NCBI RefSeq assembly: GCF_003075075.1
Contig: NZ_QCYM01000004.1
Span: 186,001-250,000 of the forward strand
Source: Labrenzia sp. 011
Lineage (GTDB): Bacteria; Pseudomonadota; Alphaproteobacteria; Rhizobiales; Stappiaceae
DNA: 64,000 bases
Direction of reading: 5' to 3'
Shown: positions 1 through 64,000 of the stretch, one piece after another
How positions within the stretch are numbered: the first letter of the stretch is position 1
Layout of the letters: every line of letters begins with the position of its first letter
Translations under genes and position numbers: made by a program
Notes under the pieces: model-generated
What the model saw: only the letters and a program-made list of their open reading frames with translations
Told to the model about the DNA's origin: nothing
Databases searched by the model: none

Positions 1-498
1 GGCGACCGGGGGCTGATCATCCTGCAGCATATCGACATCGCCGCGGCGGTCATCGCGGTGATCATGGTCACCGCGCTGGGCCTCTTCTTCAACAAGACCC
101 GCATCGGACGGGCGCTGCGCGCCGTTGCCGACGATCACCAGGCGGCGCTGTCCGTGGGGATCTCGCTCAACCAGATCTGGGCCATCGTGTGGTTCGCCGC
201 CGGTCTGGTGGCGCTGGCCACCGGCATCATGTGGGGGGCGCGTTCGGATGTGTCCTTCGCGCTGGAAATCGTCGCCTTCAAGGCGCTTCCCGTGCTGATC
301 CTCGGCGGCTTCACCTCGATCCCGGGCGCCATCGTCGGCGGCCTGATCATCGGCTTCGGCGAAAAGATCGGCGAGCTTTACTGGGGTGGTCTGGTGGGCG
401 GAGGAGTCGAATCCTGGCTCGCCTACATCATCGCCCTGGTCTTCCTGCTGTTCCGGCCGCAAGGCCTCTTCGGCGAACGCATCATCGAGCGGATTTAG
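1..498 (+). CDS. livH: Branched-chain amino acid-type ABC transporter permease LivH (5' truncated)
   Basis: This is the C-terminal 165 residues of an inner-membrane permease of the LivH family; the frame is open from base 1, so the start lies outside the window. It shows hydrophobic membrane segments and the LivH-type stretch RAVADDHQAALSVGI, the cytoplasmic loop that contacts the ATPase. The C-terminal FRPQGLFGERI ending is also typical. LivH pairs with LivM to form the membrane channel of importers for branched-chain amino acids, amides or organic acids. It is followed 10 bases later by livM, then by a binding protein and livF, so it is part of one operon. The matching livG is not in the window and is expected upstream. 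The substrate cannot be read from the permease, but the downstream CoA ligase suggests a carboxylic acid rather than an amino acid. Confidence 0.93.
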   Translation, partial: GDRGLIILQHIDIAAAVIAVIMVTALGLFFNKTRIGRALRAVADDHQAALSVGISLNQIWAIVWFAAGLVALATGIMWGARSDVSFALEIVAFKALPVLILGGFTSIPGAIVGGLIIGFGEKIGELYWGGLVGGGVESWLAYIIALVFLLFRPQGLFGERIIERI

Positions 499-508
499 AG
501 AGCCTTCC

Positions 509-1585
509 ATGTTTTACCGTGAAGCCGGCCAATTCAAGACGAGCTACAAGGCGGACCAGGCGCTGTTTCCGATCCTGCAGGACCGGATCGGCATCGCCGC
601 CATCCTGCTGATCGCCTTCGTGGCCATTCCCCTCTTCGCCAGCGATTTCTTCCTGACGTCGATCATGATCCCCTTCCTGGTGTTCGCCCTGGCGGCGATC
701 GGCCTGAACGTGCTGACCGGCTATTGCGGCCAGCTGTCCCTGGGAACCGGGGCCTTCATGGGGGTGGGGGCCTATGCGGCCTACAAGCTGACCACCGCCT
801 TTCCGGACGCCAATGTCATTGTCATGGTGCTGCTGTCCGGCGTGTTCTCGGCCGCCATCGGCGCCGTGTTCGGCCTGCCGAGCCTGCGCATCAAGGGCCT
901 CTATCTGGCCGTGACCACGCTGGCGGCGCAGTTCTTCCTGGAATGGTGCTTCATCCGCATTCCCTGGCTCTACAACGACAACGCCTCCGGCGCGATCGAA
1001 GTGCCGCGCCGGGAGATGTTCGGCTTCATCGTCACCGGGGCCGAGGCCCTGCCGATCACCCGCTATTTCGTCGTCCTGTGCATCACCGCCGGCATCGCCT
1101 ATCTGATGGCCAATGTGCTGCGCGGGCGGATCGGCCGCTCGTGGATGATGATCCGCGACATGGATATCGCCGCCGAGCTGATGGGGGTGCGTCCCCTGCA
1201 GACCAAGCTGATGGCCTTCGCGGTGTCGTCCTACATCTGCGGCGTGGCCGGGGCGATGATGGTGTTCTTCTGGCTGAACGCGGCCGAACCCTCGTCCTAT
1301 TCGATCCGCCTGTCCTTCCAGATCCTGTTCATGGTGATCCTCGGTGGGCTCGGCAGCCTGGGGGGCGCCTTCATGGGCGCGGCCTTCATCTGGATTCTGC
1401 CGGTGCTGCTGAAATTCGTTCCCGGCATGCTGGGCATGGACATCGCGGCGGAGACCGTGGAGCACGCGACGTTCATGATCGTCGGCGCGCTGATCATCTT
1501 CTTTCTGATCGTCGAGCCGCACGGGTTTGCGCGGCTGTGGCAGATCGCAAAACAGAAGCTCAGGGTCTGGCCGTTCCCCTATTAG
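509..1585 (+). CDS. livM: Branched-chain amino acid-type ABC transporter permease LivM
   Basis: This 358-residue inner-membrane permease is the second channel subunit of the Liv-type importer. The frame is open further upstream, but the ATG at 509 starts with MFYREAG just after the livH stop and fits the family length. Visible features are about ten hydrophobic segments, the LNVLTGYCGQLSLGTGAFMG block typical of LivM, and the ATPase-contact loop RDMDIAAELMGV. It ends in FLIVEPHGFARLW, as LivM proteins usually do. Spacing of 10 bases to livH implies cotranscription. A 120-base gap without a gene separates it from the binding-protein gene. Identification of the family is firm; the substrate is unknown. 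Confidence 0.94.
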   Translation: MFYREAGQFKTSYKADQALFPILQDRIGIAAILLIAFVAIPLFASDFFLTSIMIPFLVFALAAIGLNVLTGYCGQLSLGTGAFMGVGAYAAYKLTTAFPDANVIVMVLLSGVFSAAIGAVFGLPSLRIKGLYLAVTTLAAQFFLEWCFIRIPWLYNDNASGAIEVPRREMFGFIVTGAEALPITRYFVVLCITAGIAYLMANVLRGRIGRSWMMIRDMDIAAELMGVRPLQTKLMAFAVSSYICGVAGAMMVFFWLNAAEPSSYSIRLSFQILFMVILGGLGSLGGAFMGAAFIWILPVLLKFVPGMLGMDIAAETVEHATFMIVGALIIFFLIVEPHGFARLWQIAKQKLRVWPFPY

Positions 1586-1705
1586 GCTCAGGCCGGGGAC
1601 TGCCAGTCTTTTCGCAACGCCATCCGGACCCTGGACCAGGCCGGTGAGGAATGGCGCAACCGGTCCGGCGGCGTGCATCGACTTGCGCCGTATGGGAGGA
1701 AAAAC

Positions 1706-3037
1706 ATGAAAGACTTCAAGCAATTTGCCTTGGGAACGGCAGTGGCTCTCGGCGTCGGTCTGACGGGCCTCATGGCCCCGACGGCCCAGGCGCAGGACAG
1801 CAACTACGTGCCGCTGCTGACCTATCGCACGGGCCCCTATGCGGGATCGGGCATTCACATCGCCAACGGCATGCATGACTACCTGCAGATGCTGAACGAG
1901 CGGGACGGGGGCATCGGCGGCGTCAAGCTCGAGCTGGAAGAATGCGAGACCGGCTACAACGCCCAGAAAGGCGTCGAGTGCTACGAGGCCACCAAGGGCA
2001 AGGGCGCGCTGGTCTACAACCCGTATTCCACCGGCATCACCCTGCAGCTGATCCCCAAGGCCAGCGTCGACAAGATCCCCGTCCTGTCCATGGGTTACGG
2101 CCTGTCGGCGGCAGCGGACGGCAATGTCTTTCCCTGGGTCTTCAACGGGCCCGACACCTACTGGGACGGCGCTTCCGTGGTGATCAAGTATATCGGCCAG
2201 CAGGAAGGCGGGCTTGAAAACCTCAAGGGCAAGAAGATCGGCTACCTCTTCCTGGATGCCGGTTACGGCCGCGAACCGATCCCGCTTCTGGAGCAGCTTG
2301 CCGAGAAATACGGCTTCGAACTGCTGAAATATCCGGTGCCGGGCGCGGAAATGCAGAACCAGTCCTCGCAATGGCTGAACGTGCGGCGCGACCGTCCGGA
2401 CTACATGGTCATGTGGGGCTGGGGTGCGATGAATCCGACCGCCATCAAGGAGGCCGTCAAGATCCGCTTCCCGATGGACAAGTTCATCGGCGTGTGGTGG
2501 GCCGCGGGCGATGATGACGCGGCAGCCGGCGGCGAAGGCGCCAAGGGCTACAAGGCGCTGAACTTCTCCGGCGTCGGCCCCGACTTCCCGGCGATCGACG
2601 ACATCAAGACGCATGTGGTCGAGGCCGGCCTGAGCTCGGCGGATCCGGAAACCGTCGGCGGGACCCTCTACAACCGCGGCGTCCTGAACTCGGTGATCAT
2701 CGCCGAGGGCATTCGCACCGCGCAGGAACTGACCGGCAAGACGGTCATCACCGGTGAGGACATGCGCATGGGCCTGGAAGCGCTCAATCTGGACGAGGCC
2801 CGGCTGAAGGAACTGGGTCTGGCAGGATTCGCCCATCCGATGAAAGTCACCTGCGAGGACCATTCCGGCAGCAATCCGGTCTTCATCCAGCAGTGGAACG
2901 GCACGGAATGGCGTCAGGCGTCCGACTGGATCGAACCGATGAACGATCTGGTGCGTCCGCTGCTCGAGGCAGCGGCCAAGGAATACGCCGAGAAGAATGC
3001 GCCGTGGCCGGCACGGACCGAAGCCTGCCCGAACTGA
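1706..3037 (+). CDS. ABC transporter periplasmic substrate-binding protein (Peripla_BP_6 type)
   Basis: This 443-residue secreted protein captures the solute for the Liv-type importer. The ATG at 1706 was chosen over an upstream start because GGAGGAAAA lies just ahead of it and it begins directly with a signal peptide (MKDFKQF, a hydrophobic core, cleavage near AQAQD). The mature part has the type I binding-protein pattern, including LLTYRTGPYAGSGIHIANGM near the N-terminus and a hinge region around KKIGYLFLDAGYGRE. It lies between livM and livF, an arrangement seen in alphaproteobacterial clusters that also carry acyl-CoA ligases. It is longer than LivJ/LivK of E. coli (about 370 residues), consistent with the subgroup associated with aromatic or aliphatic acids. 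The ligand is not known. Confidence 0.9.
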   Translation: MKDFKQFALGTAVALGVGLTGLMAPTAQAQDSNYVPLLTYRTGPYAGSGIHIANGMHDYLQMLNERDGGIGGVKLELEECETGYNAQKGVECYEATKGKGALVYNPYSTGITLQLIPKASVDKIPVLSMGYGLSAAADGNVFPWVFNGPDTYWDGASVVIKYIGQQEGGLENLKGKKIGYLFLDAGYGREPIPLLEQLAEKYGFELLKYPVPGAEMQNQSSQWLNVRRDRPDYMVMWGWGAMNPTAIKEAVKIRFPMDKFIGVWWAAGDDDAAAGGEGAKGYKALNFSGVGPDFPAIDDIKTHVVEAGLSSADPETVGGTLYNRGVLNSVIIAEGIRTAQELTGKTVITGEDMRMGLEALNLDEARLKELGLAGFAHPMKVTCEDHSGSNPVFIQQWNGTEWRQASDWIEPMNDLVRPLLEAAAKEYAEKNAPWPARTEACPN

Positions 3038-3100
3038 TTGGCAGTCCGCTCCGCCGCGCGCACCATCCGCGCGCGGCGGAGCCTCTCAGGAGTGGACGGA

Positions 3101-3955
3101 ATGACACTGATTGATATCGAACAGCCCGGAGAGGACACGGCGGTGCAGAAGGCCGAGACGATCCTGACGGTCAACAATATCGAGGTCATCTACGACCACG
3201 TTATTCTGGTGCTGAAGGGCGTTTCCCTCACGGTTCCCAAGGGCGGTATCGTGGCTCTTCTGGGCGCCAACGGCGCCGGCAAGACGACAACCCTGAAGGC
3301 CATTTCCAACCTGCTCGGCGCGGAACGCGGCGAGGTCACCAAGGGCAAGATCGTGTTCGAGGGGGAAGAGGTTCAGGCCCTTTCGCCCAACGACCTGGTC
3401 CGCCGCGGGTGCATCCAGGTGATGGAAGGCCGGCACTGTTTCGGACATCTGTCCATCGAGGAGAACCTGCTCACCGGCGCCTATACCCGCAAGGACGGCT
3501 ACGGTGCGGTGAAGGCCGACCTCGAGATGGTCTACAATTATTTTCCGCGTCTGCGCGAGCGCCGGCAGAGCCAGGCCGGCTACACCTCCGGCGGCGAACA
3601 GCAGATGTGCGCCATTGGCCGCGCCCTGATGAGCCGGCCGAAGATGATCCTGCTCGACGAGCCCAGCATGGGCCTGGCGCCGCAGCTGGTGGAGGAAATC
3701 TTCGAGATCGTCCGTCAGCTCAACCACAAGGAAGGCGTTTCCTTCCTGCTGGCCGAGCAGAACACCAATGTGGCGCTGAGATACGCCACCTACGGCTACA
3801 TTCTGGAATCCGGACGCATCGTTCTGGACGGCGACGCCAAGGCGCTGCGCGAGAATGAGGACGTGAAGGAATTCTATCTGGGCGTGGGCGGCGAAGGACG
3901 CCGGTCGTTCAGGAACGTCAAACATTACAAGCGGCGGAAGCGCTGGCTGGCCTGA
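3101..3955 (+). CDS. livF: Branched-chain amino acid-type ABC transporter ATP-binding protein LivF
   Basis: This cytoplasmic ATPase of 284 residues powers the Liv-type importer, together with LivG (outside the window). The Walker A motif is GANGAGKTT, the signature is SGGEQQM and Walker B is KMILLDEPSMGLAP, followed by LLAEQN with the switch region. The ATG at 3101 is preceded by AGGAGT at 3088-3093 with seven bases of spacing; a TTG start right after the previous stop at 3038 would add 21 residues and has no such site. The family usually has about 235 residues. The extra length is an N-terminal arm (MTLIDIEQPGEDTAVQ) and a basic tail (KHYKRRKRWLA), seen in LivF proteins of CoA-ligase-linked clusters. 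It is followed by the CoA ligase after 30 bases. Confidence 0.93.
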   Translation: MTLIDIEQPGEDTAVQKAETILTVNNIEVIYDHVILVLKGVSLTVPKGGIVALLGANGAGKTTTLKAISNLLGAERGEVTKGKIVFEGEEVQALSPNDLVRRGCIQVMEGRHCFGHLSIEENLLTGAYTRKDGYGAVKADLEMVYNYFPRLRERRQSQAGYTSGGEQQMCAIGRALMSRPKMILLDEPSMGLAPQLVEEIFEIVRQLNHKEGVSFLLAEQNTNVALRYATYGYILESGRIVLDGDAKALRENEDVKEFYLGVGGEGRRSFRNVKHYKRRKRWLA

Positions 3956-3985
3956 TCTAGCGGGCATTAACAGGCGGAGACGACC

Positions 3986-5224
3986 ATGAGCGACACTCAG
4001 TTCGATGCGTGCGAGCGGCAGCCGCCGGCTCAGCGCGAGAGGGACCTTTTTGCGAGATTGCCGGACCTGCTGTCGCATGCGGTGGCCAATTCACCCGCAT
4101 GGGCGGCGCATCTGGACGGTCACGACATCGGCGCCGTGCAGGACCGCAGCACCCTTGCGGGCCTGCCCGTGCTGCGCAAGCATGAGCTTCTGGACAGGCA
4201 GCGCGCGGACCCGCCGTTCGGCGGCTTTCTGGCCGGGCCCCTGTCCTCCGCGGCCAGGGTGTTCATGTCTCCCGGTCCGATCTGGGAACCGCAGGCCCCG
4301 GGGCTGGATCCGTGGAACGGTGCCCGCAGTCTTCATGCGGCCGGCTTCCGTGCGGGCGATGTCATCCTGAATGCGTTCTCCTATCATCTCACGCCCGGCG
4401 GTTTCATCCTGGACCAGGGGGCCATCGCCCTGGGCTGCACGGTGTTTCCCGCCGGAACCGGCAATACGGACACGCTGGCGGAAGCGGTGGAGATCCTGAG
4501 GCCCTCGGGATTCGTCGGCACGCCGGATTATCTCAAGGTCATTCTGGACCGGGGCCGCGAGCAGGGCCGGACCATGACGTCCATCCGCAAGGCTCTCGTT
4601 TCCGGCGGCGCGCTGTTTCCCTCGCTGCGCGAGGAATATGAGGCCCAGGGGATCGCGGTCAGCCAGTGTTACGCGACAGCGGATCTGGGAGTCATCGCCT
4701 ATGAAACCGAAGCCCGCGAGGGGATGGTGGTCAACGAGGACTATATCGTCGAAATCGTCCGCCCGGGAACCGGAGAACCCGTTGCCGATGGCGAGGTGGG
4801 CGAACTCGTGGTCACCGGTTTCAACAGTCTCTATCCGCTGATCCGCTTTGCCACGGGCGACCTTTCCAGGATCGTTCCCGGCCAGTCGCCGTGCGGGCGC
4901 ACCAACATGCGCCTTGCCGGCTGGATGGGCCGCGCCGACCAGCGCACCAAGGTGAAGGGCATGTTCATCGACCCGGCGCAGATCGCGCAGATCGTCTCCG
5001 CCCATCCGGAAGTGCACAAGGCCCGCCTTGAAGTCAGCCGGATCGGCGAGATGGATGCCATGACGCTCTCGGTGGAAACGGAGGAAACGGGCAACGGCCT
5101 GCCGGACCGGCTGGCGGCGACCCTGCGGGAAGTGACCCGGCTGAAGGGGGATGTGCAGCTTGTTCCCCCCGGCGGCCTGCCGAACGACGGCAAGGTCATT
5201 GCCGATGAGCGGGAGTACGGCTAG
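3986..5224 (+). CDS. PaaK-like AMP-forming acyl-CoA ligase (phenylacetate-CoA ligase family)
   Basis: This 412-residue cytoplasmic enzyme belongs to the adenylate-forming phenylacetate-CoA ligase group and would activate an imported carboxylic acid as its CoA thioester. Recognisable blocks are the YATADLGVIAYET segment at the position of the ANL YGxTE motif, LVVTGFNSLYPLIRFATGDLS (hinge Asp), and the C-terminal KVKGMFIDPAQI regulatory-domain start. The expected Ser/Gly/Thr-rich ATP loop is replaced by FMSPGPIWEPQ, which also lacks its lysine. A C-terminal lysine in LPNDGKV could be the catalytic lysine. It starts at ATG 3986 after GCGGAG, 30 bases after livF, so it is probably cotranscribed with the importer. 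The substrate is unknown; aromatic or branched acids are plausible. Confidence 0.82.
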   Translation: MSDTQFDACERQPPAQRERDLFARLPDLLSHAVANSPAWAAHLDGHDIGAVQDRSTLAGLPVLRKHELLDRQRADPPFGGFLAGPLSSAARVFMSPGPIWEPQAPGLDPWNGARSLHAAGFRAGDVILNAFSYHLTPGGFILDQGAIALGCTVFPAGTGNTDTLAEAVEILRPSGFVGTPDYLKVILDRGREQGRTMTSIRKALVSGGALFPSLREEYEAQGIAVSQCYATADLGVIAYETEAREGMVVNEDYIVEIVRPGTGEPVADGEVGELVVTGFNSLYPLIRFATGDLSRIVPGQSPCGRTNMRLAGWMGRADQRTKVKGMFIDPAQIAQIVSAHPEVHKARLEVSRIGEMDAMTLSVETEETGNGLPDRLAATLREVTRLKGDVQLVPPGGLPNDGKVIADEREYG

Positions 5225-5354
5225 GGCACGATCCTTTCGGCGGCGGGTGATCCGCGCGTTTCTCCCTGCGTAAGCTCTTTGCCGCATTGGCGTTCGTTCG
5301 AACCTGACCTATGTAGAGCGGCAAAGAGACAAACATTCAGGACACGCTCCGCCC

Positions 5355-6434
5355 ATGACCGTTCAATCTCCCCGCCCGCCGGCAGCAGACCAGGCTGCGG
5401 AATTCCGGGAAGTTCATCTGCCGCAGGACCATCCCGCCGTGAAGACCGGCAAGGTCGGTGTCCTGCTGGTCAACCTGGGCACGCCGGATGGCACCGACTA
5501 CTGGTCGATGCGCCGCTACCTGCGCGAATTCCTGTCCGACAAGCGGGTGATCGAGTGGCCAAGGGCCATCTGGTATCCGATCCTCTACGGCATCGTCCTG
5601 ATGACCCGTCCGGGAAAATCCGGCAAGGCCTATGAGGAAATCTGGAACCACGAGAAGAACGAGTCGCCGCTGCGGACCATCACCCGCAACCAGTCGGACC
5701 GGCTGGCGGAGATGCTCGGCGATGATGGCGGCCGCCTGAAGATCGACTGGGCGATGCGCTACGGCCAGCCGTCCATTCCCGACAGGCTGAAGGCCCTGAA
5801 GGACGCGGGATGCGACCGGATCCTGGTGTTCCCGCTCTATCCGCAATATTCGGCCGCCACCACGGCGACGGTCAACGACGTGGTCTGCCGGACGCTTCTC
5901 GACATGCGCTGGCAACCGGCCATCCGCACCGTGCCGCCCTATCATGACGATCCCGTCTATGTGGAGGCACTGGCCAGGTCCGTCGAGCAGCATCTGGAAG
6001 GCCTGGACTTCAAGCCGGATGTGGTGCTGGCCTCCTATCACGGCATTCCGCAGTCCTATTTCAAACGCGGCGATCCCTATCATTGCCACTGCATGAAGAC
6101 GACACGGCTGCTGCGCAAGGTGCTCGGCTGGAGCGAGGACAAGCTGCGCGTGACGTTCCAGTCGCGTTTCGGTCCGGAAGAATGGCTTCAGCCCTATACG
6201 GACAAGACCGTGGAACAACTGGCGAAGGACGGGGTGAAGAATATTGCCGTCATGAATCCCGGCTTCGTCGCCGACTGCCTCGAAACGCTGGAGGAGATCG
6301 CCGGGGAAGCGGCGGAAATCTTCACGGACAACGGCGGCGAGAATTTCAGCCATATTCCCTGCCTGAACGACAGCGATCCGGGCATGGACGTCATCGCGCA
6401 TGTGGTGCGCCGGGAACTCGGCGGCTGGATCTGA
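5355..6434 (+). CDS. hemH: Ferrochelatase HemH
   Basis: This 359-residue enzyme inserts Fe(II) into protoporphyrin IX in the last step of heme synthesis, at the inner face of the membrane. It has the family start VGVLLVNLGTPDGTDYWSMR, the catalytic His in LASYHGIPQSY, the product-side block FQSRFGPEEWLQPYTD, and the conserved NPGFVADCLETLEEI near the C-terminus. The length matches bacterial ferrochelatases. It begins at ATG 5355 and has 130 bases upstream without another gene, so it probably has its own promoter. No obvious iron-responsive (Irr/ICE or RirA) site could be assigned by eye. Neighbouring genes are unrelated in function. Confidence 0.97.
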   Translation: MTVQSPRPPAADQAAEFREVHLPQDHPAVKTGKVGVLLVNLGTPDGTDYWSMRRYLREFLSDKRVIEWPRAIWYPILYGIVLMTRPGKSGKAYEEIWNHEKNESPLRTITRNQSDRLAEMLGDDGGRLKIDWAMRYGQPSIPDRLKALKDAGCDRILVFPLYPQYSAATTATVNDVVCRTLLDMRWQPAIRTVPPYHDDPVYVEALARSVEQHLEGLDFKPDVVLASYHGIPQSYFKRGDPYHCHCMKTTRLLRKVLGWSEDKLRVTFQSRFGPEEWLQPYTDKTVEQLAKDGVKNIAVMNPGFVADCLETLEEIAGEAAEIFTDNGGENFSHIPCLNDSDPGMDVIAHVVRRELGGWI

Positions 6435-6662
6435 CGGCCGCGTGGCCCGGCCTGCCTGCAGAAGACAGGACCTTCCTGTAGACCACAGCCGGTGAGATGC
6501 AGACAGGGGGCTTCACACGGGTGTCGTGACCGGTGTCCAGACTTGCGCGGCAAATTTCCGATCCCCGACGGGGCGCGCGCCAGCATCGTCAAATGCGCTG
6601 GTGCGACACCTCGAAACGGGGCATTATGACTGTTCTATTTTAAGAGCTTACGGGAGCCATTC

Positions 6663-7649
6663 ATGCAACTTGCGGGATTCGACATTTTCCTGATCGCCCT
6701 TCTGGTGCTGGTCATTCTGGTCTTTTTCGCGGGGGTAAAGACAGTTCCCCAGGGCTTCAACTACACGATCGAGCGCTTCGGGAAGTACCGCAAGACCTTG
6801 ATGCCGGGGCTGAATTTCATCATTCCGTTCATCGACAGGGTCGGCCACAAGCTGAACATGATGGAACAGGTTCTGGATGTTCCCTCGCAGGAAGTCATTA
6901 CCCGCGACAACGCGAGCGTCACGGCCGACGGCGTGACCTTCTACCAGGTGCTTGACGCGGCGCGGGCCTCCTATGAGGTTCTGGGACTGCAGAACGCCAT
7001 CCTCAACCTCACCATGACGAACATCCGTTCGGTCATGGGGTCGATGGATCTCGACAGTCTGCTGTCGAACCGGGACGAGATCAACGCCCAGATCCTGCGC
7101 GTCGTCGACGCGGCGGCGGAGCCCTGGGGGATCAAGATCACCCGCATCGAGATCAAGGACATCAATCCGCCCCGCGACCTGGTCGATGCCATGGGACGGC
7201 AGATGAAGGCGGAGCGCGAGAAGCGGGCCTCCATCCTCGAGGCCGAAGGCAAACGCCAGTCGGAAATCCTGAAGGCGGAAGGGCAGAAGCAGTCGCTGAT
7301 CCTGGAGGCCGAAGGCCGGCGCGAATCGGCTTTCCGCGACGCGGAGGCCCGGGAACGCGAAGCCGAGGCGGAAGCCAAGGCCACCCAGATGGTCAGTGAG
7401 GCAATCTCGGCCGGAGATATTCAGGCGATCAACTATTTCGTCGCCAACAAATACGTCGAGGCCTTCAAGGCACTTGCCACGTCGCGCAATCAGAAAACGC
7501 TGATCCTGCCGATGGAGGCAACGTCGCTGCTGGGTGCGCTGTCCGGCATCGGGGAAATCGCGAAGGAAGCCTTCAGCGATGACAAGCGCAGCGACAAGTC
7601 CGCATCGGGCATTCCCCGCACCGGCGCTCCCGACGGAGAAGACGCGTGA
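6663..7649 (+). CDS. SPFH/band-7 membrane protein, QmcA/stomatin-like
   Basis: This 328-residue protein has one N-terminal membrane segment (about residues 5-25), an SPFH domain (about 30-200, with [17 protein letters not shown] and [16 protein letters not shown]), and a long Glu/Ala/Arg-rich coiled coil (about 185-245) built from repeats such as [21 protein letters not shown] proteins form ring-shaped oligomers at the inner membrane and are linked to membrane microdomains and to FtsH/HtpX quality control. It starts at ATG 6663, with GGGAG upstream. Its stop overlaps the next gene, an NfeD homologue, by four bases; this SPFH-NfeD pairing is conserved across bacteria and supports the assignment. 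It could be called QmcA or YbbK; the family is sure, the cellular role is not. Confidence 0.92.
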
Positions 7650-8101
7650 GTCTGACGGAGAGCCTGATCGCCTTTCTGGGCCCCTGGAGCTGGTTTGTCC
7701 TGGGGCTCATCCTGCTGGCCCTGGAGATCCTGGCGCCGGGGACGATCTTCCTGTGGTTCGGCGTCTCGGCGCTGGCCGTGGGCGTCGTGGCGCTGGCCTT
7801 CGGCTTCGGCTGGCAGGTTCATGTCGGACTGTTCGTGGTGCTGTCGCTGGTGAGCCTGCTGATCGGCCGGCGCCTGATGGCGCGGCTGTCTTCCGAAAAG
7901 GGAGATCCGGGGCTCAATCAGCGCGGCAGCCGCTATATCGGCCGGGAGTTCACGCTGACGAAACCGTTGAGCGAAGGAGCCGGGAACCTGTCCATCGACG
8001 ATACCATCTGGCGGATCACCGGTCCGGATCTTCCCGCCGGAACGAAGGTGCGTGTCGATGCGATCGACGGAGCGCGGCTGGTCGTCTCGCGCGTCGAGTA
8101 A
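7646..8101 (+). CDS. NfeD family protein (YbbL/short NfeD type)
   Basis: This 151-residue protein has two to three N-terminal membrane segments (about residues 10-75) and a C-terminal OB-fold-like soluble domain (about 85-150, with [23 protein letters not shown]-like pattern around residues 112-135). It starts at GTG 7646, inside the GTGA overlap with the stop of the SPFH gene, so translation of the two is probably coupled. Short NfeD proteins partner with SPFH proteins in the inner membrane and are thought to tune their assembly. No protease domain is present, which distinguishes it from long NfeD/ClpP-fused forms. Confidence 0.9.
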
Positions 8102-8134
8102 CGCGCGCCGGGCGCAGAGGGCCGGCGGCCGGTG

Positions 8135-8989
8135 TTACGGATTGTGGCCTGCCGGCAAGGGCGGTTCTTCGGATTTCAGCAGGATGCCGATCCGCCGGTT
8201 GGCCGCGAGATAGGGATCGTTCGGAAACAGCGGTTCCGTATCCGCCTTGCCGATGACCGCGTAGAACTGATCGTCCTGAACGCCGTATTCGGACAGGATC
8301 TGCCGGGCGACATTGGCCCGTTCGCTTGAAAGATCCCAGCCCGTGTAGCTCGGATCGCCCGTCATCTGGCCGGAGGTCGTGTGGCCGGAGATTTCGATCC
8401 GGTTCGGCATCTGCGCCAGGACGGGGGCCATCTTGGCGATCAGGCGCCGGGTGGTCTCGTAAGGGTATTTCGACCCTTCGCGGAACATCGAGCGGCCGTC
8501 CTGATCGACGAGCATGATGTTCAGACCCTCTTCCGATTCCTCCAGGATGATGTTGTTGGAAATCTCGGTGATCTCCGGCATTTCCTGCCAGGCCTGACGC
8601 AGGGACGCGGCGGCGGTGGCGAACTGGCGCGGCTTTTCGATCTCGGCTTCCAGCGTGTCGTGGGTATTGGCTTCGGGACCCTGTTTCTGCCGTTTTTCGT
8701 GGCGTTCCTGGGCGAAATCCGAATCCTTCTCCTGATCGATCTGGCTGACATCCTTCATGTAGTCGCGGATCGGAATGCCCTCGACCTCGATGATGCCGGT
8801 CTTGCGGGCGGAATCCTTCACGCCGAAGGCCTCGCGCATGGATCCGGCGACCACCTGGAGTTTTTCCTTGTCCTGAATGGAAAAGGAAATGATCAGAACG
8901 AAGAAGCACACGAGCAGGGACATCAGGTCGGCGAATGTTACCAGCCAGTCGGGAGCCCCGCCGCCACCTTGCGGTTTCTTCCTTGCCAT
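8135..8989 (-). CDS. MotB/PomB-type stator protein with OmpA-like peptidoglycan-binding domain
   Basis: This 284-residue protein has a short cytoplasmic tail, one membrane helix and a periplasmic OmpA/MotB domain. The ion-conducting aspartate is D21 in WLVTFADLMSLLVCFF. A linker of about 100 residues with charged stretches follows. The C-terminal domain (about 150-280) carries RIEISGHTTS, where most members have GHTD, and RANVARQILSEYGV, AANRRIGILL. It lies downstream of a MotA-type gene, 78 bases apart and on the same strand, giving the usual stator pair. No flagellar structural or chemotaxis gene is adjacent, so the pair could drive an alternate motor or another envelope process. Initiation at ATG 8989 is supported by the standard N-terminus MARKK. 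Confidence 0.9.
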   Translation of the reverse strand: MARKKPQGGGGAPDWLVTFADLMSLLVCFFVLIISFSIQDKEKLQVVAGSMREAFGVKDSARKTGIIEVEGIPIRDYMKDVSQIDQEKDSDFAQERHEKRQKQGPEANTHDTLEAEIEKPRQFATAAASLRQAWQEMPEITEISNNIILEESEEGLNIMLVDQDGRSMFREGSKYPYETTRRLIAKMAPVLAQMPNRIEISGHTTSGQMTGDPSYTGWDLSSERANVARQILSEYGVQDDQFYAVIGKADTEPLFPNDPYLAANRRIGILLKSEEPPLPAGHNP

Positions 8990-9067
8990 TGCCTAGAACC
9001 CTTGTTGTCTCTTGCCGGGCGTCGTCGAAAGGGCGCCGTCAGACGGCCCATGTACAGGCGTTTGCCA

Positions 9068-9835
9068 TCAGGCTGCTTCCACCAGCTCGGCGCGAATCTT
9101 CTCCGGCAGATAGGCCACGAGCATTTCCTTGATGAGGGCGGGGCTCTTGCTTTCCCGGATCTGGCACACGCCGTCGATGATCAGGGTCTGGTTGAGCTCG
9201 TCGACATCGAATTTCGCGTCGAGCTTGTCCACCAGCGGCAGACAGATGATGTTCGATATGAGCGCCCCATAGAGCGTCGTCAGAAGGGCGATGGCCATGG
9301 ACGGGCCGATGGCGGCCGGATCGTCCATGTTGGCCAGCATCTGCACCAGGCCGACCAGGGTACCGATCATGCCGAATGCCGGTGCGGAATCTCCCAGCGC
9401 CTTGAACACGCGCTTGCCTTCGGCGAGTCGCGAAAGCTGAAGATCACGCTCGCGTTCCATGGATTCCTTGATGAAATCGAGTTCGTATCCGTCGGCGACA
9501 TACTGGACGCCTTTTGCCAGCACGGGATCCGACACATCGACATTTTCCAGTCCGAGGGGACCGGATTTGCGGACGATCTCGCCAAGTGTGGTGATTTCGG
9601 AGATCAGATCGCGGGGACTTGCGTTGCGCCCGGCAAGGGCGACCTTGAACCCGGTCACGAAAGCCGCGGCGATGTCCGAAAGCTGAAACCTGATCAGCGT
9701 TGCGGCCAGACCGCCGCCGATCACGATCAGGATCGAGGGAACGTCAACGAATTGGCCGAAACTGCCGCCAAGAAAAATCGCGGTAACGACGATGCCGAAG
9801 GCACCAACTATTCCGATGAGGGTCGCCAGATCCAT
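9068..9835 (-). CDS. MotA/PomA/TolQ-ExbB-type proton channel subunit of the stator
   Basis: This 255-residue inner-membrane protein has four predicted membrane segments (two near the N-terminus, two at about residues 150-205) and a large cytoplasmic loop between them, as in PomA/MotA. Family blocks include IGGGLAATLIRF, RERDLQLSRLAEGKRVFKALG and PAFGMIGTLVGLVQMLANMDDPA. The ATG at 9835 gives the usual MDLATLIGIV start; a GTG nine bases upstream (9844) would only add MYR, and neither has a clear ribosome site. It is the first gene of a two-gene unit with the MotB homologue and would form a pentameric channel around the MotB dimer. The upstream 160 bases show no clear promoter to me. Confidence 0.9.
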   Translation of the reverse strand: MDLATLIGIVGAFGIVVTAIFLGGSFGQFVDVPSILIVIGGGLAATLIRFQLSDIAAAFVTGFKVALAGRNASPRDLISEITTLGEIVRKSGPLGLENVDVSDPVLAKGVQYVADGYELDFIKESMERERDLQLSRLAEGKRVFKALGDSAPAFGMIGTLVGLVQMLANMDDPAAIGPSMAIALLTTLYGALISNIICLPLVDKLDAKFDVDELNQTLIIDGVCQIRESKSPALIKEMLVAYLPEKIRAELVEAA

Positions 9836-10005
9836 TCTGTACACACACCAAGGTCTTCGGCTCTACAGCCATTGAAACTTGGACGCAGTGTAAGAGGACT
9901 ATGGCTAATCAAATCCTAATGCGGCGCGAAATCGGACGCCGGAAAGTAACTTTTCCGCGCCGAGCCGCATTTTTGCGCAGAAAAGCGCGGTGCCGGCGGC
10001 CGCAA

Positions 10006-11019
10006 TCAGGCGGCGCCGATCCGCAGCAGGTCGTGCAAATGGACAATGCCGACGGGGCGTCCGTCCGAGACGACGAACACGGAGGTGATCGCCAGGCTGT
10101 TCGCCAGTTCCAGTATGGAGGCGGACAGGGTGCTCGGCGACACGGTCTTCGGCGCCCGGGTCATGATCTCGCCGGCGGTCTTTTCCAGAAGGTTGGAAGA
10201 CACGTGGCGGCGCAAGTCACCGTCGGTGATGATGCCGATGAGCTGGTTCAGCTCGTCGGTGACACCAAGGACACCGAAGCCTTTCTGGGTCATGAGAACG
10301 ATGCCTTCGCTCATCAGGGCCGATTCAGGCATCAGCGGCATGCTGTCGCCGGTATGCATGATATCCTTGGCGGTCTTCAGGCTTGCGCCGAGCCGGCCGC
10401 CCGGATGGAAGACGCGGAAATCCTGTGCGGTGAAGCCGCGGCCTTCCAGCAGCGCGACGGCAAGCGCATCGCCGATGGCCAGCTGTATCAGCGCCGATGT
10501 CGTCGGGGCGAGGCCGTGCGGGCAGGCCTCCGCCACGCTCGGCAGCTTCAGCACCACATCGGCGGACCGGCCCAGGGTGCTGTCCTGACGGGAGGTGATG
10601 GCGACCAGAGGAACCTTGAAGCGCCTCGTGTAGCCGACGATGCTCGCGAGCTCCTGGGTTTCCCCGGACCAGGAAAGGGCGAGAACGACATCGCTTTCGG
10701 TGATCATGCCCAGATCGCCGTGGCTTGCCTCGCTGGCATGCACGAAAAACGCCGGCGTTCCGGTGGATGCCAGGCTGGCGGCCAGCTTGACGCCGATATG
10801 GCCGCTCTTGCCAACGCCGGTGACGATGACCCGGCCCCTGCTGTTGCGAATGAGATCGAAGGTCTGCTGGAACGGCCCGGCAAGGCCGTTTTTCAGGGCC
10901 GCCCGAACCGCACTCAGACCGGCAATTTCCGTTTCCAGGGTGCGCTCGGCGGAAACCAGGCAAAGCGACGTCATGTCCACGTCTTCGTCAGAGATGGGAT
11001 CGGGCAAGGGGTTTGTCAT
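10006..11019 (-). CDS. kdsD: Arabinose-5-phosphate isomerase KdsD (KpsF/GutQ family)
   Basis: This 337-residue enzyme interconverts D-ribulose-5-phosphate and D-arabinose-5-phosphate, the first step towards Kdo of lipopolysaccharide. It has an SIS sugar-isomerase domain (about residues 50-185, with VGKSGHIGVKLAASL and ALSWSGETQEL) followed by two CBS domains (about 215-270 and 285-335, with GIVLMTQKGFGVLGV and SVFVVSDGRPVGIVHLHDLL). Length and order match KdsD/KpsF exactly. It runs on the minus strand and is divergent from the outer-membrane protein gene at 11213, with a 193-base shared gap. No other lipopolysaccharide gene is near, so it is probably the housekeeping copy, but KpsF or GutQ roles cannot be excluded. 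Confidence 0.93.
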   Translation of the reverse strand: MTNPLPDPISDEDVDMTSLCLVSAERTLETEIAGLSAVRAALKNGLAGPFQQTFDLIRNSRGRVIVTGVGKSGHIGVKLAASLASTGTPAFFVHASEASHGDLGMITESDVVLALSWSGETQELASIVGYTRRFKVPLVAITSRQDSTLGRSADVVLKLPSVAEACPHGLAPTTSALIQLAIGDALAVALLEGRGFTAQDFRVFHPGGRLGASLKTAKDIMHTGDSMPLMPESALMSEGIVLMTQKGFGVLGVTDELNQLIGIITDGDLRRHVSSNLLEKTAGEIMTRAPKTVSPSTLSASILELANSLAITSVFVVSDGRPVGIVHLHDLLRIGAA

Positions 11020-11155
11020 CTGTTTGATCTTATTGTTCCTGATCGTACTAGCTCTAGGCTACTCCCCGTGCCGGATCAAGAAGCCGCCATTCATTAAATG
11101 GATTTAATCGATAAAGTTGTTTCCCCATGCCAATTTGCGACAAGGAAACGAAGCA

Positions 11156-11163
11156 TTAACCAT
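11156..11163 (+). promoter_or_regulatory. Candidate CtrA half-site (TTAACCAT)
   Basis: The bases TTAACCAT lie 50 bases upstream of the outer-membrane protein start at 11213. This octamer is the usual CtrA half-site of alphaproteobacteria. A nearby TTAA-N6-TTAA at 11095-11108 misses the N7 spacing. It is a short motif that occurs by chance, so this is a suggestion only; similar boxes lie before two other envelope genes in the window. Confidence 0.3.
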
Positions 11164-11212
11164 CCTTCGTCAGTTTGATCAGGTTCCTGAAACCGACCGG
11201 TTCTGACTGTTC

Positions 11213-12679
11213 ATGCGCGGCGTCCTGCTCCTTTTAATCTGTTCTGCCTGTCTGCAGGTCCTGCCGGCGGCCGCCCAGACGTCCACGTCCGATTTGCGGG
11301 GCGTGAGCAATCCTGCCGACCCGCTGGGCGCGGAAGAGGCCGGGGATGTGGCTGTGCAGGGCACGGCGCGCAATCCCACGCAGGCCGATGTCTTTCCGCT
11401 TCGGGGCACGTTCAACAGCGCAGAGGCGGAAACCGGGTCGAGCGGCCTTGGCACCAACGGCCGGGTTCAGCCCGTCAGATCCTTCTCTGACCGCCTGGCT
11501 GCAGTCAATCGGGCGGTTCCCCTGCCGGAAACCCTGGCCGACACGGCCGTTTTCGACGGCGACACCGAATTCGATGCGGCCGAGGGGATCCGTCTGGGCT
11601 CTTTCACCCTGACGCCGCAGCTCACGGTGTCCTCCGGCTGGACGGACAACACTGCCGGAGCGGCCAACGGCACCTCGGGCGGTTTCTACAGCCTGTCGCC
11701 GGATGTCGCGCTGACATCGGGCTGGTCGCGGCACCAGTTCGACATGTCCCTGCGCGGAACCTTCACCGGCTATCCGGAGTCCCCTGACGACAACGATACG
11801 TCCGTCACGGCGGCAGCCAATCTGCGCCTGGACATCAGCGAGGCGACCCAGGTGAACACCGGACTGGCCTATTCCTATGCGCGGGAAGACGACAGCAGCG
11901 CGGAATCCACCTCCGGCACCGACAATGTCCAGACGCTTTCGGGTACCCTGGGCGCCACAAGGGCCATCGGCCTGGTAGCGGCCACCGCGTCCGTGGGTGC
12001 GGAGCGCAACATTTACACCTCCGACGGGGGCAGCTCCGAAAGCGGGCGGGACAATACGCTCTATTCGACAACCCTGCGGCTGGACGGCAATACGGGGAGC
12101 GTCCTGTCGCCCTTCGTGGAGGGATCCCTTCTGTTGCGGCGCTATGACCAGACCTGCAGCGACAGTCTTTGCGAAAAGCGCGACGCCAACGGCTATCAGC
12201 TCCGCGGCGGTCTGACCGTGGCTTCCGGGCCGAAGATCACCGGCGAACTCGGCGCGGGCTGGCGGATCGAGGACATCGAGGACAGCAGGCTGGAGAACCT
12301 GTCCGGACTCGTGGTGGACGGCTCTCTGGTATGGTCACCGAGCCGCCTGACAACCGTCACGGCGGGTGTGGGAACCAGCTTCGATTCGACGGACATCGAC
12401 GGAGCCAGCGGGTCGATCATCTATTCCGGAGATATCCGCCTGGCCCATGCCTTCAGCGACCGTCTGGTCGCGGAGACGGGCCTGGGATACAGTTATCGCA
12501 CCTATCAGGGCGTTTCGATCGAGGAAAGCACCCTGACCGGGCTCGGCGGGCTGACATTCGCGCTGACCCGCAATGTGGCACTGACCGCCGATTACACCCA
12601 CAGCCGCTTCGACAGTTCCCAGTCCGGCAGCGACTATACGGAAAATGCGGTTGAAGCGGGCCTGAGATTCCGGCATTAA
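11213..12679 (+). CDS. Outer-membrane beta-barrel protein (BBP2-like)
   Basis: This 488-residue protein has a signal peptide (MRGVLLLLICSACLQVLPAAAQ) and, after an acidic unstructured stretch of about 110 residues, a region of alternating hydrophobic strands that looks like a 12-16 strand barrel (about residues 130-488). Strand-like units such as GLAYSYAREDDSSAES, SLLLRRYDQTC and GLGYSYRTYQGVSIEE are visible, and the chain ends in EAGLRFRH, a typical aromatic barrel end. It contains two cysteines close together (TCSDSLC) that could form a disulfide in an external loop. It resembles uncharacterised alphaproteobacterial barrels. It is followed by MltB after 76 bases. Function is unknown; an envelope-structural or export role is inferred. 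Confidence 0.8.
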   Translation: MRGVLLLLICSACLQVLPAAAQTSTSDLRGVSNPADPLGAEEAGDVAVQGTARNPTQADVFPLRGTFNSAEAETGSSGLGTNGRVQPVRSFSDRLAAVNRAVPLPETLADTAVFDGDTEFDAAEGIRLGSFTLTPQLTVSSGWTDNTAGAANGTSGGFYSLSPDVALTSGWSRHQFDMSLRGTFTGYPESPDDNDTSVTAAANLRLDISEATQVNTGLAYSYAREDDSSAESTSGTDNVQTLSGTLGATRAIGLVAATASVGAERNIYTSDGGSSESGRDNTLYSTTLRLDGNTGSVLSPFVEGSLLLRRYDQTCSDSLCEKRDANGYQLRGGLTVASGPKITGELGAGWRIEDIEDSRLENLSGLVVDGSLVWSPSRLTTVTAGVGTSFDSTDIDGASGSIIYSGDIRLAHAFSDRLVAETGLGYSYRTYQGVSIEESTLTGLGGLTFALTRNVALTADYTHSRFDSSQSGSDYTENAVEAGLRFRH

Positions 12680-12690
12680 CGGTACGGTAA
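12676..12690 (+). promoter_or_regulatory. Candidate CtrA box (TTAA-N7-GTAA)
   Basis: The spacing and sequence TTAA, seven bases, GTAA match the CtrA consensus TTAA-N7-TTAA at seven of eight positions. The box overlaps the stop codon of the preceding barrel gene and lies 65 bases before the transglycosylase start at 12756. No experimental or comparative support is available here. Confidence 0.3.
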
Positions 12691-12755
12691 CCTAAACAGG
12701 ACCATTGATGGTGCGGGGGCAGAAGCAAATACGGAACGGGCTGAAGGAGGCCCTG

Positions 12756-14027
12756 ATGCGGATACCTATGCGTCACTCAGCAAACGTCAATTTCTCTGCG
12801 CCCTTCGACAGGACACGGAAAGCCCTCCTGTCGCGTTTTCTCTGCATGGTGCTGCTGACAGGCGGACTGATCGCCTCGTCCCTGCCGGCCCGGGCGGATG
12901 CGGGCTTCAAGCGCTTCATTTCCGATTTCTGGCCGACGGCCAAGGCGGCGGGGATCTCCTCGCAGACCTACAATGCCGTATTCTCGGGCATGGAGCCGGA
13001 CGAAGACACGCTGCGGCTGATGAGCAAGCAATCGGAATTCGTCAAGCCGATCTGGGACTATCTCGACAGTGCGGTGTCCGAGGATCGGGTCGAGAAGGGC
13101 CGCAAGCTTCTGAAGGAATACGGACCGGTCCTGCGGCAGATCGAGGCGCGCTATGGGGTCGACCGCGAGGCGGTGCTGGCAATCTGGGGCATGGAAACCA
13201 ATTACGGCGGCTTCATGGGCCGCCACAATGTGGTGCAGGCACTGGCGACGCTGGCCTACGCCGCGCCGCGCCGCAAGAGCTTCTGGCAAAAGGAACTGGT
13301 CACTGCGCTCGGCATCGTCCAGGCCGGACATGTGCGCTTTCAGGACATGGAAGGTTCCTGGGCGGGCGCCATGGGGCATACGCAGTTCATGCCGTCCAGC
13401 TGGAAGGCCTATGCGGCCGACTACGATGGCGACGGCCGGAGGGATATCTGGACCTCCATTCCGGACGCCCTGGCCTCCACGGCGGCCTATCTGCGCAAGC
13501 ACGGCTGGCAGACCGGCAAGACATGGGGCTACGAGGTCAAGCTGCCGGCCGGTTTCGACTATCACCTGGCTGATGGCGACAAGACGCTGACCCTGGGCGA
13601 ATGGAGCCGGTACGGCATCCGCCGGTCGAACGGCAAGGGCTTTCCCCGGCCGTCGGACAACGCCATTCTGGTTCTGCCGGCCGGTGCCAACGGTCCGGCC
13701 TTCCTGATGCTGCGCAATTTCTACGTGATCAAGCGCTACAACAATGCGACCGCCTATGCCCTCGGGGTCGGCCTTCTGGCGGACCGGATCATCGGCGGCG
13801 GCACGCTGGAAGGCGACTGGTCGCGGGAGCATATGCCGCTCAACCGTTCCGAGACGGCGGAACTTCAGGCGCTTCTCAACCGCCGCGGATTTTCCGTGGG
13901 CACTGCCGACGGCAAGATCGGACCGGCGACCCGCCGGGGCATCCGTGCCTATCAGAGTTCCAGGGGGCTTGTTCCGGACGGCTATGCCTCCGTGGTTCTG
14001 CTGGCGCATCTGAAGATGGACGGGTAA
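12756..14027 (+). CDS. Lytic murein transglycosylase, MltB family, with peptidoglycan-binding domain
   Basis: This 423-residue periplasmic enzyme cleaves peptidoglycan glycan strands, forming 1,6-anhydro ends. The ATG at 12756 has AGGAGG at 12745-12750, five bases upstream, and was preferred over ATG 12705. The N-terminus MRIPMRHS leads into a signal peptide ending near LPARADAG, with no lipobox, so the protein is probably soluble rather than lipid-anchored. The SLT_2/MltB catalytic domain covers about residues 45-340; the catalytic glutamate sits in IWGMETNYGGFMG, and AMGHTQFMPSSWKAYA is the second family block. A PG_binding_1 domain (about 360-420, LQALLNRRGFSVGTADGKIG) closes the protein. 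It is followed 36 bases later by the DUF459 gene, so both may be cotranscribed. Confidence 0.93.
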   Translation: MRIPMRHSANVNFSAPFDRTRKALLSRFLCMVLLTGGLIASSLPARADAGFKRFISDFWPTAKAAGISSQTYNAVFSGMEPDEDTLRLMSKQSEFVKPIWDYLDSAVSEDRVEKGRKLLKEYGPVLRQIEARYGVDREAVLAIWGMETNYGGFMGRHNVVQALATLAYAAPRRKSFWQKELVTALGIVQAGHVRFQDMEGSWAGAMGHTQFMPSSWKAYAADYDGDGRRDIWTSIPDALASTAAYLRKHGWQTGKTWGYEVKLPAGFDYHLADGDKTLTLGEWSRYGIRRSNGKGFPRPSDNAILVLPAGANGPAFLMLRNFYVIKRYNNATAYALGVGLLADRIIGGGTLEGDWSREHMPLNRSETAELQALLNRRGFSVGTADGKIGPATRRGIRAYQSSRGLVPDGYASVVLLAHLKMDG

Positions 14028-14063
14028 AGTCGGTCTGAAACCCATTTCCGTCTGGAGCCCGGT

Positions 14064-15362
14064 GTGACCATCCGAACCCGGAAATACAGAGCCAGCCAGA
14101 CTTCGCGGTTGCCTGCAGGTCTGGCGATCGCTCTTTGCCTTGTTCTCTTGAGCGGGGGGGCTCCCGCCGCCCTGGCGCAGGATGCGCGGGGCGGGGACAT
14201 CGTCGTCGCGCAGAACGGTTTTCTCGGTGGCTTCAATCCCTTTGCACCGCTGCAACGGCTCTTCGGCGGTGGACGGGAGCGCAAGCCTGTACAGAAGAAG
14301 TCGACCGACAAGGCGAGGCCCAGGGTCTCCCGGCCGGCGGGAACTGCGCCCAGGTTCGAGATCATGCCGAAAGACCCGGACGCAGGGCTGATCCTTGTGG
14401 TCGGCGACCGGATGGCGCGTGGCGTCGCGGACGGCCTCAAGTACACGCTGGCGGACAAGCCGCAGATCCGCGTCGAGGCAGTGACGGAAGACAAGGCGGG
14501 CCTTGCCGGCGACAATGCGCCGGACTGGGCCGCCCGGGTGCTGTCCAGGATCCGCGGCGCGGACGTCAAGGCGGTGGTGGTGATGATCGGCCGGGAGGAT
14601 ATCGGCAAGCCCTTTCCGGGTGAACCGCCGGTGGAATTCATGACCGCGGAGTGGCTGGACACCTACCGCAGGAAGGTCGATGCGCTGGTGCGCGTGGTCC
14701 GGCAGGAGAGAAAGCCGCTCGTCTGGGCGGGTCTGCCGCCGACGAACCAGGAACTCCTCAACGGCGATTTCACCCAGCTCAACTCTATTTTCCAGAGTGC
14801 CGCCGAAGACCGGCGGGTCCGCTACGTGGATATCTGGGACATCTTCCTGGCCAGTGACGGCAGCTATTCCTCCTACGGGCCGGATGTGGACGGCAAGAAC
14901 GCCAGGCTGCGGGCGAACAACCGGATCGATTTCACCTGGGCCGGCTACCGCAAGGTGGCGTTCTTCGTGGAACGGGAGCTGTCCCGCCTTCTGGGCGGCT
15001 ACGGCGGTCTGGCGTTCGAGGGCGTCGAGGACGACCCGAACTTCATCGTTCTGACCGGCCGCACGACCTCGCCGGAAACCCTGCTGCTGGGCGGCGAGGA
15101 CGACGCGGAGATGGACCGGGACAGCGCGGCCTACAATCTTTTCGTCGCCGGAAAGCCGTTGCCGCCGGTCCCCGGCCGCGTCGACGATCCGCGCCTGCCG
15201 GTGGCGGGCGCTTCGGAGCTCGGGGAAGTGCCACCGGTCGAGGAAAAAACATCGCTTTCGCTCACGCCGTCGGTCACAGGTCTGCACGTCCCCTTTTCGG
15301 AATCGTCCAGCGCCGGTGAAGGGGGGCGGATTTCAGTCACTCTGCAGCCGTCCGGTCAGTGA
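14064..15362 (+). CDS. DUF459 periplasmic SGNH-fold protein, probable non-catalytic variant
   Basis: This 432-residue protein starts at GTG 14064 with a basic N-terminus and a signal peptide ending near AALAQD. Residues about 105-315 form an SGNH/GDSL-like alpha/beta domain of the DUF459 family. The usual catalytic residues are not seen: block I reads VVGDRMARG (Arg116 where GDSL enzymes have Ser), block III reads IGREDI instead of GxND, and the block V His is replaced by Asp289 in NRIDFTWAG. A proline-rich C-terminal tail of about 110 residues follows. Other DUF459 proteins may share part of this, so loss of catalysis is an inference. Position after MltB suggests a role in the cell wall or its polysaccharides, perhaps as a binding protein. 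Confidence 0.8.
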   Translation: MTIRTRKYRASQTSRLPAGLAIALCLVLLSGGAPAALAQDARGGDIVVAQNGFLGGFNPFAPLQRLFGGGRERKPVQKKSTDKARPRVSRPAGTAPRFEIMPKDPDAGLILVVGDRMARGVADGLKYTLADKPQIRVEAVTEDKAGLAGDNAPDWAARVLSRIRGADVKAVVVMIGREDIGKPFPGEPPVEFMTAEWLDTYRRKVDALVRVVRQERKPLVWAGLPPTNQELLNGDFTQLNSIFQSAAEDRRVRYVDIWDIFLASDGSYSSYGPDVDGKNARLRANNRIDFTWAGYRKVAFFVERELSRLLGGYGGLAFEGVEDDPNFIVLTGRTTSPETLLLGGEDDAEMDRDSAAYNLFVAGKPLPPVPGRVDDPRLPVAGASELGEVPPVEEKTSLSLTPSVTGLHVPFSESSSAGEGGRISVTLQPSGQ

Positions 15363-15526
15363 GGGTCTGAAATGGTGTCAGCACCGCAACATCCTGATCA
15401 GAAACCGCGACTGGCGCGCTTCTGATGCCTCCATCCATATACGCGAGCCCGAGGTCGGTACGGGAGTCGAGACGCATGGCCTCTAAATGGCGGCTACACG
15501 TTTCAGGGGCGCTGACTGTCCCAGAG

Positions 15527-18500
15527 CTAGAACCTTGCGGCCATTCTGGCACTGAAGGCATGATTCTGGGCATTGATGCCGAGATCGCCGTTGTAACCGG
15601 CAGTGAGGTTAATGTTTTGGCCGAAATCGAGGTCGATACCCGCCTGGATCAGAACTGTGTCACTGTCCAGCGGCAGGCCCGTGATCTCGAACGGATCGCC
15701 GCCGGAGTCGAAACGCATGATTGAAGTGGCATCGCGATCGCCGAAGGCATGCTGCCAGGCGAGAGAGCCGGTGAGGGTGGCGGTGAAAGTGTCGCCTGCA
15801 GCCACCTGCCGCTCGGTGCGAAGACCGAGGCTGGTGATGCCGAGAGTCTGCGATGCGGCGGCAACGGAGAGCGCCGCCGCGCCACCCGTCTCGGTGAAGC
15901 TGTCGTTGCTCTGATGGATCAGGGCCGCGCCTGCGAAGGGCTCGAACCGGGCAATCTGTGTATTGACGGTAAAGCCGGCCTCGGCGAAGAGCTGCGCAGT
16001 GGCTGCGGAATAGTCCGCGCTTAACGTGTTGTGCAGCGTTCCGGCGGTCACGCTCCGGCTGGTCGAGACATCGTGCCAGGAATAGCTGGCACCGGCCCGC
16101 AGCCCCAGGGCATTGAGCTGATTGCCGGCATAGGCGCCGAGCGTGTAGCTGTCCGCACTGCCTGACGATGCACGGGCATCGACATCGAAGCTGGTGTTGC
16201 CGTAGCCTGCTATCACGCCGCCGCGCCAGCCGTCGAAGAGGCTGGCGTCCACGCCCATGAAGAAGCCGCCGCTGACATGGTCCATGGTGCCTGCATTGCC
16301 ATCGCCCTTGCTCCGGCCCCAGTTGCCATAGGCCTGTCCCCAGGCGTAGGTGTCGTCGCCCGGCACAGCCGGTGCTTCGCCTTCGCCGTTGAAAGCTATC
16401 ATCTGCATTTCGCCGGAAGCGATGCTGTCGAAGGCCGTACGGATGCGATCGCCAACGGCATCGCGGGCGAGACTGCTCTGCTGGATCATCAGGGTGTTCA
16501 CGGAGGCCTGGACTTCGCCCGAGAGACTGTCGAAGGCGGCACGGGCGTCGGTCTCTCCGAGCACACTCACAGCGTCATACACCGCATTGCCGGAACCGAG
16601 CGTGTCGAGAGCACCTGCCGTTGCGCGCTGGTTCGGCGTCATGGCAAAGGTGGTGAACAAGAAGTCGTTGCGAAACAGCTTCAGGTAAACGTTGTTGGCG
16701 TCATAGCTGAGGGACGCGTCCAGGAAGGCGAAGGTATCGGTGACCGAGCCAAAGGTGCCGGTGACACCCGTGTTGGCGGTGAGCATCGTGTAGGTGGTCG
16801 CGACAGAATAGGTGGAACCATCGTCCGTGCCGTTTTCCGGCGAGACGCTGACTGTCGCGCCGCTGTCGATAGTAACAGTGCCCGTGGCAACGATCCTGTC
16901 GGAATTTCCGTTCTTGTCGACTTCGACGGCGTAGGTGGAGCCGGAGGCGAAACTTGTGTTGCCGCTGATATTCAATGTGCCAATGGAATTGCCTGGAGCA
17001 ATGGTGCTGCCGGACTTTGCGGTCACCGAACCGACCGTGCCGGAGCCGCCAAGTGTGCCCCCGTTCAAGGTAATGTCGCCAGTGCTGCCGTTGACCGTCA
17101 GCACTCCGCTCCAGACCGTCGTGCCGCCGGTGTAGCTGTTGGTGCCGATAAGGGTCAGTGTCCCGGCACCGGACTTGGTGAGACTGCCGGTCCCGGAGAT
17201 TTCTCCACCGTAGCTCAGCGCATCGGAGCGATTGAAGATCAGGGCGCTGTTGTTGGTGACATCGCCTGAGAAGCTGCCGCTCGTGCCACCATCACCGACC
17301 TGGAGCGTGCCGGCCGTGACCGTCGTGCCGCCGGTATGTGTGTTGGTGCCGGTAAGGGTCAGTGTCCCGGCACCGGACTTGGTGAGACTGCCGGTGCCGG
17401 AGATTTCTCCACCGTAGCTCAGCGCATCGGAGCGATTGAAGATCAGGGCGCTGTTGTTGGTGACATCGCCTGAGAAGCTGCCGCTCGTGCCACCATCACC
17501 GACCTGGAGCGTGCCGGCCGTGACCGTCGTGCCGCCGGTATGTGTGTTGGTGCCGGTAAGGGTCAGTGTCCCGGCACCGGACTTGGTGAGACTGCCGGTG
17601 CCGGAGATTTCTCCACCGTAGCTCAGCGCATCGGAGCGATTGAAGATCAGGGCGCCGTTGTTGGTGACGTCGCCTGAGAGGCTGCCGCTCGTGCCACCAT
17701 CACCGACCTGCAGCGTGCCGGCCGTGACCGTCGTGCCGCCGGTATGTGTGTTGGTGCCGGTAAGGGTCAGTGTCCCGACACCGGATTTGGTGAGACTGCC
17801 GGTGCCGGAGATTTCTCCGCCATAGCTCATTGCATCTGAGCGATTGAAGATCAGGGCGCCGTTGTTGGTCACATCGCCTGAGAAGCTGCCGCTCGTGCCA
17901 CCATCACCGACCTGCAGCGTACCGGCCGTGACCGTCGTGCCGCCGGTATGTGTGTTGGTGCCGGTAAGGGTCAGCGTCCCGGCACCGGATTTGGTGAGAC
18001 TGCCGGTGCCGGAGATTTCTCCACCGTAGCTCAGCGCATCGGAGCGATTGAAGATCAGGGCGCCGTTGTTGGTGACGTCGCCTGAGAGGCTGCCGCTCGT
18101 GCCACCATCACCGACCTGCAGCGTGCCGGCCGTGACCGTCGTGCCGCCGGTGTAGCTGTTGGTGCCTGTCAGTTTTGTCGTTCCGGAGAGGACACTGATT
18201 GATCCGTCGCCACTGATGTCGGCATCGAATGTGTAATTCGTGTCCGTGTGATTAAAGACAATCTCGCCGTCACCCGCCCCAAAGGCAATAACTCCCGGAG
18301 CAAAGATGCCAGCCGCAATGGCTGTGTCGCCGGAGGCCGAACCAATGTTGAGCGTACCGGTCGAACCGGCCTGGCTGGCAAGGGTTACCGTTCCCGAAGC
18401 GTTCACAGTGCCCCCTGCGGACAGGGTGAGGGCCCCTGCACCGGCATCGCCCACGGTGAGGCCTGAGGAGTTCGTCCAGGTGGAGCCGGTGCCGGTTACC

Positions 18501-21500
18501 GTGACAGTTCCGTTGCTGCCGCCCAGACCGCCGACAATGCCGCTTGAGTTTGTCAGCGTTGCGCCACCGGAAACGGTCAGAGGCCCCGTACCGTTCTGCG
18601 TCAGCGTGGTGACCCCGGTCAGGTTGCCGGTGAGGGTGACCGTCCCTGTCCCGCTGTTGGTCAGGGACCCGGTCAGGATCCCTTCGAGCTGCATCGCGCC
18701 GGTGTTTGCCACGTCGCCGGTTATCGTTCCGGTCGAATGGGCCGTCGCGCTGTTGGTGACGTCACCGGTGATGGTTCCGGCGTTGTAGAGCGTACCGGAG
18801 CCGGAGTTGGAAACTGTTGCCGCCGTCAATTCGCCGCCGGCCTCGATCTGGACGCCTGCCGTCGCCAGCGTCGAGCCGGAGCCGCCGGACGTGTTGTTCA
18901 GGCTGGTGCGATCAAGGGCGCCGCCCGAAATGTTGAGTATCGCGCCGTTCTCGTTGACGAAGGCAGCGACGCCGGACCTTGCGGTCGCGCCGGTGACGTT
19001 GAAGACCGCGGACGATCCGTTGTTGATGGTGGTGGCCGCATCCAGTTGTCCGCGCACGTTCATGGTGCCGTTGTTGGTCAGACTGCCGCCCGTCGCATCA
19101 AGGTGGCTTGTGGCCGTGTTGGAATTGAGTGTCGCCCCGGCGTGGTTGACGATGGTGTCGCCCGTGAGCGTCCAGTTGTTGGTGATGACGGAAGCCGCGG
19201 CACCGCTCGCAAGGCCGTTCTCTATGGTGCCGGTGACATTGAGCGTCGCCGAACTGGCGACTGTCGTGCCCGATCCACCGGTCGTGGTATTGGTCAGGCT
19301 GCCGATTGTGCTTGTCGTGCCGCTGCCGATGTCGAAGGTCGCCGTCCCGGTGTTGGTGAAGGCGGTTACCCCGGTCAGGTCGCCGGTTATGTTGAAATCG
19401 CCGCCTCCCTGGTTGGTCACGGCCCCGGTCAGCGTCCCCTGTGCGTTGACCACACCGCCGGTGTTGTTGGTCAGCGTGTCGGCAGTCAGTACCGAGGAGC
19501 TGCCAAGCATGTCGATCGTGCCGGCGTTGGTGATCGTGTCGCCCGCGGCGTTCAGCGTTGCACCGTTTGCGATGTTGATATCGCCCGTGCCGCTGTTCTG
19601 AAATGCGCCTCCGACGGAATTGACTGCCGTGGTGCCGGCATTGAAATTCAGGGTGCCCGCATTGGTGATGACGCCGGCCTGGACATCGAATGTCTTGGCG
19701 CCCGCATCATTGAAATTGACGATGCCACCAGCGAGGTTGTTGTAATCGCCGGTCAGTTCGACCAGAGAACCGCCGCCGGCGACATTGACCGTGCCGGAAT
19801 TGTTGGCGGTGTTGCCCGTCCCCACCAGGCTGGCCCCGGTCTGAACGTTGATGGTCGAGCCGCTTGCATTGGTCACCGCGGAGGCTCTCAGGGTATCGCC
19901 GGCGCTGACGGTCAACGCGGCGCTGCTGGTGTGGGTGAGCGTGCCGGTTGTGGTGAAATCCCCGCCCGTGGTGAAGACACCCGCCGCTGCGGTGGCGAAG
20001 TTCGTGGTATGGCCGGTGCCAGACCAGGTCGGTCCGGCGGTCCGCTCTTCCGTGATCGTATCGGAAACGTTGAAGGTCACGGTTCCGGTTTCGGAATGCC
20101 CGTCCCGGTAGGTCAGGTTCTGGGTGTTGACCGTGATTGACCCGGCTGCGCTGCCGATCGACCCATTGCCAATGAAATTGGTCAGCCCGGTCAACTGCAC
20201 TGCGCCACCACCGGAGTTGGTGACCGATCCTGCGGCGTTGTTGGTGAAGGTGCCGCCGACCGTCGAGGTGCCGGTCAGGTCGAAAGTGGCATTGTTGGTG
20301 ACATCGCCAGCCCAGGAGCCGGCGACCACCGTACCGGCATTGTTGGTCAATGTGCCGGTGGCGGTATTGGTGCCGCTGAGCGTGAGCGTGCCCGAACCCT
20401 GCTTGGCCAGTCCGCCGGTGCCGGAAATGACACCCGATATCTCGCGGTCGGCGGCATCGCCTGTCGTGAGCGTGTTGTTCTTCAGGTTGATGTCGCCCGC
20501 CCCGAAAACCGCGCCAATGGTTTCGTCATTACCGGTCAGGGTGAGAATGCCCCTGTTATCGATCACCGCGGTATCGCTGATTGCGTCGCCGTCACCGGCC
20601 ACATTCAGATCGCCGATGCCCCACGTCAAGTCTTCCTCGATGACGATATCTTCCGTCGCCAGCGAGCCGGTCACCGTTGTCATGCCGAATTCGACGATCA
20701 ACTGACCTGTGAAGGTATTGTCACCCGATAACGTCTTTGCCGCAAAAATCGCGAAGTTGCCGGCTCCGGAAATGACGCCGGAATAGAGACCGGTGCTGGA
20801 AGCCGAATTGCTTCCGACCGAAAGCGTCTGTCCGGACGCAATTACTGTATTACCGCTCCCGACAAAATCATCGATGGACTGGGTAGCCGCGACCTCGAAG
20901 GTTGCACCACTGTTGACAGTGACCCCATCGCCAGTCCCATTGAGTGCATTGACTTGTGTGGTGCGCAGTGTTCCCTCTTCGACGGTGATCATCCCGTATA
21001 TTTCGGTGAAATTCGCCAGGACCAGCGTGCCGCCGCCGGTTTTGCGCATGCCGACGTATCCTGCTCCATCGGACGGGCGCAAACTGATGGTCGCGGTCCC
21101 CGTGGCGACATTGATTTCATTGCCCCCTGCGGTAAGGGTGAGGGCGTCACCGGTCAGTGTGTAACCGCTCGAATTGAAGCTCAGGCCGCCAACGGTCTGC
21201 GCTCCGCTCACGGTGACGGTTCCCGCTGTGCCGCCGAAGATGGCTTGCGCACCCGGTGTCCAGGCCTGGTTCGTGGCGCCGGCGTTGTCCGTCCAGGTCA
21301 GTGCCGATCCGTCCCATGTACCCGACCAGCCGACGACCGAAGAATCTCCGGTGGTGGTGTCCCATGTCAGGCTCTGCGCTCGCGCAGGCGTCGTCAGGAG
21401 AGAGACAAGAACAAGGCTGCCCGTCAGCGCCGTGGCCAGCATCAGTGCGGGGCGATGCGGGGTTGCACGGGAAGCAGGTGAAATGTGACGGGAAAGGAAG

Positions 21501-21535
21501 AATTTCTGCGCGCGTACAACCGGTAACAAATACAT
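15527..21535 (-). CDS. Very large autotransporter (type V secretion) with tandem PATR-type repeats
   Basis: This 2002-residue protein is secreted through its own C-terminal barrel. The start used is ATG 21535; an in-frame TTG at 21619 would add 28 residues, and neither has a good ribosome site. An extended signal region ends near TTPARAQ. The passenger (about 70-1700) is rich in Gly, Thr, Asn and Ser and made of beta-helix repeats of the type TGGTTVTAGTLQVG, including five nearly identical 68-residue units encoded at 17118-18137. The autotransporter barrel covers about the last 270 residues, with AWGQAYGNWG and the final MAARF ending. There is no visible protease or lipase motif, so adhesion or aggregation is the likeliest role. 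It is monocistronic, between the DUF459 and gltD genes. Confidence 0.92.
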   Translation of the reverse strand: MYLLPVVRAQKFFLSRHISPASRATPHRPALMLATALTGSLVLVSLLTTPARAQSLTWDTTTGDSSVVGWSGTWDGSALTWTDNAGATNQAWTPGAQAIFGGTAGTVTVSGAQTVGGLSFNSSGYTLTGDALTLTAGGNEINVATGTATISLRPSDGAGYVGMRKTGGGTLVLANFTEIYGMITVEEGTLRTTQVNALNGTGDGVTVNSGATFEVAATQSIDDFVGSGNTVIASGQTLSVGSNSASSTGLYSGVISGAGNFAIFAAKTLSGDNTFTGQLIVEFGMTTVTGSLATEDIVIEEDLTWGIGDLNVAGDGDAISDTAVIDNRGILTLTGNDETIGAVFGAGDINLKNNTLTTGDAADREISGVISGTGGLAKQGSGTLTLSGTNTATGTLTNNAGTVVAGSWAGDVTNNATFDLTGTSTVGGTFTNNAAGSVTNSGGGAVQLTGLTNFIGNGSIGSAAGSITVNTQNLTYRDGHSETGTVTFNVSDTITEERTAGPTWSGTGHTTNFATAAAGVFTTGGDFTTTGTLTHTSSAALTVSAGDTLRASAVTNASGSTINVQTGASLVGTGNTANNSGTVNVAGGGSLVELTGDYNNLAGGIVNFNDAGAKTFDVQAGVITNAGTLNFNAGTTAVNSVGGAFQNSGTGDINIANGATLNAAGDTITNAGTIDMLGSSSVLTADTLTNNTGGVVNAQGTLTGAVTNQGGGDFNITGDLTGVTAFTNTGTATFDIGSGTTSTIGSLTNTTTGGSGTTVASSATLNVTGTIENGLASGAAASVITNNWTLTGDTIVNHAGATLNSNTATSHLDATGGSLTNNGTMNVRGQLDAATTINNGSSAVFNVTGATARSGVAAFVNENGAILNISGGALDRTSLNNTSGGSGSTLATAGVQIEAGGELTAATVSNSGSGTLYNAGTITGDVTNSATAHSTGTITGDVANTGAMQLEGILTGSLTNSGTGTVTLTGNLTGVTTLTQNGTGPLTVSGGATLTNSSGIVGGLGGSNGTVTVTGTGSTWTNSSGLTVGDAGAGALTLSAGGTVNASGTVTLASQAGSTGTLNIGSASGDTAIAAGIFAPGVIAFGAGDGEIVFNHTDTNYTFDADISGDGSISVLSGTTKLTGTNSYTGGTTVTAGTLQVGDGGTSGSLSGDVTNNGALIFNRSDALSYGGEISGTGSLTKSGAGTLTLTGTNTHTGGTTVTAGTLQVGDGGTSGSFSGDVTNNGALIFNRSDAMSYGGEISGTGSLTKSGVGTLTLTGTNTHTGGTTVTAGTLQVGDGGTSGSLSGDVTNNGALIFNRSDALSYGGEISGTGSLTKSGAGTLTLTGTNTHTGGTTVTAGTLQVGDGGTSGSFSGDVTNNSALIFNRSDALSYGGEISGTGSLTKSGAGTLTLTGTNTHTGGTTVTAGTLQVGDGGTSGSFSGDVTNNSALIFNRSDALSYGGEISGTGSLTKSGAGTLTLIGTNSYTGGTTVWSGVLTVNGSTGDITLNGGTLGGSGTVGSVTAKSGSTIAPGNSIGTLNISGNTSFASGSTYAVEVDKNGNSDRIVATGTVTIDSGATVSVSPENGTDDGSTYSVATTYTMLTANTGVTGTFGSVTDTFAFLDASLSYDANNVYLKLFRNDFLFTTFAMTPNQRATAGALDTLGSGNAVYDAVSVLGETDARAAFDSLSGEVQASVNTLMIQQSSLARDAVGDRIRTAFDSIASGEMQMIAFNGEGEAPAVPGDDTYAWGQAYGNWGRSKGDGNAGTMDHVSGGFFMGVDASLFDGWRGGVIAGYGNTSFDVDARASSGSADSYTLGAYAGNQLNALGLRAGASYSWHDVSTSRSVTAGTLHNTLSADYSAATAQLFAEAGFTVNTQIARFEPFAGAALIHQSNDSFTETGGAAALSVAAASQTLGITSLGLRTERQVAAGDTFTATLTGSLAWQHAFGDRDATSIMRFDSGGDPFEITGLPLDSDTVLIQAGIDLDFGQNINLTAGYNGDLGINAQNHAFSARMAARF
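17118..18137 (-). repeat. Five tandem 204-bp coding repeats in the autotransporter passenger
   Basis: Five head-to-tail units of 204 bp (68 codons) lie inside the autotransporter gene. Each encodes a unit running from TAGTLQVGDGGTSGS through DVTNNGALIFNRSDALSYGG to GTNTHTGGTTV. The units differ at only a few bases, for example Leu/Phe after GTSGS, Ala/Ser after NN and Leu/Met in SDALSY. The boundaries are approximate, since the unit is circularly permutable. The near identity at the DNA level suggests recent duplication or ongoing homogenisation by slippage or recombination. Copy number may vary between strains, and assemblies from short reads could collapse it. Confidence 0.93.
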
Positions 21536-21595
21536 CGTGGCCCGTAAATTCTGAATAAGTCGGCGCTGATGCCGAGGTTTCGGGGTCGCGCACGA

Positions 21596-21610
21596 CGAGT
21601 CGCCGACTCG
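21596..21610. repeat. 15-bp palindrome upstream of the autotransporter gene
   Basis: The sequence CGAGTCGCCGACTCG is a perfect inverted repeat with 7-base arms around a single central base. It lies 61 bases upstream of the autotransporter ATG at 21535. It could be an operator for a dimeric repressor or a short hairpin in the leader. A TTGACA hexamer lies right beside it on the minus strand at 21619-21614, but no matching -10 is present at 17 bases. Confidence 0.4.
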
Positions 21611-21806
21611 GGATGTCAACCTGTAAGTGCATATTGGATATCGAGGGAGACGTCAGCTATCCGATTTCGGCAAAACAGGAAAAAAAGTCAGAAAAATACT
21701 GAAATCTATTAATGGTGAAATGAACCGGGTCGCGAGCGTTCCTGACGGCAAGATGCCGAGCATATGTTCGCAAGCCATCCTGATCCTTCCCCTTCCCGAG
21801 GCGAAC

Positions 21807-21827
21807 GCCCCGGCGCGAAGCCGGGGC
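21807..21827. repeat. GC-rich hairpin downstream of gltD
   Basis: GCCCCGGC and GCCGGGGC form a perfect 8-base stem around the loop GCGAA, 40 bases beyond the gltD stop. There is no T-run on the minus strand, so it is not a standard intrinsic terminator; it could stabilise the gltBD mRNA end or be a dispersed GC-rich repeat. Confidence 0.5.
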
Positions 21828-21867
21828 GGTGGGAAGAGTGTCGGAATCGTGAAAGGGCGGTTGGCCG

Positions 21868-23298
21868 TCAGCGCGGCAGATCCGAGGAGCCAGTCAGGAA
21901 TTCATCGACGGAACGGGCTGCCTGGCGGCCTTCGCGGATGGCCCAGACGACGAGGGACTGGCCCTTGCGCACGTCGCCGGCGGCGAAGACCTTGTCGAGA
22001 CTGGTCTTGTAGGTGTCCGTATCGGCCTTTACGTTTGTGCGTCCGTCCAGCTCCAGCGCGTCGCCTGCCTGGGCGATGTAGGTGTCGAGCAGGGGGCCGG
22101 AAAAGCCGATGGCGGCCAGAACCAGATCGGCGCGCAGGATGAACTCGGTGCCGGCGATCGGCTGGCGCTTTTCATCCACGCGGGCACATTTGACGCCGGT
22201 CACCTTGCCGTCTTCGCCGACAAGGGCGAGGGTGGCTGCGGAGAACTCGCGTTCGGCACCTTCTGCCTGGGAGGACGACGTGCGGAACTTGGTCGGCCAG
22301 TAGGGCCAGACGGCGAGCTTGTCTTCCTTGAGCGGCGGAATCGGCCGGATGTCGAGCTGGGTAACGGAAAGCGCCCCCTGGCGGAAGGCCGTGCCGACGC
22401 AGTCGGAGGCCGTGTCGCCACCGCCGATGACGACGACATGCTTGCCGCCGGCCCAGATCGGTGCTTCGTCGCCTTCCGGTTCGCCGCCGACGCGGCGGTT
22501 CTGCTGCACCAGATAGGGCATGGCCCAGTGGCAGCCTTCCAGTTCCATGCCGCCGACACCCGGATCGCGCGGGCGCTCGGCGCCGGCACAGAGGATAACC
22601 GCGTCGTGACGCTCGGCCAGTTCTTCCAGGCTGACGGTTACACCAACGTTGACGCCGTAATGAAAGCTGACGCCTTCGGCTTCCATCTGGGCGACGCGAC
22701 GGTCGATATAGTGCTTTTCCATCTTGAAGTCGGGAATGCCGTAGCGCAGCAGGCCGCCGGCCTTGGGTTCGCGCTCGTAGACATGCACGGTGTGTCCGGC
22801 GCGGGCCAGCTGCTGGGCCGCGGCCATGCCCGCCGGGCCGGAGCCGACGATGGCGACCGCGTGGCCGGTCTTGGCGGCGGAAGGTTCGGGAACGATCCAG
22901 CCTTCTTCCCAGCCCTTGTCGGCGATGGCCTGTTCGACGCTCTTGATGTTGACCGGCACGTCTTCCAGATTGAGCGTGCAGGCTTCCTCGCAGGGCGCCG
23001 GGCAGATGCGGCCGGTGAACTCCGGGAAGTTGTTGGTGGAATGCAGGTTGCGCAGGGCAATGTCCCAGTCGCCCTGATAGACAAGGTCGTTCCAGTCCGG
23101 GATCTGGTTGTTGACCGGACAGCCATCGGGACCGTGGCAGAACGGAATGCCGCAGTCCATGCAGCGCGCTGCCTGGTTGACGACTTCCTGCTCGTTCAGC
23201 GGAATGATGAATTCGCGGAAATGGCGGATACGGTCAGCGGCAGGCTGATACTTCTGCTCCTGCCGGTCGATTTCCAAAAAACCGGTTACCTTCCCCAA
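21868..23298 (-). CDS. gltD: Glutamate synthase (NADPH) small subunit GltD
   Basis: This 476-residue flavoprotein passes electrons from NADPH to the large subunit during glutamate formation from glutamine and 2-oxoglutarate. The N-terminus carries cysteines for iron-sulfur clusters ([19 protein letters not shown] and [12 protein letters not shown]). The FAD-binding motif is [20 protein letters not shown] and the NADPH-binding motif [16 protein letters not shown]. The C-terminus has [20 protein letters not shown], typical of the pyridine-nucleotide disulfide oxidoreductase fold. Length and motif order match GltD. It lies 85 bases downstream of gltB on the same strand and is presumably cotranscribed with it. 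Confidence 0.97.
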
Positions 23299-23383
23299 GG
23301 CGACCTCCTCAATCTGTGTGCGTCCTCAAGTGGCTGCAATCGGCCGCGGAATGCGGCCGAGAGCCTGTCGTTCGATTGACCCG

Positions 23384-28111
<4,728 letters not shown>

Positions 28112-28172
28112 GTGCGCCCTCACTGTTAACCCCAGTGCCCCCGCGGCACGAAGCGTCCGGTTCCGTTCGGGT

Positions 28173-28192
28173 CGCATTCCTTCAAGAATGCG
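28173..28192 (-). repeat. Hairpin in the gltB leader
   Basis: CGCATTC and GAATGCG form a perfect 7-base stem around a 6-base loop (CTTCAA), about 62 bases upstream of the gltB start. There is no T-run after it in either direction, so it is not an obvious terminator. It might be part of a leader structure or an operator. Confidence 0.4.
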
Positions 28193-28401
28193 GCTCGGTG
28201 AACCCTGGCTTTCCTGCCCCGGCTCTGTTGTTGTATTTACTGCGCCGGTCTACCAAAACAAACCGTCACAATGACACAGCGGAGATTCCGCTGTCGAAAC
28301 TTTTCGTCTCGCCTCTTCGCCGACCCTCCCCGGGTCCGCGAACGGTCTGCCTGTGCGCTGCTCCTGGCCCGGCATTGTAGCAGGCCGGTAGTGCTGCAGC
28401 A

Positions 28402-28426
28402 AATGGGACAGTAACCCTGTCCTATT
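28402..28426. repeat. Ten-base-pair hairpin in the gltB/bufA1 gap
   Basis: AATGGGACAG (28402-28411) pairs with CTGTCCTATT (28417-28426), with one G-T pair, around the loop TAACC. CTGCA and TGCAG flank it outside (28394-28398 and 28426-28430). It lies 293 bases before bufA1 and 291 bases before gltB, in the middle of the gap, and could be an operator for a regulator of either unit. Confidence 0.45.
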
Positions 28427-28718
28427 GCAGGCGGCGCGAACATGACAGATTTCTCAGTCAGGAGCAAGTGTGTTTCTTGTAGCAGGTATTATAATTGTTT
28501 CGCGCAAAAAGTGCCAATCGTCTGGAACGGTCGATTCCGGATGTGTTTGAGAAAGAATCTTGCGTCCCTTAAAGTTTTCTTAGTGCGGGGCGCAGAAGAG
28601 TAACAGGCGTTTGATTTCCTATTTATCGACAAGACGCTCATGTAATCCTTGTGAACCGGGCTGCCCTCCAGGCGCCGCGGCTCATTCAGGATCCGAGGAA
28701 CGACCAGAGGAGTTCGAG

Positions 28719-29018
28719 ATGAATCATAAAACGATGTCTGCGGCGATCGTCGCCGGTGCCGTGGCAACCGCGGTTGCCGGCCTGTCGTCCACCGTGCCGG
28801 CCAATGCACAGGCCAAGGAGAAATGCTATGGCGTTTCCCTCAAGGGCCAGAACGACTGCAAGGCCGGCGCCGGGACCACCTGTGCCGGAACATCAACAGT
28901 CGATTACCAGGGCAATGCCTGGACGCTGGTTCCCAAGGGAACCTGCGAAACCATGGACGTACCGGGCGATCGTCACGGCTCCCTGAGCGAACTGAAGCGG
29001 GACCTGCCGAAGGCCTGA
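28719..29018 (+). CDS. bufA1: Bufferin-type RiPP precursor (DUF2282), secreted, four cysteines
   Basis: This 99-residue small protein is the precursor of a post-translationally modified, metal-binding peptide of the bufferin/GigP type. The ATG at 28719 has AGAGGAG at 28706-28712; an ATG at 28611 would add an implausible N-terminus. A signal peptide (residues 1-30, ending in the AxA motif AlaAsnAla) directs it to the periplasm. The mature chain has four cysteines at 36, 47, 55 and 76 in the DUF2282 pattern EKCYGV, NDCK, TTCAG and PKGTCE. In the studied family, the MNIO enzyme encoded next converts cysteines to thiooxazole-type heterocycles that bind copper. The C-terminal tail after Cys76 is polar. 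It heads a four-gene operon. Which cysteines are modified here is unknown. Confidence 0.88.
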
Positions 29019-29089
29019 CCCTGATGCATTCGGGCAGGCGGACTTGCTGCTGCCTGCCCGAAATTCGCTTTTCCGCTGTGGAGATTGCC

Positions 29090-29986
29090 ATGTTTTCCGC
29101 GTCCCAGCCGTCGCATAAGTCCCGTGTCGATGCCCGGATCCCGGCACGTGCCGGAGCCGGCCTCAAGCCGGACCATATCGCCGACATTCTGGCGGAGCGC
29201 GCGGACATCGGCTTCTTCGAGGTGCATGCGGAGAACTACATGGGGGCGGGCGGCCCGCCGCACCGGCAGCTTGAAGCCATCCGGCAGGACTATCCGCTTT
29301 CGCTCCATGGGGTGGGGCTGTCGATCGGTGCGGAACAGGCCCTGGACAAGGCGCATCTCCAGCGCCTGGCCGAGCTCAACCGGCGCTACGAGCCCGGGCT
29401 GTTTTCCGAACATCTGGCCTGGTCGACCCATGACACGACCTATTTCAACGATCTTCTGCCCGTGCCCTATGACGTGGAGACGCTTCGGCGGGTGTGCTCG
29501 CATATCGACCAGGTTCAGGACACCGTCGGGCGGCGCATGCTGCTGGAAAATCCCTCGACCTATGTCGCCTTCGAACAAAGCACGATGAGCGAGCTGGACT
29601 TCCTGAAGGAAGTCGCGCGCCGGACCGGCTGCGGACTGCTTCTCGACGTCAACAATGTCCATGTTTCCTGCACCAATCATCAGCGTTCCGCCGAGGCGTA
29701 TCTTGCGGAGTTTCCCGTTGACCAGGTCGGCGAAATTCATCTGGGCGGCCATGCGCCGGATACGGATGACGAAGGCCGGCCGCTGCTGATCGACGCCCAC
29801 GACCGGGAAGTCGATGACGCGGTCTGGAAACTGTACGAGAGTGTCATTGGCCAGATCGGGCCGCTGCCGACCCTGATCGAGTGGGACAACGAGGTTCCTG
29901 CCTGGCCCGTCCTTCATGCCGAGGTCGTCGCAGCGGAAGGGATACTTTCCCGGGCCGTGGAACCCGGCCTCAGGCGCGCGGTGTGA
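29090..29986 (+). CDS. bufB1: MNIO (DUF692) multinuclear iron oxidative enzyme, bufferin maturase
   Basis: This 298-residue TIM-barrel enzyme belongs to the DUF692/MNIO family, whose members use a mixed-valence di- or tri-iron centre to modify cysteines of RiPP precursors. The start at ATG 29090 ([11 protein letters not shown]) has GTGGAG just upstream; the open frame extends further but has no support. Conserved metal and core residues are in [63 protein letters not shown] and IEWDNEVP. The gene lies 71 bases after the DUF2282 precursor and two bases before the DUF2063 gene. By family knowledge it would act in the cytoplasm on the bufA1 product before export. Assignment to MNIO is firm; the exact reaction is inferred. 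Confidence 0.93.
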
Positions 29987-29988
29987 GA

Positions 29989-30801
29989 ATGACCGCGCCA
30001 AAGTCTCCTTCCGATACCGCCGATGCGACCTGCAAGGGGAACCGCATCGGGGCCGGGGCCTTCAGCCGGGCCCTGCTGGATCCGGACGCACCGCCGCCGG
30101 CGGGGCTTGTCGGTCCCGATGGCAAGGCGGCTGGAAAGCGCTTCAATGTCTACCGCAACAATGTGATCGTCAGTCTCTGCGAGGCCCTCGAACAGACCTT
30201 TCCCGCGATCGTGACCCTGGTGGGGGATGCCTATTTCAAGGCCCTTTCCCGCGCCTTCGTGGTCGACCATCCGCCGCAGACGCCGGTGCTCATGTGGTAT
30301 GGCGGGGCCTTCGCCGGTTTTCTCGAAGAGTTTCCGCCGCTGGCGGCCTATCCCTATCTGGCGGATGTGGCGCGGGTGGAATGGGCCTGGCTCCAGGCCT
30401 TTCACGCGGCGGATGCCCCGCCGCTCGACCCGGCCGTCCTGAGCTCGCTTGCGCCGGAAGAGGTCGCTTCGGTCCGATTCGTCCGGCATCCGGCGGCGGA
30501 TATTGTCACGTCGAAATGGCCGGTTCTGGATCTTGTGCGCGCCAACCGGTTTGCGGAGGATGCGGCCGGTGTGGATCTCGACGTGCCCCAGGCGGTTCTG
30601 GTGACGCGGCCGGAACTGGATGTTGAAGTGTTGTTGTTGCGGCCGGGGGCGGATGTGTTCCTGCGTGCCTTGTTCGAGGGGGCCTCCCTGGGGGAAGCCG
30701 CCGCAAGGGCGCTGGACATGACGCCGGAGTTTTCGCTGGCAGACAGCTTGTCGGACTGCCTTTCGGGCGGTGCGTTTACCGCCGTGGAAGGTCACGGATA
30801 G
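29989..30801 (+). CDS. bufC1: DUF2063 protein, MNIO partner (RRE-like)
   Basis: This 270-residue cytoplasmic protein has an N-terminal DUF2063 domain (about residues 25-125, with FNVYRNNVIVSLCEALEQTFP and FVVDHPPQTPVLMWYG) and a C-terminal domain (about 140-265) with the winged-helix-like character of a RiPP recognition element. In related systems it binds the precursor and delivers it to the MNIO enzyme. The ATG at 29989 follows the MNIO stop by two bases, so translation is coupled. It resembles BufC1 of Caulobacter and GigB/GigA-type genes of Cupriavidus, by family rather than by measured identity. The two-domain reading is from the sequence pattern and not from a structure search. Confidence 0.88.
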   Translation: MTAPKSPSDTADATCKGNRIGAGAFSRALLDPDAPPPAGLVGPDGKAAGKRFNVYRNNVIVSLCEALEQTFPAIVTLVGDAYFKALSRAFVVDHPPQTPVLMWYGGAFAGFLEEFPPLAAYPYLADVARVEWAWLQAFHAADAPPLDPAVLSSLAPEEVASVRFVRHPAADIVTSKWPVLDLVRANRFAEDAAGVDLDVPQAVLVTRPELDVEVLLLRPGADVFLRALFEGASLGEAAARALDMTPEFSLADSLSDCLSGGAFTAVEGHG

Positions 30802-30849
30802 TATTGATGAGCCCGGAAGATCCGGGGTGGCTTCAAACAGGGGGATTTC

Positions 30850-31434
30850 ATGGGTGCGCTGATCGGATTTTTCGTAAGACTGTACACGCTGGTGTTCGGA
30901 GCGCTGGAGCGCCTGACCAATGGCTGGTTTCTGGGGCTGGCGTCCCGGTTCATCTTCGCGGCGATCCTGCTGCAGTTCTTCTGGAATTCCGCGCTGACGA
31001 AAATCGGCGGAAACGTGATGAACATCTTCACGCCCACGGCGGGCGCCTATGCGCAGATGCTGCCGAAACTGATGGAGCAGGTCAGTTACGACACCAGTCA
31101 GATTGCCTTCTTCCCCTACGGTCTGATGGTCCTTCTGGGCACCTGGGGCGAATTCATCCTCCCGGTGATGGTGGTCGTCGGCCTGTTCACCCGATTCGCC
31201 AGCCTCGGCATGATCGTGTTCATCTGTGTCATGTCCTATGTGGATGTCTACGGACACGGGGCGGATGCCAAGACGATCGGCGCGCTGTTCGACGGCGAAC
31301 CCTATGCGATCATTGCGGACGACCGGCTGCTGTGGATCTTCCTGCTGCTGGTGCCGACGCTCAAGGGGCCGGGGGTCGTTTCCCTCGACTGGCTGCTCGG
31401 GCGCTACTACCGCAAGCGGGAAATGTATTACTAG
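30850..31434 (+). CDS. DoxX family membrane protein of the bufferin operon
   Basis: This 194-residue inner-membrane protein has about four hydrophobic segments and the DoxX pattern ASRFIFAAILLQFFWNSAL, LGTWGEFILPVMVVVGLFTRFA. DoxX proteins are the last gene of gig and bufferin operons, where they are thought to help redox or metal handling at the membrane. It begins at ATG 30850 after CAGGGGG, 48 bases after the DUF2063 stop, on the same strand. It has a longer central loop (residues about 128-155, with HGADAKTIGALFDGEPY) than short DoxX proteins. A 149-base gap then leads to the threonine aldolase gene, which is not part of this system. No symbol is assigned because its naming differs between species. 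Confidence 0.88.
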   Translation: MGALIGFFVRLYTLVFGALERLTNGWFLGLASRFIFAAILLQFFWNSALTKIGGNVMNIFTPTAGAYAQMLPKLMEQVSYDTSQIAFFPYGLMVLLGTWGEFILPVMVVVGLFTRFASLGMIVFICVMSYVDVYGHGADAKTIGALFDGEPYAIIADDRLLWIFLLLVPTLKGPGVVSLDWLLGRYYRKREMYY

Positions 31435-31583
31435 GGCTTTCTCCGGGGTTCCTGCGGGTGCGGACCGTTCCGCATCCAGGGAGTCGGTGAGGATTTCACC
31501 GCAGGGATGCCGGCCGCAAGGCCGCGGTTTCCGCCGGCCGGAAATCGGTTGCCGCCCGTGCGAACAGATGCTTAAACCGGTCC

Positions 31584-32642
31584 ATGAACTTCGCAAGCGA
31601 CAATTGGGCGGGTGCGGCTCCGGCGGTGATGTCGGCGCTGGCCCGTCATAATTCCGGTTTCGCACCGGCTTACGGCACGGATCCGCTGACGGACCGTATT
31701 TCGGCAAAATTCAACGAGATCTTCGAGCGGGAGGTGGCTGTCTTTTTCGTGGCCACGGGCTCCGCTGCCAATTCGCTTGCGCTGGCCGCCTGTGCGCGGC
31801 CGGGCGGTGTCATCTTCTGTCACGACGATGCCCATATCCGGGTGGATGAATGCAACTGCCCGGAATTCATGACCGGCGGCGGCAAACTGGCCGGCGTCCC
31901 GGGGGCGGACGGCAAGATCACGCCACAGGGCCTTCACGAGGCGATGGCGGCTTATCCGGACGGGGTCGTGCACCACGGCCAGGTGGCGACGGTCTCGATC
32001 AGCCAGGCCACGGAAAGCGGCACGATCTACACCCTGGAGGAGATCTCCGAGCTCAGGGAGGTTGCCCGGTCACGCGGCGTGCCCCTGCATATGGATGGCG
32101 CGCGCTTTGCCAACGCCCTCGTCACGCTTGGCTGCACGCCAGCGGACATGACCTGGAAGGCGGGCGTCGACGTGTTGTCCTTCGGGGCGACCAAGAATGG
32201 TTGCTGGTGTGCCGAGGCGGTGGTCTTTTTCGACCCGGAGGCCGCAAGGGGATTCGAATATCTGCGCAAGCGCGGCGGGCACCTGTTTTCCAAGAGCCGC
32301 TTTGTGGCCGCGCAGCTCGACGGCTATTTCGAGGATGACACATGGCTTGCGGCGGCCGGGCACGCCAACGAAATGGCCACCAGGCTGGCTGAAGGTATCC
32401 GGGAGCGGGGCGGGCGGACCGCCTGGGCCGTGGAAGCCAACGAGGTGTTTCCGATCCTGAAGCGCCGGCAGTTCGAGGCGCTGGAAGCGGCGGGCGCCCG
32501 GCTCTACGAATGGCCCGCGAAGGACCTTTCCTCGGCCACCGCGCCGGCGGAAGATGAAATCTGCCTGCGCATGGTCACCAGTTTCGCAACCTCCGAGGAG
32601 GATGTGGCCACCTTCCTGAAGGTGCTGTCGGAAGCCGGTTGA
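31584..32642 (+). CDS. Low-specificity L-threonine aldolase (PLP-dependent)
   Basis: This 352-residue cytoplasmic enzyme splits L-threonine or allo-threonine to glycine and acetaldehyde. It has the aldolase fold-type I pattern: ATGSAANSLAL near the PLP phosphate cup, HMDGARFANALVTLG (PLP-binding Asp), and FGATKNGCWCAEAVVFF with the Schiff-base lysine. The start at ATG 31584 (MNFASDNWAG) matches the usual beginning of LtaE/GlyI-like proteins. A serine-hydroxymethyltransferase-like or phenylserine aldolase role is possible, since specificity cannot be read from motifs. It has its own 149-base upstream gap after DoxX and ends just before a hairpin terminator of the opposite Hsp20 gene. Confidence 0.92.
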   Translation: MNFASDNWAGAAPAVMSALARHNSGFAPAYGTDPLTDRISAKFNEIFEREVAVFFVATGSAANSLALAACARPGGVIFCHDDAHIRVDECNCPEFMTGGGKLAGVPGADGKITPQGLHEAMAAYPDGVVHHGQVATVSISQATESGTIYTLEEISELREVARSRGVPLHMDGARFANALVTLGCTPADMTWKAGVDVLSFGATKNGCWCAEAVVFFDPEAARGFEYLRKRGGHLFSKSRFVAAQLDGYFEDDTWLAAAGHANEMATRLAEGIRERGGRTAWAVEANEVFPILKRRQFEALEAAGARLYEWPAKDLSSATAPAEDEICLRMVTSFATSEEDVATFLKVLSEAG

Positions 32643-32668
32643 AGGCAGCGGAACGGTCTTTTCAACGC

Positions 32669-32699
32669 AAAAAAAGGGCGCCCGGTTTTCCGGGCGCCC
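32669..32699 (-). terminator. Intrinsic terminator of the Hsp20 gene
   Basis: GGGCGCCCGG and CCGGGCGCCC form a perfect 10-base stem around a TTTT loop, and the minus-strand side continues with seven Ts (32675-32669). It lies 34 bases beyond the Hsp20 stop and also faces the end of the aldolase gene. Confidence 0.88.
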
Positions 32700-32733
32700 T
32701 GCGTGTGGTCACGGTTCACCTGAGGCTGCTGCC

Positions 32734-33180
32734 TCAGTGAGCGGTGGTTTCGATCTGCTTGGCCGTGCCGGGCGTGATCTCGATCTTGCGTGGCTTCATG
32801 GCTTCGGGGATCTCCCGGACAAGATCGACATGGAGCAGCCCGTTTTCCAGGCTCGCGCCTTCCACGCGGACGTGTTCGGCGATCTGGAAGCGGCGCTCGA
32901 ACGTGCGCGATGCGATGCCGCGATACAGGATTTCCCGTTCGGAATCCTCTTCCGCCTTCTCACCCTTGATGGTGAGCACATGTTCGCGCGCTTCCACCGA
33001 AAGCTCGTCATCGGTGAACCCGGCGACCGCCATGGTGATACGGTAGGTGTTCTCGTCGGTCCGCTCGATGTTGTAGGGCGGATAGCTGGGGGCATCGCTG
33101 CCAGCTGTGTCCAGCATCGAGAAAAGTCGGTCGAACCCGACGGTTGACCGGTAAAGGGGAGAAAAGTCGAAGTGACGCAT
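32734..33180 (-). CDS. Small heat-shock protein Hsp20 (IbpA-like)
   Basis: This 148-residue holdase prevents aggregation of unfolded proteins. The ATG at 33180 (MRHFDFSPLYRSTVGFDRLF) matches the IbpA-type start and has GAGAGGAC upstream; the open frame extends 36 codons further without support. The alpha-crystallin domain covers about residues 35-130 (YNIERTDENTYRITMAVAGF, ASLENGLLHVDLVREIP), preceded by an aromatic-rich N-terminus and followed by a tail containing an I-x-I motif (KIEITPGTA). A heat-shock-type promoter at 33294-33322 and a long structured leader precede it, so heat control is likely. It is divergent from the secreted-protein gene at 33452. Confidence 0.95.
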   Translation of the reverse strand: MRHFDFSPLYRSTVGFDRLFSMLDTAGSDAPSYPPYNIERTDENTYRITMAVAGFTDDELSVEAREHVLTIKGEKAEEDSEREILYRGIASRTFERRFQIAEHVRVEGASLENGLLHVDLVREIPEAMKPRKIEITPGTAKQIETTAH

Positions 33181-33261
33181 GGTTCTGTCCTCTCTTTGAG
33201 CAACTGATACTTCACTGGGTCGCGTTCCTCGTGTCCCCCGGATTGGCGGGACTGGAGCGCG

Positions 33262-33288
33262 ATGCAGGCCCGTGTCTGGCGCCTGCAT
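33262..33288 (-). other. Hairpin at the 5' end of the Hsp20 leader
   Basis: ATGCAGGC (33262-33269) and GCCTGCAT (33281-33288) form a perfect 8-base stem with an 11-base loop. It would lie at the very start of the transcript from the predicted promoter. It could be the first stem of an RNA thermometer, but pairing of the ribosome site at 33188-33195 was not demonstrated. Confidence 0.45.
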
Positions 33289-33293
33289 GAGAA

Positions 33294-33322
33294 AGGTGGG
33301 AACTGCGTTTTTTCATTTCAAG
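33294..33322 (-). promoter_or_regulatory. RpoH (sigma-32)-type promoter of the Hsp20 gene
   Basis: On the minus strand, CTTGAAA (33322-33316) is followed after 15 bases by CCCACCT (33300-33294), close to the RpoH consensus CTTGAAA-N11-16-CCCATNT. Initiation would be near 33287, giving a leader of about 107 bases before the ATG at 33180. Confidence 0.65.
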
Positions 33323-33451
33323 AGGGATCGGGGGGCGGAGCGCTGAAGATGAATGCCGGATGAATGAAGCCTTCCGGTTCGGTTCAAGCGGTTCGGTGCA
33401 TCTTCCGGTCATCGTCAGCAGGGCGCTGGCGGCAATGACAGGAGATCCAAG

Positions 33452-33841
33452 ATGTTTGCCACTGTTTCAAAACTTTCCGCCCCGATCGCCGGCGCCATGC
33501 TGCTGGTGTCCGCAGGTTTCATCTCCACGGCCGAGGCCGCTCCGCGGGCCGCGGGAGTGAAGGGCCAGACGGCGCAATCGGAACTCGTCGTGCAGATCGA
33601 TCACCGCAAGGGCGGTCAGGTGCGCAAGGGAGGGCGTGGCTGGAACAGGCAGATGGATCCGCGCCAGGTCCGCCGCAGCCTGCGTCATCGCGGATTTCAC
33701 GGCATCCAGATCATCAAGCGGCGTGGCGCAGTGTATGACGTGAACGCCAGAGGCTGGCGGGGCGCGCCGGTTCGGCTGGTCGTCGATTCGCGTACCGCGC
33801 ATATCGTTCGCAGCCGACCGATCACCCGTGGTCACCGCTGA
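33452..33841 (+). CDS. Small basic secreted protein of unknown function
   Basis: This 129-residue protein has a signal peptide (residues 1-30, cleavage near STAEAAP) and a very basic mature chain. A linker rich in Gly, Arg and Lys (DHRKGGQVRKGGRGWNRQ) leads to a small C-terminal domain (about residues 72-129) with the pattern RRSLRHRGFHGIQIIKRRG and YDVNARGWRGAPVRLVVDS. This last part resembles a single PepSY-like or BON-sized fold of a beta-alpha unit. ATG 33452 was used, with AGGAGATCC just upstream. I do not recognise it as a named family. It may bind acidic polymers in the periplasm. It lies between the divergent Hsp20 gene and a hydrolase gene 141 bases away. Confidence 0.75.
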   Translation: MFATVSKLSAPIAGAMLLVSAGFISTAEAAPRAAGVKGQTAQSELVVQIDHRKGGQVRKGGRGWNRQMDPRQVRRSLRHRGFHGIQIIKRRGAVYDVNARGWRGAPVRLVVDSRTAHIVRSRPITRGHR

Positions 33842-33982
33842 AGGTGATCGGGCCGATCCGGCCGATCCGGCCGTTCGTCGAATGTTTTCAGGACCGGCGC
33901 CGACCCGCGCCGGTCTGAAGTCTGTTGTGAGCCTGGCGGAAGCCAGCTATCAAAAGGCGTCCCCTGAGTGAAACGGATCGCC

Positions 33983-35056
33983 ATGAACCTGATAGACCTT
34001 CCAGACAATCCGGTGCCGGCAGGTGCCAGAACCGGATATGTGGAAACCCCTGACGGTGTCAGACTTCGCTACGCGCACTGGCCTGCGGCCGGCGGGCCGC
34101 GGAAGGGGACGGTGACGCTGCTGCAGGGGCGGGCGGAATATATCGAGAAATATTTCGAGGTGATCTCGGACTTGCGCGGACGCGGATTTGCCGTCGTCAC
34201 TTTCGACTGGCGCGGGCAGGGCGGGTCGCAGCGTCTGACCCGCAATGTGCGGCGCGGGCATGTTTCGAGTTTCGGCAAGTTCCGTCTCGACCTGCGCACG
34301 ATCCTCAAGGAAATTTCCCTGGCGACCTATCCCGGACCGCATTTCGCACTGGCCCATTCCACCGGGGCGCTGGTGGTCCTTTCCGATACGGAGCGGCTGC
34401 GGACGATGCTCGACCGCGCGGTATTGACCGCGCCGTTGCTCGGCCTGCCTTCGGGCGTCCTGCCGCCGAATCTTGGCGGGGTTGCCCGGTCCGTGCTGAA
34501 GATTGCAAGCCTCGGACGGCTCGGCGGTTCGCCGAGCAGGGCGAAAGTGCAAAAGAAGCCGGCCCTGAGCGAGAGGATCGGCTTTCCCCTTGCCCGCCTG
34601 TGTTCGATGATCGGCCTGGGGCGGCTTTTCGTTCCCGGCGGAAACGGCAACATTCTCGTGCCCTTCGAGACGAACCGGCAGACCTCCGACAAGACCCGGT
34701 TCGACCGGTTCAACAAGGTGCTGGAAGCCGCGCCCGAACTGGGCATCGGCGCGCCGACGCTCGGCTGGCTGAACGCGGCGGCCGGTGCCATGCGCGCCTT
34801 GCGGAAGAGAGACGCCGGGCCGAACATGAAGTTGCCCTGCCTGGTTCTGGCCGCGGGCAACGACCGGATCGTCTCCACGCCCTGTACCGAGGATTTCGTG
34901 TCCAGGGCCAAGGCTGCGGCCTATGTGGAAATTCCGGGTGCCCGGCACGAACTGATGATGGAGCGGGATGAGTTCCGCGATCAGTTCTGGGCGGCGTTCG
35001 ACGCCTTCATACCGGGTCTTGAAATGGAGCAGGAGCTGGCGCGCAACGGGGGCTGA
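33983..35056 (+). CDS. Alpha/beta hydrolase, lysophospholipase/monoacylglycerol lipase-like
   Basis: This 357-residue enzyme has the serine-aminopeptidase/hydrolase_4 pattern (PF12146): VTLLQGRAEYIEKYFEVI, VVTFDWRGQGGSQR, the nucleophile in LAHSTGALVV (AHSTG rather than GHSMG), the acid in LAAGNDRIVS and the His in GARHELMMERDEFRDQFW. The start ATG 33983 (MNLIDLPDNPVPAG) fits homologues; GTG 33968 is an alternative. The family includes lysophospholipase L2 and monoacylglycerol lipases, so lipid esters are likely substrates. It ends 19 bases from the stop of hisN on the other strand, with no terminator between them. Confidence 0.87.
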   Translation: MNLIDLPDNPVPAGARTGYVETPDGVRLRYAHWPAAGGPRKGTVTLLQGRAEYIEKYFEVISDLRGRGFAVVTFDWRGQGGSQRLTRNVRRGHVSSFGKFRLDLRTILKEISLATYPGPHFALAHSTGALVVLSDTERLRTMLDRAVLTAPLLGLPSGVLPPNLGGVARSVLKIASLGRLGGSPSRAKVQKKPALSERIGFPLARLCSMIGLGRLFVPGGNGNILVPFETNRQTSDKTRFDRFNKVLEAAPELGIGAPTLGWLNAAAGAMRALRKRDAGPNMKLPCLVLAAGNDRIVSTPCTEDFVSRAKAAAYVEIPGARHELMMERDEFRDQFWAAFDAFIPGLEMEQELARNGG

Positions 35057-35075
35057 CGACGGCCGGAAACGCGAA

Positions 35076-35879
35076 TTACGGCGTTCTGGCGAGTTCCTTC
35101 AGAAGGATGTCGTGAAGACGCGGGTCGCCGGAGGCCACAATCTGGCCGCCCTCGCAGGGGGAGCCGCCTGTCCACGTGGTGACCACGCCGCCTGCGCCCT
35201 CGATGATCGGTACCAGCGCAACGATGTCATAGGCCTGCAGGCCGGCCTCGATGACCGCATCGCCATGGCCGGCGGCAACCATGCAGTAGGCATAGCAGTC
35301 CGTGCCGTAGCGGGCGAGCTGTACCGTGTCTTCGATCCGGTCGTAGGCTGCGCGCTCGGTGTCGTTGAACAGGGCAGGTGTCGTGGTGAAGATTGTCGCC
35401 TCTTCCAGCCGGTCACAGGCGCGGGAGGCCAGCGTTCTCGTTCCGAGGGGGCCGTTGTACCAGGCCTGGTGACAATCGCCGCCGAACCGTTCGCCGATGT
35501 AGGGCTGGACCATCATTCCGAGGCTGGCGGTGCCGCTGGTGCGCAGGCCGATCAGGCTTCCCCAGGTCGGCAACCCGGTGATGAAGGCCCGGGTGCCGTC
35601 GATCGGGTCGAGTACCCAGACATGTTCCGCGTCCAGATTTTCCCCGCCGTGCTCTTCGCCCAGAATGCCGTGCCCGGGATAGGTGCTGTTGATCAGCGCT
35701 CGCATGGCGGTTTCGCCATTCCTGTCGGCGATGGTGACCGGGTCGAACCCGGTTTTCCACTTGTTGTCGACGGCGAATCCCTGCCGGAAATGAGGCATGA
35801 TCGCCGCACTTGCCGCATCGGCGAGCCGGTCCAGAAAAGGGGCGAATTCATTGGAACTGAAAATCTGGCCCTGTGTCAT
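35076..35879 (-). CDS. hisN: Inositol-monophosphatase family, probable histidinol-phosphatase HisN
   Basis: This 267-residue Mg-dependent phosphatase belongs to the IMPase family. It has the metal site residues in GEEHG, the DPIDGT motif (VLDPIDGTRAFITG), and AYDIVALVPIIEGAGG near the C-terminus. The RAFITGLPTWGSLIGL segment and the short C-terminus are typical of alphaproteobacterial HisN, which dephosphorylates histidinol phosphate in histidine synthesis. SuhB-like inositol phosphatase remains possible. ATG 35879 (MTQGQIFSS) is the start. It is divergent from the sRNA gene downstream of position 36028, an arrangement that recalls the old name suhB for such RNAs in rhizobia. Confidence 0.88.
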   Translation of the reverse strand: MTQGQIFSSNEFAPFLDRLADAASAAIMPHFRQGFAVDNKWKTGFDPVTIADRNGETAMRALINSTYPGHGILGEEHGGENLDAEHVWVLDPIDGTRAFITGLPTWGSLIGLRTSGTASLGMMVQPYIGERFGGDCHQAWYNGPLGTRTLASRACDRLEEATIFTTTPALFNDTERAAYDRIEDTVQLARYGTDCYAYCMVAAGHGDAVIEAGLQAYDIVALVPIIEGAGGVVTTWTGGSPCEGGQIVASGDPRLHDILLKELARTP

Positions 35880-36027
35880 CGATGCCTTTCCGATTGTCGC
35901 GATCTGGAATTTATTCGGATTGTGAAAAAATCCGAATTGCCATCTGTATAACCGCTTGTGCCGAAAAATGAATCTGCAATATTGGGCGATATGCCCATTG
36001 TTTGATCAAAAACGCCCCCTTCCAGAC

Positions 36028-36056
36028 TTGACCTTTGTGCAGTGCGGTGCGATTTT
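36028..36056 (+). promoter_or_regulatory. Candidate promoter of the small RNA
   Basis: TTGACC at 36028-36033 is a good -35. A -10 near GATTTT (36051-36056), 17 bases away, is weak. Initiation would be around 36063, which would give an RNA of about 85 bases, near the known MmgR length. Confidence 0.45.
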
Positions 36057-36063
36057 ATTGCAG

Positions 36064-36149
36064 TGCGATACGCTGTATTGCGCCGCCCTCCTTGGGCGTT
36101 TCCTCCCTAGACTCAGGCCGCCTCATCTGATGAGTGCGGCCTTTTTTTT
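36064..36149 (+). ncRNA. mmgR: MmgR-like (alpha-r8) small RNA
   Basis: This intergenic stretch looks like a trans-acting small RNA. It carries TTTCCTCCCT at 36099-36108, the ten-base core I recall as conserved in the alpha-r8/MmgR family, between a small hairpin (CGCCC-TCCTT-GGGCG, 36084-36098) and a strong intrinsic terminator ending in eight Ts (36142-36149). The unpaired CCTCC elements can pair with Shine-Dalgarno sequences. It lies divergently next to the HisN gene. In Sinorhizobium, MmgR (about 77 bases) limits polyhydroxybutyrate accumulation under nitrogen limitation; the same role here is inference. The 5' end is approximate. The minus-strand amidohydrolase gene at 36148 ends in the T-run. 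Confidence 0.72.
36115..36149 (+). terminator. Intrinsic terminator of the MmgR-like RNA
   Basis: AGGCCGC and GCGGCCT bracket CTCATC and GATGAG, giving a long stem with two mismatches, followed by eight Ts at 36142-36149. The stop codon of the amidohydrolase gene on the other strand lies inside the T-run. Confidence 0.85.
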
Positions 36150-37068
36150 ACTCTGCCGCGATGGAATCGGCGGGCAGGGCCGCGTCGGGCATCGAGGTGA
36201 GTTCTCGGGCGAAATTGCGCAGGTTCTGGAACAGGTCGGTAAAGCCGGCTGAAGGCTGGTGGGTTGTCTCGTCCATGTAGAGGCCGCGATTGATCTCGAT
36301 CTGCAGCGCATGCAGGCCACTGGCGGGTCTGCCGTAGTGTTCCGTGATAAAGCCGCCGGCATAGGGTTTGTTGCGCGACACGCTGTAGCCCATGTTTCTG
36401 AGAACGGTGCAGGCAAACTCCGTCAGGTCGCTGCTGCAGCTGGTGCCGTAGCGGTCACCGAGAATGAAGTCCGGGCGCGTGTCAGAGGCCTGGCACTTCA
36501 CGCTGGATGGCATCGAGTGGCAGTCGATCAGAACGGAAAAGCCGAAGGTCACATGGGTCTGGGCAAGCAGGCGGCGCAGGGTCGAATGATAGGGCTTGTA
36601 GATCTCCTCGACCCGGCTCAGCGCTTCCTCCACCGGAAGCTTGTGCCGGTAGATCTCGTGGTTCTCGCTGACAATCCGCGCCACCGTGCCCAGGCCGCCG
36701 GCCACACGGATGGAGCGGCTGTTCGCATAGGTCGGCAGGCGGCCCTCGAACATCTTGGGATCGAGCTCGTAGGGCTCCCGGTTCACGTCCAGATAGGCTC
36801 TGGGGAAGTGGGCCCGCAGAAGCGGCGCGCCCAGGGGCACGACATGGGCGAAGAGATCGTCCACATAGGCATCTTCCGAACGCCTGATGGCATTCTCGTC
36901 GAGACGGGATGAGGCCAGGAAGCTTCTGGAATACTGGCGTCCCGAATGGGGGGAATTGAAGACGAAGGGCACCCGTTGATCGGCCGGGCACAATACTTCA
37001 AACGCGGGCAAGCCGTTAAAGTCAGCTTCAAAGGGCATTTGAAAGGCAGTCAGCTTTTCATCCGTCAA
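36148..37068 (-). CDS. N-formylglutamate amidohydrolase family protein
   Basis: This 306-residue enzyme belongs to the N-formylglutamate amidohydrolase family (PF05013), which releases formate from N-formylglutamate in histidine degradation or related reactions. Conserved residues are in VFNSPHSGRQYS, DAYVDDLF, LDVNREPYELDP, FSVLIDCHSMPS and LQIEINRGLYMDE. It starts at TTG 37068 here, since the next ATG (37038) would remove conserved-looking residues; the ribosome site is weak. No hut genes are near, so a role in histidine degradation is not certain. A second family member lies at 41627. It runs convergent to the MmgR-like RNA, sharing the terminator. Confidence 0.85.
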   Translation of the reverse strand: MTDEKLTAFQMPFEADFNGLPAFEVLCPADQRVPFVFNSPHSGRQYSRSFLASSRLDENAIRRSEDAYVDDLFAHVVPLGAPLLRAHFPRAYLDVNREPYELDPKMFEGRLPTYANSRSIRVAGGLGTVARIVSENHEIYRHKLPVEEALSRVEEIYKPYHSTLRRLLAQTHVTFGFSVLIDCHSMPSSVKCQASDTRPDFILGDRYGTSCSSDLTEFACTVLRNMGYSVSRNKPYAGGFITEHYGRPASGLHALQIEINRGLYMDETTHQPSAGFTDLFQNLRNFARELTSMPDAALPADSIAAE

Positions 37069-37451
37069 ATGATGTGTCCCGTCTTATGTGTCGCCATCGT
37101 GCCAAGGAATTGTCCTACAGTCCACTCTCATGGCCGCAAAAGCCCGCGTCATCGTGACATTTGTTCCCGGCCTGGCTGCAGTCGGACAAATACGGAGGAA
37201 GGCGAAGAGGCGGCGCCAGGCGGGAATTGACCGGGTTTGACCGCGCCCGGCAGCGGGCGCACGGGCCGTCCGTGGCCTGGCCGCCGCCGTCTGCGTCCGG
37301 TGCGCAACAAATCTGTGCAAACGCTGCGGCGGTTCTATCCACACGGCGATCTGAAAGAACCAATTCTCCCTATCATTCTGTGGAATTCGAGCTATAACCG
37401 GCAGAAGAGACCCGGACAGCCAACGCATACCTAGGAGATTGGTCGATCACG
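37069..37451. other. 383-base gap upstream of cpdR, no gene seen
   Basis: No convincing reading frame lies here. It must hold the promoters of cpdR (plus) and of the amidohydrolase (minus). A TATAAC at 37393-37398 could be the -10 of cpdR, but no good -35 is found 17 bases before it. Confidence 0.5.
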
Positions 37452-37811
37452 ATGCCACGTATCCTGCTTGCCGAAGATGATAATGACATGCGCCGTTTTC
37501 TGGCAAAGGCGCTGGAAAATGCCGGTTATGATGTCGTGTCGTTCGATAACGGAAAAAGCGCTTATGAGCGCCTGCGCGAGGAGCCGTTTTCCCTTCTCCT
37601 GACCGACATTGTCATGCCTGAGATGGACGGGATAGAACTGGCGCGCCGGGCGACCGAACTCGACCCCGATCTCAAGGTGATGTTCATTACCGGGTTTGCC
37701 GCAGTGGCGCTCAATCCGGAATCCGACGCACCGAAGGACGCCAAGGTCCTGTCAAAACCCTTTCATTTGAAAGACCTTGTGCAGGAAGTGGAGCGAATGC
37801 TGGCGGCTTGA
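37452..37811 (+). CDS. cpdR: Single-domain response regulator CpdR
   Basis: This 119-residue protein is a stand-alone receiver domain. Unphosphorylated CpdR primes ClpXP for degradation of CtrA-pathway and other substrates in alphaproteobacteria; phosphorylation by the CckA-ChpT relay switches this off. Conserved acidic residues are in LAEDDNDMRRF, the phosphoacceptor Asp is in LLTDIVMPEMDG, followed by Thr/Ala at MFITGFAA and the lysine in LSKPFHLKDLV. It is the expected length, with no output domain. ATG 37452 is preceded by TAGGAGATTGG. It lies just before a tRNA-Val gene, transcribed independently from its own promoter. Confidence 0.95.
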   Translation: MPRILLAEDDNDMRRFLAKALENAGYDVVSFDNGKSAYERLREEPFSLLLTDIVMPEMDGIELARRATELDPDLKVMFITGFAAVALNPESDAPKDAKVLSKPFHLKDLVQEVERMLAA

Positions 37812-37876
37812 GGCCGGGGCCGGAAAAAGAGTGTCGATAGGGTCCGGAATTTTTGCCGGATCGGTGAAAAGGGGGG

Positions 37877-37905
37877 TTGCACAGATCGGCGTTCCCCGTT
37901 ATATC
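37877..37905 (+). promoter_or_regulatory. Promoter of tRNA-Val
   Basis: TTGCAC (37877-37882), 17 bases, TATATC (37900-37905) forms a good sigma-70 promoter. Initiation near 37912 would give a short leader before the tRNA at 37950. Confidence 0.65.
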
Positions 37906-37949
37906 GCACTCCACCACGGCGTTGGGGCGTCGGAGGACCGAGTAAATTC

Positions 37950-38024
37950 GGGCGTGTAGCTCAGCGGGAGAGCACTTCGTTGACATCGAAGGGGTCACAG
38001 GTTCAATCCCTGTCACGCCCACCA
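37950..38024 (+). tRNA. tRNA-Val (anticodon GAC)
   Basis: A 75-base cloverleaf with the encoded CCA end. Acceptor stem GGGCGTG pairs with CACGCCC, the D arm is TAGCTCAGCGGGAGAGCA, the anticodon stem CTTCG/CGAAG encloses TTGACAT (anticodon GAC, valine), and the T arm is ACAGGTTCAATCCCTGT. All invariant positions are in place. It lies between cpdR and rpmJ. Confidence 0.97.
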
Positions 38025-38173
38025 TTATAGCGCTGATTGAGGTTTCATGAAGCGCGGGTTGATCTGAAGCCGGGCGCAAATTCTGCTGCTGCTTCGTGAC
38101 CAGCCGGAAACACCCGGGCGCCTCTGGCGCTCATTTGGTTTAAAGAAGCAGGACCCTCTCGGGGGAGAATGAC

Positions 38174-38299
38174 ATGAAGATCAAGAACTCGCTCAAAGCA
38201 CTGATGACGCGCCACCGGGACAACCGCATGGTTCGCCGTAAAGGCCGCGTCTACATCATCAACAAGAAAAACCCGCGTTTCAAAGCACGTCAGGGCTGA
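38174..38299 (+). CDS. rpmJ: 50S ribosomal protein L36, cysteine-free type
   Basis: This 41-residue ribosomal protein starts at ATG 38174 after GGGGGAGA. The sequence [19 protein letters not shown] and [19 protein letters not shown] is the L36 of the YkgO-like or alphaproteobacterial type, which has no zinc-ribbon cysteines. It contains no cysteine and does not need zinc. A GC-rich hairpin follows at about 38306-38330 without a clear T-run. L36 here is away from the main ribosomal operons, as is normal in this lineage. Confidence 0.95.
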
Positions 38300-38460
38300 G
38301 CCCCGCCGCAGCGCTTCGCGTTGCGGGCTTGTGAAACACGTTGCGGGTGAGGCACTTAAGCTGCCGATCCCGGCGCAACGGCGGCTGTTGCAGCCAGTGC
38401 GCACGAAGATGTGTCAAATTCCAGGATTGACCACCGCGTTCAACGATTCATAATCGTCGG

Positions 38461-39123
38461 ATGCGGATTTTTGTATTTGCCCTTCTCTATGTACTGAGCG
38501 CGTCCCTGGCGGGCGCACAGACCGTTCCCGAGCTGGGGCCGGAAGTCGATCCGCCGTCGGCGGAAGATTTCATCCCGCTGCCGGAGGCGCTTCCCCAGGA
38601 GGGAGGCAAAGTGGTGGTGGAGGACGCGGATCCGGACACGGAGAAATCCCGTCTCGAGCAGCTTTATTCCGATCTGGCCGAAGCGAAGTCCCCGAAATCC
38701 GCCGAACGGATCGCGCGGGAAATCCAGTTGATCTGGATGGAATCGGGCAGTGATACGGTCGATGTGCTGATGTCGCGAGCGGGCAGGGCCATCCAGTCGG
38801 AAAACGCCGCCCTTGCCCTCGATTTCCTCGATGTGGTGGTGATCCTGAACCCGTCCTACGCGGAGGGCTGGAACCGCCGTGCGACCGTCCATTACATGCG
38901 TGAGGACTTCGGCAAGTCCCTTGTCGATATCGAGCGCACGCTCGCCCTGGAACCACGTCACTGGGGTGCCCTGTCCGGACTGGCGATCATCCAGCGCCGC
39001 CTGGGCTTCGAGGAGGAGGCGCTGGTCACCTTTCGCCAGGCGCTGGAGATCAATCCGGGTCTGGAGAATGCCGCCAAGGCGATCGAGGATCTGGAGAAGG
39101 ACGCCGAGGGCGAGGGGGTCTGA
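38461..39123 (+). CDS. Secreted TPR-repeat protein
   Basis: This 220-residue protein has a signal peptide (MRIFVFALLYVLSASLAGAQ) and an acidic spacer of about 40 residues. Three tetratricopeptide-like helix pairs follow (about residues 90-210; SENAALALDFLDVVVILNP, YAEGWNRRATVHYMREDFGKS and GALSGLAIIQRRLGFEEEAL). It ends in acidic residues. TPR domains mediate protein contacts; a periplasmic scaffold is likely. It starts at ATG 38461; an SD-like site is not obvious. It is the last plus-strand gene before the convergent pyk. Confidence 0.85.
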   Translation: MRIFVFALLYVLSASLAGAQTVPELGPEVDPPSAEDFIPLPEALPQEGGKVVVEDADPDTEKSRLEQLYSDLAEAKSPKSAERIAREIQLIWMESGSDTVDVLMSRAGRAIQSENAALALDFLDVVVILNPSYAEGWNRRATVHYMREDFGKSLVDIERTLALEPRHWGALSGLAIIQRRLGFEEEALVTFRQALEINPGLENAAKAIEDLEKDAEGEGV

Positions 39124-39249
39124 AGACGACCGGTGGCAGTCCTGACTTCCGACGTCGACCGGAACCCGGGTCTTTGCCCAATTCCGGGCGGAAGGATCCG
39201 CTGATCCGGCGCCGTTCCGCAACAGGGCAGCGCGCCCAGTGGGAATCAC

Positions 39250-39277
39250 AAAAAAAGGCGGCCCCGGGGACCGCCTT
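39250..39277 (-). terminator. Intrinsic terminator of pyk
   Basis: On the minus strand AAGGCGG, a mismatch and CCC pair across a tight loop with the complementary arm, then seven Ts (39256-39250) follow. It lies 20 bases past the pyk stop, and 127 bases beyond the TPR gene on the other strand. Confidence 0.85.
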
Positions 39278-39296
39278 CATTCAACCGATTAGACCG

Positions 39297-40733
39297 TCAG
39301 ATGCCGCCCTGTCCGTCACTGCCGACAAAGGCAATCCGCAACATGTTGGTTGACCCGGGTGTGCCGAAGGGCACGCCCGCAGTGACGATGATCCGCTGGC
39401 CGGGCTTGGCGTATTCTTCCGAATAGGAAATCCGGCAGGCGCGGTCGATCATGTCGTCCTCGTTGGCCGCATCCTCGCTGACCACGCAATGGAGACCCCA
39501 GGCGAGCGAAAGCCGCCGTGCGGTTGCCAGAACGGGAGAGAGCACGATCACGGGGCAGGCGGGCCGCTCGCGCGCGGCACGCAGGCCGGTGGCGCCCGAC
39601 GTGGTGTAGCAGACGACGGCAGCCAGATTGAGCGTTTCGGCAATCTGCCGGGCGGCTGCGGAAATCGCATCCGCCCCGGTGGCTTCCGGCTCGGTCCGCT
39701 GCGCATAGATGATATTCTGGTAGTTCGGGTCCCGTTCCACCTCATGGGCGATCTTGTCCATCGTGGAAACGGCCTCGACGGGAAAGCTGCCGGCAGCCGA
39801 TTCGGCAGACAGCATCACCGCGTCAGCTCCCTCGAACACGGCGGTCGCCACATCGGAGACCTCCGCGCGGGTGGGGACCGGCGAGGTGATCATGGATTCG
39901 AGCATCTGGGTGGCCACCACGACGGGCTTGCCGGCCCGGCGGCAGGCGCGAGTGATGCGCTTCTGCAGGCCGGGGACCTGTTCCAGGGGCATTTCCACAC
40001 CGAGGTCGCCGCGGGCCACCATGATGGCGTCGGAGAGCTCGATGATTTCATCGAGGCGGCCGATGGCCTGGGGCTTTTCGATCTTGGCGAGAACGCCGGC
40101 GCGACCGCGGGTGATCTTGCGCACTTCGGCGAGATCGTCCGGACGCTGAACGAAGGACAGGGCGACCCAGTCGACATTCTGGTCGAGTGCCGCAATGAGG
40201 TCCCTGTGATCCTTGTCCGTCATGGCGCTGGTGGCGATTTCGGAGTCCGGAACGCTGACGCCCTTGCGGTCGGACAGCTTGCCGCCGACGATCACTTCCG
40301 TGACGGCGGAGGTGGCGCTGGCTTTCACGACCTTGAGCTGTACCTTGCCGTCATCCAGCAACAGCCGGTGCCCCGGTTCGAGAGCCTGGAGGATTTCCGG
40401 ATGGGGAAGGTGAACCCGGTTGACGTCACCGCCGGATTTGTCGGCATCCAGCGTGAAGGATGCGCCGTTCTCGAGCATGACGGGACCGTTGGTAAAGGTT
40501 CCCACCCGCAGTTTCGGACCCTGGAGATCTGCAAGAATGCCGATCGGTCGTCCGACCTTTTCCTCGACAGAACGGATGCGTTCCACAAGCATCTTCAGAC
40601 GATCATGATCTGTATGGCTCATGTTGATACGGAACACATCCGCACCGGAGCGGTACAGTTTTTCAATGATGTCTTCGTCTGAGGAGGAGGGACCGAGAGT
40701 TGCCAGAATTTTTACTCGCCGGTTTCGCCTCAT
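39297..40733 (-). CDS. pyk: Pyruvate kinase
   Basis: This 478-residue enzyme makes pyruvate and ATP from phosphoenolpyruvate. Recognisable blocks are ILATLGPSSSDEDIIEKLYR, VFRINMSHTDHD, the catalytic region IEKPQAIGRLDEIIELSDAI, MVARGDLGVEMPLEQVPGLQ and TQMLESMI. The C-terminal domain ends in GVPFGTPGSTNMLRI, giving full length. The ATG at 40733 overlaps the stop of the upstream DUF1036 gene by four bases (ATGA), so the two are translationally coupled. It is the only pyk in the window. Regulation by phosphosugars or AMP cannot be judged from sequence alone. Confidence 0.97.
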   Translation of the reverse strand: MRRNRRVKILATLGPSSSDEDIIEKLYRSGADVFRINMSHTDHDRLKMLVERIRSVEEKVGRPIGILADLQGPKLRVGTFTNGPVMLENGASFTLDADKSGGDVNRVHLPHPEILQALEPGHRLLLDDGKVQLKVVKASATSAVTEVIVGGKLSDRKGVSVPDSEIATSAMTDKDHRDLIAALDQNVDWVALSFVQRPDDLAEVRKITRGRAGVLAKIEKPQAIGRLDEIIELSDAIMVARGDLGVEMPLEQVPGLQKRITRACRRAGKPVVVATQMLESMITSPVPTRAEVSDVATAVFEGADAVMLSAESAAGSFPVEAVSTMDKIAHEVERDPNYQNIIYAQRTEPEATGADAISAAARQIAETLNLAAVVCYTTSGATGLRAARERPACPVIVLSPVLATARRLSLAWGLHCVVSEDAANEDDMIDRACRISYSEEYAKPGQRIIVTAGVPFGTPGSTNMLRIAFVGSDGQGGI

Positions 40734-41251
40734 CGCCCACCTGTTCCCTGTTGCACGGGTTCGGTCAGCTGAACTGTCCAGCTGCTCTGTTCGCCCGTGT
40801 CGATTTCAAAAAAGCCTGTCCGCTCAAAGCCGCGGGCCACACAGTCTTCAATTCCGCGAATGGTGAATTCCTTTTCCCGGGTGCACATGAACGCCCGGCC
40901 TCCCCATTCTCCGAATTGATCGTAATCAACTGCGTAGATGTAATAGTAGCGTGACACAAGTGCACCCGGTACCAGCGTTTCGCAGGAATTGGAGGAAAGA
41001 TTCCACCATCCCTCGGTGACCCAGTCGGTTTTGTCCTTGTAACCGATGGCCACGCCAACCTGACTGTCGGTCTTGTTACAGAGCCGCAGGTCAGCCTTCG
41101 CTTCGTCGCTGGTTGTCGGGAGAAACAGCATGGAGAGAAGAGCGGCACAGACAGTTTTCAGCGGCGCGCCAACACGTGCCCGAGACCTATCCTGCTTCCG
41201 TTCCCCAAACTCAAACATATGCAGTCGTTCACTTTGCTGCTTTACAGACAT
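40730..41251 (-). CDS. DUF1036 family protein, secreted or membrane-anchored
   Basis: This protein of about 173 residues has a basic N-terminus, one hydrophobic segment (LKTVCAALLSMLFLP) that may be a signal or anchor, and a DUF1036 domain (about residues 60-160; LRLCNKTDSQVGVAIGYKD, GWWNLSSNSCETLVPG, RYYYIYAVDYDQFGEWGG, FMCTREKEFTIRGIEDC). Five cysteines probably form disulfides in the periplasm. The start chosen is ATG 41251; a later ATG at 41218 is possible, and the open frame begins at 41341. It overlaps pyk by four bases. DUF1036 proteins have no known function; the pairing with pyk occurs in other Hyphomicrobiales. Confidence 0.85.
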   Translation of the reverse strand: MSVKQQSERLHMFEFGERKQDRSRARVGAPLKTVCAALLSMLFLPTTSDEAKADLRLCNKTDSQVGVAIGYKDKTDWVTEGWWNLSSNSCETLVPGALVSRYYYIYAVDYDQFGEWGGRAFMCTREKEFTIRGIEDCVARGFERTGFFEIDTGEQSSWTVQLTEPVQQGTGGR

Positions 41252-41626
41252 TCGCTTTTTGCGTTGACGAGGAGTGCTTGTCAACGTCGTTAACAGGATC
41301 AGGAGCGCTTTCGCCCAATCTTGGTACCGGAAACCGCCCACATACTTCTGCCCAAGGGAACGGTCCCCCTCTATGAGGTCAGAAATGGGGCGGGAACATG
41401 ACCGGATCTCCGGTGTTGGAATTTACCCGTCGATAAACCGTGGGAGACGGGAAGGGTCTTGGCAAAACTGCATGTGACTCCAAGGCTAATTCACTGGCCG
41501 GGCGGATTTCAGCCGACGCGAATCATAGGCAGGTTCGGGTCGATCCGGCTTGGTTCCGGGCTCGGTTTGCCGTAAACCTGTGCGGCAGATATTTCGCATC
41601 TCCAGAGACCTTCCACGAAACGTGCA
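41252..41626. other. 375-base gap upstream of DUF1036 and the second amidohydrolase, no gene seen
   Basis: The gap must contain divergent promoters, but no clear sigma-70 pair could be assigned. There are short reading frames only and no RNA-like structure that I could see. Confidence 0.5.
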
Positions 41627-42436
41627 ATGACAGATTCAGCAGCCACGGCCGGCGAGGCCTTTCAGCCGACGGAATATATCGACGGCGACCCCGGGTCAGG
41701 CATCCTGCTCCTGTGCGATCACGCGTGCAACGCGGTCCCGCCGGGCTATGGGAGCCTGGGAGTTCCTCCGGAACAGTTCGAGCGCCATATCGGTTACGAT
41801 ATCGGGGCGCGCGCGGTCACGCTCGAACTGGCCAGGCGGCTCGGCGCACCGGCCTGTCTGACGACCTACTCCCGCCTGCTGATCGATCCGAATCGCGGCG
41901 CTGACGACCCGACCCTGATCATGCGCCTGTCGGACGGCGCCGTGGTTCCCGGCAATGCGGCGGTGGATGCAGCCGAACGCTCCCGCCGGATCGAGGCCTA
42001 CCACCGGCCCTATCACCAGCTGATCGCGCGGACACTCGACACGATGCTGGCCGTGGCTGACCCGCCGGTGATCTTTTCGATCCACAGTTTCACGCCCGTG
42101 TGGCGCGGGGTGCCGCGGCCCTGGCATGTGACGGTCCTGTGGGACAGCGATCCGAGGGCCGTCGAGCCGCTGCTGGCGGGGCTGCGCGCCCAGGAGGGGC
42201 TGGTCGTCGCAGACAACGAGCCTTATGACGGGGCTCTCAAAAACGACACAATGTACCAGCACGCAACGCGCCGGGGATTGGCCCAGGCACTGCTCGAACT
42301 GCGTCAGGACCTTATCGCCGACGCGGCCGGCGCGCTGGAGTGGGCAGACCGGCTGGAACCTGTCCTGAGAGATGTCTCCCGGCTGCCGGAGTGCCGGCAG
42401 ATCCGGCATTTCAAATCGCGCTGCGACGCCGACTGA
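41627..42436 (+). CDS. N-formylglutamate amidohydrolase family protein (second paralogue)
   Basis: This 269-residue protein belongs to the N-formylglutamate amidohydrolase family, with the pattern LLLCDHACNAVPPGYG, HIGYDIGARAVT, YSRLLIDPNRGADDP, FSIHSFTPVWRGV and DNEPYDGALKNDTMYQH. It is shorter than the first paralogue at 36148 and diverges from it strongly, so a different N-acyl amino acid may be the substrate. It starts at ATG 41627. Its stop lies 37 bases before the DUF1244 gene, which suggests one transcript reaching GapR. Confidence 0.87.
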   Translation: MTDSAATAGEAFQPTEYIDGDPGSGILLLCDHACNAVPPGYGSLGVPPEQFERHIGYDIGARAVTLELARRLGAPACLTTYSRLLIDPNRGADDPTLIMRLSDGAVVPGNAAVDAAERSRRIEAYHRPYHQLIARTLDTMLAVADPPVIFSIHSFTPVWRGVPRPWHVTVLWDSDPRAVEPLLAGLRAQEGLVVADNEPYDGALKNDTMYQHATRRGLAQALLELRQDLIADAAGALEWADRLEPVLRDVSRLPECRQIRHFKSRCDAD

Positions 42437-42473
42437 GGGCGGGCAGCCTGTTACGGGAAAGGAATTCGAGGGC

Positions 42474-42770
42474 ATGGACGAACAGACCAGAGTGGAATTG
42501 GAAGCCGCGGTGTTCCGGCGCCTTGTGGAGCACCTGCGCGGCCGCACCGATGTCCAGAACATCGATCTGATGAACCTGGCGGGCTTCTGCCGCAACTGCC
42601 TGTCCAACTGGTATCAGGACGCGGCCGGGGAAAAGGGGATCGAACTGGACAAGGCGGCAGCCCGCGAAGTGGTCTATGGCATGCCCTATGACGAATGGAA
42701 GGCGAAATACCAGTCGGAAGCCTCGGCGGAGCAGCAGGCCGCCTTCGAGAAAAACAAACCGCAGCACTGA
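42474..42770 (+). CDS. DUF1244 family protein
   Basis: This 98-residue protein is a member of DUF1244, small helical proteins of proteobacteria. Conserved features are RLVEHLRGRTDVQNIDLMNL, the cysteine pair in AGFCRNCLSNWYQDAA, and MPYDEWKAKYQ. The Cys-x-x-Cys pair could be a redox or metal site. ATG 42474 has GGGAAAGGA upstream. It lies between an amidohydrolase and gapR. The function is not known in any organism to my knowledge. Confidence 0.92.
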   Translation: MDEQTRVELEAAVFRRLVEHLRGRTDVQNIDLMNLAGFCRNCLSNWYQDAAGEKGIELDKAAAREVVYGMPYDEWKAKYQSEASAEQQAAFEKNKPQH

Positions 42771-42920
42771 TGTCGCCGCGGTTTTGCACCGGTGCTGCTT
42801 GACGGAGTCGCGCAAGTCTGGCACGGCACGGTCGGATTTCAGCGGCTGCCAGGGAATCGTTTCTGGAACCGGCAGCCGGTTTCAACCAACCAAGAAGACG
42901 ACAGAAGGAGAACTGAGTTC

Positions 42921-43187
42921 ATGTCCGATCCGGGTGGAGTGGCAGCCGATCAGCTGCGGGCATTCGTGGAACGCATCGAGCGCCTTGAAGAAGAAAAGAA
43001 AGTCATCTCGGATGACATCAAGGACGTATACGCCGAGGCAAAGGGCAACGGCTACGATGTGAAGATCCTGCGCAAGGTCGTGTCGCTGCGGAAAAAGCAG
43101 CCGCATGAGCGTGAGGAAGAGGAAGCCGTGCTGGATCTTTACATGCATGCACTCGGCATGGCCGGTCAGGCACCGTCCGAAGGCTGA
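42921..43187 (+). CDS. gapR: GapR nucleoid-associated protein (DUF2312)
   Basis: This 88-residue protein is the alphaproteobacterial nucleoid protein GapR, which clamps overtwisted, positively supercoiled DNA ahead of replication and transcription and stimulates type II topoisomerases. It shows the family coiled coil [20 protein letters not shown], followed by [21 protein letters not shown] and [15 protein letters not shown]. The length matches. ATG 42921 is preceded by GAAGGAGAACTGAGTTC. A strong terminator (43222-43250) follows the stop. The protein is essential or near-essential in relatives such as Caulobacter. Confidence 0.93.
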
Positions 43188-43221
43188 AACGGCTTATCCG
43201 GTTCCGGTAATGCAGACAAGA

Positions 43222-43250
43222 AGAGCGGCTCAGACGGGCCGCTCTTTTTT
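43222..43250 (+). terminator. Intrinsic terminator of gapR
   Basis: AGAGCGGC (43222-43229) and GCCGCTCT (43238-43245) form a stem around an 8-base loop, followed by Ts to 43250. It lies 34 bases after the gapR stop and 18 bases before the end of the DUF882 gene on the other strand. Confidence 0.88.
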
Positions 43251-43268
43251 CGTTTCCGGCAGGTGCGA

Positions 43269-45122
43269 TCAGCGTGCGAAGCGGACCGGCAGGACAACGA
43301 TGGCGGGGCCTTCGAACCGGTCGGTGCGCAGTCCGGCGTAGGGATCGATCTCGAAGCTCGCAGCAACAAAGCGGTTGCCGGGCATCATGACGTTTTCAAG
43401 CGCGCGCTGGTTGGGATGGCTCAACCCGGCGAAGGTCTGATGGCGCGTGGTGCCGGCGCCTGAGAGCAGCGTCGGCGCGGACTTGTCCGGCAGGCTCGCA
43501 AAACCGGCGAGCGGGTCGATGATCTGGTCACGCGGTATGCGTCCGGACACGGAGGGCAGTTTCCGGCCGTTGGTGGCGGGTGCTGCGGGGCCGGTGCGGC
43601 TCTCGGAGCGCTGCTGTGGCACGCCTGCGGATGGCCGCAGCGCGCTGTTCAGGCTCTGGGGCGCGGCACTCGCGGAGGCATAGGCGAGTGTCGTTTCAGG
43701 ACGTGGGGCCGGCAGCGGGGAGGGGACCGTTCCCGTTGCCGCCGCGATTGCGGCTACCGGATCGGAGGCGGTCGCACCATCGGCAAGGCCGAGGGTTTCA
43801 GCCGCCGTCCTGGCCGCATTGCTCAGGTCGGTCCGGGGTTTTTGAACCGGCGCACGGGCGACCTGAAACCGGGCATCGATTTCGTCGCCGGTCGGGGCTG
43901 GAGCGCCGGAGTCCAGCGCGAAACGCTGGGCGTCGAGCGTATTGGGCGCGGGAGGCGGAGCGGCGGCTACCGGAGCCGGCGGTGTGGGCGCTGCGGCCGC
44001 TGCGGCTGGTGCCACGTCTTCCGGCTTGAGGATCGGCTCGGCGCTGGCGACGACGATCGGCTCCTCGGGCGTTTCCGGTTTTTTCTCCAGTACCTTGCGT
44101 GTCGGGATCGGCGGATTTTCCAGAACCGGAGAGGCTTCCGCGGTCAGGGGCGCGGGCGGCTTGGCGCCGACTGCGCCCGGACGCTGGTTCTGTTCACCAC
44201 GATTGTTGCCGCCAAAGAGGCTGGCGAACAGGTTGCCGCCACCGGCGGGCTTGTCGTTGCTTGTGGCGACCGGGATCGGGGTTCCGGGTTTGGTCAGGCT
44301 CTGGTCCCGGGTGCTGGCGGGACGGGTGCTGGACGCGGGGCGGCTGTTGGAGGCGACGATTGTCGGCCGTGAGGAGCCGCGGCTGCCGGAGCGCGATTCC
44401 GCAAGCGCGAGCTTGTAGCCGCTCAAGGGCTTGCCGTCGGACGGGATGTGCAGGGTCTTGCCGTCCGGGAAGACCTTGGCGAGCTGCGAACGGGTCATGC
44501 GCGGCCAGTGGCGGACCGTGCCGGTATCCATGTGGACGAATGGCGACCCCGAACGCGGATAATAGCCGACGCCGCCCACTTGCTTGCGCAGGCCGGTTGC
44601 CCGCAGCTTGGCGAGATTGACGCCGGGAATGTAGAAGTCCATCGCCTTGCCAAGCGTATGCTGGCTGTTTTTCGCAACACCGGAAGAGCGCTTGCGCAGC
44701 ATGTTGTTGGTTGCCGGAGAGCGGTAACTGGAGACGACGTTGATCGGTTCACGGGCGCCGACGTTCTGGTAGACTTCCCAGACCAGATCCAGAAGTTCCG
44801 GATCCATCTTGATGATTTCGTTGCGCCGCCAGTCGCGCAGGAAGCGGTTGGCCTCGCGCAAACCTTCGGGCAGATAGCGGCCGTTTTTCTTGAAGGTGAT
44901 CGAAACACGCTCTTTGGTATGCGTATTGTACAGCTTCAGGGTACGGGTTTCCGCCTGTGCGGCACCCGTCAGGAAGGCACACACAATTGCCAGCGCGCCG
45001 ACCGCTGTTGCAACATCTTTCAGCCAATCGACGGCGTCGAAATCAAACAACCGTTTACGCAAAATCTGTCTCGCCGTGTTTGATGGCTTCACCCATCCCG
45101 TGCTCCCCAGCAGGTGACCCAT
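43269..45122 (-). CDS. DUF882 (peptidase M15-like) protein with long Pro/Ala-rich tail
   Basis: This 617-residue protein starts at ATG 45122, with an internal signal or anchor segment (about residues 38-57, GALAIVCAFLTGAAQAE). The DUF882 domain (about 60-220) is M15-like, with zinc-ligand motifs in NSQHTLGKAMDFYIPG and FVHMDTGTVRHWPRM. Such proteins (YcbK-like) process or bind peptidoglycan. The remaining 390 residues are Pro, Ala, Ser and Thr rich and probably disordered, with short conserved patches at the very C-terminus. A TTAA-N7-TTAC box lies 16 bases upstream. It is convergent with gapR. Confidence 0.9.
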   Translation of the reverse strand: MGHLLGSTGWVKPSNTARQILRKRLFDFDAVDWLKDVATAVGALAIVCAFLTGAAQAETRTLKLYNTHTKERVSITFKKNGRYLPEGLREANRFLRDWRRNEIIKMDPELLDLVWEVYQNVGAREPINVVSSYRSPATNNMLRKRSSGVAKNSQHTLGKAMDFYIPGVNLAKLRATGLRKQVGGVGYYPRSGSPFVHMDTGTVRHWPRMTRSQLAKVFPDGKTLHIPSDGKPLSGYKLALAESRSGSRGSSRPTIVASNSRPASSTRPASTRDQSLTKPGTPIPVATSNDKPAGGGNLFASLFGGNNRGEQNQRPGAVGAKPPAPLTAEASPVLENPPIPTRKVLEKKPETPEEPIVVASAEPILKPEDVAPAAAAAAPTPPAPVAAAPPPAPNTLDAQRFALDSGAPAPTGDEIDARFQVARAPVQKPRTDLSNAARTAAETLGLADGATASDPVAAIAAATGTVPSPLPAPRPETTLAYASASAAPQSLNSALRPSAGVPQQRSESRTGPAAPATNGRKLPSVSGRIPRDQIIDPLAGFASLPDKSAPTLLSGAGTTRHQTFAGLSHPNQRALENVMMPGNRFVAASFEIDPYAGLRTDRFEGPAIVVLPVRFAR

Positions 45123-45137
45123 GCTAACTGCAGCAGG

Positions 45138-45152
45138 TTAAGAAGTTTTTAC
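45138..45152 (-). promoter_or_regulatory. Candidate CtrA box upstream of the DUF882 gene
   Basis: On the minus strand GTAA-N7-TTAA followed by CC matches the CtrA consensus in seven of eight defined positions. It lies 16 bases upstream of the ATG at 45122. If functional it could block or activate a promoter very close to the gene. This is a motif match only. Confidence 0.35.
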
Positions 45153-45351
45153 CCTAATTTCATTCGCGCAATAATCGTTGCGGAAATACAACGGCGCAAC
45201 AGGAAATTCGAGAAAAGCCTTCCGCAGATCTGCATACCGGCAGAATGCGTCAAAAAATCGTCCGAAGTCCGTCGGTCGGCGAGGGCGATTGGTCAAGGGA
45301 CCTTCGGCAGGAAATCAGCATATCTGCCGGAGGGCGCGGGTTCGGGCGGTC

Positions 45352-46899
45352 TCAGGCGGCCGCGTCCTCCAGACCGTATTCCTTCAGCTTGCGATACAGA
45401 GTCGACCGGCCGATGCCCAGGCGCTTGGCGACTTCCGTCATGCGGCCCGAGTAGTGGGTGATGGCGGTGCGAATCATTTCTTCCTCGATATCGGTCAGTT
45501 TGCGCACATGGCCGTCCTGATCGAGAGTGCGCATGAACCCGAAGGGAGCGGCCTGTTCGAAGCCGGTGCGAGGCGCGGAATGGGCGGCAGGGTCCTGCGG
45601 TCTTGCGCCGGTTTGCGCCGGAGGAGCGGGCGCGGGAGCCGGTGCCGACGCTTCGGCGGGAGCCGCAAGACCGGCGGGAGCGGAGGATGGCGCCGCGGGC
45701 TGATCGACAGCGGCGGCGACCTGCGGAAAATCGTGAACCGTCAGTTGCGGGCCGTCACACAGGACAACGGCCCGGAAAACGGCATTTTCCAGTTGCCGGA
45801 TGTTGCCCGGCCAGTGATAGGCCTGAAGCATGGCAAGGGTGTCCGCGCTCACGCCGGCAACCTGGGGCTTGCGTTCCTCGGCGGCGAATCTGGCCAGGAA
45901 ATGGCGCGTCAGGGCGGGGATATCCTCACGCCGGTCGCGCAGGGGCGGAATCCAGATCGGAAAGACGTTGAGCCGGTAGTAGAGATCCTCCCGGAACGCG
46001 CCGTCCTTGACCTGATCGATCAGGCGGCGGTTCGTCGCGGAAATCAGCCGGAAATCCACCTTGACCGGGCGCCGGGCGCCGATCGGATCGATCTCGCCTT
46101 CCTGGATGGCCCGCAGCAGCTTGACCTGGACTTCCTGCGGCAGTTCGCCGACCTCGTCGAGAAACAGCGTGCCGCCGTGGGCTTCCTGGAACTTGCCGAC
46201 GTGCTTGTCGACGGCACCGGTGAACGCGCCCTTCTCGTGGCCGAAGAGAATCGATTCAACCAGATTTTCCGGAATGGCGCCGCAATTCACCGTCACCAGA
46301 GGCTTGGATTTGCGGTCGCTTGACCCCTGGATGGCGCTGGCGATCATTTCCTTGCCGACACCGCTTTCCCCCTCGATGAGGATGGGAATATTCGAGGCTG
46401 CGGCGCGCTTGCCGAGATTGATCACCCGTTCCATGGCCGGGGAATGGGTGATGATGTCGGCGAAGGTCAGTGTGCCCGACGCCTGCTTGCGGAACCGGGT
46501 GATCTCGTCCTCGAGGGCCGAGGTCTTCAGCAGATTGCGGATCGACACGTTCAGCCGTTCCGGGGCAACGGGCTTGACGGCAAAGTCCTGGGCGCCGGCA
46601 TTCATGACGCTGACGACCGTGTCGATGCCGCCATGAGCCGTCTGGACGATGACCGGCGTGGCGATCCTGTCGCCGCGCAGCCGCTGCAGGACACCGAGGC
46701 CGTCCAGTTCCGGCATGACCATGTCCAGGATGATCAGATCGATTTCGCTGGCTTCCGGTCCGGTCATGATGCGCACGGCTTCCGCGCCGTTTTCCGCAGT
46801 CTTGAACCGGTAGCCGAACTTGACGACCGCTTCCTGAAGCAGTCGCCGCTGGATCGGATCGTCGTCTACAATGAGAATTTTACCGCTGATAGCTTGCAT
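45352..46899 (-). CDS. Sigma-54-dependent response regulator (REC-AAA-Fis)
   Basis: This 515-residue regulator has an N-terminal receiver domain (ILIVDDDPIQRRLLQ; phosphoacceptor Asp in IILDMVMPELDG; VKPVAPERL), a sigma-54 AAA+ domain (Walker A GESGVGKE, GAFTGA loop as GAFTGAVDKH, Walker B TLFLDEVGELP), and a Fis-type helix-turn-helix at the C-terminus (RTAITHYSGRMTEVAKRLGI, followed by STLYRKL). A Pro/Ala-rich linker of about 70 residues separates the last two. The GAFTGA motif is intact, so sigma-54 activation is likely. The start is ATG 46899 (MQAISGK). No histidine kinase gene is adjacent, so its partner must be encoded elsewhere. It is divergent from pepF. Confidence 0.94.
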   Translation of the reverse strand: MQAISGKILIVDDDPIQRRLLQEAVVKFGYRFKTAENGAEAVRIMTGPEASEIDLIILDMVMPELDGLGVLQRLRGDRIATPVIVQTAHGGIDTVVSVMNAGAQDFAVKPVAPERLNVSIRNLLKTSALEDEITRFRKQASGTLTFADIITHSPAMERVINLGKRAAASNIPILIEGESGVGKEMIASAIQGSSDRKSKPLVTVNCGAIPENLVESILFGHEKGAFTGAVDKHVGKFQEAHGGTLFLDEVGELPQEVQVKLLRAIQEGEIDPIGARRPVKVDFRLISATNRRLIDQVKDGAFREDLYYRLNVFPIWIPPLRDRREDIPALTRHFLARFAAEERKPQVAGVSADTLAMLQAYHWPGNIRQLENAVFRAVVLCDGPQLTVHDFPQVAAAVDQPAAPSSAPAGLAAPAEASAPAPAPAPPAQTGARPQDPAAHSAPRTGFEQAAPFGFMRTLDQDGHVRKLTDIEEEMIRTAITHYSGRMTEVAKRLGIGRSTLYRKLKEYGLEDAAA

Positions 46900-47087
46900 T
46901 TGCCGGCCGGACCCGTCCCGATTTGTCTCGTTTCGAACCATTCTGGTCGCAATTGGGTAAACAAATCGTCCAGGGCAAGGCAAAAAAGTTTGGCATTAGC
47001 AATTGCGGGGCCATGCTGGACCGGCCTACTAATTCGGTACCAGACATGCAGAAGCCTCTCGCAGGCGACCGTTTACCGGAGAAAGAA

Positions 47088-48917
47088 ATGCCGAAGATGC
47101 CGCTTCCCGTTTTTGCGCCTCAGTCTTCTTCGTCCGCCGATCTCGGGCATCTGCCCGAGTGGAACCTGGCGGATCTGTATCCGGCGCCCGACGCACCGGA
47201 GGTGGCCGCGGATCTGAAAGAGAGCCTGGACCGGTCGAAGACCTTCGAAACCTCCTACAAGGGCCGCCTTGCGGAAATGGCGCAGGACAATGTGGCGGCG
47301 CTGGTCACCGCGATCCGGGCCTATGAGGAACTGGAAGATCTCATGGGCCGGCTGGTCTCCTTCGCGGGACTGGTCTACGCGGAGAACACCATCGACCCTG
47401 CTTCGCAGAAATTCTATGGCGACGTGCAGGAGCAGATCACCACCGCCAGTTCCCACCTCCTGTTCTTTACCCTGGAACTGAACAAGATCGACGACGCGGT
47501 GATGGATGCGGCTCTGCAGGATCCGCAGCTCGGTCATTACCGTCCGTGGATCGAGGATCTGCGCAAGGGCAAGCCCTATCAGCTCGAGGATCGGGTCGAG
47601 CAGCTTTTCCACGAGAAATCCGTCACCGGCGCAGGCGCCTGGAACCGTCTCTTCGACGAGACCATGGCGTCGCTGAAATTCGATGTCGACGGCGAGGAAC
47701 TGGCCATCGAACAGACGCTCAACCTGCTTGTCGATCCGTCACCGGAAAAGCGCCGGCTTGCCTCGCAGGCGCTGACGAAAACCTTCAACGAGAACCTGCG
47801 AACCTTCACGCTCATCACCAACACGCTTGCCAAGGACAAGGAGATTTCCGACCGCTGGCGGAATTTTTCCGATGTCGCCGACAGTCGCCATCTGGCGAAC
47901 CGTGTCGAGCGGGAGGTCGTGGACGCCATGGTTGCCGCCGTCCGGGATGCGTATCCGCGCCTGTCGCACCGCTACTACAAGCTGAAGGCCAAATGGCTGG
48001 GCGTGGAGCAGCTCAATACCTGGGACCGCAATGCGCCGCTTCCCGATGCCGATACACGGGTCATCCCCTGGGACGAAGCCAGGACGACAGTGCTTTCGGC
48101 CTACAGCACCTTCTCTCCGGACATGGCCGAGATCGCCGGGCGCTTCTTCGAAAAGGGCTGGATCGATGCACCGGCCCGCCCGGGCAAGGCGCCGGGCGCC
48201 TTTGCTCATCCGACGGTGCCCAGTGCGCATCCCTATGTGCTGGTCAACTACCAGGGCAAGGTCCGCGACGTGATGACCCTCGCGCACGAACTGGGTCACG
48301 GGGTCCATCAGGTGCTTGCGGGACCCAACGGGCCGCTGATGGCACCGACCCCGCTGACACTGGCGGAAACCGCGAGTGTCTTCGGTGAAATGCTGACATT
48401 CAAATCCCTGCTGGCCAAGGCGGACAATCCGCAGACGCGCAAGATCATGCTGGCCTCCAAGGCCGAGGACATGATCAACACCGTGGTCCGGCAGATCGCC
48501 TTCTATACCTTCGAGCGCAAGGTGCACACGGAGCGGCGCAACGGCGAATTGACCGCCGAAAAGATCGGCGAACTGTGGCTGTCCGTCCAGGGCGAGAGCC
48601 TGGGGCCGGCGATCCGGCTGAACGAGGGCTACGAGTCCTTCTGGACCTATATTCCGCATTTCATCCATTCGCCTTTCTACGTCTATGCCTATGCGTTCGG
48701 CGACTGTCTGGTGAACTCGCTCTATGCGGTCTACGAAGAGGCGGAGGCCGGGTTTCAGGAGAAGTATTTCGATCTCCTGAAGGCAGGCGGCACCAAGCAT
48801 CATTCCGAGCTGCTCGCGCCGTTCGGTCTCGATGCCACCGATCCGGATTTCTGGAAGAAGGGTCTTTCGGTGATCGAACGCATCATCGACGAACTCGAAG
48901 AACTCGATCAGGCCTGA
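47088..48917 (+). CDS. pepF: Oligoendopeptidase F, M3B family
   Basis: This 609-residue zinc metallopeptidase cleaves peptides of about 7-17 residues in the cytoplasm. The active site is LAHELGHGVHQ, with the second-half glutamate in LTLAETASVFGE. The C-terminus NEGYESFWTYIPHFIHSPFYVYAY is typical. ATG 47088 (MPKMPLPVF) has GGAGAAAG seven bases upstream; a longer frame begins at 46923 but has no such site. It is followed by the DUF3445 gene after 16 bases, so they may be cotranscribed. Confidence 0.95.
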   Translation: MPKMPLPVFAPQSSSSADLGHLPEWNLADLYPAPDAPEVAADLKESLDRSKTFETSYKGRLAEMAQDNVAALVTAIRAYEELEDLMGRLVSFAGLVYAENTIDPASQKFYGDVQEQITTASSHLLFFTLELNKIDDAVMDAALQDPQLGHYRPWIEDLRKGKPYQLEDRVEQLFHEKSVTGAGAWNRLFDETMASLKFDVDGEELAIEQTLNLLVDPSPEKRRLASQALTKTFNENLRTFTLITNTLAKDKEISDRWRNFSDVADSRHLANRVEREVVDAMVAAVRDAYPRLSHRYYKLKAKWLGVEQLNTWDRNAPLPDADTRVIPWDEARTTVLSAYSTFSPDMAEIAGRFFEKGWIDAPARPGKAPGAFAHPTVPSAHPYVLVNYQGKVRDVMTLAHELGHGVHQVLAGPNGPLMAPTPLTLAETASVFGEMLTFKSLLAKADNPQTRKIMLASKAEDMINTVVRQIAFYTFERKVHTERRNGELTAEKIGELWLSVQGESLGPAIRLNEGYESFWTYIPHFIHSPFYVYAYAFGDCLVNSLYAVYEEAEAGFQEKYFDLLKAGGTKHHSELLAPFGLDATDPDFWKKGLSVIERIIDELEELDQA

Positions 48918-48933
48918 GACCGGACACCGCCGC

Positions 48934-49842
48934 ATGAAACCAGAATCCGCACCGCCGTTCCGGCATTCACCCTATGACGGATCAAGCCAGCCCTTCACGG
49001 TCGGTCTGAAACCGCTCGACGAGGAGGCTTTTCTGGAGCCGGACCCGTTGCTTGGCGCATATCTGGACGAGAAGGACCGGTTGTTTGCCGCGGACCTGGA
49101 GACGGTATTCCGGGCCGAGGACGGCACGGAGGCGGCCCAGGCGGAAGTGCTGGATCTCGTCACCGGAAACCTGGAGCGGTTCCACGGCGGAACGCACCGC
49201 TGCGGTTCCGATGCGGTGGAGATCCCGGCTGCGGGGCGGATCGTGCGGTTGTCGGAAGGACCTGCCCTTCTCACCGCCTCGCGGCTCGTTCAGGAAGACC
49301 TCATCATCATGCGGCCCGGCTGCGACGGCTATCGTCTGGCGGCGGCCTCCCTGTGTTTTCCGTCGTCCTGGTCGCTTGGCGAGAAATTCGGCCAGTCCAT
49401 GACCGGAATTCACGAGAATGTGCCCGGGTTCAACGGTGAACGCATGGGCAAGACCGTGGCGCGGCTGTTCGAGAACCTGAAGCCGGGCCAGCTTATCGGC
49501 AGGTTCAACTGGTCGGTCTACCCGGACGGGGACCTGCATCATCCGCGTCCCAAGCAGATCCGCCCCGAAATTTCCGGTGAGGCGCTCGCCCGGCTGTTTC
49601 TGCGGGTGGAGCGCCAGACCCTGCGGCGGCTGCCCGGAAGCGGCGATATCCTGTTCACGATCAAGATCCATCACGACCCGCTCGCCGCGCTGGAGGCTCA
49701 CGAGGATCGGGCCAGGCTCGCTGCAGGCCTCAGGCAGCAGCTTCTCGAACTGGATGCGGACCAGCTCGCCTACAAGGGGCTGACCGCCACCCGCGATGCG
49801 CTCGCGGAGGCTCTCGAAGGACTTTCGGTCGCAGCGCAATAG
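48934..49842 (+). CDS. DUF3445 heme-dependent oxidative N-demethylase-type protein
   Basis: This 302-residue protein belongs to DUF3445, the group that includes a heme-dependent oxidative N-demethylase described from a pseudomonad. It has the family blocks FLEPDPLLGAYLDEKDRL, LIIMRPGCDGYRLAAASLCF, IHENVPGFN, LIGRFNWSVYPDGDLHHPRP and LRRLPGSGDILFTIKIHHDPL. A conserved His at IHENVPG is a plausible heme ligand. The length fits. It follows pepF by 16 bases on the same strand and precedes an ABC1 kinase by about 80 bases. The substrate is unknown; demethylation of dimethylated amines is the closest known reaction. Confidence 0.85.
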   Translation: MKPESAPPFRHSPYDGSSQPFTVGLKPLDEEAFLEPDPLLGAYLDEKDRLFAADLETVFRAEDGTEAAQAEVLDLVTGNLERFHGGTHRCGSDAVEIPAAGRIVRLSEGPALLTASRLVQEDLIIMRPGCDGYRLAAASLCFPSSWSLGEKFGQSMTGIHENVPGFNGERMGKTVARLFENLKPGQLIGRFNWSVYPDGDLHHPRPKQIRPEISGEALARLFLRVERQTLRRLPGSGDILFTIKIHHDPLAALEAHEDRARLAAGLRQQLLELDADQLAYKGLTATRDALAEALEGLSVAAQ

Positions 49843-49922
49843 CACGGGCGGGACTGGATATTGTCGGGCCTCCGCATATGTAGACGATGACACCATGCCT
49901 CGAAAATGGAGCCCGTAACCGC

Positions 49923-51302
49923 ATGCCGCAGTCCAAAGACCGGGAAAGCAACCGGTTCAGCGCCCGCATGGGCCGCTATGCCAGGGTCGGCACGAACATG
50001 GGCGGAATCGCCGCCAAGGTTGCCGGCGCGAGGCTGTTCGGCATGGAACTGGACAATGCGAAGAACGCGACGGAACTGGCGGCGGCGCTGGGTGGTCTCA
50101 AGGGGCCGCTGATGAAGGTCGCGCAGCTCCTGTCGACCATCCCCGACGTTCTGCCGCCGGAATATACGACGGAGCTGGCCAAGTTGCAGGCGAATGCTCC
50201 GCCCATGGGCTGGGCCTTCGTGAAGCGCCGGATGCGCGCGGAACTCGGGGCCGACTGGCAAAGCCGCTTCGAGGACTTCGGCCGGGAGCCGGCGGCGGCC
50301 GCCTCGCTCGGGCAGGTTCATCGCGCCGTCGGGCATGACGGCAGGATCCTGGCCTGCAAGCTGCAGTATCCGGACATGGCGTCCGCGGTGGAAGCGGATC
50401 TCAAGCAGCTGCAAATGCTGTTTTCCGTTCACCGGCGCATGAGCCCGGCCATTGACACGCGGGAGATCGCCAAGGAAATCAGCGCCCGGGTGCGCGAAGA
50501 ACTCGATTATGTGCGCGAGGCGGCCCATATCGCCATGTACCAACGGATACTCGCCGACAGCAGCCGTATCCGTGTGCCGGAGGTGGTCGAACCGCTTTCG
50601 ACCGGGCGGCTGCTCACCATGGGCTGGCTGGCCGGGAAACCGCTTCTGGACTTCAAGGAGCACAGCCAGGAGGAGCGCAATCTTCTCGCGGAGACCATGT
50701 TCCACGCCTGGTGGCATCCCTTCAGTCATTTCGGCGTCATTCACGGCGATCCGCACCTGGGCAACTATACGGTTTTCGAAACCGACGGGGCACCGGCGGG
50801 CATCAATCTTCTGGACTATGGCTGCATCCGTGTCTTTCCGGAAAGTTTTGTCGAAGGCGTGGTCGATCTCTATCGCGGCCTGCTGGAGGGCGACGACGCG
50901 CGCGTCGTGTCCGCCTATGAACGCTGGGGCTTCAGGAACCTCAAGAAGGAGGTGATCGAGGTTCTCAACATCTGGGCGCGCTTCATCTACGGCCCGCTTC
51001 TGACCGATCGTGTCCGCTCGGTCGCGGACGGCGTTTCGGCGGCCGAATACGGCCGCAAGGAAGCTTTCCGGGTTCACAGTGCGCTGAAGGAACTCGGTCC
51101 GGTCACTGTGCCGCAGGAATTCGTCTTCATGGACAGGGCGGCCATCGGCCTCGGGGGGGTGTTTCTTCACCTGCGGGCGGAAGTGAATTTCTTTCGCCTG
51201 TTCAACGAGCAGATCGAGGGTTTCGAAGCCGCGACGGTCCGCCGCCGGCAGGATGAGGTGCTCGCGGCGGCCGGGCTGCCGACGGCGGCGCACACGGCCT
51301 GA
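49923..51302 (+). CDS. ABC1/UbiB-ADCK family protein kinase-like protein
   Basis: This protein of about 459 residues belongs to the ABC1 atypical kinase family, several members of which support coenzyme Q synthesis or lipid export. The N-terminal family motif normally KxGQ reads LMKVAQLLSTIPD here, with Ala in place of Gly. The kinase-like lobe has AAAASLGQVHRA (Ala-rich nucleotide loop), FGVIHGDPHLGNY (catalytic-loop His-Gly-Asp) and LLDYGCIRVFPES (DYG in place of DFG). ATG 49923 (MPQSKDRESN) was used, but ATG 49887 is possible. There are no C-terminal membrane segments as in UbiB, so it is a soluble ABC1 subtype common in alphaproteobacteria. Confidence 0.88.
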   Translation: MPQSKDRESNRFSARMGRYARVGTNMGGIAAKVAGARLFGMELDNAKNATELAAALGGLKGPLMKVAQLLSTIPDVLPPEYTTELAKLQANAPPMGWAFVKRRMRAELGADWQSRFEDFGREPAAAASLGQVHRAVGHDGRILACKLQYPDMASAVEADLKQLQMLFSVHRRMSPAIDTREIAKEISARVREELDYVREAAHIAMYQRILADSSRIRVPEVVEPLSTGRLLTMGWLAGKPLLDFKEHSQEERNLLAETMFHAWWHPFSHFGVIHGDPHLGNYTVFETDGAPAGINLLDYGCIRVFPESFVEGVVDLYRGLLEGDDARVVSAYERWGFRNLKKEVIEVLNIWARFIYGPLLTDRVRSVADGVSAAEYGRKEAFRVHSALKELGPVTVPQEFVFMDRAAIGLGGVFLHLRAEVNFFRLFNEQIEGFEAATVRRRQDEVLAAAGLPTAAHTA

Positions 51303-51455
51303 TGCGGGGTCGTCGGTCAGGCGAAATCCGCGGCCGGGCGGGCCGCAGGCAAAAAGTCGCGCCCGCAAAGCGCGATTCTGCATGCGGGCACATTGCCCAA
51401 GGGGAAAACTTTATTGTATGAAGGCAGCCGAAGATCGCAAATCCTGGGGGACTTT

Positions 51456-51737
51456 ATGTCTGACGATAACGCTCCGGCAATGGACTATGACGCTCACGAG
51501 CGGACTTATGAAGGGTTCATCCACTTCTCCAAGGTCGGCACTCTCTCCGTCCTGACCGTCATGGTGTGCCTGATCATGTTCAGTTTCGGTGGTACCGCCG
51601 CGGCTATTTTCGGCTGGCTGATGCTGATCGCCACCTTCGTTGCCGCCGCGGTCGGGCTCGCACTGGGTGCCTCCGGCTGGATCCCGCCTGCGGCGGTGTT
51701 CGTCCTGTCCGGCATTCTGGCGATCCTGACGGTCTGA
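51456..51737 (+). CDS. aa3-type cytochrome c oxidase subunit IV
   Basis: This 93-residue membrane protein is the small subunit IV of alphaproteobacterial aa3 cytochrome c oxidase. It starts at ATG 51456 with MSDDNAPAMDYDAHERTYEG and then IHFSKVGT, the hallmark N-terminal block. Two predicted membrane helices follow. GGGGGA lies upstream. It is apart from the main oxidase operon. An intrinsic terminator follows at 51767-51792. Confidence 0.9.
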   Translation: MSDDNAPAMDYDAHERTYEGFIHFSKVGTLSVLTVMVCLIMFSFGGTAAAIFGWLMLIATFVAAAVGLALGASGWIPPAAVFVLSGILAILTV

Positions 51738-51766
51738 TCCGTCTGTTCCTGCAGTCCGCCTTGCGG

Positions 51767-51796
51767 AAAGGCGCGGTTCGTTCCGCGCCTTTTGTC
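51767..51796 (+). terminator. Intrinsic terminator after COX IV
   Basis: AAAGGCGCGG (51767-51776) and CCGCGCCTTT (51783-51792) form a perfect 10-base stem around a 6-base loop (TTCGTT), followed by a short T-rich end. It separates the COX IV gene from the RluA-type gene. Confidence 0.75.
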
Positions 51797-51830
51797 TTGA
51801 GTGGCACAGGCTCTGGTATAAGCAGGGGTC

Positions 51831-52502
51831 ATGAGCCCGTCCGCGCCCGTCTCCTTTGTTTACGATCCTCCGTCAGAGCCCTATCTGACTGTCATCCATG
51901 CGGATGACGAACTGCTCGTGGTGGACAAGCCGAGCGGGCTTCTGAGTGTTCCGGGCAAAGCCGCCGAACATTCCGACTGTCTTGAGTACAGGGCTCGGGA
52001 GGTCCATGGGCAGGCGCGCATCGTTCACCGGCTGGATATGGATACCTCCGGCGTGATGGTCCTGGCGATGAACCCGCGGGCGCATCGCCATCTCGGTCTC
52101 CAGTTCGAACGGCGCAAAACCGCCAAGACCTATGTCGCCGAGATTTGGGGCCATCCGGCCGCCGAGGAAGGCGAGATCGATCTGCCGCTGGTGTGCGACT
52201 GGCCGAACCGGCCGAAGCAGATGGTCAGTCACGAACATGGCCGCGCGGCGCTGACGCGCTGGAAGGTTCTGGACCGGCGCGAGCGCACGACACGCGTCAG
52301 ACTGTTTCCCCATACGGGACGATCCCACCAGCTCCGGGTGCATATGCTTGCCCTGGGCCATCCGATCATCGGCGACAGATTTTATGCGCAGGGAGCGGCC
52401 CTGAGCGCCTGTACGCGGCTGGCCCTGCATGCGGAAAGCCTCGAACTGCATCATCCGGCGGACGGCGTGCGGGTCCTTTTTGAAAGCCCGTGCCCCTTCT
52501 GA
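51831..52502 (+). CDS. RluA-family pseudouridine synthase
   Basis: This 223-residue enzyme isomerises uridine to pseudouridine in rRNA or tRNA. The catalytic aspartate lies in IVHRLDMDTSGVMVLA, and the family blocks LLVVDKPSGLLSVPGK, KTYVAEIWG and LFPHTGRSHQLRVHMLALGHPI are present. It lacks an S4 domain, as in the RluA subgroup that modifies 23S rRNA position 746 and tRNA position 32. The start at ATG 51831 gives a full-length chain. It is convergent with the sulfotransferase gene, with 90 bases between their stops. Confidence 0.92.
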   Translation: MSPSAPVSFVYDPPSEPYLTVIHADDELLVVDKPSGLLSVPGKAAEHSDCLEYRAREVHGQARIVHRLDMDTSGVMVLAMNPRAHRHLGLQFERRKTAKTYVAEIWGHPAAEEGEIDLPLVCDWPNRPKQMVSHEHGRAALTRWKVLDRRERTTRVRLFPHTGRSHQLRVHMLALGHPIIGDRFYAQGAALSACTRLALHAESLELHHPADGVRVLFESPCPF

Positions 52503-52592
52503 CCCGGAGCAGTCCGTGCGCAGGCGAAGGCGCTCGTGTTCGCCCGTCTGACATTCATCGATTTCAAGGCCCTTTGAGGGATCTTGCCGGGG

Positions 52593-53432
52593 TCAGCACA
52601 TGAACTCGGGGTAAAGGTCCTGCATGCGCGGGCCGCAGATCCGGTTCACGACCTCGATCTCGTCATCCGTCAACTGCGCCGGCTCCTGATAGGACACGGC
52701 CGGTGTCATGTCGTTTGCGGAGTTCGGTTTCCAGGTGTTGATCTTCGTGTCGGCAACATCCGCCCTGATGCCTCGCAGGCCGGAAAAGGCCTCGATATCG
52801 CGGATGTTCCGGTCCAGATCGCCGGTCAGATCCTCATAGCGGACCACATGCAGCATCGCAGGCAGGTTGCGGAACCCGTTCTTCTTCAGAACGGCGACGA
52901 CTTCGGTGTTTGCCTGCCATTCCTGACAGGCTTCGATCAGCTTTTGCCGGCTGGTCAGCCAGTTCTTCGACTTCTGGGATTTGATGACGTCAAAAACATT
53001 CCGGTAGATATAGATGCATCTGAGATCCGCGATCAGGTCCGCCATCTTCACCACTTGCGGGAACGCAAGCTTTGGAACCTTCGCCGCCCATACCTCTTTG
53101 CCGATCGCCTTGGTCGCTTCATCGTGATGCTGGCGGTAAAAGTGAACGGCGCCGGTCAGGGCGTGTCTGGCGAAATCTCCCGGCAGGTCCAGGCCGACCA
53201 TCCAGTAGTCGACGTTCCCGGCGAGAATGTTTTCCCATTCGAACTTGTGTCTCGCCTCGTTGTTCTGGAGGTGCAGAAGCTCCCTGTGGGCGAAGTCACA
53301 GAGTTCGGTCAGGCGGCGTCCGGTGAACTCGCCATAGCAGATGCCGTTTTCCGAGCTGGTGATCAATCGCTGAAGAAGGGTCGTGCCTGAACGGGTGGTG
53401 GGAGAGGTGACGATGATGGGTCCGGAAGGCAT
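52593..53432 (-). CDS. Sulfotransferase family protein
   Basis: This 279-residue cytoplasmic enzyme would transfer sulfate from PAPS to an acceptor. The 5'-phosphosulfate loop is seen in TSPTTRSGTTLLQRLI near the N-terminus and the 3'-phosphate site in CIYIYRNVFDVIKSQKS near residue 155. It belongs to the broad Sulfotransfer family, and no acceptor can be named. ATG 53432 was used. No other sulfation or PAPS-synthesis gene is in the window, and it stands alone between the RluA and TPR genes. A role in modifying a surface polysaccharide or lipid is inferred only. Confidence 0.85.
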   Translation of the reverse strand: MPSGPIIVTSPTTRSGTTLLQRLITSSENGICYGEFTGRRLTELCDFAHRELLHLQNNEARHKFEWENILAGNVDYWMVGLDLPGDFARHALTGAVHFYRQHHDEATKAIGKEVWAAKVPKLAFPQVVKMADLIADLRCIYIYRNVFDVIKSQKSKNWLTSRQKLIEACQEWQANTEVVAVLKKNGFRNLPAMLHVVRYEDLTGDLDRNIRDIEAFSGLRGIRADVADTKINTWKPNSANDMTPAVSYQEPAQLTDDEIEVVNRICGPRMQDLYPEFMC

Positions 53433-53767
53433 AAGGGCTGGATCGCCTTTTCTATGTGGGTGTCGTGGCGCTTGTCGAGAATCGGAACTGTCGTCACGCT
53501 ACCACATCCGGCAAAACCGGTCGAAACACGGCCAATCCTCCGCGATCTGCGGAGCGTCATTCCGGTATGTCGCCGCAAGGCGGGCAGGGCGAGGGCCGGG
53601 TCCGCAGCCGCCCCTTGCCGGTCAGCCGGGTCCCGGACCGTCCAGAACCAGGGTCGATTGTATGGGATGCCCGTCAGCGTCCGTTCAGCCAGTGACGGGT
53701 CTGTTCCAGGGGGGAGGGAGACTGGATGCCCTGATCTGCATCAGGGGGCGCTGCCGGTCAGGCGGTT

Positions 53768-54592
53768 TCAGCCCTGGCCGACGCGGCCGATGCCTTCACG
53801 GGCCAGCTTGTTGGAATTGTCCAGCGAAATGGCCTTGGTGTAATTCCGGCGTGCGTCCTTCTGCTTGCCGAGCATTTCCAGGGCAAGGCCGCGGTTCGCC
53901 CAGGCAATGGAGGAGTTCCGGTCAAGGTTGACGGCCATGGACAGATCGGAGAAGGCAGCGTTCGGGTCATTGACCGCGATATAGGCGATGCCGCGGGCGG
54001 TATAGGGCGCGGCAGCCTTAGGATTGAGGCCGATCGCGGTCGCGAAGTCCTCGATTGCCCGGTTGTTCTGGTTCTGCGCCTGATAGATCAGACCGCGATT
54101 GTAGAAGGCACGGGCGTCGCTGCTGTCGCGGGAAATCACGGAATTGAAATCCGCCAGGGCGGCGTTGAAATTGCCCTGCTGGCGGTAGATGTTGCCGCGC
54201 CCGACATAGGCAACGTCATAATCGGGTTTGATGTTGATCGCGCGGGTGTAATCGGCAATCGCCAGGTCGTTCTGGTTCAGCCGGCGGTAGACAAGTGCCC
54301 GGTTGGCATAGGTCTGGTAGGACTGGGGATCGAGCTGCAGCGCCCTGTTGAAGTCTTCCACCGCCTTGTCGAGCTTCCCGGCCTGACCATAGGCAATGCC
54401 GCGCGTGGAGTAGGCGTGGGCGTCCGAGGGATTGGCCTCGATCACTGCCGTCAGGGAGGCGATATTGGTGGAAGAGCCGGCAGAGGTGTTGATCGGTACG
54501 TCGTTATAGACGCCGCCGGCATTGCATGCCGCCAGAAGCGTCGCCAGACCGAACAATGTGGCAAAGGGCAGAAGTTTGCGCATGCGGCACAT
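53768..54592 (-). CDS. TPR-repeat lipoprotein (NlpI-like)
   Basis: This protein of about 274 residues carries a lipobox, LATLLAAC, at about residue 22, so it is lipid-anchored, probably to the outer membrane. Six or so TPR units follow, for example YSTRGIAYGQAGKLDKAVEDF, YANRALVYRRLNQNDLAIADY and FYNRGLIYQAQNQNNRAIEDF. ATG 54592 (MCRMRKLLP) was used, with ATG 54583 possible; the open frame extends 110 codons upstream but crosses the rpsU terminator. NlpI-type proteins regulate peptidoglycan hydrolases; this would fit but is not shown. A Gly-rich C-terminus ends in GIGRVGQG. Confidence 0.88.
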   Translation of the reverse strand: MCRMRKLLPFATLFGLATLLAACNAGGVYNDVPINTSAGSSTNIASLTAVIEANPSDAHAYSTRGIAYGQAGKLDKAVEDFNRALQLDPQSYQTYANRALVYRRLNQNDLAIADYTRAINIKPDYDVAYVGRGNIYRQQGNFNAALADFNSVISRDSSDARAFYNRGLIYQAQNQNNRAIEDFATAIGLNPKAAAPYTARGIAYIAVNDPNAAFSDLSMAVNLDRNSSIAWANRGLALEMLGKQKDARRNYTKAISLDNSNKLAREGIGRVGQG

Positions 54593-54704
54593 GTGATCTC
54601 TTATGGTCAAGGGACTGGACATGCCGTTCTTCTGCCTCCAATTGGGCGGGAATGTGGCTTCGCTTCCGGAGCTGCCCCTATCCGGGACTTCTCCACAAAA
54701 CGCC

Positions 54705-54731
54705 AAAAAGCCGACCGTGACTCCGGTCGGC
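54705..54731 (-). terminator. Intrinsic terminator of rpsU
   Basis: GCCGACCG (54710-54717) and CGGTCGGC (54724-54731) form an 8-base stem around a 6-base loop (TGACTC); the minus strand then has five Ts (54709-54705). It lies 58 bases after the rpsU stop. Confidence 0.88.
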
Positions 54732-54788
54732 CTTACGGCAGTTCTGAATGATATCGGCGATCCATGCCGCCAGGCACACTCAAGCCGC

Positions 54789-55019
54789 TTAGCGGCGAGC
54801 GGCCGGCTTGCCCGGAAGCAGGCCTTCGCGCTGTGCCCGCTTGCGAGCCAGCTTGCGCGCGCGGCGAATTGCTTCAGCCTTTTCACGCGCCTTCTTCTCG
54901 GACGGCTTTTCAAAATGACCACGAAGTTTCATTTCACGGAAGATGCCTTCGCGCTGCATCTTTTTCTTGAGCGCCTTCAGCGCTTGATCGACATTGTTGT
55001 CGCGAACCAGAACCTGCAC
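54789..55019 (-). CDS. rpsU: 30S ribosomal protein S21
   Basis: This 76-residue basic protein of the small ribosomal subunit helps translation initiation. It starts at GTG 55019 with [20 protein letters not shown], and contains [20 protein letters not shown] and a C-terminus rich in Arg and Lys ([16 protein letters not shown]). The frame is open further upstream, but the GTG start matches S21 proteins. An intrinsic terminator follows at 54705-54731. S21 is encoded alone, as usual in this lineage. Confidence 0.95.
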
Positions 55020-55544
55020 GCGTTTTTTCCCATTTTCGTTGCGCTGCGACCGATCCGCAGCCAGAATTGGACTTGGCCAGTATTGGACAATGATAGAAGC
55101 GAGGCCTTGCCAGCGGTTCCTGCAGCCGCCCGGAAAACACGCAGCCAACGTTTATCTCATTCACATGTGTATCGAGCAACATATGTGAACAGAAACCTGA
55201 TCGCCGCTGACGCGTCGCTCACTTTGGGCGGGTTAATACCAGAGCAGACAAGCCGTGTCCACAGTCATTCGAAAAGAAAGGGCGCGCGGGAGGCGGGCGG
55301 CCCTTCATCGGACAGGTGCTTCCTGCACCGCTCCGCGACGGCAATTTAGTGGTTGGCACCGCCTTTCGGGAGGACTAGGGTCGGCTCCGGAAAACAGGGT
55401 GAGATGGTAGGCGCCGGTTGTCCGCCGGCAGCATTGCGGCTGCGGGAACACCGGAAGGCGCGTACCGTTGCATTCCCGTTTCATGAGGCCATACCCTAGA
55501 GGCGGTATCTCACCGTTCCTGACCCCTGACTGTTGGAGAAAAGA
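55020..55544. other. 525-base gap between rpsU and the MATE gene, no gene seen
   Basis: I found no protein or RNA gene that I could support. It must hold the rpsU promoter (minus) and the MATE promoter (plus). GC-rich stretches (for example 55280-55310) show no strong hairpin. Confidence 0.5.
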
Positions 55545-56942
55545 ATGGCGCAGCTCGCGTCAACGGCCCCCGATTCGGACAAGGGCGCATCCCTCTGGCG
55601 GAGCGATATCCTGCCCACTCTGGCACTGGGACTGCCGCTGGCAGGCGCGCAGCTCGCGCAGATGGCGATCAACACCACGGATGTGCTGATGATCGGCCGG
55701 CTGGGCGCGGAAGAGCTGGCGGCCTCCGTGCTGGCGTTCAATTTCTACATGCTCACCTGGTTCTTCGGCATGGGGGTCCTGCAGGCGGTCATTCCGCTGG
55801 CGGCGCGTGCGCGCGGCCAGCGCAAGCCACGCGACCTTCGCCGCGCCGTGCGCATGGGGTTCTGGATCTCGGTGATCTTCTGCATCCCGGTCTGGAGCAT
55901 TCTGTTCTTCACCGAAACCATTCTGCTGGCACTGGGGCAGGAAGCCGATCTGGCGGCGACCGCCGGCCTCTATATGCGCTTTCTGCAATGGACCATGCTG
56001 CCGGCGCTGCTGATCATGGCCGTGCGCGGCTTCCTGACGGTCATGGAGCGCACGCAGGTGGTGCTGTGGGCCACGATCGCCGGGGCGCTCGTCAACGCCA
56101 TCCTGGACTACCTGCTGATATTCGGCGAATTCGGTTTTCCGCGGCTGGAGCTTGTGGGGGCGGGCATCGCGTCCGTGTTCAGCGCCTCGGTCACGTTCCT
56201 GTTTCTGCTCGTGTATGCCATCCGGCATCCGAAACTGCGGCGTTACCATATTCTCGGACGGATCTGGCGGTCGGACTGGCCGGTGTTCTTTCAGATCGTT
56301 CGTCTGGGAACCCCCATCGGACTGACGATCATCGCGGAGGGGGCCCTGTTCACGGCATCCTCCATCATGATCGGCTGGCTGGGAACCCTGCCGCTGGCCG
56401 GCCACGGTGTCGCGCTGCAGATCGCATCGGTCACCTTCATGGTGCCCGTGGGCTTCTCGGTGGCGGCGATGACCCGTGTCAGCCTGGCGGCGGGGCGCGG
56501 CGACCACGCGGGGGTCGGCCGGGCCGGTTGGACCGCGCTCGGGGTGACCATGGTCTGCATGGGCAGTTTCGCGGTCCTGTTCTGGAGCCTGCCGGAGACC
56601 CTTGTCGGCTTCTATCTCGATCTCGAGGATCCCGAAGCCCGGGAGGTGATGGCCTACGGAACGTCGTTCCTGCTGGTTGCCGCGCTTTTCCAGCTTGCCG
56701 ACGGCGGCCAGATCATCGGAGTGAACAATCTGCGCGGGCTGGGCGATACCACCATCCCGCTGTTCTATGCGCTGTTCGGGTACTGGGTGGTGGGCATCAG
56801 CCTGTCGCTGGGTCTCGGATTTGCTGCGGGATGGGGCGGTGTCGGCGTCTGGTGCGGCCTGGCCGGGGGCCTTGCCTCGGTTGCCCTGCTGGCAAACCTG
56901 CGCTTCGCGCGCCGGGAGAAGCTGGGGCTGGTCACCGACTGA
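55545..56942 (+). CDS. MATE family multidrug/Na+-coupled efflux transporter
   Basis: This 465-residue inner-membrane protein has about 12 membrane segments and the MATE pattern: LPLAGAQLAQMAINTTDVLM near the N-terminus, and MVPVGFSVAAMTRVSLAAGRGD in the second half. It would export cationic drugs or metabolites in exchange for Na+ or H+. ATG 55545 has GGAGAAAAGA upstream; an in-frame TTG at 55533 is less likely. The chain ends in LRFARREKLGL. NorM-type is the nearest match. It stands alone, before the convergent purK. Confidence 0.93.
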   Translation: MAQLASTAPDSDKGASLWRSDILPTLALGLPLAGAQLAQMAINTTDVLMIGRLGAEELAASVLAFNFYMLTWFFGMGVLQAVIPLAARARGQRKPRDLRRAVRMGFWISVIFCIPVWSILFFTETILLALGQEADLAATAGLYMRFLQWTMLPALLIMAVRGFLTVMERTQVVLWATIAGALVNAILDYLLIFGEFGFPRLELVGAGIASVFSASVTFLFLLVYAIRHPKLRRYHILGRIWRSDWPVFFQIVRLGTPIGLTIIAEGALFTASSIMIGWLGTLPLAGHGVALQIASVTFMVPVGFSVAAMTRVSLAAGRGDHAGVGRAGWTALGVTMVCMGSFAVLFWSLPETLVGFYLDLEDPEAREVMAYGTSFLLVAALFQLADGGQIIGVNNLRGLGDTTIPLFYALFGYWVVGISLSLGLGFAAGWGGVGVWCGLAGGLASVALLANLRFARREKLGLVTD

Positions 56943-56967
56943 CAGGCGGTATGCACCGGCTCTGCCG

Positions 56968-58062
56968 TCAGGCCGTCTTCGGGGAAATCCGGTTCACATG
57001 GCCCATCTTGCGGCCCGGGCGGGTTTCCGACTTGCCGTAAAGATGGAGCCGGGCGGTGGGATCCTCAAGCACGTCCTGCCATGCGTCGGCCTCGGAGCCG
57101 ATGAGGTTTTCCATGACCGCATCCGAATGGCGTTCGCCGGAGCCCAGGGGCCAGCCGGCGACCGCACGGATATGCTGGTCGAACTGGGACGTCAGGCAGG
57201 CATCCTGCGTCCAGTGGCCGGAATTGTGAACGCGCGGAGCGATTTCGTTGACCAGAAGCCTTTCGCCGTCGCCGTCACGGACCAGAAACATTTCCACGCC
57301 CATCACGCCGACATAATCGAGGCTCGTGACGATGCGTTCGGCCGTGGCACGGGCAGAGGCCGCTGTTTGCGCGGAGACGCCGGCAGGAACCGTCGATGTC
57401 TTGAGAATATGGTTTTCGTGGTGGTTGCGGGCGATGTCATAGCTGGCGCAGGTGCCGTCCAGATCCCTTGCGACGATCACGGAGACCTCGCATTCGAAGG
57501 GGATCAGGTCTTCCAGCACGGCGGGGACCGCGCCGATTTTCTCAAAGGCGCCAGCGGCGTCCCCGGGGCTGCGGATCATCATCTGGCCCTTGCCGTCATA
57601 ACCGAAGCGGCGGGTTTTCAGCACGCCTCTGCCGTCAAAGCGGGCCAGGGCTGTTTCGAGATCCGTCTGGGATCCGATTGGCGCAAATCCGGCGATCGCG
57701 ACGCCGGCGCCGGACAGGAATTCCTTTTCGGACAGGCGGTCCTGGGAAACCTCAAGGGCACGCACGCCTGGCCGCACTGGCACTTTCGCATCGAGATGGG
57801 CGGCTGTCGGGCCGGGAACATTCTCGAATTCGTAGGTGACGACGGAAACGTCCGCGGCGAATCTGTCGAGGGCCTGGGTGTCGTCATAGGAGGCAATGGT
57901 GACGCCGGCACTGACGTCGAATGCCGGGCTGCCCGGGTCGGGGCAGAATATATGCACCTTGAGGCCGAGGCTGGCGGCGGATTGCGCCAGCATGCGGCCA
58001 AGCTGTCCGCCGCCGAGAATGCCGATCGTGTCGCCCGGGCTCAGCCGGTTTTTTGCGCTCAT
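56968..58062 (-). CDS. purK: 5-(carboxyamino)imidazole ribonucleotide synthase PurK
   Basis: This 364-residue ATP-grasp enzyme carboxylates AIR with bicarbonate and ATP in purine synthesis. The start ATG 58062 (MSAKNRLSPGD) has AGGA upstream. Visible motifs are GDTIGILGGGQLGRMLAQ (nucleotide fold), YEFENVP, FGYDGKGQ (glycine-rich loop), LVNEIAPRVHNSGHWTQDAC. It follows purE with 28 bases between them, the standard purEK unit. The extended open frame upstream overlaps purE and is not used. Confidence 0.95.
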   Translation of the reverse strand: MSAKNRLSPGDTIGILGGGQLGRMLAQSAASLGLKVHIFCPDPGSPAFDVSAGVTIASYDDTQALDRFAADVSVVTYEFENVPGPTAAHLDAKVPVRPGVRALEVSQDRLSEKEFLSGAGVAIAGFAPIGSQTDLETALARFDGRGVLKTRRFGYDGKGQMMIRSPGDAAGAFEKIGAVPAVLEDLIPFECEVSVIVARDLDGTCASYDIARNHHENHILKTSTVPAGVSAQTAASARATAERIVTSLDYVGVMGVEMFLVRDGDGERLLVNEIAPRVHNSGHWTQDACLTSQFDQHIRAVAGWPLGSGERHSDAVMENLIGSEADAWQDVLEDPTARLHLYGKSETRPGRKMGHVNRISPKTA

Positions 58063-58090
58063 GGCTGAAATCCTGATTCTGCGCGAATAT

Positions 58091-58585
58091 TCAAAGGGGC
58101 TCGTCGGAGGGAAATTCGGCCACGGCCGAGGTGCGTTCCGAGCGGAAGGCGTCCAGAGCAGCCTCGACATGGGGATCGTTGAGCGCAAGCACGGCGGCGG
58201 CGAGCAGGGCGGCGTTGGTCGCACCCGCCTTGCCGATCGCCAGCGTTCCGACCGGAATGCCGGCGGGCATCTGTACGATGGACAGAAGGCTGTCTTCCCC
58301 CGAAAGCGCCCGGCTTTCCACCGGTACCCCGAAGACCGGCAGCGGGGTCAGGGCGGCGACCATTCCCGGAAGATGGGCCGCGCCGCCGGCGCCGGCGATA
58401 ATGAGCTTGAAGCCTTCGGCCTTCGCGCTTCTGGCAAAATCGTACATCCGGTCCGGCGTGCGGTGGGCGGAGACGATGCGGGCCTCGTAGGTCACCTTGA
58501 GCTGATCGAGCGTGTCGGCCGCGTGTTTCATTGTCGGCCAGTCAGATTGACTGCCCATGATGATTGCGACATCCGCTTTTGTCAT
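58091..58585 (-). CDS. purE: N5-carboxyaminoimidazole ribonucleotide mutase PurE
   Basis: This 164-residue enzyme moves the carboxyl group of N5-CAIR to form CAIR in purine synthesis. It starts at ATG 58585 with AGCAGGAA upstream. Conserved blocks are [29 protein letters not shown] (the catalytic His), [16 protein letters not shown] and [22 protein letters not shown]. It is the first gene of the purEK unit. Its length is typical of class I PurE. Confidence 0.96.
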
Positions 58586-58808
58586 TTCCTGCTCCAGTGT
58601 CCGGCGGCTCCAGGGCATTCCGCATCCGCTGGAACGCGCTCGGAATGTCCCGACATTTGCGAAACGATCGGCCTGCGGCCGGACGTCCGTTGATCTCGAA
58701 GAGCCGCGGAGTATAGGCAGGGAGCCGGTCATCGCAAGCCGCAATCCCCGCGGACCCGGTTGCGGGCAGGAGCGGGCGGACGAAACCAGGGTTTGCCCGC
58801 GCGGGTCT

Positions 58809-59015
58809 TCAGGCGATGATGTCGGGGAAAAGCTGGTCTTCCAGCGCGCTGATCCGGTCCTTGATCATCAGCTTTTTCTTTTTCAGCCTCTGAAGCTGCA
58901 AGGCGTCGAGATTGGCCGTTGTCGCCAGCGCTTCCACTGCAACGTCAAGATCCCTGTGCTCCTGACGAAGCTGCGCGAGCTCGGTCCGTAAAGCATTGTT
59001 GTCCAACTGCGCCAT
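58809..59015 (-). CDS. YdcH family (DUF465) small coiled-coil protein
   Basis: This 68-residue protein is almost all helical, with heptad-like leucines ([41 protein letters not shown]). It belongs to the YdcH/DUF465 family of proteobacteria. ATG 59015 has GGGGGATGC upstream, which fits better than ATG 59021. Function is unknown; a small coiled-coil partner of a larger machine is a guess. A second YdcH gene lies at 59472 on the opposite strand. Confidence 0.87.
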
Positions 59016-59471
59016 CTGCATCCCCCGAAAATGGGATCAGTTCCAGAGCATCTTCCCCGCGTCGGGCCGAATGCAGGAGAGATACCCCGGTACTCGTAAA
59101 GAGTGGTCACCTTTTCCGCTTTCGTATGATTCCACAAGCGGCAAGGCGATGTAGTCCATTTTTCGTTGTGCAGGCAAGATAGCATCTTTGCCGCCGCCAG
59201 CGGATTTTCGTCCGCCGTGCCGGTCAGCGACGATGGACCGCACTTATTTTCACCCTTGGGAAAACCTGTGAACCGGCAAAGTTACCATGGGGAAATTTCG
59301 TGAGTTTTGAACCGCTTATTTGCAGAGCGAATTTTAGAGTTTTCTAAGGATAGCAGCCGGAATGCGTTATTTGACGGCGAAACGATCAAGATATGCGGAT
59401 TCCGCAATCGACAAGGCCGGATTCCCTATGGCACGATGATTCCGTTGAGCCAACAGACAGGAGGTTTTTCC
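59016..59471. other. 456-base gap between the two YdcH genes, no gene seen
   Basis: This is the shared upstream region of two divergent YdcH genes. It is more AT-rich than its surroundings near 59300-59350, where TTAGA and TCTAA (59333-59346) form a small inverted repeat. No clear sigma-70 promoter pair or RNA gene was found. Confidence 0.5.
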
Positions 59472-59654
59472 ATGTCAATGCAGTCACATCTCGCAGAACT
59501 TGAGCGCCGTCACGCGGAAATGGAACGCAAGATCGAAAATGCCAAGTTGCATCCGAGTACCGACTCCCTGGAATTGGCTGGAATGAAACGACAGAAACTG
59601 AAGATCAAGGACGAGATCGAGCGAATACGACAGGATGGTGTGACGCTTCACTAG
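59472..59654 (+). CDS. YdcH family (DUF465) small coiled-coil protein, second copy
   Basis: This 60-residue protein shares the YdcH architecture: an N-terminal helix (MQSHLAELERRHAEMERKIE), a short turn (NAKLHPSTDS), and the conserved LELAGMKRQKLKIKDEIERI. ATG 59472 has AGGAGG nine bases upstream, so the longer frame from 59307 is not used. It ends before a strong terminator. Its DNA does not resemble the other YdcH gene closely, so it is a divergent paralogue. No function is known. Confidence 0.88.
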   Translation: MSMQSHLAELERRHAEMERKIENAKLHPSTDSLELAGMKRQKLKIKDEIERIRQDGVTLH

Positions 59655-59677
59655 AAGCGCTATCCAGAGGTTTCGAA

Positions 59678-59705
59678 AACGCCGCGGATCATCGCGGCGT
59701 TTTTT
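59678..59705 (+). terminator. Intrinsic terminator of the second YdcH gene
   Basis: AACGCCGCG (59678-59686) and CGCGGCGTT (59693-59701) form a 9-base stem around GATCAT, followed by Ts to 59705. It lies 24 bases after the stop. Confidence 0.88.
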
Positions 59706-59744
59706 GTTTGCAAGTCGGGTCGCCGAGCGGGGGCGACGGTCGGT

Positions 59745-61379
59745 TCACAGCGCCCTGGCCCGTTCCCGGAGGGCGAATTTCTGGATCTTGCCGGTGGATG
59801 TTTTCGGCAGTTCGCAGAAGACAACCGTCTTGGGAGCCTTGAAGTTCGCCAGATGGTCCCGGCAGAAGGCGATCAGCTCTGCCTCGCCGGTCTCCGCTCC
59901 CTGCCGGACTTCGACAAAGGCGCATGGCGTTTCGCCCCATTTTTCGTCCGGCCGGGCCACAACGGCGGCGGCCTGCACATCCGGATGCTTGTAGAGCACC
60001 TCCTCCACCTCGATGGACGAAATATTCTCTCCGCCGGAAATGATGATGTCCTTGGACCGGTCCTTGAGCTGGATATAGCCGTCCGGGTGCATCACGCCGA
60101 GATCGCCGGAATGGAACCAGCCGCCGGCAAAGGCCTTTTCGGTGGCCTCCAGGTTCTTCAGATAGCCTTTCATGACCACATTGCCCCGGAACATGACCTC
60201 GCCGAGGGTCTGGCCGTCGGCGGGAACGGGTTCCATGGTCTCGGGATCGAGGACCGCCAGATCCTCCAGCGCGACATAGCGCACGCCCTGGCGGGCCTTC
60301 TTCCGGGCCTGCTCGTCCAGCGGCAGGGCGTCCCATTCCGTCTTCCAGTCGTTGACGACCGCGGGGCCGTAGACCTCGGTCAGGCCGTAGAGATGGGTGA
60401 CGTTGAAGCCGGCGGTCTTCATGGCCGCCAGAACGCTTTCGGGCGGCGGCGCGGCGGCGGTGAAGAATTCGACCACCCGATCGAGCGCGCGCTTCTCCTC
60501 AGGGGCGGCGTTGAGCAGCGTCGACATGATGATCGGCGCGCCGCACAGATGGGTGACCTTTTCGTCGGCGATCAGATCCCACATGGCTTTCGGCCTGATC
60601 CAGCGCAGGCACACATGGGTGCCGGCCACGATCGAGAGGGACCAGGGAAAGCACCAGCCGTTGCAGTGAAACATCGGCAGGGTCCACAGATAGACCGGGT
60701 GCCCGGTCATGGCGGCGGTGATCACATTGGCCTGGGCGAGCAGATAGGCGCCGCGGTGATGGTAGACGACCCCCTTGGGATTGCCCGTCGTGCCGGACGT
60801 ATAGTTGAGGGCGATGGCGTCCCATTCGTCCTCGGGCAGGGACCAGCGGTAGTCGGGATCCCCCGATTGCAGGAACGCCTCGTAGTCCAGCGTGCCGAGG
60901 CGTTCGCCATCCTGGGGGAACTCGGGATCGGAATAGTCGATCACGGCGGGACGGACCCTGGCGATCGACAGCGCTTCCCTGACGACCGGGGCGTATTCCC
61001 GGTCGGTGATCAGAACCTTGCAATCGGCATGGTCGATCTGAAAGGCGAGGACCGCCGCGTCCAGACGGGTGTTCAGCGAATGCAGCACCGCTCCCGTCAT
61101 GGGGACGCCGTAGTGGGCTTCGAGCATCGGCGGCACGTTGGGAAGTATCACGCTGACCGTATCGTTCTTGCCCACACCAAGCCCGGCGAGGGCAGAGGCA
61201 AGCTGGCGTGTGCGGCGGTAAAAGCTGCGGTAGTCGGTGCGCTGGTTGCCGTGAACGATCGCGACCGTGTCCGGAAATACATCCGCTGCCCGCGCAAGGA
61301 AGCTGAGCGGGCTCAGTGCGGCATAGTTCGCGGTGGTCTTGTCGAGACCCCGGGTGAACGGGTTGAGACTGGCATCCAT
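59745..61379 (-). CDS. Acyl-CoA synthetase, AMP-forming (medium-chain or DmdB-like)
   Basis: This 544-residue adenylate-forming enzyme activates a fatty or related acid to its CoA thioester. The ATP loop is NYTSGTTGNPKGVVYHHRGA, the adenylate site is THLYGLTEVYGPAVV, the hinge is FHSGDLGVMHPDGYIQLKDR with SGGENISSIEVEE, and the catalytic lysine is in TSTGKIQKFALRE. Such proteins include medium-chain acyl-CoA ligases and the methylmercaptopropionate-CoA ligase DmdB of marine bacteria; motifs do not separate these. ATG 61379 (MDASLNPFTRG) is the start. It lies 84 bases downstream of a TauE/SafE exporter gene on the same strand. Confidence 0.88.
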   Translation of the reverse strand: MDASLNPFTRGLDKTTANYAALSPLSFLARAADVFPDTVAIVHGNQRTDYRSFYRRTRQLASALAGLGVGKNDTVSVILPNVPPMLEAHYGVPMTGAVLHSLNTRLDAAVLAFQIDHADCKVLITDREYAPVVREALSIARVRPAVIDYSDPEFPQDGERLGTLDYEAFLQSGDPDYRWSLPEDEWDAIALNYTSGTTGNPKGVVYHHRGAYLLAQANVITAAMTGHPVYLWTLPMFHCNGWCFPWSLSIVAGTHVCLRWIRPKAMWDLIADEKVTHLCGAPIIMSTLLNAAPEEKRALDRVVEFFTAAAPPPESVLAAMKTAGFNVTHLYGLTEVYGPAVVNDWKTEWDALPLDEQARKKARQGVRYVALEDLAVLDPETMEPVPADGQTLGEVMFRGNVVMKGYLKNLEATEKAFAGGWFHSGDLGVMHPDGYIQLKDRSKDIIISGGENISSIEVEEVLYKHPDVQAAAVVARPDEKWGETPCAFVEVRQGAETGEAELIAFCRDHLANFKAPKTVVFCELPKTSTGKIQKFALRERARAL

Positions 61380-61463
61380 GATCTACCTCCCTGGATCCTT
61401 CTGGCGGAATCAAAACCGGAAACCGGACGGCACGCAATGCTTCTTTTGCAGAGTGCAGAGGTC

Positions 61464-62249
61464 TCAGGCGAAGAACGCCGAAATGCCGTCAAAGGTCAGT
61501 TTGGCGCCGATCACGGCCATGAAGACGTAGATGATGCCGTAGAAGGTTTCCGCCTTGACGATGCGCACAAGGCGCACACCGGCCAGGGTGGCGATCAGGG
61601 CGACCGGAAACAGGGCCGTGGAAGTCGCCAGATTGGTGGTGTCGAACTGTCCGAGCAGAAAGTAGGGAACCACCTTGATGGCATTCATGGAGGCGAAGAA
61701 GATGACGGCCGTGCCGGCGAAAAGCTGCGGCGACAGGCGCAGGGGCAGCATGTACATCTGGAACGGGGGGCCGCCCGTGTGGCTGATGAAACTGGTGAAA
61801 CCGGCAACCCCGCCCCAGAAGGTGCCCTTGGGCATATTGTGGCCCGGTGCCGTGGTCTTCCCGCGGCGCACGAAGACATAGTCGGCGACGAAGGCGATGG
61901 AAATGATGCCGACCAGCAGGGTGACGAAGGCATCATTGACATAGGCGGCGGCGGCCCAGCCCGCGCCGATCCCCAGGATCGCGGCGGGCAGCATGATGGT
62001 CAGGCTTCTCCAGTCGGCGCGGCCCTTGTAGGCGAGGAGTGCAACCACATCCATGACAAGCAGGATCGGCAGCATGATGCCGGCGGCCTGAAGCGGCGAG
62101 ACGACGAGAGCCATGACCGGAACGCCGAGCATGGCGAATGTTCCCCCGAAGCCGCCCTTTGAAAGGCCGACGAGAAACACGGCCGGAATGGCGGCTGCAT
62201 AGAACCAGGGGTCTGAAATCGCGAACATGTGCTCGGTCGGTGGGATCAT
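61464..62249 (-). CDS. TauE/SafE family permease (anion or sulfonate exporter)
   Basis: This protein of about 261 residues has eight predicted membrane segments, typical of TauE/SafE exporters of sulfite, sulfoacetate and similar anions. The conserved start LVGLSKGGFGGTFAMLGVPV and the second-half motif FTSFISHTGGPPFQMYMLP are present. The start is uncertain: ATG 62249 was used, ATG 62228 and a TTG at 62273 are alternatives, and none has a clear ribosome site. It may be cotranscribed with the downstream acyl-CoA synthetase. The exported anion is unknown. Confidence 0.87.
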   Translation of the reverse strand: MIPPTEHMFAISDPWFYAAAIPAVFLVGLSKGGFGGTFAMLGVPVMALVVSPLQAAGIMLPILLVMDVVALLAYKGRADWRSLTIMLPAAILGIGAGWAAAAYVNDAFVTLLVGIISIAFVADYVFVRRGKTTAPGHNMPKGTFWGGVAGFTSFISHTGGPPFQMYMLPLRLSPQLFAGTAVIFFASMNAIKVVPYFLLGQFDTTNLATSTALFPVALIATLAGVRLVRIVKAETFYGIIYVFMAVIGAKLTFDGISAFFA

Positions 62250-62433
62250 TGAAGGGACAGGCCCGGCAAACAAGCATGCCAGAGTGATTACGTAAAGTCC
62301 CGACCGCCGAATTGCTTATGGACGAAGGCTTGCAATTCCACCTGTCCTTACAGCACTGTATTGCGCAAAAGCCCGCAACCTTCGTGTTTCGACAGATGCT
62401 GAAGACGCGGGCGGCTATCTGGGAGGAGAAGTC

Positions 62434-64000
62434 ATGGCGAGCAGGTATCACGACGTCTATCAGGGCTGGAAGGACGATCCGCTGGGGTTCTGGAAGGACG
62501 CCGCCTCGGAAATCGACTGGATCTCGACGACCGACCGGGTCTTCGATCCCGATCAGGGGCAGTACGGGCGCTGGTATCCGGACTGGGAATGCAATACCTG
62601 CTACAACTGCCTCGACCGGCATGTGGAACGCGGACGGCCCGGCCAGCCCGCGCTGATCTATGACAGCCCGATCACCGGGAAGACCGCAACCTATACCTAT
62701 TCGGAACTGCTGGAAGAGGTCGAGGCGCTGGCCTGCGTTCTGGCCGACATGGGGCTCGTGAAGGGCGACAGGGCAATCCTCTACATGCCGATGACACCGC
62801 AGGCGGTGATGGCGATGCTTGCCTGCGCACGTCTGGGAGTCATCCATTCGGTGGTTTTCGGCGGTTTTGCGGCGCACGAACTGGCGACCCGTATCGACGA
62901 CGCGGCGCCGAAAGCGATCATCGCGTCGTCCTGCGGCATCGAGCCGGGCCGGGTGATCGCCTACAAGCCGCTGATCGACGCGGCGATCGAGCAGGCGCGG
63001 CACAAGCCGGAATGCTGTCTCGTGTTCCAGCGCGAGCAACTTGCCGCCAGCCTGGTGGAGGGCCGCGACCACGATCTCACCGTCCTGCAGGACGCGGCGA
63101 AATCCGCCGGCAGGCGAATTGCCCCGGTGGCGGTCAAGGCCACCGACCCGCTCTATATCCTCTATACCTCCGGCACGACCGGCGAGCCGAAAGGCGTCGT
63201 GCGGGACAATGGCGGCCATATGGTCGCGCTCAAATGGTCGATGAGCAATCTCTACGACATCCAGCCCGGGGAAGTTTTCTGGGCGGCGTCCGATGTGGGC
63301 TGGGTGGTCGGTCATTCCTATATCTGCTACGCGCCGCTTCTGCATGGCTGTACGACCATCGTGTTCGAGGGCAAGCCCGTGGGCACACCCGATGCGGGTG
63401 TCTTCTGGCGGGTGATCTCCGACCACGATGTGGTGTCGCTCTTCACGGCGCCGACCGCCTTCCGGGCCATCCGCAAGGAGGATCCCAAGGGCGAGCTGAT
63501 GAAGAAATACGACCTGTCCCGGTACCGGTCGCTGTTCCTGGCGGGGGAGCGCGCGGACCCGGACACCGTCAACTGGGCGATCGAGAAACTGCAGGTGCCG
63601 GTCATTGACCACTGGTGGCAGACGGAAACCGGCTGGTGCATCGTCGGCAACCCGCTTGGCCTCGGGCAATTGCCGGTCAAGCCCGGATCGCCCACGGTGC
63701 CAATGCCCGGTTACGACGTCCAGGTCCTTGACGATGCGGGCCATCCGCTGGGCACGAACACGCTGGGCAATATCGTGATAAAACTTCCGTTGCCACCGGG
63801 CGCCCTGCCGACGCTCTGGAATGCCGACAAGCGGTTCTTCGATTCCTATCTGGCGGAATTCCCGGGTTACTACAAGACGTCCGACGCCGGGGTGATCGAT
63901 GACGACGGATATCTGTCGATCATGGCGCGGACGGACGACATCATCAATGTGGCCGGCCACCGGCTGTCCACCGGCGGGATGGAGGAGGTTCTGGCGACCC
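62434..64000 (+). CDS. prpE: Propionyl-CoA synthetase PrpE (3' truncated by window end)
   Basis: The first 522 residues of an acetyl-CoA-synthetase-like enzyme that activates propionate (and perhaps acrylate or acetate) are present; the gene runs off the right edge. ATG 62434 has GGGAGGAGAA at 62421-62430, an excellent site. The N-terminus MASRYHDVYQGWKDDPLGFW and NTCYNCLDRHVERGRPGQPA are typical of PrpE. The ATP loop is YILYTSGTTGEPKGVVRDNG, with SDVGWVVGHSYICYAPL, IDHWWQTETGWCIVGNPLG and YKTSDAGVIDDDGYLSIMAR completing the core. The PrpE family is favoured over Acs by the N-terminal sequence. It is divergent from the TauE/SafE gene. Confidence 0.95.
   Translation, partial: MASRYHDVYQGWKDDPLGFWKDAASEIDWISTTDRVFDPDQGQYGRWYPDWECNTCYNCLDRHVERGRPGQPALIYDSPITGKTATYTYSELLEEVEALACVLADMGLVKGDRAILYMPMTPQAVMAMLACARLGVIHSVVFGGFAAHELATRIDDAAPKAIIASSCGIEPGRVIAYKPLIDAAIEQARHKPECCLVFQREQLAASLVEGRDHDLTVLQDAAKSAGRRIAPVAVKATDPLYILYTSGTTGEPKGVVRDNGGHMVALKWSMSNLYDIQPGEVFWAASDVGWVVGHSYICYAPLLHGCTTIVFEGKPVGTPDAGVFWRVISDHDVVSLFTAPTAFRAIRKEDPKGELMKKYDLSRYRSLFLAGERADPDTVNWAIEKLQVPVIDHWWQTETGWCIVGNPLGLGQLPVKPGSPTVPMPGYDVQVLDDAGHPLGTNTLGNIVIKLPLPPGALPTLWNADKRFFDSYLAEFPGYYKTSDAGVIDDDGYLSIMARTDDIINVAGHRLSTGGMEEVLAT

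Follow-up and report, generated by a model that had tools for sequence, protein, structure and literature searches.

The closest described relatives of the locus analysed here are the Buf1 bufferin operons, whose DUF2282 precursors make up, in the published survey (PMC12452194), the largest of the clusters of MNIO precursors that bear a signal peptide. As described for Buf1, the MNIO enzyme and its PME1 partner protein turn the central cysteines of the precursor into thiooxazoles (PMC12452194, PMC13097082); the precursor carries a Sec signal, a disulphide joins its first and last cysteines, and the finished product sequesters periplasmic copper (PMC12452194). In Caulobacter, sigma-F drives Buf1 expression at a promoter of the form GTAACC-N16-CGAA, and NrsF restrains it (PMC3511200). 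The core gene set reported for Buf1 (PMC12452194) is the same as that found in the window, by which we mean the whole 64,000-nt stretch analysed, from Labrenzia sp. 011 (NZ_QCYM01000004.1, positions 186,001-250,000; assembly GCF_003075075.1).

The operon occupies positions 28719-31434 of the window and comprises four genes, bufA, bufB, bufC and doxX, all on the + strand and with all frames intact; the bufC ATG lies two bases beyond the bufB stop. These genes and the features that accompany them are as follows.

28601..28625, + strand: conserved upstream element TNAC-N6-TTGATTTCC-NN-TTKA, proposed as a bufferin-specific operator or promoter part of the non-sigma-F class
28719..29018, + strand: bufA, Buf1 (DUF2282) bufferin precursor, 99 aa, with Cys36, 47, 55 and 76 (PF10048)
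28719..28808, + strand: putative Sec signal peptide of BufA, residues 1-30, with ANA preceding the cleavage point, as read from the sequence
29029..29062, + strand: 13-bp hairpin in the bufA-bufB gap, a possible attenuator or mRNA stabiliser judging from fold energy
29090..29986, + strand: bufB, MNIO bufferin maturase, 298 aa (NF050167, PF05114, invariant residues)
29989..30801, + strand: bufC, DUF2063/PME-type 1 partner protein, 270 aa (PF09836, fold match)
30850..31434, + strand: doxX, DoxX-family membrane protein, 194 aa (PF07681)

Each product exceeds the Pfam cut-off for its family: BufA for PF10048 DUF2282 (90.2 bits, cut-off 22.4), BufB for PF05114 MbnB_TglH_ChrH (353.6, cut-off 25), BufC for PF09836 DUF2063 (88.5, cut-off 27.2) and DoxX for PF07681 DoxX (27.2, cut-off 23.6). 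BufB also passes the NCBI equivalog model for bufferin maturases, MNIO_BufB NF050167 (389.2 bits, cut-off 310), while falling short of the NCBIfam models for HvfB (233.5, cut-off 360) and MbnB (52.2, cut-off 325). The other three products stay below the NCBIfam cut-offs, at 25.5 against 60 for BufA2 (bufA), 54.4 against 142 for HvfC (bufC) and 23.3 against 80 for HvfX (doxX). A first-pass annotation of this DNA, made from the letters alone, had already proposed four same-strand genes at these positions, with the DUF2063 gene two bases after the MNIO gene, and had named them a bufferin/gig-type operon. The gene map is confirmed; the identity is borne out by the Pfam and NF050167 matches, gene order, the invariant BufB residues and the BufC fold, and the profile searches for DUF2282, DUF692 and DUF2063 that it called for place the second gene in the MNIO family. 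Judged by its sequence, the locus is a complete, textbook Buf1 bufferin operon, one more case in a large published family.

The precursor likewise matches its earlier description as a 99-residue DUF2282 protein with cysteines at 36, 47, 55 and 76. These four cysteines are aligned in 83/83 related precursor ORFs, the ORFs having been picked by similarity. Inspection by eye of the N-terminus reveals a basic start, a hydrophobic run and A-N-A at residues 28-30, such that Cys36 is the sixth residue past the motif, the spacing that had been given for an AxA cleavage site; cutting after ANA would leave a mature BufA of 69 residues beginning at Gln31. The structure model of BufA (mean pLDDT 41.8) is unusable, also with respect to the disulphide, and a search of solved structures with the bufA sequence alone gave no meaningful match.

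In the maturase, ten residues (H73, H108, E153, D186, N189, H217, D235, H237, E264 and D266) are invariant in all 81 sequences compared, that of the window included, and are candidate metal-binding or catalytic residues, the ligand roles being suggested by family motifs. The structure 3bww, an MNIO that is a close relative of HvfB (72% identity; PMC13419390), aligns with BufB at E 2e-36. This alignment places N189 on 3bww residue 175 and, in a second segment that is weak, D235 on residue 241 and H237 on residue 243; these three presumably match N175, D242 and H244, which are essential in HvfB (PMC13419390).

The BufC model is of high quality (pLDDT 92.6) and has three significant PDB matches: 8hci chain A (E 4.1e-6) and 8hi7 chain A, both of the TglHI complex, and 3dee, NGO1945 (E 1.6e-5). 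Chain A of the two TglHI structures is presumably the partner TglI, because the MNIO chain of 8hci is D, and the proteins matched are named in the literature as MNIO partners (PMC12452194). Sequence alone gave no meaningful match of bufC to solved structures. PME-type 1 partners, which combine DUF2063 with an RRE-type fold, are mostly 250-260 aa in length; the window BufC is slightly longer, at 270 aa, and matches the reference DUF2063-RRE structure, 3dee. DoxX proteins are frequent in Buf1 clusters, though not universal, and the window operon has one.

By analogy with Caulobacter vibrioides, whose Buf1 has been characterised, the products would act as follows. BufB, a multinuclear iron enzyme, would be tethered to BufA by BufC in the cytoplasm and would oxidise Cys47 and Cys55 of this precursor to thiooxazoles; BufA would then be exported through Sec, shedding about 30 N-terminal residues, and the Cys36-Cys76 disulphide would close in the periplasm, where the peptide would bind copper and buffer excess metal. 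DoxX would serve as a membrane accessory. The first-pass annotation presented the locus as a new instance whose metal and modified residues are unknown, which holds for the chemistry of this one locus but overstates the novelty, as the residues, the thiooxazole and the copper of the family are already published (PMC12452194).

In the host genome (5.1 Mb, 99.9% complete) a single MNIO gene and a single DUF2282 gene were found, both within the buf operon. The closest relative of BufB in a collection of named genomes, from which the records of this genome itself may be absent, is that of Roseibium marinum (86% identity), and we therefore consider the host Roseibium-like. With BufB as query, 80 related loci were retained out of a larger number of matches, and 79 of these have the order bufA-bufB-bufC on one strand, so the arrangement is not a matter of chance; in the sole exception, L057, the locus begins at bufB close to a contig end, with bufA out of view. 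A DoxX-like match (E 1e-3, at any place in the locus and on either strand) was present in 55 of the 80. Whole-genome search of the family to which the window belongs found DUF2282 in 72 of 87 genomes, making the precursor gene near-fixed there. One genus accounts for 13 of the absences among its 14 genomes, and its sole carrier, G084, has a sigma-F-type operon together with NrsF, which looks like loss followed by regain. That the window operon is degenerate or out of use is hardly credible given this near-fixation, the intact frames and the unvarying catalytic-type residues of BufB.

The 541 bases separating gltB from bufA contain two conserved blocks. The first is a palindrome, GGACAG-N5-CTGTCC, at 28406-28424. 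As a candidate buf operator it was rejected: with up to three substitutions it lies beside gltB in 27/27 of those loci (of the 80) that have a gltB match, and it belongs to gltB since it is kept there in six loci where an aldolase gene separates gltB from buf. The second block, which begins at 28600, goes with buf. It includes a 25-base element at 28601-28625, which precedes the start of bufA by 94-118 bp; the gap-free logo of 57 distinct sites reads T-N-AC, then TTTGATTTCC, then TTKA. A conserved CA (C 80%, A 96% in the same logo) follows 39-40 bases past the start of the block (28639-28640). The control region, and its difference from the Caulobacter model, had gone unnoticed in the first-pass annotation.

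The position of the element, whose start is 87-146 bases upstream of bufA in 52 of the 53 loci where it was found (274 in L020), is in the range of a 5' leader, and would suit an RNA leader, a riboswitch or sRNA target, as well as a DNA site. We give the RNA reading only a small chance of being correct: a search of 27900-31800 against Rfam gave nothing up to E 1, 20 aligned leaders share no consensus fold (RNAalifold energy 0), and conservation in the logo stops within about 45 bases, the remainder diverging.

The pattern of the element had been learnt from part of the loci later scanned, and a whole-genome search of the family was therefore run, on 87 genomes that include the window's own and some of the learning set. 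The exact 25-base pattern occurs 59 times, once per genome, and each copy is 194-365 bp from a DUF2282 match. Copies with one mismatch number 7 beside a DUF2282 match and 11 elsewhere; the pattern reversed, as a control, matched 7 times in total. At up to one mismatch, the element is present at bufA in 66 of the 72 DUF2282-bearing genomes, the others being G005, G008, G009, G040, G048 and G084. A looser scan detected it in 29 of the 30 family loci that it covered, G008 and G009 included; G005, G040 and G048 were outside this set. In the window's own genome, a 22-base form of the element has no match with up to two mismatches besides the bufA site. With neither a second match in its own genome nor another exact copy in the family, the element does not resemble a general promoter type. 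Control of the buf operon most likely runs through it, a role suggested by its conservation.

How the element relates to the sigma-F promoter of the Caulobacter operon was seen from the upstream regions of 110 loci (L002-L111), from which L057 and L082 (no recognisable bufA core) and L023 (too little sequence) were removed to leave 107, or 103 distinct regions after discounting 4 duplicates. The element is present in 57 of these, an exact sigma-F site (GTAAC, N16 or N17, CGAA) in 28, neither in 18, and both in none; the loci being from related bacteria, these counts are not independent events. At the 15 fixed positions of the element, 32 of the 57 sites have no substitution, 8 have one, 12 two and 5 three. 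Shuffled regions (2140 shuffles) contain the element at a rate of 0.8% and the sigma-F site at 0.4% per region. With somewhat more stringent settings the element went undetected in 5 of 58 loci; four of these five, L017, L052, L059 and L061, are counted by the looser scan.

The distribution of NrsF follows the same division. Among the 87 family genomes it occurs only in G084, whose bufA has an exact sigma-F site and no element. In 46 further genomes, behind other loci, NrsF is present in 26/26 with a sigma-F site at bufA, 1/13 with the element and 5/7 with neither, its absences being softer here than in the family because completeness is not told and some of the genomes are metagenome bins. 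The one element-class genome with NrsF is that of L020, and L036, among the 13, is the family member G001; 11 of the 18 loci with neither site were left out of this comparison, as were two loci from the genome of L033 (L037 and L071). The L020 genome, the regions with neither signal and the NrsF in most genomes compared from that group speak against the proposed control, as do the element sites that match only with three substitutions or escape the more stringent scan.

There is no exact GTAAC-N16-18-CGAA upstream of the window bufA, and NrsF was not found in the genome to which it belongs. Allowing one substitution yields two sigma-F strings near bufA, one inside the gltB palindrome and the other inside bufA itself, which we take for chance; a sigma-F-like motif at 28411 (GTAACC...CGAA) was discarded, its spacer being 20 rather than 16 and its place again inside the gltB palindrome. 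Across the whole window, matches with two mismatches number 48 against 38 expected, so such loose matches mean nothing. The buf operon of the window is thus probably not under sigma-F/NrsF control, unlike that of Caulobacter.

The absence of this link bears on the metal to which the operon responds. Dichromate and cadmium induce the sigma-F bufferin operons of Caulobacter (PMC3511200), both MerC-bufferin fusions and gig operons inducible by gold are on record (PMC12452194), and, because the window operon has no sigma-F link, its inducing signal may differ; it could be argued from this that the bufferin serves another metal stress (gold, cadmium or chromate) and not copper. We think this unlikely, given that the characterised Buf1 is a copper chelator that improves growth in copper excess (PMC12452194) and that the window precursor retains the entire DUF2282 cysteine pattern. 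Copper buffering remains our preferred reading of the product, and what the regulatory data imply is that bufferins in the window's family are turned on by something other than the sigma-F response to chromate and cadmium known from Caulobacter.

A second possible level of control lies between bufA and bufB, where the spacer 29019-29085 folds at z = -3.39, none of 200 shuffles being equally stable. In a survey confined to bufA-bufB spacers, with no control spacers and with a second bufA spanned in tandem-precursor loci, 27 of those of at least 30 nt (n=103, duplicates included) had z < -3 and 40 had z < -2. In related loci, a hairpin scan that required a T-rich tail is suggestive only; predicted terminators here number 4, no more than chance would give (3.5). 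These data hint at a recurring feature by which the precursor transcript would be kept more abundant than that of the enzyme.

Taken as a whole, the evidence makes it very probable that a Roseibium-like host carries here a complete Buf1 operon for a copper-buffering peptide, probably controlled through the element and not by sigma-F/NrsF. The operon itself is ordinary; what this locus adds is the regulatory split, marked by a short DNA sequence that separates bufferin operons into two classes. The pattern is strong, and it appears that at least two regulatory regimes govern Buf1 operons, that of the window not being that of Caulobacter. Control of the window operon probably represents a second regulatory class that we did not find described in the literature searched, nor in the regulation and promoter text of PMC12452194, although this is weak evidence of absence, and results for a human factor that shares the name overwhelmed the search on NrsF. 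On balance we favour, without great confidence, a more specific form: two Buf1 classes, of which the window's (Stappiaceae, Hoeflea and relatives) does without sigma-F/NrsF and has the element and the CA at fixed spacing from it read by a factor recognisably sited only here. As no regulator gene adjoins the buf operon, the boldest form of this proposal is that an operon product, for example BufC, controls its own genes; an earlier prediction had members of the BufC family acting as transcription factors.

Set beside known systems, the operon differs from those for methanobactin (MbnABC) and pearlin (TglHI), which share an enzyme of the MNIO superfamily and a partner protein, the window BufC matching chain A of TglHI in fold, but which act on other precursors, without Sec signals, to make other products (PMC12452194). 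Fontiphorin (FonABC), oxazolin (HvfABC) and gonophorin are also made by an MNIO and a PME1 partner that place 5-thiooxazole on cysteine, and have been proposed to form with the bufferins a single class, the captophorins; their precursors are Lys-Cys (EGKCG) repeat peptides (PMC13097082), whereas that of the window is a DUF2282 protein. The gig operons of Cupriavidus metallidurans and Legionella pneumophila are counted as bufferin gene clusters (PMC12452194), that of Legionella being said to resemble the Cupriavidus one (PMC5413113); they are named for induction by gold, and are likened to the window operon by description, not by sequence. The nearest counterpart is the Buf1 operon CC3254-CC3257 of Caulobacter vibrioides (C. 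crescentus), which runs DUF2282, DUF692/MNIO, DUF2063, DoxX, gene for gene like the window operon (PMC3511200), and likewise has four conserved cysteines in its precursor (PMC12452194). The two part company in front of bufA: in Caulobacter a sigma-F promoter, with NrsF, and in the window, with no NrsF and no exact sigma-F site, the 25-base element instead.

One further gene comes after the bufferin operon:

31584-32642, PLP-dependent threonine-aldolase-like gene, after the bufferin operon

Among 80 related loci found with BufB as query, part of a larger number matching, a relative of this gene is located, at any distance within the locus, on the downstream side of bufB in 20 loci and on its upstream side in 8; these relatives mostly adjoin the buf genes, though the one in locus L025 is about 3 kb off. 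Since the gene is mostly adjacent, and on either side of bufB, it and the bufferin operon seem to have been kept as a pair through a rearrangement.

Upstream of bufA, the palindrome GGACAG-N5-CTGTCC (28406-28424) adjoins gltB in all 27 related loci that have gltB (up to three substitutions allowed) and has only one match in its own genome; it is probably an operator of gltB or an element of its leader. A promoter directed at gltB is also predicted:

28517-28488, minus strand, near-consensus sigma-70 promoter (TTGGCA, 18 nt, TATAAT; 11/12)

Roseibium relatives with a sequence resembling it are among the matches listed.

Four family genomes (G015, G017, G024 and G025) carry a second MNIO gene, yet a single DUF2282 match; this additional MNIO may act on a different precursor. 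At loci L020, L067, L078 and L080, two DUF2282 precursor ORFs precede one MNIO gene. Afipia strain 1NLS2 has three separate Buf1 operons on one contig (L033, L037 and L071), and all three have an exact sigma-F site upstream of bufA.
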